Virus record (IMG/VR): IMGVR_UViG_3300025640_000055
Location: 1-23,334 of that record
DNA length: 23,334 nt
From: a virus
Reading direction: 5' to 3' (one strand)
This document shows, piece after piece, positions 1-23,334 of this stretch. Positions within the stretch are counted from its first letter, which is position 1. Every line of letters begins with the position of its first letter. A program made the translations under genes and the position numbers. Under the pieces are notes generated by a model. The model was not told the origin of the DNA and did no database searches. It saw only the letters and a program-made list of their open reading frames with translations.

Positions 1-1
1 A

Positions 2-211
2 GACTACTCTATCGACGTTGTAGGTACGTTATATGAGCCTACAGGTAACACCCTGACAGATGATGAGGGCATGGAGTATCCTGAGATGCAAGCTATGACA
101 GGCTGGCATGTGAACATTAGATTAGTAGGTGATGCAGTTAGAGAAACTGTAGAAACATTAGACACATCTTATGGTGTGACACCTGATGCTCCACAAAGAG
201 TATGGCTGTAA
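2..211 (+). CDS. Phage structural-region protein, C-terminal fragment (5' end outside window)
   Basis: The frame is open from the left edge and stops with TAA at 209-211, giving the last 69 residues. The fragment reads YEPTG..LTDDEGMEYPEM near its start, then GWHVNIRLVGD, and ends PDAPQRVWL. I recall similar endings (an acidic DDEG stretch, a GWHVN motif, a short P..P.RVW tail) in small conserved proteins of phage head-tail gene clusters, but I do not know their function. It sits 15 nt upstream of another virion-type gene and is read in the same direction, so it probably belongs to the same late operon. The domain content upstream cannot be seen. Confidence 0.7.
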   Translation, partial: DYSIDVVGTLYEPTGNTLTDDEGMEYPEMQAMTGWHVNIRLVGDAVRETVETLDTSYGVTPDAPQRVWL

Positions 212-226
212 CTAAAGGATTTATAA

Positions 227-967
227 ATGACAACTTGGTCAAGACTTATATATCAACACGATCCTTTAGCTATAGCTCAGGGAGATGTTAACTATTATTC
301 GTCAGTGCAGAAATTCGGTGCTAATTTCGATATAGGTATTAACTCTGACCCAGAAAGTGTCTGGAGTGTTGGAGGTCTTTATCCTTGGTCTGCTCTAGAC
401 ACTGCGGAGACTTTGTATATTATATCAACAGACAATACTGATACAGATACTGTTCTCCTTGAGGGACTCGATGAGAATTACCTCCCTATAACTGAGTCTA
501 TTCAGATGAGTGGTACTACAGCAGTTACTACAGTTAAGCAGTTCAAGCGTATTTATCGTATAGAATACAATCACGGCACTGTTAACTCAGGTGTTGTTAC
601 AGCTAGGACCACAAGTGCTACAGGTACTATAGTAGCTCAGGTTGATGCTGAATTAGCTCAGACCCTAATGGCTGTTTATACAGTACCTGCTGGGTTCACC
701 GCTTATCTACTTAATCTTGACTTCTCTACAAACAAAGGTAAGGACGCTCAGTGTAGGTTGTACGCAAGAGAGTTTGGTAGGTCTTTTAGGATTAGACACT
801 TAACTGAGGTGTACGAGAATAATTATAGATATGATTTCACTATACCGCTACACTTTCCTGAGAAAACTGACATAGACATGATTGCCTATCAAGTTGAAAG
901 TGCTGGCACACGAGTATCATGCAACTTTGATTTAATTTTAGTAGATAATGCGAGGCCAAACCATTGA
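227..967 (+). CDS. Conserved phage virion protein of unknown function
   Basis: A 246-residue protein starting at ATG 227 with AAAGGA at 214-219, 7 nt upstream. It is rich in beta-prone Thr/Val/Gly and contains SVWSVGGLYPWS (about residues 45-56), a repetitive middle with IAQVDAELAQTLMAVYTVPAGFTAYL, and an ending RIRHLTEVYENNYRYDFTIPLHFPEKTDI...FDLILVD (written here in pieces). These elements match a protein family I remember beside protease and capsid genes of many marine podo- and siphoviruses. The fold looks like an all-beta capsid-associated or decoration protein, but its role is not established. It overlaps the next gene by 4 nt (TTGA), so the two are probably translationally coupled. Confidence 0.7.
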   Translation: MTTWSRLIYQHDPLAIAQGDVNYYSSVQKFGANFDIGINSDPESVWSVGGLYPWSALDTAETLYIISTDNTDTDTVLLEGLDENYLPITESIQMSGTTAVTTVKQFKRIYRIEYNHGTVNSGVVTARTTSATGTIVAQVDAELAQTLMAVYTVPAGFTAYLLNLDFSTNKGKDAQCRLYAREFGRSFRIRHLTEVYENNYRYDFTIPLHFPEKTDIDMIAYQVESAGTRVSCNFDLILVDNARPNH

Positions 968-1884
968 GTATTTTAAAAGGACAATACGCAACAGACGTAT
1001 TTACAACTGAAGCTGAAGCTAGAATTAGGTCTATGGATCTAGGTTTAGATGGAGCAACTCACGTATACGACTACCAAGGTCAAGCTGTTTACATGCCAGC
1101 GGCCTCACACGAGGCTTACATGGCTTATATGGGGGGTAAAGTCCCAGAAGATGCTGAACAGCCCTCAGTGGACCGCATAGAGGCTCTCAGAGCCATTGTA
1201 GCTGAAGTAATGAAGACAGAGTTTGCTAAGGCTGACTATCAAGGAGAGAAAGTCACTCTAAACAAGCCTAGACGCATCAAAGGGGGCAACAAGAAGTTTG
1301 AAGTCTTTGTACAGTCTGGTGGTAAGGTTAAGAGAGTTACATTTGGAGATCCTAATATGGAGATCCGAAGAGATGACCCTAAAGCAAGAGCCAATTTCCG
1401 CTCTAGGCACTCTTGCGATACAAAGAAAGATAAAACAACGGCTGGCTATTGGTCATGTCGTATGTGGGAAGCTAATACATCGGTGAGTGATATGACTAAA
1501 GCAAATATTGAAGGTAAGATCCTTAAGACTGACGACGAACAACGATTAGTCTATGGTTGGGCTTCAGTAGTAACCGAAAAGGGTGAAGCTGTAGTAGACC
1601 GACAAGGTGATGTAATAGAGGCTGACACTCTTGTGAAAGCTGTTAATGAATTTATGGAGCATGTGCGAGTCGGCAAGGCTATGCACACAGGGGATCAAGT
1701 AGGTGTCGTTGTACACTCACTCCCGATCACTAAAGAAATTGGTGATTCTCTAGGTATCCAGTCTGACCGTGAAGGATGGGTTGTCGCTTACAAAGTATTC
1801 GATGATGATGTCTGGGCAATGGTGAAGTCTGGTGAACTCGCCGCGTTCTCTATAGGTGGACGTGCTATTAAGGAGGAAATCTAA
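964..1884 (+). CDS. Prohead protease, XkdF-like (Peptidase S78-type)
   Basis: Maturation protease that would cleave scaffold and capsid precursors inside the prohead. The start is TTG 964, overlapping the preceding stop, with GAGG at 952-955; 306 residues. Residues about 100-170 form a basic, Cys-containing N-terminal module (KKFEVFVQ, VTFGDPNMEIRRDDP, FRSRHSCD, YWSCRMW) often found ahead of such proteases. Residues about 182-304 are the protease domain: RLVYGWASVV, DRQGDVI, His241 in KAMHTGDQVG and Ser296 in ELAAFSIGGRA, in positions expected for the catalytic His/Ser of this family (established for the family, assigned here by eye). The protein ends ten residues after the Ser, unusually abruptly. 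The usual downstream ELSLVDRPAN segment lies in the next gene in the +1 frame (see findings). Confidence 0.85.
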   Translation: MSILKGQYATDVFTTEAEARIRSMDLGLDGATHVYDYQGQAVYMPAASHEAYMAYMGGKVPEDAEQPSVDRIEALRAIVAEVMKTEFAKADYQGEKVTLNKPRRIKGGNKKFEVFVQSGGKVKRVTFGDPNMEIRRDDPKARANFRSRHSCDTKKDKTTAGYWSCRMWEANTSVSDMTKANIEGKILKTDDEQRLVYGWASVVTEKGEAVVDRQGDVIEADTLVKAVNEFMEHVRVGKAMHTGDQVGVVVHSLPITKEIGDSLGIQSDREGWVVAYKVFDDDVWAMVKSGELAAFSIGGRAIKEEI

Positions 1885-1888
1885 CTTG
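1870..1888 (+). promoter_or_regulatory. Strong Shine-Dalgarno and TTG start at the protease/scaffold junction
   Basis: AAGGAGG at 1870-1876 lies inside the last codons of the protease gene. It is followed by the protease stop TAA (1882-1884) and then TTG at 1886-1888. The spacing of 9 nt suits initiation at TTG. The same layout, a Shine-Dalgarno 5 nt before a stop with the next gene in +1, also resembles the prfB type of +1 frameshift site, so either restart or frameshift is possible. Confidence 0.6.
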
Positions 1889-2695
1889 CCTAATCTCCTA
1901 AAAAACTTGCACCTTGAAGAACTATCCCTAGTGGACCGTCCAGCCAATGCTCAGGCAATGGTTAGTCTATTCAAGCGTGACAATTCCTTTGAAGGTATAA
2001 ACAAAATGAATGAAGAAATGGAAACTAAAGTAGCCGCTTACATGGAGGACAAAGGTTGTGGTCGTGCAGACGCAATGAAAGCCCTTGGATACAACATGGA
2101 TAAAGCTGAAGAAGTTGCAGAAGAAGTTGAAGTTGCTGAGAAGGCAGAAGAGGTTAACCCTCTAGAAGCTGAAGTAGAAGCACTTAAAGCTGAAAATGAA
2201 ACACTTCGTAAAGGTCTTATCGACAACGGATACGTAATAACTGCTGAGGCAATCGAAAAGAAAGCTGAAGTAGAAATGATGGACATAGAGGGTGAGATGG
2301 TAGTTAAATCTGACATTCCAGCTCCAGTCCTTAAAGCACTTGAAGCGGCGGCTCTAGAAAAAGCTGACGTTGCTCTAACTAAGAGTGCTGAAGAAGCTCT
2401 ACCACACTTTGACCTAGCTGTTGCTAAGTCTTTAGTAGAGAAGTTCGCAGAAGAAGAAAAAATCATGGAAGCATTGAAGGCGTGTGACGCATCTATCGGA
2501 GCATCTATGGAAGAATTTGGTAAGTCCGATGTAGACGGTGAGTTTGCCTCATCTTCAGACAAACTAGATAGTCTTGTAAAGTCCTACATGGACGACAACC
2601 AACTAAAGAAAAGTGAATACGCCAAGGCTTACGCTGTTGTAGCTAAGACTGACGAAGGTAAGTCACTTATTAACAAAACCTACAAAGGGGAATAA
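1886..2695 (+). CDS. Capsid scaffold protein with protease-type N-terminal motif
   Basis: Likely internal scaffold for prohead assembly, removed by the upstream protease. I choose TTG 1886 (269 residues) over an ATG at 1856 because AAGGAGG lies 9 nt upstream and because 1856 would start deep inside the protease gene. Residues about 9-28 carry LHLEELSLVDRPANAQAM, a motif normally fused to XkdF-type proteases. From about residue 41 the protein is highly acidic and Glu/Ala/Lys-rich, with a predicted coiled coil around the VAEEVEVAEKAEE and EALKAENETLRKG stretches, typical of scaffolds. An in-frame ATG at 2006 preceded by GAAGG could give a shorter scaffold starting MNEEMETKV. The position between protease and decoration protein fits the role. 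Confidence 0.75.
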   Translation: MPNLLKNLHLEELSLVDRPANAQAMVSLFKRDNSFEGINKMNEEMETKVAAYMEDKGCGRADAMKALGYNMDKAEEVAEEVEVAEKAEEVNPLEAEVEALKAENETLRKGLIDNGYVITAEAIEKKAEVEMMDIEGEMVVKSDIPAPVLKALEAAALEKADVALTKSAEEALPHFDLAVAKSLVEKFAEEEKIMEALKACDASIGASMEEFGKSDVDGEFASSSDKLDSLVKSYMDDNQLKKSEYAKAYAVVAKTDEGKSLINKTYKGE

Positions 2696-2697
2696 TC

Positions 2698-3069
2698 ATG
2701 GCGGTAATGCAGTCTCGTGACAACCGTACTTTCATCGCTGGAGAAGATTTATCTTCAGCACAATTCAAATTCGTAACTCTTGAGTCAGATGGTCAAGTAG
2801 ACCTAGCTGATTCTGCTGGCGAAAACGCTATCGGTGTTTGCATCGTAGGCGGAACTGCTGGCAACGCTGTAACTGTAACCGTTTCTGGTTCAGTAATGGT
2901 AACTGCTGGTGGCACTATTGCCGCTGGAGCCGCAGTACAAACAGACGCCGCTGGCGATGCTTTAACAGCCGCAACTGGTGACGTTATCTTAGGCTATGCC
3001 CGTGAAGCTGGTGTAGATGGACAAATCATCGAAATAGAAATGATCCAAGGTGGCAATTTAGCGGCCTAA
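2698..3069 (+). CDS. Capsid decoration/cement protein, DUF2190-like
   Basis: A 123-residue Gly/Ala/Val/Thr-rich protein directly before the major capsid gene. It begins with QSRDNRTFIAGEDLSSAQFKFVTL, written here only in part (DNRTFIAGEDLS), followed by DSAGENAIGVCIVGG, alternating small/beta residues, SGSVMVTAGGTIAAGAAV, and GYAREAGVDGQIIEIEM near the end. That pattern, an N-terminal arm plus a compact beta-tulip-like domain ending in a hydrophobic strand, matches head decoration proteins of the DUF2190 type as I know them. It would bind the mature shell and stabilise it. It starts 2 nt after the scaffold stop, with AAAGGGG at 2684-2690 as ribosome binding site. Confidence 0.75.
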   Translation: MAVMQSRDNRTFIAGEDLSSAQFKFVTLESDGQVDLADSAGENAIGVCIVGGTAGNAVTVTVSGSVMVTAGGTIAAGAAVQTDAAGDALTAATGDVILGYAREAGVDGQIIEIEMIQGGNLAA

Positions 3070-3094
3070 ATCAGCATTTTAAAGGAACAACATA

Positions 3095-4096
3095 ATGCCA
3101 TTATTAACTCCCTCTTCAGTACATATAGATCAGCCGTTATCTAACTTAACGCTTGCTTATGTACAAGAACAATCAACTTTTATTGCTGACAAAGTATTCC
3201 CAACAGTGGGCGTACAAAGACAGTCTGATAAATACTACATTTATGACCGTGCGAATATGAATCGCTCTGGTGATGTTAAGAAATTAGCACCACGTACAGA
3301 AGTGAACCGTATTGGTATGGCAATCTCTAACTCTTCATACTTCGCAGACGTATATGGTCTAGGTATGGACTTCGACGAGCAAACACTTGCTAACGAAGAT
3401 GCAATGTTAGAAATTCGTTCTGCTGGTGCAGAAACACTTACTAACCGTCTCTTAATCCATCGTGAAAAAGCATTTGCAGATACATTCTTCAAAACTGGCG
3501 TTTGGACAACAGAAGTAGCTGGTGCGGCAAGTGGTGCTGGAACTCCAGTCTACTGGAACGACTACACAAACTCAACACCTATCTCAGATGTAACTGCTGG
3601 CGCACGCGGTATGCAGTTAGTTTCTGGAGGCTTTAAGCCAAACACAATGGTTGTTGGTAAAGAAGTTCGTGACATCTTGGTTAACCACCCTGACATCCTT
3701 GCACGTTTGAATGGTGGTTCTACTATCAACAACCCTGCATTGATCACAGACGGTAAGTTAGCTGAAATCTTCGGAATGGAAAACTTCCTAGTGATGGAAG
3801 CTGTAGAAAATACAGCGGCTGAAGGCTTAGCAGAATCATCTGCTTTCATCGGCGGTAAAAATGCTTTACTAGTACACACACCACGCTCTTCAGGTCTTAT
3901 GACACCTGCGGCTGGTTTGACATTCGCTTGGAACAATATCCCAAGTGTAAACAACTTAGGTGTTACTGTTGAATCATACTCTGACGATGCTCTTAAGCGT
4001 CAGCAAGTTGCAGAGCATATCCAAGTTAAAATGGCATACGACATGAAAGTTGTTGGTGCTGACTTGGGTTACTTCTTTAACGCTATCGTTCAGTAA
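3095..4096 (+). CDS. Major capsid protein, HK97 fold
   Basis: Main shell protein, 333 residues, with AAAGGAA shortly before ATG 3095. The N-terminus reads SVHIDQPLSNLTLAYVQE, then FIADKVFPTVGVQRQSDKYY (about residues 29-48) and YDRANMNRSGDVKKLAPRTE, followed by DVYGLGMDFDEQTLAN. This is the signature of a widespread family of HK97-fold capsid proteins with a short N-arm and an E-loop rich in charged residues. The middle contains PNTMVVGKEVRDILVNHPDI, typical of the A-domain strand-helix, and the C-terminus has HIQVKMAYDMKVVGADLGYF. Codons here are more biased (frequent GGT, GCT, CGT, AAC) than in the tail genes, as expected for a heavily expressed gene. A strong hairpin follows the stop. Confidence 0.92.
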   Translation: MPLLTPSSVHIDQPLSNLTLAYVQEQSTFIADKVFPTVGVQRQSDKYYIYDRANMNRSGDVKKLAPRTEVNRIGMAISNSSYFADVYGLGMDFDEQTLANEDAMLEIRSAGAETLTNRLLIHREKAFADTFFKTGVWTTEVAGAASGAGTPVYWNDYTNSTPISDVTAGARGMQLVSGGFKPNTMVVGKEVRDILVNHPDILARLNGGSTINNPALITDGKLAEIFGMENFLVMEAVENTAAEGLAESSAFIGGKNALLVHTPRSSGLMTPAAGLTFAWNNIPSVNNLGVTVESYSDDALKRQQVAEHIQVKMAYDMKVVGADLGYFFNAIVQ

Positions 4097-4118
4097 GAAC
4101 TAAAACATATAAAATACT

Positions 4119-4153
4119 GGTGAACCCTGAGCTTAATCGCTTGGGGTTGCACC
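4119..4153 (+). terminator. Stable hairpin after the major capsid gene (attenuator or RNA end-stabiliser)
   Basis: GGTG-AACCCTGAGC (4119-4132) pairs with GCTTGGGGTT (4139-4148) and, after one bulged G (4149), CACC (4150-4153). The loop is TTAATC and two G-U pairs occur. That gives a 14-pair stem 23 nt after the capsid stop. No run of T follows, so it is not a standard intrinsic terminator. A partial terminator, a processing site or protection of the capsid mRNA 3' end are all possible. Confidence 0.6.
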
Positions 4154-4199
4154 CAAATAATAAAAGAACATAACAGTATCCTTATAACGGAGTAGTCCT

Positions 4200-4625
4200 A
4201 TGCACCCATCATATTTGGGATGGCAGGTAGATTGGCCTGTCTTTATAAAAATGCCTATTAGCGCAGACAATCGAGATTGGAAACGTGGAGATCATTTTAA
4301 CTGGTTAGAGCGAGGTTTGCATCAAGATAAAGTTGCAATACTATACGCCTCTGGTTATTTGTACCACAATGAAGAATTAGTAGTTCAAACAAAAGTTGGA
4401 GATAGACTATCAGAGTTCTCTGGTAAGCAACTCGAATTACTTGTTAACTTACTTAACAACGAAGTTAAAGATAGAACCTCTAGTACAACAGAGTTTAACA
4501 CTAAGAAGTGCAAGAAGTCAAAGATAGATGATAAGCAACGAGGTCTTATTCGTCGGTTCTTAAATAACAATCGTTGGATTACAGAAGATTATTATAAAAT
4601 AAGAGATAACATTCTCGGAGAATAA
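4200..4625 (+). CDS. Conserved phage head-region protein of unknown function
   Basis: A 141-residue protein starting at ATG 4200 with CGGAG at 4189-4193. Key features are WPVFIKMPISADNRDWKRGD near the N-terminus, then FNWLERG, VAILYASGYLYHNEELV, VGDRLSEFSG, and a basic C-terminal third (NTKKCKKSKIDDKQRGLIRR, then RFL). I recognise this as a family repeatedly found right after the major capsid gene in marine phages, but I know no assigned function. The basic tail could touch DNA or an acidic partner, which is only a guess. It lies between the capsid hairpin and the head-tail adaptor gene, 17 nt from the latter. Confidence 0.65.
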   Translation: MHPSYLGWQVDWPVFIKMPISADNRDWKRGDHFNWLERGLHQDKVAILYASGYLYHNEELVVQTKVGDRLSEFSGKQLELLVNLLNNEVKDRTSSTTEFNTKKCKKSKIDDKQRGLIRRFLNNNRWITEDYYKIRDNILGE

Positions 4626-4642
4626 ATAAAGGGGACGACTGA

Positions 4643-5098
4643 ATGGCTTGGTCTTACGATCCAACGGATCTAAATACAACTACGGCTTCTGGTCGTCTCA
4701 ACACAGTACGACTATTGGTAGGTGATACTGATACAACTGATCAACAAGTACAAGATGAAGAAGTTACTTTCTCTCTAACTGAGAGTGGTAATAATGTCTA
4801 TTACGCTGGAGCTTGGTCTGCCAGAGCTATAGCATCTAAATACTCTAGAAAAGTTAACACAGAGCTTAGTGGAGCCTTAAAAGCTGACTACTCTGACTTA
4901 GCTAAACACTACTACTCTCTAGCAGACAACCTAGAGTACCAAGGTAAAACTTCAGGTGCTTCGGTAGGGGTACTAGCTGGTGGTATTACTAAGAGTAAAG
5001 TAGAAGCTGTAAGGCAAAACACTAACCGCATTGAAGGCTCTTTCAGAAGAGATAGATTTAAGAACCCACCAAGTTACCAATCACCTGAATACGAATAG
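4643..5098 (+). CDS. Head-tail adaptor (connector) protein, gp6-like
   Basis: A 151-residue protein in the position of the first connector (adaptor) that binds the portal ring. The N-terminal SGRLNTVRLLVGDTDTTDQQ followed by VQDEEVTFSL is the typical helix-loop-helix opening of these proteins. It is followed by a helical middle (YYAGAWSARAIASKYSRKV, DYSDLAKHYYSLADNLE), and an extended, basic and polar C-terminal tail that would thread into the portal/neck. AAGGGGA at 4628-4634 precedes ATG 4643. The next three genes complete a standard neck gene set, which supports the assignment. The exact subfamily is not certain. Confidence 0.75.
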   Translation: MAWSYDPTDLNTTTASGRLNTVRLLVGDTDTTDQQVQDEEVTFSLTESGNNVYYAGAWSARAIASKYSRKVNTELSGALKADYSDLAKHYYSLADNLEYQGKTSGASVGVLAGGITKSKVEAVRQNTNRIEGSFRRDRFKNPPSYQSPEYE

Positions 5099-5110
5099 AA
5101 GGAGTAACAT

Positions 5111-5461
5111 ATGTCTTTTAGAGCATTTGACTTACTCAAGCTAGTTGAAGATTTTGGTGAAACACTTACACTACGTAAAATTACTACGGACGGTAGCTAT
5201 AATACAACTACAGGTTCTATAGAAAACTCAGCTACGACTGACTATAGCTTTACTGGTTACTTCTATGATTACTCTAGTGCTAACCCTGAGGAAGTTATTA
5301 GAGGTGTACGTAAGTGTGTAGTACCTTATCTTGGTTCAGGTATAGACCCTTTTCCTGACGACTTAATTATAGGTAATGGTGATACAGTTAAAGTAACTAG
5401 GGCAGTATCTATATTTTCTAATGGTATCGCTATGTGTTACATATGTGATGTACAGGAGTAA
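5111..5461 (+). CDS. Head closure (stopper) protein
   Basis: A 116-residue small beta-rich protein. It contains GETLTLRKITTDGSYNTTTG, then FTGYFYDYSS, EEVIRGVRKCVVPYLGSG, DDLIIGNGDTVKVTRAVSIF and a C-terminal IAMCYICDVQE. The length, the beta pattern and the position between the adaptor and the gp10/neck-type protein match phage head closure proteins (the HK97 gp7 / SPP1 gp16 position), which plug the portal channel and receive the tail. It has AAGGAG at 5099-5104 ahead of the start. The assignment rests mainly on gene order. Confidence 0.6.
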   Translation: MSFRAFDLLKLVEDFGETLTLRKITTDGSYNTTTGSIENSATTDYSFTGYFYDYSSANPEEVIRGVRKCVVPYLGSGIDPFPDDLIIGNGDTVKVTRAVSIFSNGIAMCYICDVQE

Positions 5462-5464
5462 GAT

Positions 5465-5887
5465 ATGAAAGAAGTATTAGGCTTAAAGAAAACTATGTCC
5501 AATCTATACGGAGAAATAGATGAAGCTATAGAGTTAGGTGTAAAATATGCCTTAGAGGATATAGCTGTGTTTACTATAGACTTATCTACTCCTACAGTAG
5601 ATACTGGTGCTTATATAACATCCTTTTCCTACGGTGTTGGTGCAGGTAGACCTAGAGGTAAGTCTTCTGAAGGTAGACCTAAAGAACAAGACAAAGTATC
5701 TATGGCAACAGAAGGTCTTAACAATCTACTAAACGACATAAATAGTATACAAGACTTTAACAGGAAAGATAGTATAATTCTTAGAAATGGATCACCTCAC
5801 GCTATAGATGTAGAAGAGGGTGGACCTAACTGGAGGCTAACACAACCTTATAAGATATTTGAGACAGTAAGGAATAAATATGGCTAG
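5465..5887 (+). CDS. Neck / tail-completion protein, HK97 gp10-like
   Basis: A 140-residue protein with an alpha-helical N-terminus (LKKTMSNLYGEIDEAIELGV, KYALEDIAVFTIDLS), a TPTVDTGAYITSFSYGVG stretch typical of gp10-like proteins ('P.DTG.L..S'), and NGSPHAIDVEEGGPNW near the C-terminus, corresponding to the 'N..PYA..VE.G' motif of that family. It would form part of the neck at the head-tail interface. It begins 3 nt after the preceding stop and overlaps the tail terminator gene by 8 nt. Confidence 0.7.
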   Translation: MKEVLGLKKTMSNLYGEIDEAIELGVKYALEDIAVFTIDLSTPTVDTGAYITSFSYGVGAGRPRGKSSEGRPKEQDKVSMATEGLNNLLNDINSIQDFNRKDSIILRNGSPHAIDVEEGGPNWRLTQPYKIFETVRNKYG

Positions 5888-6302
5888 TATACATAATGAT
5901 ATAAGAGCCGCACTTGAGACACACATCTCAACAACGGCTAACCTACCCACCATTGCTTACGAGAACGTAGTATTTGAGCCTACAACAGGCACTAGCTTTA
6001 TTAGGGTAATGTACCTGCCTACAGTGACTAGACCTGCTGTAAGAGGCTTAAATCCTCAACTCAGGTATCAAGGTGTATTTGCTGTTACAGTATTTACTCC
6101 AGAGGGTAATGGACCTTCAACCGCAGACGACTACGTTAACAAAGTTATAAACGCATTTCAAGCTACTACTGACATATCGTTTACTAACGCACAATCACAA
6201 ACAATAAAAGTATCAATCGACTACGCTGAACGGCGACAAGGTTTGATTGACAGCCCTTGGTACTATGTTCCGATTAATATCGGATGGTACATTTATAAAT
6301 AA
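5880..6302 (+). CDS. Tail terminator protein, DUF4128/gpU-like
   Basis: A 140-residue protein that would cap the tail tube and stop its growth at the length set by the tape measure. It opens with an amphipathic helix (HNDIRAALETHISTT), then NVVFEPTTGTSFIRVMYLPT, RGLNPQLRYQGVFAVTVFTP, EGNGPSTADDYVNKVINAF, and ends YAERRQGLIDSPWYYVPINI-GWYIYK. The 'F.P..g..yi....p' and 'G.f.v.v..p.g.g...' pattern is characteristic of DUF4128-type tail terminators. It overlaps the upstream gene by 8 nt, with TAAGGA 6 nt before ATG 5880. Confidence 0.8.
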   Translation: MASIHNDIRAALETHISTTANLPTIAYENVVFEPTTGTSFIRVMYLPTVTRPAVRGLNPQLRYQGVFAVTVFTPEGNGPSTADDYVNKVINAFQATTDISFTNAQSQTIKVSIDYAERRQGLIDSPWYYVPINIGWYIYK

Positions 6303-6317
6303 CTAGGAGAATACACT

Positions 6318-7229
6318 ATGGCCTTTGCACAAGGATCACGCTCCAGCTTGTCTTACAAAGCCGAAACTACTTTCGGTACGACACCTGCTGGCTCATTTAC
6401 TAACCTTCCATTCAGCACACACTCACTAAACTTAACTAAAGACCGTGTAGCTGGTAACGACATCCAAGCTGACCGTATGCCTCGTGTAGATCGCCACGGC
6501 AACAGACAAGTAGGTGGAGACATTGTTGTAGACTTAAGAGATGCTGACTACGACGACTTCTTACAGTCAGCTATGCTTAATACTTTTTCAACTGATGTTC
6601 TTAAGGTAGGTACAACACCTCAGTTCTTCTCTATAGAAGATTACGCCGCAGATATTGACCAAGCTAGACTATTCACGGGTTGCTCAGTTTCCACTATGGG
6701 TATTTCTCTTGCACCTAACCAGATGGTAGCTACTACTTTCGGTATGGTAGGTAAAGATATGACTATAGGTGCTACTGAGAAGACACAGACAGCCGCTTCA
6801 GGAGCCGCACCATTTGATGCTTATTCAGGTGACATTGGTATTGGTAACGTAGGTGGAGCATCTAATGTAGCTATCGTAACTGCACTAGACTTCACACTGA
6901 CTAATTCCTTCGCACCCACCTTCGTAATCGGAGATGATAGCGCACCCTCATTAGAGTATGGTAGAGCAGAAGTTGAAGGAACACTAACAGCTTACTTTGA
7001 GGATGCGGCATTAATCAATCGTTTCCTTAACGAAACAGAGACAGAGATTGAAGTATCAGTTAACGATCCTACAGGTGCTAACGCTTACACATTCCAGTTC
7101 CCTAAAGTTAAAATAAACAGTGCTGATGTTGGTGTAGACGGACCTACAAGCCGAATGGTTAGTATGTCTTTCGTTGCTCTATTTGACTCAACTGAAGCAA
7201 CTAACTTGAAGATCACACGACCTTCATAA
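6318..7229 (+). CDS. Major tail (tube) protein
   Basis: A 303-residue tail tube subunit. The N-terminal half contains SSLSYKAETTFGTTPAGSF, LPFSTHSLNLTKDRVAGND, IQADRMPRVDRHGNRQVGGD and LRDADYDDFLQSAM, the classic 'Y..E.T.G.tP' and 'D.R......G..qvgG.i' sequence of phage tube proteins with the Phage_tube_2-like fold. The C-terminal half is a second beta domain (PSLEYGRAEVEGTLTAYFED, LFDSTEATNLKITRP). Codon bias resembles that of the major capsid gene, as expected for an abundant protein. It is preceded by TAGGAG and followed by a 102-nt intergenic region with a palindrome and a long hairpin. Confidence 0.85.
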   Translation: MAFAQGSRSSLSYKAETTFGTTPAGSFTNLPFSTHSLNLTKDRVAGNDIQADRMPRVDRHGNRQVGGDIVVDLRDADYDDFLQSAMLNTFSTDVLKVGTTPQFFSIEDYAADIDQARLFTGCSVSTMGISLAPNQMVATTFGMVGKDMTIGATEKTQTAASGAAPFDAYSGDIGIGNVGGASNVAIVTALDFTLTNSFAPTFVIGDDSAPSLEYGRAEVEGTLTAYFEDAALINRFLNETETEIEVSVNDPTGANAYTFQFPKVKINSADVGVDGPTSRMVSMSFVALFDSTEATNLKITRPS

Positions 7230-7235
7230 CGTAAT

Positions 7236-7249
7236 ACCTTAGCTAAGGT
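7236..7249. repeat. Perfect 14-nt palindrome after the tail tube gene
   Basis: ACCTTAGCTAAGGT reads the same on both strands and starts 6 nt after the tube stop codon. As RNA it could form a 5-bp stem with an AGCT loop. It overlaps the base of the longer hairpin at 7248-7292, so the two structures may exclude each other, or the palindrome may be a protein-binding site. There is no T tract. Confidence 0.5.
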
Positions 7250-7292
7250 TAGTGAGGGCTTCTGAGTCGGGTCGGAAGTCCTCACACTTAAC
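7248..7292 (+). terminator. Stable hairpin after the tail tube gene (attenuator or RNA end-stabiliser)
   Basis: GTGAGGGCTTC (7252-7262) pairs with GAAGTCCTCAC (7275-7285), 11 pairs with one G-U, closing a 12-nt loop. Outside a 3-nt bulge, GTTA (7248-7251) can pair with TAAC (7289-7292). No T run follows. It is placed like the hairpin after the capsid gene, so both probably tune transcript levels or stabilise mRNA of the two most abundant virion proteins. Confidence 0.6.
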
Positions 7293-7331
7293 ATAATTCA
7301 CCCGATACTATTTCCCCGAAAGGAACTCGAC

Positions 7332-7730
7332 ATGGATTTAATGGATCTAAAACCTACAAGTAACACTGTAGAAGTAAAGCTAAAGCACCCTAACACTGGT
7401 GTTGTACTTAAGAATGATGATAAGACAGATATGACTATTGTTGTATATGCTACTCACTCTAAAGAGTACAAAGAGTTAATGCACGAACAAACAAACAAAC
7501 GTCTTAAGGACATGCAGTCTAATAAGAAGACAGACATAACTGCTCAAGAGATGGAAAAGGCTACACTTGATATGTTATCTAAGATAACTTCTGAGTGGAA
7601 CATAACCTACAACAAAGAGCAACCTAAGTTGTCTATTACTAAGGCTAAGGATCTTTACGACGAAGTATTTTGGATTAAGGATCAGATTGAGGAGGCACTT
7701 GCGGACTCTCTGGATTTTACGAAAGCCTAA
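7332..7730 (+). CDS. Tail assembly chaperone, gpG-like
   Basis: A 132-residue protein with AAAGGAA before ATG 7332. It opens VEVKLKHPNTGVVLKND, the 'v.ikHP.TG' start common in siphophage tail chaperones, continues with a charged helical middle (SKEYKELMHEQTNKRLKDMQ, ITAQEMEKATLDML, KITSEWNITY) and ends with helices (AKDLYDEVFWIKDQIEEALA). Its place between the tail tube and the tape measure is diagnostic for the lambda gpG position. The downstream frame is open in -1 from 7691 onward and encodes the second chaperone domain without a good ribosome binding site, so a G-GT-type fusion by frameshifting is likely. Confidence 0.75.
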   Translation: MDLMDLKPTSNTVEVKLKHPNTGVVLKNDDKTDMTIVVYATHSKEYKELMHEQTNKRLKDMQSNKKTDITAQEMEKATLDMLSKITSEWNITYNKEQPKLSITKAKDLYDEVFWIKDQIEEALADSLDFTKA

Positions 7731-7750
7731 CTAATCAGTTGTGTGATTGG
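7715..7750 (+). promoter_or_regulatory. Candidate -1 ribosomal frameshift site with downstream hairpin
   Basis: In the chaperone frame the codons are GAT TTT ACG AAA GCC TAA. The four T (7715-7718) allow a Phe tRNA on TTT to re-pair perfectly one base back, entering the -1 frame that continues YESLTNQLCDWAEHQF. CTAATCA (7731-7737) pairs with TGATTGG (7744-7750), a 7-pair hairpin 12 nt downstream. It is not a classic X XXY YYZ heptamer, so this remains a prediction. Confidence 0.45.
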
Positions 7751-8071
7751 GCTGAACACCAGTTTAAGCTCAACAAACCTGATAAGGATGGCACTACAGA
7801 ACGAGAACATTTAGAACAAGTAGAAAGGCAGATTGGACGTAGACCTGAAGCACTGGAACCCCCGACACATTTTCCATCGCTACTGTCATATGTCTGGTCT
7901 GCCTTTATTGCATTAAGCAATAGTAGATCTATGGGATTCTCTGGACCTAACCCGATAACTTATAATGAAATTAAAGCGTGGAAAGAGCTAACAGATACAC
8001 CTATTAATTATAGAGATATAGTTGCAATAAAGCGTGTTGATTTAGTTTATATAGGAGTAGCGAATGGCTAA
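7739..8071 (+). CDS. Tail assembly chaperone second domain, gpT-like
   Basis: At least 110 residues if started at TTG 7739, but the frame is open from 7691 and there is no convincing Shine-Dalgarno before 7739. Expression as the C-terminal part of a frameshifted fusion with the preceding gene (about 246 residues) is therefore preferred. The sequence contains CDWAEHQFKLN, EHLEQVERQIGRRP, YVWSAFIALSNSRSMGFSGP, NPITYNEIKAWKEL and INYRDIVAIKRVDLVYIGV, resembling 'W..F..L...R......gp.pi...ei.a......' of gpGT-type chaperone C-terminal domains, which recruit tube protein to the tape measure. It overlaps the tape measure start by 8 nt. Confidence 0.7.
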   Translation: MCDWAEHQFKLNKPDKDGTTEREHLEQVERQIGRRPEALEPPTHFPSLLSYVWSAFIALSNSRSMGFSGPNPITYNEIKAWKELTDTPINYRDIVAIKRVDLVYIGVANG

Positions 8072-10580
8072 CGATGTAGGTCAAATTCAACTAACAATTT
8101 CAGTTGATGATAGAGGCACAGTAGCCGCTATAGATAGAACTAAGAAACTTGAGGCTAGTATTAAGAAACTGGCTAGTGCAAGAGCTAGTCAAGCTATTAC
8201 TGAGAAGCAATACAAAAAAGGTCTTGTAGAAATAAATAGGCAAATGCGTAATTCTAATATGTCGTATCAAAAAGCTGGACCAATCATAAAAAAATATGCT
8301 AGAGCTCAATTAAACGCGGCTAAGACTACTAATACATTATCTACTTCTACTGCTATACTAAACAGAAACGTAGGTAATACTAGAAACAGAATGAATGGCG
8401 CGAACATGGCTATTCAGCAGATGGGTTATCAGTTTGGTGACTTCGCAGTTCAGGTTCAGGGTGGAACAAGTGCTTTTGTTGCATTTAGCCAACAGGGTTC
8501 TCAGTTAGCAGGTATCTTACCTATGATTGCTGGTCCTCTTGGGTTAAGTATGAAAGCCGCTGTAGGTTTGTCAGCCGCACTTGGTATTATGATACCTATT
8601 GGTTCTGCTGTAGGTAGAATGTTTGTGGAGATGAGCGGTAATTCTAAATCCGCGAAAGATAAAATTGAAGAGTTAATAGAGGCTCTTAATAGTCTTGAAT
8701 CACTTACCTTTAATAGTAGCTTATCTGGCGTACAAGCTATAGAAGACAAATGGTCAAACACTTTAAAATTAGTTAGAGAATATTATGCTACTATAGCAGA
8801 GGGAAATAAGACTGCTTTATTTGAGAGTGCTGGATTATTAGTTAAAGACTTAGATGCTGTAGCTGGCACAATACAATCCTTAGAACGTGAAAAAGCAAAT
8901 CAAGGTGGCTTTGCAGACGCATCAAGCGTGGAGTTATTAAAAGAATTAAACGAAGATTACACTAAGCTAAAAAGAACAAAAGAGATACTGGTTGGATTAG
9001 ACACTAGCAGTAATAAAAACTTAACTGATAGTTTCAGAGTTATAGTAGACTCTCTAACAACAGAGGGTTTACTTACAAAAGAGTTAACTACTCAACTAGC
9101 CTTATTTGCTGAACAAGCTAATATATCAAGTGTTATCAATAAAGAAAAACAAAACGCTCAAGATAAGCAAGTAGATGCACTTCAACACTTCTATAAGTTC
9201 CAAGAGGAGGAAGAAGCAAAAGCTCTAGAGAGTAAAAAAAGAGTAGCTAAGATTGTTAAAGATCTTAAAGACAAAGAGTATGCTGATATGAAAAATAGGG
9301 GCGGTGGTCGAGGTATTGCTTCCCCCAGTAAAACAGATGTAGCTCTTATGGGTATGGGTGGCGTAAAAGCTGACGTACAAGAGTTAGCAAAAGCTCAGAA
9401 GCTACTTGATAAAATAAATAAAGACTTAGATAGATCAGCTCAGATACAGTCTAAGAAAAACCAACTCTCTGAAATAGAATTAAGATATGGCAAAGAGTCA
9501 ACTACTTATAAGTATACCCAGAAAGAACTTAGCGATCTAGAGTTCCAGATTGCTCAGGATATACTGAAAGAGAAGTTAACAGCTCAAGGTGTAGATCAAA
9601 ATGCAATAATCCTAGCTATGGCTTTAAATGCTCAAGAGCATGAGTTACTAGAGAGAAGAAAGAAACTATCTCAAATATCTTATGGTATTATGGAAGGTAG
9701 TGATGCCGCTCAGAGACTAGGTAAGTATGGTGGAAGAGGTACTACATCTGATAGAGATCCTACTATGGGTGGAGTTTCTATATACGATGATCCTAAGAAG
9801 ACAAAAGCACAAGAAGACGCTGATGCTCTAGCAGAATATATAGAACAACTACAACATGAGAAGATGGTAGAGGGAGAACTTGTAGGACTCTTTGGTAGTG
9901 AAAGAGATATTAAGCAAAAGATACTAGATGTACAAAAAGAGTATGATGGTATAATAACTCCTTCTCAAGTTAAGCAAATAGAAAACACTCTTAAACTTAC
10001 AGATGCTGAAACTAAACGTCACGAAGCTCTAGAGAAAGCTAAACAAGAGCAAGAGGCTTTAGGTGCTTCTATAGAGGCTTCTATGGAAAAAGCATTTATG
10101 TCTATGGTTGATGGTACAGCTTCTGTTAAGGATGCCTTTAAATCTATGGCTAGAGAAATAATTGCAGAGTTGTACAAAGTTCTTGTAGTTAAAAAGGCTG
10201 TTGCCGCTATCTCTGGAGCATTAGGTTTCGCTGATGGGGGTGTAATATCTAGTGGCTCTCAAGTACAAGCATACGCTGATGGTGGAGTAGTTGGAAGCCC
10301 TACTACATTCGCTATGTCTGGTGGTAAAACTGGACTAATGGGAGAAGCTGGACCTGAAGCTATCATGCCACTTAAACGTGGAGCTAACGGTAAGCTAGGA
10401 GTACAGATGGAAGGTGGCGGTGCTACTACTGTCGTACAGAACTTTAACTTCTCTGCTAATGGAGACGACAGCGTTAAGAGAATAATAGCTCAAGCCGCAC
10501 CTAAGATTGCTCAGATGACTAAATCTGAGATGTTAAATGATCGTCGTAGAGGCGGTACAATGAAAGCTACCTTCGGTTAG
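8064..10580 (+). CDS. Tape measure protein
   Basis: An 838-residue protein that sets tail length. By the usual approx. 0.15 nm per residue this suggests a tail near 125 nm. The N-terminal 140 residues are basic and helical (LEASIKKLASARASQAITEK, YKKGLVEINRQM), followed by QQMGYQFGDFAVQVQGGTSA and hydrophobic segments at about 148-190 (GILPMIAGPLGLSMKAAVGL, SAALGIMIPIGSAVGRM) that may enter the host membrane. Long coiled-coil helices fill the middle. The C-terminus is the lambda gpH-type end: MSMVDGTASVKDAFKSMARE, GFADGGVIS, ADGGVVGSPT and GEAGPEAIMPLKR at about residue 760. GGAG lies 7 nt before ATG 8064. The largest tail-region gene directly after the chaperones fits this identification well. 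Confidence 0.93.
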   Translation: MANDVGQIQLTISVDDRGTVAAIDRTKKLEASIKKLASARASQAITEKQYKKGLVEINRQMRNSNMSYQKAGPIIKKYARAQLNAAKTTNTLSTSTAILNRNVGNTRNRMNGANMAIQQMGYQFGDFAVQVQGGTSAFVAFSQQGSQLAGILPMIAGPLGLSMKAAVGLSAALGIMIPIGSAVGRMFVEMSGNSKSAKDKIEELIEALNSLESLTFNSSLSGVQAIEDKWSNTLKLVREYYATIAEGNKTALFESAGLLVKDLDAVAGTIQSLEREKANQGGFADASSVELLKELNEDYTKLKRTKEILVGLDTSSNKNLTDSFRVIVDSLTTEGLLTKELTTQLALFAEQANISSVINKEKQNAQDKQVDALQHFYKFQEEEEAKALESKKRVAKIVKDLKDKEYADMKNRGGGRGIASPSKTDVALMGMGGVKADVQELAKAQKLLDKINKDLDRSAQIQSKKNQLSEIELRYGKESTTYKYTQKELSDLEFQIAQDILKEKLTAQGVDQNAIILAMALNAQEHELLERRKKLSQISYGIMEGSDAAQRLGKYGGRGTTSDRDPTMGGVSIYDDPKKTKAQEDADALAEYIEQLQHEKMVEGELVGLFGSERDIKQKILDVQKEYDGIITPSQVKQIENTLKLTDAETKRHEALEKAKQEQEALGASIEASMEKAFMSMVDGTASVKDAFKSMAREIIAELYKVLVVKKAVAAISGALGFADGGVISSGSQVQAYADGGVVGSPTTFAMSGGKTGLMGEAGPEAIMPLKRGANGKLGVQMEGGGATTVVQNFNFSANGDDSVKRIIAQAAPKIAQMTKSEMLNDRRRGGTMKATFG

Positions 10581-10600
10581 ACTTATAAGGAATATAACAC

Positions 10601-11188
10601 ATGGCACTAACCTACCCACTAGCTACACCAACTACAATAGGTATTGAGAGTATTGAGCTTAGAGCTGTTAACTCTGTAGCTGTCTCTCAGTCTCCTTTTA
10701 CATACAAGCAACAGATTATTTCCCACGGTGGTCAGAAGTGGGAGGCATCAGTTAATATTCCCTCGGTACACAGAGATAAGGCCGCTGAGTGGAAAGCTAT
10801 GTTAGTAGGACTTAAAGGTCAATATGGTACTTTCTTACTAGGAGACCCTGACTATGCTACCCCACAAGGTACAGTAAGTGCTTGTGTATTGACTGGTACT
10901 GCTGGACAAGATGAGGCTACTGTTGTTATGACTGGAACTCTTAAAGCTGGTGACTACATACAACTAGGGTCTGCTACAACCTCTAGACTGCATCAAGTAC
11001 TACAAGATCAAGATGGTGATGGTACAATACAAATATGGCCTTCACTAAGGTCTACTTACACTGGTGCTACTGTAACATTTAATTCCCCTAAAGGGGTCTT
11101 TAGACTAGCAACAAACATGACTTCGTGGTCTATCAATAACGCATCAATATACGGTATCTCTTTTGAGGCTGTAGAAGCTGTCACATAA
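10601..11188 (+). CDS. Distal tail (Dit-like) / minor tail protein
   Basis: A 195-residue protein directly after the tape measure, the position of the distal tail protein that joins tube and tail tip. The sequence shows YKQQIISHGGQKWEASVNIP, KAAEWKAMLVGLKGQYGTFL, LGDPDYATPQG, then an inserted beta module (LKAGDYIQLGSATTSRLHQV, GTIQIWPSLR) and the ending KGVFRLA...FEAVEAV. I recognise this arrangement ('HGGQ.W.a...lP...r..a..w.a.l..l.G..GtFllGdP') from minor tail proteins of many siphophages. AAGGA at 10585-10589 precedes ATG 10601. The name Dit is inferred from gene order. Confidence 0.7.
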   Translation: MALTYPLATPTTIGIESIELRAVNSVAVSQSPFTYKQQIISHGGQKWEASVNIPSVHRDKAAEWKAMLVGLKGQYGTFLLGDPDYATPQGTVSACVLTGTAGQDEATVVMTGTLKAGDYIQLGSATTSRLHQVLQDQDGDGTIQIWPSLRSTYTGATVTFNSPKGVFRLATNMTSWSINNASIYGISFEAVEAVT

Positions 11189-11200
11189 AGGAATAAGAAC

Positions 11201-12988
11201 TTGGCTGATAAGAAAATAACAGAACTACCTAATATTACTGGTGCTGACTTAGCTAATGCAGATGAGTTTGCTGTCGTTGACATTACTGCCAGTCAAACAA
11301 AAGCTATTACCTTTGGTGAACTTAAGACAGCAGTAGGTACTGACTTCGTAAGTAAATCTGGTAGCACTATGACTGGGTCTTTAGTTCTTAATGCAGACCC
11401 AACAGCATCCTTACAAGCCGCTAGTAAACAGTATGTAGACACAATAGCCGCCGCTGGATTACACTACCACGATCCTTGTAGAGTTGAGAGTAGCAGTAAT
11501 CTTACAGTCACTTACAATAATGGTACTGCTGGAGTAGGGGCTACCCTAACAAACAACTCAACTCAAGTAGCTTTAGCATTGGATGGAGTTACTTTATCTT
11601 CTAGTAATCGTGTTCTAGTTAAAGGTCAAACAGCACAAGCTCAGAATGGTGTATATACAGTTACTAATACTGGTTCAGGTAGCACTAACTGGGTTCTAAC
11701 AAGAGCTACAGATGCAGACAGCTACGGACCATCTGATCCTGATTCCTTTGGTCAAGGTGATGCTTTCTTCGTTGAGGAAGGTAATACAGGAGCTGGTAAT
11801 CTTGATGTAATGAATACTGTAGGTGTTATAACTTTTGGTACAACAGCTATTGTGTTTGTTAATGTGTCAGCTTCCGCTGTATACTCAGCAGGTACAGGGG
11901 TAACTCTAACTGGTACACAGTTTTCTATAGGACAAGCTGTTGCTACAGGTGATAGTCCTACGTTCGCTGGCATAGACATTGACAACATCAACATTGACGG
12001 CACTACGATTGCCCTAAGCTCTGGCGACCTAACACTAGACGTTGCAGGAGACATTATTTTTGATGCAGATGGTGGAGACTTTAGGTTCAAGGATGCAGGA
12101 ACGCAACAATTCTTAATTGACCTTGATACCTTTCCAAACTCTGTAATTCTTCGCGCCAATACTGCTGACGGAGACATGATTTTTCAAGGTAATGATGGTG
12201 GCTCTATTATAACTGCCCTCAACCTTGATATGTCTGATGCTGGTACTGCTACATTTAATAACGATATAAAACTACCAGATAATGGTAAAGCCATCTTCGG
12301 TGCTGGGTCTGATTTGCAGATTTACCATGATGGTTTTAATAGTTATATAGATGATGCTGGCCAAGGTGTTCTTGCAATTCGTTCTAATAGTGTTAGGATT
12401 CAGAAGTACACTGGTGAAGAAATGGTTCAGGCAAACGCTGACGGCGACGTAATTCTATTTCATAACAACGCATCCAAACTCGCCACAACAGCAACAGGCA
12501 TTACCGTAACAGGATCTATAGTAGCTGACAACATAGGCGGTGGTTCTCTTGCTCCTGTGTCACCATCAGGTACTTCTGCTGTAAACTTTACATCTATACC
12601 TGCTGGTGTACGTCAAGTTACAGTAATGCTTGAGCAATTAAGCCTGAATAATAATGACGATTTACTTATACAACTAGGTGATTCAGGTGGTATAGAAACT
12701 TCAGGTTATATATCTAGGTGTGTTTGGAGTGGTGGCCTTGAGTCTACATTAGGTATGGTTATTGATTCCAACGCACAAACCAAATGGACAGGTGCTATGA
12801 CATTTACAAGAGTTCATACAACCAATAGATTTGTACAAACACATACTGTAGTAGATCCTGATCAGAATGAACAACGAGTAGGTGCAGGTTCTAAAACATT
12901 AAGTGGTGAACTAACCCAACTTAGAGTAGTACCAACAGGCTCTAATACTTTTGACAATGGTTCTGTCAGTATTGCATGGTCTTATTAA
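11201..12988 (+). CDS. Mosaic tail fibre / receptor-binding protein
   Basis: A 595-residue protein starting at TTG 11201, with AAAGGA at 11187-11192. Three parts are visible. (1) Residues 1-75: ITELPNITGADLANADEFAV, SKSGSTMTGSLVLNADPTAS, a fibre attachment/repeat type common in phage fibres, leading into a beta domain (AAGLHYHDPCRVES, GVTLSSSNRVLVKGQTAQAQ, LTRATDADSYGPSDPD). (2) Residues about 250-440: short beta-helix-like repeats with GAGSDLQIYHDGFNSYIDDA, TGEEMVQANADGDVILFHNN and KLATTATGITVTG, a module frequent in marine phage virion proteins. (3) C-terminal domain with NFTSIPAGVRQVTVML, LLIQLGDSGGIETSGYISR and FDNGSVSIAWSY, which I know as the end domain of varied tail fibres and take as the host-binding tip. 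Part 2 is somewhat more GC-rich than its surroundings, suggesting module exchange. Confidence 0.8.
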   Translation: MADKKITELPNITGADLANADEFAVVDITASQTKAITFGELKTAVGTDFVSKSGSTMTGSLVLNADPTASLQAASKQYVDTIAAAGLHYHDPCRVESSSNLTVTYNNGTAGVGATLTNNSTQVALALDGVTLSSSNRVLVKGQTAQAQNGVYTVTNTGSGSTNWVLTRATDADSYGPSDPDSFGQGDAFFVEEGNTGAGNLDVMNTVGVITFGTTAIVFVNVSASAVYSAGTGVTLTGTQFSIGQAVATGDSPTFAGIDIDNINIDGTTIALSSGDLTLDVAGDIIFDADGGDFRFKDAGTQQFLIDLDTFPNSVILRANTADGDMIFQGNDGGSIITALNLDMSDAGTATFNNDIKLPDNGKAIFGAGSDLQIYHDGFNSYIDDAGQGVLAIRSNSVRIQKYTGEEMVQANADGDVILFHNNASKLATTATGITVTGSIVADNIGGGSLAPVSPSGTSAVNFTSIPAGVRQVTVMLEQLSLNNNDDLLIQLGDSGGIETSGYISRCVWSGGLESTLGMVIDSNAQTKWTGAMTFTRVHTTNRFVQTHTVVDPDQNEQRVGAGSKTLSGELTQLRVVPTGSNTFDNGSVSIAWSY

Positions 12989-13008
12989 ATAATAAAAGGT
13001 AACTTAAA

Positions 13009-13650
13009 ATGTCAAGAGATTTAATACCCGATACTATACAAAGTATCTCACAAGATGTTGTTAGACCCTTCTTCGCTGTAGAGCTAAAGTTTGATGGAGA
13101 GAACACACTAAGAATGTGGACTGGTCAAGGAACTCTTATATTAGCAGATGGAACTGAGTGGGTAGGAGCAGGAGACTTACTTAACATATCCACAATAGAA
13201 GAAACATCTGAGATGGCTGTTAAGGGTGCTACTGTAACTTTAAACGGCATACCTAGTAATGTCATTTCACTAGCTCTTGGTCAACCATATCAAGGTCGTG
13301 TATGTAATATATACTTTGGTACATTTACAGTTTCTGATGGAAGTTTACTACAAGAAGACAGCTCTTACATACTACTAGAAGACGGATCTAAAATTATCTT
13401 ACAGGGTAGCTCAAACCAATTTAATGAGATATTCTCAGGTTACATGGACCAAATGAATATACAAGAAGAAGCTGAAACTTCCTCTGTAGAGCTTACAGTA
13501 GAGAATAAGTTAGTTGATCTTGAGAGAGCTAGAGTAGCTAGATTTACATCTGGTTATCAGAAGTCTCTTTACGAGAACGATCAAGGGTTTGACTTTGTAG
13601 AGAGTATGCAAGATAAGCAAGTGTCTTGGGGACGTAAGAGTGGTAATTAA
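13009..13650 (+). CDS. Minor tail / hub protein, DUF2163-like
   Basis: A 213-residue protein with the sequence pattern of DUF2163-type tail hub proteins: RPFFAVELKFDG, LRMWTGQGTLILADGTEWVG, AGDLLNISTIEETSEMAVKG, TVTLNGIPSNVISLALGQPY, QGRVCNIYFGTF, then a repeat-like insert (LLQEDSSYILLEDGSKIILQ) and FSGYMDQMNI. It ends with GFDFVESMQDKQVSWGRKSG, the usual short ending. It would connect the distal tail ring to the tip complex. AAAAGG precedes ATG 13009. The last 11 nt overlap the GNAT gene. Confidence 0.75.
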   Translation: MSRDLIPDTIQSISQDVVRPFFAVELKFDGENTLRMWTGQGTLILADGTEWVGAGDLLNISTIEETSEMAVKGATVTLNGIPSNVISLALGQPYQGRVCNIYFGTFTVSDGSLLQEDSSYILLEDGSKIILQGSSNQFNEIFSGYMDQMNIQEEAETSSVELTVENKLVDLERARVARFTSGYQKSLYENDQGFDFVESMQDKQVSWGRKSGN

Positions 13651-14086
13651 GTATCAGCAAGAAGTTTTAAGTCTTGCTCAAGATGAAGTAGCACCACTAG
13701 CTATACTAGAGTGGAGTGAATCTGGTCATCCTACAATAGAATTAGATATAGACTGGGAATCATACTTTATATTAGAACAACAAGGCAAACTAAAGTTCTT
13801 TACTGTTAGAAAAGAAGGGCTACTGATTGGTTACTTTCTAGTTGTAGTAGTAGCCCCCTTAACAACTAAAGGAGATCTTATGGGTTGTTATGACGCAGTA
13901 TATGTACACAAAGACTACAGAAAATCTACAGTTGGTAAACGCCTGTTTAAGTTTGTAGAGATGTGTTTGAAAGAGGATGGTATCACTAGAGTTATGGCCT
14001 CATCTTCTAAGAAGAACCCTATTGGAAACTTCCTTACACGCATGGGATACCATGAAGTAGAAACTAAATACGAGAAGGAGTTATAA
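13640..14086 (+). CDS. GNAT-family N-acetyltransferase in the tail-tip locus
   Basis: A 148-residue protein starting at GTG 13640 inside the end of the hub gene. The GNAT fold is visible: hydrophobic strands (LKFFTVRKEGLLIGYFLVVV) followed by YDAVYVHKDYRKSTVGKRLF, where R-x-x-x-x-G-K matches the acetyl-CoA pyrophosphate loop of motif A, then KFVEMCLKEDGITRVMASSS and the C-terminal FLTRMGYHEVETKY typical of motif B. It would transfer an acetyl group from acetyl-CoA to an unknown amine, on a virion protein or host target. In lambda-like phages this position holds an NlpC/P60-type tail peptidase; here the acetyltransferase stands in that place. Similar tail-associated GNATs occur in other phages, so it is not unique. 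Confidence 0.85.
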   Translation: MVIKYQQEVLSLAQDEVAPLAILEWSESGHPTIELDIDWESYFILEQQGKLKFFTVRKEGLLIGYFLVVVVAPLTTKGDLMGCYDAVYVHKDYRKSTVGKRLFKFVEMCLKEDGITRVMASSSKKNPIGNFLTRMGYHEVETKYEKEL

Positions 14087-14087
14087 T

Positions 14088-16796
14088 ATGCCAACAGGAA
14101 TTCTTGTAGGTGCGGCGATTAGTACAGCTACAGTTGGGCTTACTACAGGTGCAGTGTTTATAGGTGGTCATTTTGCAACTCACTTCTTAGTTACTGCGGC
14201 TATGGGTGCGGCTTTACAGGCTCTTGCACCTAAACCTACTGCATCAGGAGCTAATAGAGGTTATGACACTAATTCTATCGGACCTGCTCAAGACCATCAG
14301 ATTATATATGGTAAGATGAAAGTTGGTGGGGCTATAGTATTTGATGAAGCTACAGGTAACAATAATAAATTCTTACATAGAGTAATTGCTGTAGCTGGAC
14401 ACGAGGTAGAGTCTTTTGATGGCTTCTATCTTAATGACGATCTAATTTCTGCAACAGTTGGTGGATACTTAGTTAGTGAAAACTATAGTAAAGAAGCTAG
14501 GAATTTTCCAGAGTCTACTTTTCAGTCAGGTAGATATTACTCAACTTTACCTGAAGGGGTTGGTACTGAGTTCCCAACGTATGAAGAACTACAGGTTTTT
14601 TTATTGGGTGGTGGCATATACCCTGCTTTAGCCGCTCTTGCATCAATGAGAGAGAGACTAGTTAGGATTAATACTCACAACGGTTCTACAGATCAGTTAG
14701 CAGATGCTGACCTAGTTGAAGAATCTACTGAGTGGGGTAACGAGTACAGACTACGTGGTGTAGCATATATGTATGTTAGACTTAAGTTTAATGCGGATGC
14801 TTTCCCTAATGGTATACCTGTTATAACTGCTTTAGTAAAAGGTAAGAAGTTATACGACCCTCGTACTAGTACTACAGTTTGGTCAGATAACCCTGCTCTC
14901 TGCTTAAGAGACTACCTTACAAGTAAGTATGGTCTAGAAGAAAACATAGTTAATATAGACGACACACTTGTTATTAGTTCAGCTAATATCTGTGACCAAA
15001 CTAATACTATTGCTGGTACAACTAGGTATACTTGTAACGGATCGTTTACCACTGCATCTACACCTTATGATATGATGAGTGAGTTACTTAAGTCTATGGG
15101 TGGATCTTTGTGGTATGCTCAAGGTAAGTGGCGTATGAAGTCTGCTTACTGGACTGATACAGTAATGGATCTAAACGAAGACGATTTAAGGTCTGGTATA
15201 TCTGTTTCTACTAGACACTCTAGAAGAGATAACTTTAATGTTATTAAAGGTACGTTTAGAGGTGAAGAAAGTAACTGGCAAGTAACAGATTACCCACAAG
15301 TAACTAGCCCTGCATATCTAGTCGCTGATGGAGGTCAAGAATCTGTAGCGGATGTAGATCTTTCTTTTACTGACAACTATATAGAAGCTAGAAGACTTGG
15401 TTTAATTTCCTTGGAGCGTAATAGACAACAGCTTACAGTTAATGCTAGTTTTGGTCTTAGGACTTTAGCCTTACAGGTTGGTGACAACGTAAGAATATCT
15501 AACGAAAGGTTTGGTTGGACTCTTACAGAAGAAGGTGACAATAGAAAAGAGTTTGAAGTTGTTAGCTGGTCGTTTGGTCTTACAGACGGTTTAGATTTAC
15601 AAACACAAATGACACTACGTGAGACTGCTGAGTCTGTATTTGATGAAGTAGATGACGGTGTAAAATACGAGAGAGACAACACTTCACTACTATCTCCCTT
15701 CTTAGTTCCTTCGGTAGGCTTGTCAGCAGTTGTTAGAACTCAAGTTATACGGGAGAAGCTAACTAATATTATTACCCTTACTGTAACTTCTGGTGCTAGT
15801 GAGAGAATAGATTATGTAGAGTGTGAGTTTAAGTTATCCTCTGCCGATACAGATAGCTGGATTACTCTAGGAACTGGTCAGATTGGTGACTTTGAAGCTG
15901 TAGATCTTGAAGATGGTAACTACGATTTTAGAGGTAGAGCTATCAACACTTTTGGAGTTAAAGGAGAGTGGGAGTATTTATTTAGTATAAATGCCTCTGG
16001 ACTATTAGCTCCTCCATCAGATGTAACTGGTCTTGTAGCTGAAGTTAATGGTTCTGTTATTACTCTTGATTGGGAAGCTATACCAGATCTTGATTTATCA
16101 TACTATAGAATAAGATACTCTACTGAATTTGCAGGGGCTACTTGGGCTAACTCTCTAACTTACGTAGATAAAGTGCCTAGACCAGCTTCTAGTGTATCGG
16201 TTCCAGCTAGAGCAGGTACATACTTAGTTAAAGCCTATGATAAATCTGGTATAGGATCTGTTAACCACACCTCTGTAATTGTACCACTAGCTAATATAGC
16301 ACCTCTAAGCCAGTCAACAACACTGACAGATAGCCCTTCTTTTACAGGCTCTAAAACTAATACAGAGGTTGTTAGTAACAGTTTAAGGTTAGATGATTAT
16401 GTAACCTCCCCTTCTGAAGGTGAATACTTATTTAGTAATCATATAGAGACACACAATGGACAAGTTAACAGGAGCAGAGTATATGTAAGTGCTACAACAG
16501 TAAGACATGACGATACTGCTGGGTTATTTGATGACCAGCCTGATTTGTTTGATGATGGTGTTGGTTTCTTCGATGACCTTGGTGGTAATAGTCAGTTTGC
16601 TGATACTAATATAATAACTTTAGTCTCAACAACACAAGATGATCCAGCTGGAACTCCTACTTGGTCTTCTTATACAGCAATTAAAGTAGCAGACCTTAGT
16701 GCAAGAGCATTTAGGTTTAAAGTTAAACTTACATCTTCAAGCAATAATATAACCCCGTCTGTTACTTCGCTGACAGCTTATGTAGAGGAATACTAA
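14088..16796 (+). CDS. Tail tip attachment protein, lambda J-like, with Fn3 domain
   Basis: A 902-residue central tip protein, probably trimeric and involved in host recognition. The N-terminus has a small-residue hydrophobic stretch (AAMGAALQALAPKPTASGAN), then GPAQDHQIIYGKMKVGGAIV and HRVIAVAGHEVESFDGFYLN, the standard J/Phage-tail_3 opening. The hub domains follow (NPALCLRDYLTSKYGLEE, YDMMSELLKSMGGSLWYAQG, KWRMKSAYW, LISLERNRQQ). Residues about 641-740 form a fibronectin type III domain (PSDVTGLVAEVNGSVITLDW, YYRIRYS, AGTYLVKAYDKSG). Near the C-terminus are three tandem heptads with FDD (16524-16577) and a final beta segment. AAGGAG is 7 nt before ATG 14088. Unlike phages with a separate receptor-binding J end, it is followed by a dedicated fibre gene. 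Confidence 0.88.
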   Translation: MPTGILVGAAISTATVGLTTGAVFIGGHFATHFLVTAAMGAALQALAPKPTASGANRGYDTNSIGPAQDHQIIYGKMKVGGAIVFDEATGNNNKFLHRVIAVAGHEVESFDGFYLNDDLISATVGGYLVSENYSKEARNFPESTFQSGRYYSTLPEGVGTEFPTYEELQVFLLGGGIYPALAALASMRERLVRINTHNGSTDQLADADLVEESTEWGNEYRLRGVAYMYVRLKFNADAFPNGIPVITALVKGKKLYDPRTSTTVWSDNPALCLRDYLTSKYGLEENIVNIDDTLVISSANICDQTNTIAGTTRYTCNGSFTTASTPYDMMSELLKSMGGSLWYAQGKWRMKSAYWTDTVMDLNEDDLRSGISVSTRHSRRDNFNVIKGTFRGEESNWQVTDYPQVTSPAYLVADGGQESVADVDLSFTDNYIEARRLGLISLERNRQQLTVNASFGLRTLALQVGDNVRISNERFGWTLTEEGDNRKEFEVVSWSFGLTDGLDLQTQMTLRETAESVFDEVDDGVKYERDNTSLLSPFLVPSVGLSAVVRTQVIREKLTNIITLTVTSGASERIDYVECEFKLSSADTDSWITLGTGQIGDFEAVDLEDGNYDFRGRAINTFGVKGEWEYLFSINASGLLAPPSDVTGLVAEVNGSVITLDWEAIPDLDLSYYRIRYSTEFAGATWANSLTYVDKVPRPASSVSVPARAGTYLVKAYDKSGIGSVNHTSVIVPLANIAPLSQSTTLTDSPSFTGSKTNTEVVSNSLRLDDYVTSPSEGEYLFSNHIETHNGQVNRSRVYVSATTVRHDDTAGLFDDQPDLFDDGVGFFDDLGGNSQFADTNIITLVSTTQDDPAGTPTWSSYTAIKVADLSARAFRFKVKLTSSSNNITPSVTSLTAYVEEY
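16524..16583 (+). repeat. Three tandem FDD heptad repeats inside the J-like gene
   Basis: The translation reads LFDDQPD LFDDGVG FFDDLGG, three copies of [LF]FDDxx(G/D) with an exact 21-nt spacing (FDD codons at 16527, 16548 and 16569). The DNA copies differ at synonymous and variable sites, so the repeat is not a recent copy error but is kept at protein level. The acidic DD pairs suggest a metal-binding or folding site. Confidence 0.7.
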
Positions 16797-16798
16797 TA

Positions 16799-17476
16799 AT
16801 GTCACAGAACGATTTAAGTATCGCTAATCAAACCTTCCCTAGTTTTAGGTCAGATTTAAATAATGCACTACAAGCATTAGGTAGTTTAAGTAGCGGTAGT
16901 TCTGCTCCTACTACTACTTACGCTAATATGCTTTGGTATGATACCTCAGCTAATATATTAAAAGTTAGATCTGAAGCAGATGATGCTTGGATTAATATGG
17001 GTTATTTAGACCAGTCTACTAACTTGTTTAAAATATTAGATGATACTATAGTAACAAATACATCTGGTGTTCAAACAGGGTTGCTAGGAACTCAGGCTAC
17101 TAACGTATGGCAGACTGGAACAGGTACTACAGAGAGTTTAGTTTCACCAGCTAAACTTAAAGCGGCTACACAAGGTACATCTAGTTTAAGTGAGAGTGGA
17201 TATCAAACATTTCCATCAGGTTTGTACATGCAGTGGGGGAGAGTTACAGGTGTAAACGCGGCACAGAATAAGACAGTGACTTTACCTATTGCTTTTCCTA
17301 ATAACTTTTGGGTTGTTAATGCTACACCTATGGATAACAGGGCATCAGGGGACTTTGAAGTTGACTATTATTCTGTAGCTTGTCTTCCAGTAAACTTAAG
17401 TACTTTTACAATAATCAACGAAGGTACTTCCTCTGGTAATAATCAAACTATGATGTACCAAGCTATAGGAAACTAG
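16799..17476 (+). CDS. Second tail fibre protein with gp53-like C-terminal domain
   Basis: A 225-residue fibre. The N-terminal attachment part reads IANQTFPSFRSDLNNALQAL, then APTTTYANMLWYDTSANILK and AWINMGYL, a pattern common at the start of short phage fibres. The C-terminal part is a gp53-like domain: GYQTFPSGLYMQWGRVTG, KTVTLPIAFPNNFWVVNATP and a final aromatic strand with MMYQAIGN, where YQAIG corresponds to the usual 'w.AiG' end. These domains normally carry the carbohydrate-binding tip. It begins 2 nt after the J-like gene stop, with GAGGAAT upstream. Together with the 11201 fibre it gives the particle at least two candidate receptor-binding proteins. Confidence 0.8.
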   Translation: MSQNDLSIANQTFPSFRSDLNNALQALGSLSSGSSAPTTTYANMLWYDTSANILKVRSEADDAWINMGYLDQSTNLFKILDDTIVTNTSGVQTGLLGTQATNVWQTGTGTTESLVSPAKLKAATQGTSSLSESGYQTFPSGLYMQWGRVTGVNAAQNKTVTLPIAFPNNFWVVNATPMDNRASGDFEVDYYSVACLPVNLSTFTIINEGTSSGNNQTMMYQAIGN

Positions 17477-17479
17477 ATA

Positions 17480-17704
17480 ATGGAGATAACTGATCTATGG
17501 AGTAGTGTCTTAACACTAGGCGTTGGTTTTATTGGTTTTATACTACGTGGTTACGTGGTTGAAATGCAAAGGCTACAGATCTTATTAAATCGTACTAGAG
17601 AAGAGTATGTTACAAAAGTTGAATCTACTCAGGTTCTCAGTCAGATAATGGGTAAGTTTGACAGGATAGAACAAAAGATAGATAGACTTGTGGAGAGAAA
17701 ATGA
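17480..17704 (+). CDS. Small membrane-anchored coiled-coil protein
   Basis: A 74-residue protein with one N-terminal membrane segment (about residues 8-25, SVLTLGVGFIGFILRGYVV) and a charged amphipathic C-terminal helix (EESTQ-like heptads, MGKFDRIEQKIDRLVERK) predicted to form a coiled coil. I do not recognise a family. Similar small proteins are common near phage lysis genes. It could be part of a membrane complex with the exported proteins that follow, or a small inner-membrane spanin-like protein, although it is short for that. Its stop overlaps the next start as ATGA, so expression is coupled to the exported cassette. Confidence 0.65.
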   Translation: MEITDLWSSVLTLGVGFIGFILRGYVVEMQRLQILLNRTREEYVTKVESTQVLSQIMGKFDRIEQKIDRLVERK

Positions 17705-18249
17705 AACCCCTACTTATACTACTTACCCTACTAATCAGTAGCCCTGCATTTGCTGATGACGACATAATCAAGTCAGAGAGTACAGTAATATCGGACGGAA
17801 AGATGGACACAACCATCAACAGTCCACCACCCTCTGCAATTTCCCCACAAATTAGCGCAAGTAACAGTGACTTATGTACTGTAGGTGTTGCTGGTGCAGT
17901 ACAAACACAGATACTTGGTATTTCTGCTGGTCGTACTGTAAGAGATATGAACTGTGAGAAGTTAAAGAACGCTAAGACTATGTACGATATGGGAATGAAA
18001 GTAGCCGCAGTATCTATTATGTGTCAGGACGAAAGGGTGTTTGATGCGATGCTTAACGCTGGAACTCCCTGTCCTAAGGATGGGTTGGTGGGAGATAAGG
18101 CTAGGCTTGCTTGGGAGATGGAAGCTGTAGAAGAAGAGATCGAAAGAGATCAAAACAATGTAATCAAAAGGATGTTCGATGAGAATGGTGAAACAAAGAT
18201 TGGGTTGGGTGTTATTCTTAGTAGCCTTGCCTTCCTATTGTTACTCTGA
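17701..18249 (+). CDS. Exported protein with C-terminal membrane anchor, unknown function
   Basis: A 182-residue protein with a Sec signal peptide (MKPLLILLTLLISSPAFA, likely cut after Ala18), a disordered Ser/Pro linker (SPPPSAISPQIS), and a compact domain: SDLCTVGVAGAVQTQILGIS, AGRTVRDMNCEKLKNAKTMY, DMGMKVAAVSIMCQDERVFD, then GTPCPKDG. The four conserved-looking Cys could form disulphides in the periplasm. A hydrophobic end (GLGVILSSLAFLLLL, about 168-182) would anchor it in the inner membrane, leaving almost no cytoplasmic tail. I remember this SPPPSAIS/CTVGV family from many marine phages, always uncharacterised. There is no lipobox, so it is not a standard unimolecular spanin. The last 71 nt also encode the next protein's signal peptide. 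Confidence 0.8.
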   Translation: MKPLLILLTLLISSPAFADDDIIKSESTVISDGKMDTTINSPPPSAISPQISASNSDLCTVGVAGAVQTQILGISAGRTVRDMNCEKLKNAKTMYDMGMKVAAVSIMCQDERVFDAMLNAGTPCPKDGLVGDKARLAWEMEAVEEEIERDQNNVIKRMFDENGETKIGLGVILSSLAFLLLL

Positions 18250-19051
18250 GCCATACTACTACGGAGCTACAGGTAATGCGGCATCTACATCATTAAGTTG
18301 GGGTATGCCTTCTGTGTTACCTGATGTTGCAGGTTTAGACATTAATGGGTTACTATACAGGTATACTACAGTAAAGAACCCTGAAGATGCTATGAAGGTT
18401 CATATTGGCAACCACAATGCTACTGGTGATGGCTACACGTTTAGAGAGACAGACGACTGGTCAGGTGTTCCTAGTAATACTATAGTTAAGTCTTTTGCAT
18501 TGTCTAATATTCCTTCAGCTAATTGGGGTACTGGTTTTATTGAAGTTGAGGGTGAAGGTACTGTAGAAGATGCTAGTGTTATATATAGTTACAGAGTTGA
18601 CAGGTGTTACGATCCACAGTCTGATCCATCATGTGCAGGATACATTAAACCTATACCTGATATACCCGAAGTAGAAATATATGATGCTTTAGAAGATGAG
18701 TCTGTACTTAATGCTATAGACGATGACACAGAGTTTAAGTATGATAAAGATGGTAATCGTATAGACGATGATGAAGAGGAAGAGGATAACACACGTATTG
18801 AGATGGGTCTAACAGCTTCAGCTAATGCGTTAACTCTATTTAAGACACAAGGTCAAGATACTATTATCATGGCAATAAACCAACAGACTAATATCAATAT
18901 GTATTACAACGCAAAGATCAATGGTGGTACACTTAGTGATGCCGCAGGTTTAAAAGATAGTACAATACCTGATAACAAGAAAGCCTTACGTAATAATTTA
19001 GCACAACAAATACTGCATGAGCAAATGATAGACATGCAATATAATAAATGA
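18179..19051 (+). CDS. Secreted protein with acidic calcium-loop-like segment, unknown function
   Basis: A 290-residue protein. ATG 18179 is chosen because AAGGA lies 6 nt upstream (18168-18172) and because it gives a good signal peptide (KQRLGWVLFLVALPSYCYS, cut after Ser23). The mature N-terminal half is aromatic and beta-rich (EPYYYGATGNAASTSLSWGM, PDVAGLDINGLLYRYT, NWGTGFIEVEGEGTVEDASV, IYSYRVDRC). A Cys pair flanks DPQSDPS. Residues about 180-206 are very acidic and include DKDGNRIDDDEE (189-200), which resembles a calcium-binding loop, with Asp at 1, 3 and 9, Asn at 5 and Glu at 12. The C-terminal third is helical (TRIEMGLTASANALTLFKTQ, NLAQQILHEQMIDMQ). Family remembered from marine phages next to the previous gene; function unknown. 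Confidence 0.75.
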   Translation: MRMVKQRLGWVLFLVALPSYCYSEPYYYGATGNAASTSLSWGMPSVLPDVAGLDINGLLYRYTTVKNPEDAMKVHIGNHNATGDGYTFRETDDWSGVPSNTIVKSFALSNIPSANWGTGFIEVEGEGTVEDASVIYSYRVDRCYDPQSDPSCAGYIKPIPDIPEVEIYDALEDESVLNAIDDDTEFKYDKDGNRIDDDEEEEDNTRIEMGLTASANALTLFKTQGQDTIIMAINQQTNINMYYNAKINGGTLSDAAGLKDSTIPDNKKALRNNLAQQILHEQMIDMQYNK

Positions 19052-19059
19052 GGATTACA

Positions 19060-19548
19060 ATGAAATATTCAATAGCAATACTTTCACTCTTAGCATTACC
19101 AGCATACGCTGATGTAGATATTACAGGTAATGTAGAAGCTAAGTGTGTCATTCAAACAACAAAGAGTGGTGTGTATGGCAATCCAATAGCCAGCAAGTTA
19201 AGTACTACCCCTGCTGATGGTGGTGTTCTACCAGTAATCAGATTTGATGTAGCATTAGCTAACTACTACACAGCTAACATTACACATCCAACATCCTTTA
19301 GTTCTTCTCCAGCCTTAACTGATACAGTAGCATGGACAGGTAGTACTAGTGTTACACAAACAAGTGATGCAGGTATGTCAGGCTACGATGCCGCTAAGGT
19401 TGTATACGACAACACTACAGTCTTTGATTTAACGGTTGCAGGTTCTACATGGTTCTCTACAGCTTCTAGTGCTACTTATGCCGCATCAAAACCTTTCGTC
19501 GGAGGGGTCTATACCGCAGTGGTACAGGCTAGTTGTATTGCTAAGTAG
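19060..19548 (+). CDS. Small secreted beta-rich protein, pilin-like in appearance
   Basis: A 162-residue protein from ATG 19060, preceded by TGAGGA at spacing 5-6; an ATG at 19048 overlapping the previous stop is an alternative and adds four residues. The signal peptide MKYSIAILSLLALPAYA is cut after Ala17. The mature protein is beta-prone with one Cys near each end (C29 in VEAKCVIQ, C159 in ASCIAK), GVYGNPIASKL, GGVLPVIRFDVALANYYTAN, and a final GGVYTAVVQASC strand. A Cys near the N-terminus and a closing beta strand are seen in pilin-like and DUF4402-like secreted proteins, but I do not claim homology. The gene overlaps the following TTG start. Confidence 0.7.
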   Translation: MKYSIAILSLLALPAYADVDITGNVEAKCVIQTTKSGVYGNPIASKLSTTPADGGVLPVIRFDVALANYYTANITHPTSFSSSPALTDTVAWTGSTSVTQTSDAGMSGYDAAKVVYDNTTVFDLTVAGSTWFSTASSATYAASKPFVGGVYTAVVQASCIAK

Positions 19549-19924
19549 ATTAACAGTACTTTTTCTACTGTGGGCATTTTCTACTACAGGGCATGAGATG
19601 ACACCAGCTTACCCAGTTGTTAAACCATCTCATGTTACTGGTGTAGTTAAGGTTGATATGTCTCTGTTTAATTCAAGAGAAGAGATCAAGTATTATGAGA
19701 TAGGTGTGTACGACTTAAACTGGAAGAGCATACCTTTCTCTGCAACATACAGAATTATTAAAGTAGGATATAAAACCCGTAAGAATTTCAGCGTATACAT
19801 TCGTAAGTCCGATATGGATGAAGCTACCTATGTATGCACAACCTCTAAAGTTAAAAGGCAACTCGAATCAAAAACCTTAGTATCTTCTAGGATTTGTTCT
19901 CGACTTGATGGTATGCCAGCATGA
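19538..19924 (+). CDS. Probable exported protein, possibly periplasmic-chaperone-like
   Basis: 128 residues from TTG 19538, which overlaps the preceding gene by 11 nt and yields a signal-like N-terminus (LSRLTVLFLLWAFSTTG). The frame is open further upstream to 19436, but that would lie within the previous gene and lose the signal sequence position. ATG 19598 with AGGG six nt upstream is an alternative giving a 108-residue protein without signal. The body reads MTPAYPVVKPSHVTGVVKVD, SLFNSREEIKYYEIGVYDLN, WKSIPFSATYRIIKVGYKTR, KNFSVYIRKSDMDEATYVC, then SRICSR. Edge-strand patterns and a basic Arg/Lys before 'FSVYI' recall the immunoglobulin-like first domain of PapD-type chaperones; this is a weak inference. 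Confidence 0.6.
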   Translation: MLSRLTVLFLLWAFSTTGHEMTPAYPVVKPSHVTGVVKVDMSLFNSREEIKYYEIGVYDLNWKSIPFSATYRIIKVGYKTRKNFSVYIRKSDMDEATYVCTTSKVKRQLESKTLVSSRICSRLDGMPA

Positions 19925-20316
19925 GATTAACAGCACTTCTATGTATTTTATCTAGCTCTGCTTTTGCGGAGAGTAGTTCACTCGCTTTGTCGTTACCTAG
20001 TCCACCAATGAATTATCAATCAGATAGTTTCTCTGCAAACAATTTACGTTGTAGTAATGCTGTAGGTGGTGGTATAAACCTTGAGTATGGTGTAACTGGT
20101 GTACTGTCTAGCTTCGACACTGCAAATAGAGATAAAGACATAGGTGTGTATGCACGTATAGTTATACCTTTAGATAGACCTAAGTCTCGTATAAACTGTA
20201 ATGACTTGTATCAAGTAGAACTTGCACAACGTAGGTTAGAGATACAGAAACTAAGAGATGAGTTGGACGCACTAAAGAACTTACAATCTGACAACAACAT
20301 GGACTTTGAAAACTAA
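19921..20316 (+). CDS. Exported protein with C-terminal coiled coil, unknown function
   Basis: A 131-residue protein whose ATG overlaps the previous stop (ATGA). Signal peptide MRLTALLCILSSSAFA is cut after Ala16; the Cys at position 8 lies inside the hydrophobic core and is not a lipobox. The mature part contains PSPPMNYQSDSFSANNLRCS, NAVGGGINLEYGVTGVL, RDKDIGVYARIVIPLDRPKS and RINCNDLY, so a small beta domain with two Cys likely bonded. It ends in a predicted coiled coil (VELAQRRLEIQKLRDELDAL, about residues 99-118). I recall this family too from phage late regions, again with no function. The start of the next gene overlaps its stop by one base. Confidence 0.75.
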   Translation: MRLTALLCILSSSAFAESSSLALSLPSPPMNYQSDSFSANNLRCSNAVGGGINLEYGVTGVLSSFDTANRDKDIGVYARIVIPLDRPKSRINCNDLYQVELAQRRLEIQKLRDELDALKNLQSDNNMDFEN

Positions 20317-20816
20317 TGGTAGATCTCACAGAATTTGATAACCTTGCAGATAAACAGATTAAAGCTGGTAATGTTAAGATGTCTTTTGCATCTGTGTTAG
20401 CAATCATAACCTTTATTTCCACTGTGGTTGCTGGATTGTATGGTGGGTTTGTTATGTATCAAAAGATTGAGGAAGTTGCTGGACTAGACTTAAGTGCTTA
20501 TCAACAACAGATGGATGTAATGGATGCTAAGGTATCTGGTATATCTGATAAGGTTGAAGAAAGCGTAGAATACACTAGAGATATTAAGAATGGACTTAAA
20601 GATGATCTGTTACGCATAGAACAACAGACAGATAGAGTAGAAGACATGGTACGTGACAATGAAGACAAGGTACGTAAGATGATTGATGATGCTGAAGTTC
20701 GCTTTGAGAACCAGAGAGAACGTGTAAGAGTGTCACAGAGTGGTTCTATGAAAGAGTTAGAAACTAAACTAATGGATAAACTGCAAAGGGCGTTAGATAA
20801 CCCTCTCGCTGACTAG
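20316..20816 (+). CDS. Membrane protein with long coiled coil
   Basis: A 166-residue protein with one membrane segment at about residues 23-48 (MSFASVLAIITFISTVVAGL, YGGFVMY) followed by a roughly 110-residue helical, highly charged coiled coil (MDAKVSGISDKVEESVEYTR, LLRIEQQTDRVEDMVRDNED, MKELETKLMDKLQRALDN). The topology is not certain: the 22-residue leading part is neutral to acidic with a Lys pair near the membrane. It could be an inner-membrane spanin-like subunit, since it lies just before the holin and lysin genes, but I find no outer-membrane lipoprotein partner. It could equally act with the exported cassette. No family is recognised. Confidence 0.7.
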   Translation: MVDLTEFDNLADKQIKAGNVKMSFASVLAIITFISTVVAGLYGGFVMYQKIEEVAGLDLSAYQQQMDVMDAKVSGISDKVEESVEYTRDIKNGLKDDLLRIEQQTDRVEDMVRDNEDKVRKMIDDAEVRFENQRERVRVSQSGSMKELETKLMDKLQRALDNPLAD

Positions 20817-20825
20817 GAGATTAGA

Positions 20826-21143
20826 ATGAGTGAATTTGAAAAAGCAGACTTAGATGGTAATGGTTCAGTAGATAAGTCTGAATGGGATGCTTTACTATTA
20901 GACGACAAAAGGATGCAGATAGAGGATGAAAACTCTAAGAGAGATCAACAACGTAAGATGGTTTGGTTCTCGTTAGCAGGTCTATTACTCTATCCTGTTA
21001 TGATTATTATATGTAACTTACTAGGACAAGAAGTTGCGGCAAACAACCTAACTGCTATTGCTCCTACATACTGTATCGCAGTTGTTGGTATCGTTACTGC
21101 CTTCTTTGGTTTTACTAATATTAAGAAGAAGGATGACTACTGA
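20826..21143 (+). CDS. EF-hand membrane protein, holin-like
   Basis: A 105-residue protein with a canonical EF-hand loop at residues 8-19, DLDGNGSVDKSE: Asp at 1, 3 and 9, Asn at 5, Gly at 6, Val at 8 and Glu at 12, all in the calcium-ligand pattern. A charged helix follows (KRMQIEDENSKRDQQRKM), then two membrane segments at about 45-68 (MVWFSLAGLLLYPVMIIICN) and 75-99 (LTAIAPTYCIAVVGIVTAFF), and a basic end IKKKDDY. Size, two membrane helices, basic C-terminus and location just before a holin-like gene and the endolysin suggest a holin or holin regulator. The EF-hand would be cytoplasmic if the positive-inside rule holds. AGGAGA lies five nt before ATG 20826. Confidence 0.75.
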   Translation: MSEFEKADLDGNGSVDKSEWDALLLDDKRMQIEDENSKRDQQRKMVWFSLAGLLLYPVMIIICNLLGQEVAANNLTAIAPTYCIAVVGIVTAFFGFTNIKKKDDY

Positions 21144-21499
21144 TGTTAGGATTAAACTTAATAGGTCAAGTAGCTAATTTAGCTGGTACTATGATCGAAG
21201 GTAAGACTGCTGTAAAGAAAGCAGAAGCTGAGACTAAGATGAAGATCGCTACAGGTGAAATAGACTGGGACATAGCCGCTATGAAGGCTACAGAGAATAG
21301 TTGGAAGGATGAGTGGATTACACTTTTGTTCAGTATTCCTCTAATACTAGCTTTTTGTGGGGACTGGGGTAATCAGATAGTGCAAGCAGGTTTCACTGCA
21401 CTAGAGATTATGCCTGACTGGTATCAGTATTCCCTCGGTGGTATTGTAAGTGCTAGTATTGGTATGCGTGGTGTAAGTAAATACTTTGGGAAGAAATAA
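21143..21499 (+). CDS. Putative holin, GTA_holin_3TM-like
   Basis: A 118-residue protein that would permeabilise the inner membrane to release the endolysin. A charged amphipathic N-terminal region (VKKAEAETKMKIATGEIDWD) is followed by AAMKATENSWKDEWITLLFS, the 'SWKDE...' signature of gene-transfer-agent-type three-TM holins, then IPLILAFCGDW and a second membrane segment (YSLGGIVSASIGMRGVSKYF). Two clear membrane helices are visible, with a shorter hydrophobic segment at the N-terminus as a possible third. It starts within the preceding stop (TGATG) and lies 2 nt before the endolysin gene, a classical holin-lysin pair. Confidence 0.8.
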   Translation: MLGLNLIGQVANLAGTMIEGKTAVKKAEAETKMKIATGEIDWDIAAMKATENSWKDEWITLLFSIPLILAFCGDWGNQIVQAGFTALEIMPDWYQYSLGGIVSASIGMRGVSKYFGKK

Positions 21500-21501
21500 A
21501 C

Positions 21502-22017
21502 ATGAAGAACAACTTTGATAAATGCCTACATATGTTATTGGAACACGAAGGGGGCTACGTAAATAATAAACACGACAAAGGTGGTATGACTAATTTAGGT
21601 GTCACTAAGAGAGTATACGACGAATGGATTGGTAGAGAGTCTACTGAACAAGAGATGAGAGACTTAACTCCAGATGATGTAGCTCCTATTTACAAGAAGA
21701 ACTACTGGGATCGAGTTAAAGGGGATTACGTTCCTTCTGGGGTCGATTGGTGCCTTTATGATTGGTGTGTAAATTCTGGTTCGAAGAGACCTGCTAAAGC
21801 TGTACAACGTGCAGTAGGAGCGACACCTGATGGTGTTATAGGTAAACAGACTGTAGGTCTTATAATGGAGAAAGATCCTAAGTTTATAATAGACTATGTA
21901 TACACAGTAAGACAAGCCTTCTATGAAGGACTAGATGACTACAAACACTTTGGTAGAGGGTGGAGCAGAAGAAACACTGAGACACTTCACCAAGCTATGA
22001 AAATGGTAGAAGAGTAA
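21502..22017 (+). CDS. Endolysin, N-acetylmuramidase (GH108-type)
   Basis: A 171-residue cell-wall hydrolase that cuts peptidoglycan glycan strands after the holin opens the membrane. The GH108 signature is clear: LLEHEGGYVN with the catalytic Glu at residue 16 (EGGY), KGGMTNLGVTKRVYDEWIG, VAPIYKKNYWDRVKGD, GVDWCLYDWCVNSGSKRPAK, followed by a PG_binding_3-like second domain (AVQRAVGATPDGVIGKQTV). The length is normal for the family. There is no signal peptide, so release depends on the holin. It is the last gene of the late operon; the terminator begins 4 nt after its stop. Confidence 0.93.
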   Translation: MKNNFDKCLHMLLEHEGGYVNNKHDKGGMTNLGVTKRVYDEWIGRESTEQEMRDLTPDDVAPIYKKNYWDRVKGDYVPSGVDWCLYDWCVNSGSKRPAKAVQRAVGATPDGVIGKQTVGLIMEKDPKFIIDYVYTVRQAFYEGLDDYKHFGRGWSRRNTETLHQAMKMVEE

Positions 22018-22021
22018 ATAT

Positions 22022-22065
22022 AAAAAAGCCGTAGGTATCCACTCAAGGACGCCTACGGCTTTTTT
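22022..22065. terminator. Bidirectional intrinsic terminator
   Basis: A perfect 14-pair inverted repeat: AAAAAAGCCGTAGG (22022-22035) pairs with CCTACGGCTTTTTT (22052-22065), with a 16-nt loop. On each strand the stem is GC-rich at its core and is followed by a run of T, so it should end both the plus-strand late operon and the minus-strand metabolic operon. Confidence 0.95.
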
Positions 22066-22080
22066 GATTCTGTACTTGTT

Positions 22081-22144
22081 GTGTGAACCTATTAATTCCC
22101 TCGCAGGTAGGTTAGCCTATCTAAAGCTCTAACCTCTGTCACAC
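22081..22144. repeat. Nested inverted repeats between the operons
   Basis: GTGTGA (22081-22086) is complementary to TCACAC (22139-22144), and within it AGGTTAG (22109-22115) to CTAACCT (22129-22135). A folded RNA could form on either strand. The gene-free stretch 22066-22168 holds this structure and the tiny reading frame at 22092-22160; nothing else is recognised. Confidence 0.4.
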
Positions 22145-22160
22145 CACGCTTAATTTCCAT
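22092..22160 (-). CDS. Possible 22-residue reading frame
   Basis: ATG 22160 to TAA 22092 encodes MEIKRGVTEVRALDRLTYLR plus two residues. It lies 8 nt after the stop of the small membrane protein gene. No good ribosome binding site is seen. Its end (LTYLRGN) and the underlying DNA resemble EYIGYLRGN of the nearby DUF3310 gene, so it may be a worn duplicate or chance rather than a gene. Confidence 0.25.
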   Translation of the reverse strand: MEIKRGVTEVRALDRLTYLRGN

Positions 22161-22168
22161 CTGAGGGG

Positions 22169-22309
22169 CTATTTAACACCCACTGCATCCATAGTAATTG
22201 CTAGACCTTCATACAACATCTTTATGTCTTGATTTAGCTTAGATATTGCCCAGACTAAGTACACCGACAAAGCTAAGTTACCTATAAGTATTCCCTCGTT
22301 TATTGTCAT
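22169..22309 (-). CDS. Small membrane protein, 46 residues, unknown
   Basis: ATG at 22309-22307 overlaps the DUF3310 stop as ATGA, and the frame ends TAG at 22171-22169. The product is MTINEGILIGNLALSVYLVW followed by AISKLNQDIKMLYEGLAITM and DAVGVK: one N-terminal membrane segment (residues about 5-22) and a short amphipathic helix. GGAGA lies 5-6 nt upstream of the ATG. The overlap, the ribosome binding site and the membrane-type composition argue that it is a real gene too short for normal ORF cut-offs. I do not recognise a family. Confidence 0.6.
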   Translation of the reverse strand: MTINEGILIGNLALSVYLVWAISKLNQDIKMLYEGLAITMDAVGVK

Positions 22310-22539
22310 TTGCTCTCCATTAACTTAATAAGTCTAGCTCCATACCATTCAGATTTCTTTAGATCTTCTACACCATTCTTATATCTCCATCTATGTAAGT
22401 ACTTAGCTATATTCCCTCGTAGGTATCCTATGTATTCTTCTTCAGTTAAGAAGTCTTCTATGTAGTCTATACATTCTATCTTACCAGATCCATAGTGAAA
22501 GGGATTGTTAACTATATCGTGTTTATTACTCTTAGCCAT
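22306..22539 (-). CDS. DUF3310 protein
   Basis: A 77-residue protein with the DUF3310 pattern: VNNPFHYGSGKIECIDYIED near the N-terminus (the 'P.HY..g.iEcid.i' motif), EYIGYLRGNIAKYLHRWRYK ('f..Gn.iKYl.R...K.g') and EDLKKSEWYGARLIKLME. DUF3310 proteins are common in phage early and metabolic gene clusters and are sometimes called nucleotide-kinase-like, without proven activity. It overlaps the upstream glutaredoxin gene by 8 nt and the downstream small membrane protein gene by 3 nt, so all are co-expressed. Confidence 0.88.
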   Translation of the reverse strand: MAKSNKHDIVNNPFHYGSGKIECIDYIEDFLTEEEYIGYLRGNIAKYLHRWRYKNGVEDLKKSEWYGARLIKLMESK

Positions 22540-22768
22540 TTTTGCTTAGGTACTCCTGTAGTTCTGTATAGCCCCCAAGGTGAGTGCCATCTGGTTTAAA
22601 TATTTGTGGTACTGTTGTATACCCTGACTTACGCATTAAAGTCAATAGCCATTTACTACTTGATGATTGAACATTGTATGTTGTTACCTGACTACCTGCA
22701 ATGCCCCGTAGTAATTGTAACGAGGCATCACAGAAGTTGCATTGGTTTCTAGTTATTACTATCCACAT
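22532..22768 (-). CDS. Glutaredoxin
   Basis: A 78-residue glutaredoxin. The active site is CNFC (residues 10-13) after a first beta strand (WIVITRN); SGYTTVPQIFKPDGTHLGGY contains the cis-Pro loop TVPQIF and the glutathione-binding GG(Y) turn, followed by a C-terminal helix (TELQEYLSKN). It would pass electrons from glutathione to disulphides. The start codon shares a base with the stop of the ribonucleotide reductase gene (TAATG), and the reductase ends in a C-x4-C redox pair, so re-reduction of the phage reductase is its likely job. CNFC rather than CPYC or CGYC is a variant of the active-site dipeptide. Confidence 0.93.
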   Translation of the reverse strand: MWIVITRNQCNFCDASLQLLRGIAGSQVTTYNVQSSSSKWLLTLMRKSGYTTVPQIFKPDGTHLGGYTELQEYLSKNG

Positions 22769-23334
22769 TAAGTTAAATCAACAATCTCACAACTGTCTCC
22801 AGAACAAGCTAATGTCTGGCTACCTGCGGTATTGTCTTCTTGTTCATACTCGGATAACTTACTCCAGTCAATAGCTTTAGGCATCTTATCTAAAAGTATA
22901 TGATAGTCAGTAGCTAGACAGTCTTGATAAGGTGCTTGCTGATACGTATGCTCATTGAATGGTAAGAACGACACACCTGACATTTCATCAAAGTGTCTAT
23001 ACACAAATGCTCCTACCTCGAACCATTCATCTTTCTTAACATTAATAGTCACACTAGGCTTATGCTCACACCAACTACGCTGATAGGCTAACCACATCTC
23101 TAGTTGTTCTATAGCAGACATATCAGCAGTAGTTACTGCACCTTCTGGAGCTTTCATAGGGAAGCTAAACACAGTAGTCTGTTCTGGCTTCATTACGTCA
23201 GGCTCATTAGGTATACCTTGATCCATCATAAACTGTGTTAACGGGTCTTTGTTGTCTCCACGTACAGTGCGAATATAATAGGCTGAGTGGCGAGCATGAA
23301 TCCCACTGCTAGAGTTAACCAGTTGACTGACAGT
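22768..23334 (-). CDS. nrdJ: Class II (B12-dependent) ribonucleoside-triphosphate reductase, C-terminal part
   Basis: The frame is open to the right edge; 188 C-terminal residues are visible. They contain SSGIHARHSAYYIRTVRGDN, KDPLTQFMMDQGIPNEPD, VFSFPMKAPEGAVTTADMSA, QRSWCEHKPSVTINVKKDEW and SGVSFLPFNEHTYQQAPYQD, and end with LACSGDSCEIVDLT. This matches the monomeric adenosylcobalamin-dependent reductase of the Lactobacillus leichmannii type. The terminal C-x4-C pair is the one that shuttles electrons to the active site. The enzyme makes dNTPs for phage replication from NTPs without oxygen. I recognise the class from the C-terminal region only; the catalytic cysteines lie outside the window. 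Confidence 0.88.
   Translation of the reverse strand, partial: TVSQLVNSSSGIHARHSAYYIRTVRGDNKDPLTQFMMDQGIPNEPDVMKPEQTTVFSFPMKAPEGAVTTADMSAIEQLEMWLAYQRSWCEHKPSVTINVKKDEWFEVGAFVYRHFDEMSGVSFLPFNEHTYQQAPYQDCLATDYHILLDKMPKAIDWSKLSEYEQEDNTAGSQTLACSGDSCEIVDLT

Follow-up and report, generated by a model that had tools for sequence, protein, structure and literature searches.

Gene organization of the locus

The window analysed here, a stretch of viral DNA of 23,334 nucleotides (IMG/VR record IMGVR_UViG_3300025640_000055), contains at positions 17701–20316 five adjacent genes, g02 to g06, whose products appear to be exported according to a simple signal-peptide rule and possess conserved, even-numbered cysteines. 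All open reading frames discussed here are encoded on the plus strand. Gene g02 (17701–18249) codes for a predicted signal peptide, a low-complexity stretch, a four-cysteine domain and a C-terminal hydrophobic segment, and g03 (18179–19051) for a signal peptide, a conserved N-terminal region, an acidic linker and the conserved C-terminus LHEQM(I/V)DMQYNK. The next gene g04 (19060–19548) encodes a putatively exported, pilin-like protein with an N-terminal V-x-I-x-G-x-V-x-x-x-C stretch and two invariant cysteines. It is followed by g05 (19538–19924), which starts with TTG and whose product, also with two invariant cysteines, is predicted to adopt a one-domain PapD-type chaperone fold, and by g06 (19921–20316) with a signal peptide, two invariant cysteines, the conserved motifs GVYARI.IPL and RINC..LY and a helical C-terminus.

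A preliminary description of this DNA had listed the same five genes as tightly coupled. The overlaps of 71 nt between g02 and g03, of 11 nt between g04 and g05 and of 4 nt between g05 and g06 are indeed present, whereas the overlap of a few nucleotides between g03 and g04 depends on the start codon: there is an 8-nt gap with ATG 19060 and a 4-nt ATGA overlap with the in-frame ATG 19048. The 71 nt shared by g02 and g03 (18179–18249) encode both the C-terminal hydrophobic segment of the former and the signal peptide of the latter. The overlaps with the flanking genes had also been recognized correctly, as g01 and g02 share ATGA (17701–17704) and g06 and g07 share TAATG at 20316. Upstream, g01 (17480–17704) codes for 74 amino acids with an N-terminal membrane helix and a coiled coil, with weak matches to PHROG 12220/462. 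Downstream, g07 (20316–20816) codes for an N-terminal membrane helix followed by some 120 residues that end with NPLAD or NPLAN and are likely to form a coiled coil in the periplasm. Next to it are found g08 (20826–21143), which encodes an EF-hand and two membrane segments and whose family is a common neighbour (within 3.5 kb of the cassette in 26 of 60 loci), g09 (21143–21499) for a three-helix holin-type protein (PHROG 2524) and g10 (21502–22017) for a GH108 endolysin (Pfam PF05838, E 1.9e-28). GTA_holin_3TM is also present among the downstream neighbours of cassette loci.

The five products had been regarded as periplasm-bound because of signal-peptide-like N-termini, and this assignment gains support. 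The rule, a simple one and not SignalP, is satisfied by all five proteins of the window and by 68–95% of the members of their families, compared with 7.4% of 652 flanking open reading frames. In addition, the families of g02, g03, g04, g05 and g06 have 4, 2, 2, 2, and 2 cysteine columns, each 98–100% conserved, and no such columns are found in the g07 family. Even and invariant cysteines are expected of disulfide-bonded periplasmic proteins and thus independently support the putative export of g02–g06 to the periplasm.

Conservation and modules of the cassette

When the genes were counted in related loci, all six genes from g02 to g07 were found in each of the 68 loci of marine phages that extend far enough in both directions, and no violation of their order was seen among 195 non-redundant loci. 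The overlap of g02 and g03 is kept in each of the 155 measured loci, with a length of 62–179 nt (median 71). As order and overlaps recur across the 195 loci, more than chance must be at work. The carriers span siphophages, as in the window, to a T4-like phage, and the C-terminus of g07 is of the NPL type in nearly all of 174 members. The proposal of a seven-gene complex that includes g01 does not hold, as the profile search found this frequent neighbour in just 52 loci compared with 166–186 for g02–g07; the constant unit has six genes.

This cassette consists of two modules, module A (g02-g03-g07) and module B (g04-g05-g06). Conservation as a unit, as had been suspected, is supported, but module A also occurs alone in pelagiphages and module B alone in Vibrio phages. 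The N-terminal part of g03 is swapped for other, larger sequences in the pelagiphages and in locus L056. The relatives expected in other marine phages do exist and are annotated solely as hypothetical. A genome scan with A1 yielded four contigs only, in two bins, which are likely phage fragments. In locus L221 a tmRNA was suspected by eye; ARAGORN made no such call.

Module B has relatives in 179 Vibrio phage database records, which match its first two genes and some of which come from cultured hosts, and in hundreds of environmental contigs; they are hypothetical wherever we looked. The Vibrio relatives were reached through g06 and by synteny, and tblastn of g03, g04 and g05 of the window against phage records gave no match. 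The g04 alignment matches its Vibrio homologues with an hhalign E of 5e-9, and a Vibrio homologue of g06 is found in locus L060. The Vibrio chaperone-like protein had no match when viral contigs were scanned with it. Each of the eight Vibrio loci that were examined has module B directly after two fibre-like genes and ahead of a small lipoprotein gene; the loci represent several phage lineages, and the fibre-like pair is homologous among them.

Predicted structures of g05 and g04

Searches of g02–g06 against Pfam, PHROGs and PDB profiles returned weak or uninformative matches only. The exported proteins had been left unnamed, and for two of them predicted models now suggest a fold. The AlphaFold2 model of g05 (pLDDT 89.4) had 13 Foldseek matches in the PDB at E ≤ 1e-3 and all are fimbrial chaperones, with TM scores (query) of 0.47–0.67; these rank first and almost exclusively over the far more numerous immunoglobulin entries. 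According to this model g05 is folded like the N-terminal domain of the fimbrial chaperones (PapD, FimC, FaeE, Caf1M). Both kinds of protein are exported and share this Ig-like domain (PF00345 in the chaperones), and g05 adjoins a pilin-like gene. Its two cysteines (99–100% conserved) fall in the last two strands of the model, which look like F1 and G1, and may correspond to the F1–G1 disulfide of the FGL class of chaperones. On the other hand, the periplasmic chaperones of the usher pathway follow a two-domain rule (PMC4133393), whereas mature g05 is a single domain of 110 residues and lacks the C-terminal domain which forms the boomerang. Further differences are that g05 is phage-borne and that HMMER and hhalign detect no similarity: Pfam PapD_N did not hit any of 86 g05 members or the Vibrio forms, and hhalign of both against bacterial PapD_N gave probabilities of 0.1–1.9%, that is no match. 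The usher (PF00577) is missing from the window and from 19 contigs of 48–119 kb, records which may be incomplete. Among predicted viral structures a single match (E 5e-5) was obtained, to an unnamed protein. To our knowledge no pilus-assembly-type chaperone is known in phages, and as far as we found the literature contains neither a pilus-type chaperone nor such an exported gene set in phages.

The model of g04 (pLDDT 92.8) appears pilin-like, more weakly than g05 appears chaperone-like. Pilins recur among its weak and mixed beta-protein hits in Foldseek (best pilin E 7.6e-3), and hhalign against bacterial pilin alignments gave no match. With the chaperone-usher pilins (FimF/FimG, the PapG pilin domain, CfaB, CsuA/B) the model appears to share a beta-sandwich, a C-terminal G-x-Y-x-A strand and an unstructured N-terminal extension in which hydrophobic residues alternate, with a glycine among them and a cysteine behind them; by eye this motif resembles a donor strand. 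It differs from them by its weak fold match, the lack of a profile match and cysteines near both ends.

Possible function of the cassette

At a late stage of infection the cassette probably modifies the envelope of its host cell. We tentatively favour the explanation that its products form a periplasmic complex which changes the outer membrane or a receptor of the infected cell. In phage T5 the gene of Llp adjoins the receptor-binding protein gene and Llp attaches to FhuA on its periplasmic face (PMC9586334). The late-operon products of the cassette would be exported by Sec and assemble into a single envelope complex in the periplasm. Like a fimbrial chaperone, protein g05 would hold and fold g04 via strand donation; g06 and g03 may join this assembly, and g02 and g07 would tether it to the inner membrane. 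The coil of g07, about 18 nm if fully helical, could span the distance to the outer membrane; in the Vibrio phages the contact to this membrane could be the small lipoprotein encoded beside module B. The complex would then act from the periplasmic side on an outer-membrane component, and its likeliest purpose may be to block or mask receptors so that superinfecting phages are excluded and the progeny is kept off debris. The parallel to T5 Llp is drawn for superinfection exclusion. Such a mechanism would not need an usher.

For this explanation we count the fixed order of the six genes, the signal peptides, the even cysteines, the fold of g05 with the pilin-like g04 adjacent, and the membrane helix and near-invariant C-terminus of g07. 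We also count the Vibrio layout of fibre pair, module B and lipoprotein, as it recalls Llp: like the lipoproteins Llp (T5) and Cor (T1, phi80), it has a small lipoprotein, together with exported cysteine-paired proteins, behind fibre-like genes. In contrast to Llp and Cor, the cassette comprises several proteins instead of one and its receptor is only putative. Against this explanation, no lipoprotein gene is encoded within or close to the cassette in the window and in most relatives, only some of the six-gene loci have fibre genes immediately upstream, g05 matches by fold only and the signal peptides were assigned by a simple rule. In addition, superinfection exclusion is usually the task of one small protein and not of six.

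A role in the last step of lysis, with a trans-envelope complex that weakens or breaks the outer membrane as a spanin substitute or helper, is in our view rather unlikely. In such a complex g07 and g02 would be in the inner membrane and g03, g04 and g06 towards the outer membrane. By hydropathy and composition only, g07 has the architecture of an i-spanin, as the spanins (Rz/Rz1, gp11) also combine an inner-membrane helix with a long periplasmic coil and often have adjacent lysis genes. An endolysin is encoded within 3.5 kb downstream in 29 of 60 loci and some lysis-type gene in 37, the g02 homologues of pelagiphages and roseophages are near lysozyme or holin genes, and in some loci class 3 lipase genes interrupt the cassette or follow it. 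A lipoprotein gene is nearby in few loci, none of them the window. Moreover, 91 of 677 Gram-negative phages have no recognisable spanins and other topologies were proposed for them (PMC6139136). However, a nearby lysis-type gene is missing in 23 of the 60 loci, a set of six genes seems large for a job that one or two can do, and module B of the Vibrio phages has no inner-membrane parts. The window contains no lipobox open reading frame for an o- or u-spanin lipoprotein, and lipobox-like sequences occur in only 0–9 members per family. Spanin-like genes also occur in carriers: L044, L048 and L224 have Rz-like genes ahead of the cassette on its upstream side, and u-spanin-like lipoproteins with a C-terminal membrane segment are found in L256 and L234. 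Because the cassette and Rz-like spanins are found together in three relatives, the first idea of a plain spanin cassette is now disfavoured and was dropped.

An adhesin or surface fibre as the product of these genes is improbable. In this reading g04 would polymerise with the help of g05, g03 would form the tip, and infected cells would display the structure or set it free at lysis. The PapD-like fold of g05, the donor-strand-like N-terminus of its pilin-like client and the exchangeable N-terminal parts of g03, one of them annotated as carbohydrate-binding in a pelagiphage, would fit, but g05 has no second chaperone domain, g04 matches pilins weakly and the lack of an usher in the window and the 19 large contigs disfavours an exported pilus. 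The pelagimyophages (Melnitz) offer a partial parallel with their curli pore CsgGF, a fibre-biogenesis part without its fibre subunits (PMC9004378); the proteins are unrelated, and the authors of that work propose a lysis role for CsgGF. We hold it to be very improbable that the products are parts of the virion or associated with fibres, fold in the periplasm and are added to the particles no earlier than lysis. The cassette adjoins tail-fibre genes in the window and, as module B, in all eight Vibrio loci; against this stand the export features of every member except g07 and the assembly of tailed-phage virions in the cytoplasm. Our search found no virion proteome of a carrier phage.

Hundreds of marine phages thus carry a block of apparently exported genes which includes a half-sized chaperone look-alike and a pilin-like partner. 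We see about an even chance that this usher-less, stripped-down pair and a periplasm-spanning anchor together rebuild the host envelope during infection, either as an exclusion machine of several proteins or as a new outer-membrane opener, and that they represent a widespread marine phage system. If the complex keeps rivals out, exclusion would here be the work of several proteins; a role in lysis would bear on the way in which the outer membrane is opened by phages that have no recognisable spanins. Cultured phages of Vibrio harveyi and V. campbellii make the system accessible to direct testing.

Organization and conservation of the cassette

The window is a complete IMG/VR fragment of 23,334 bases and stems from a long-tailed siphophage; genes for the major head protein, the tail terminator, the tape measure and the central tail fibre J were recognised. 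Just before fibre J a GNAT-type acetyltransferase gene (13640–14086) lies between two tail genes (phrog_1249). A short fibre gene (16799–17476) directly precedes the genes g01 (17480–17704) to g07 (20316–20816), which are followed by genes for an EF-hand/membrane protein (g08, 20826–21143), a three-helix holin-type protein (g09, 21143–21499) and a GH108 endolysin (g10, 21502–22017). The five genes between 17701 and 20316 and their overlaps are present as the preliminary description had them: g02 (17701–18249), g03 (18179–19051), g04 (19060–19548), g05 (19538–19924) and g06 (19921–20316). The gene g05 starts with TTG, as do its near relatives.

IMG/VR was searched with g05, g03 and g06, at least about 580–595 contigs being confirmed per alignment query, and a non-redundant set of 195 loci, including six annotated phage regions, was obtained; g02, g04 and g07 did not serve as baits. 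Among these loci, many of which are on fragmentary contigs, the order g02-g03-g04-g05-g06-g07 is unbroken, in line with the suspected conservation as a unit. All six genes are found in 68 of the 68 loci with adequate room on either side, the co-occurrence of the baits being biased because the loci were collected by similarity to cassette members. The gene g01 had also been counted as part of the unit and has to be removed from it, being contained in only 52 of 195 loci. The genes upstream of the cassette vary greatly, 160 of their 211 clusters having a single member, and a T4-type gp23 capsid gene in one 119-kb carrier indicates that the cassette crosses virion types.

The overlap of g02 and g03 spans 62–179 nt (median 71) in all 155 loci measured. 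In the window (18179–18249) its two frames encode the hydrophobic C-terminus of g02 and the signal peptide of g03, an arrangement constant over the 155 loci. In two loci (L021, 6640–7511; L026, 6642–7511) frame changes split g03 into three open pieces while the other cassette genes appear intact, which is either an error or a real loss.

Export and predicted folds

The signal-peptide-like N-termini reported for the five window proteins were all recovered with a simple rule, not SignalP, that asks for a charged n-region, a hydrophobic core and small residues at −3/−1. The same rule is satisfied by 90% (g02), 87% (g03), 79% (g04), 68% (g05) and 95% (g06) of the family members, against 7.4% of 652 flanking ORFs. 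Independent support for export comes from conserved cysteine columns, four in g02 and two each in g03 to g06 (98–100% over 166–186 members); the g07 family has none. The g07 protein has a single N-terminal membrane helix followed by 120 residues with 41% charged residues and one proline, a stretch that would be about 18 nm long if helical.

The mature g05 sequence was modelled from 86 aligned sequences (pLDDT 89.4). In a Foldseek search of the PDB, 13 of 13 matches with E ≤ 1e-3 are fimbrial chaperones (FaeE, PapD, SfaE, FimC, Caf1M), as are nearly all of the following 24, with query TM-scores of 0.47–0.68; antibodies, which are much commoner Ig folds, rank later and weaker. The two invariant cysteines of g05 lie in the last two strands of the predicted model, and an F1–G1 disulfide is a hallmark of FGL chaperones (PMC4133393). 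However, fimbrial chaperones have a second domain, which g05 lacks, and sequence similarity to them was found neither for g05 nor for its Vibrio forms. We therefore regard g05 as resembling these chaperones in its predicted fold and place it outside their family.

The model of mature g04 (pLDDT 92.8) has an unstructured N-terminus, and its weak Foldseek matches include pilins (the PapG pilin domain, FimF, CfaB, FimG, CsuA/B) mixed with other beta proteins. By eye, bacterial pilins start in a way similar to the g04 stretch V-x-I-x-G-x-V-x-x-x-C, one example being I-N-F-T-G-E-V-L-D-K-T-C.

Two modules

The cassette consists of two modules which also occur apart, namely g02-g03-g07 (module A) and g04-g05-g06 (module B). 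In pelagiphages, the gene after the g02 homologue encodes a large protein, and next comes that of a membrane/coil protein ending in NPLAN, NPLAG or NPLG. Among 80 additional IMG/VR loci, g04–g06 are absent from all, and an ORF with the NPL-type C-terminal motif lies downstream in 33 of the 33 with room. Conversely, Vibrio phage K251 g3 carries module B without module A. Homologues of the first two genes of its module are found in 179 Vibrio phage records each, the carriers including Queuovirinae, T5-like Demerecviridae (Brizo, VPT02) and 80-kb siphophages; by hhalign, the g05 and g04 families of the window match their Vibrio counterparts with E 2.9e-6 and E 5e-9, respectively. In all eight Vibrio loci examined, the module B trio stands between a pair of homologous fibre-like genes ahead of it and the gene for a small lipoprotein behind it; the remaining genome context varies. 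In the T5-like phages a holin and an M15 peptidase (endolysin) are the next annotated genes. The conserved lipoprotein (for example, L385, 9649–9852; L387, 7634–7819; L060, 6197–6403) has the mature start C-T-(I/F)-N in all eight.

Possible functions

We tentatively rank receptor masking or superinfection exclusion first, a reading each functional step of which we infer. It draws on the fibre neighbourhood, on the parallel to Llp of T5, which is encoded beside the receptor-binding protein and binds FhuA from the periplasm, thereby excluding superinfection (PMC9586334), and on the lack of need for an usher. Fibre genes beside the module are constant in the Vibrio islands and partial in the six-gene group, where 11 of the 47 nearest upstream ORFs match one tail-protein family and others tail fibres. 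The cassette products would form a periplasmic complex acting on the receptor, for which no usher would be required, and the chief difficulty of a pilus would thereby be removed. This difficulty weighs on the suggestion that the cassette makes a surface fibre, which we consider improbable: neither the window nor any of 19 large contigs gave a match to the usher PF00577, whereas E. coli, the positive control, did. A role of the products in the virion comes last and is very improbable.

An action in lysis ranks between receptor masking and the surface fibre and is somewhat unlikely. An endolysin gene lies within 3.5 kb downstream of the cassette in 29 of 60 loci and some lysis-type gene in 37 of 60, counts that rest on clusters named via few members. 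Lysozyme or holin-type genes are close to g02 in roseophages and pelagiphages. Few cassette loci have a lipoprotein gene nearby, although spanins were recognisable in 586 of 677 Gram-negative phages surveyed (PMC6139136), as if the cassette might replace them. Against a spanin function, Rz-like spanins are encoded upstream of the cassette in three loci (L044, L048, L224) and u-spanin-like lipoproteins near it in two (L256, L234).

The closest parallel to the cassette is CsgGF, a curli pore that pelagimyophages encode (PMC9004378). A phage-encoded chaperone/pilin-like set was not found reported in the open-access PMC literature; reports elsewhere are possible. Judged by its anatomy, the cassette appears to be new, that is, a conserved exported phage cassette with a predicted chaperone fold, whose function we infer.

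Accompanying genes

Genes for Class 3 lipases without signal peptide are inserted between g06 and g07 in six loci (L226, L213, L207, L206, L196, L051) and lie downstream of the cassette in six others (L197, L198, L199, L200, L208, L209). Further inserts include nuclease-like genes, and the nuclease-like ORF of L213 has a signal-like N-terminus. By eye, L221 (4890–5510) contains a sequence like a permuted tmRNA, for which ARAGORN gives no tmRNA call; behind it lies a small ORF for an exported protein with the C-terminus TFAF, by appearance an outer-membrane barrel. The EF-hand protein with two membrane helices (20826–21143 in the window) is a neighbour of the cassette in 26 of 60 loci, a count that likewise rests on clusters named via few members. 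Besides the window, L013, L055, L197, L224 and L056 contain it, in L056 between g03 and g07; it is possibly a calcium-binding partner or regulator of the cassette. Three downstream neighbour ORFs match HlyC, the RTX toxin acyltransferase family (best E 1.9e-20), a type of enzyme unusual in phages.
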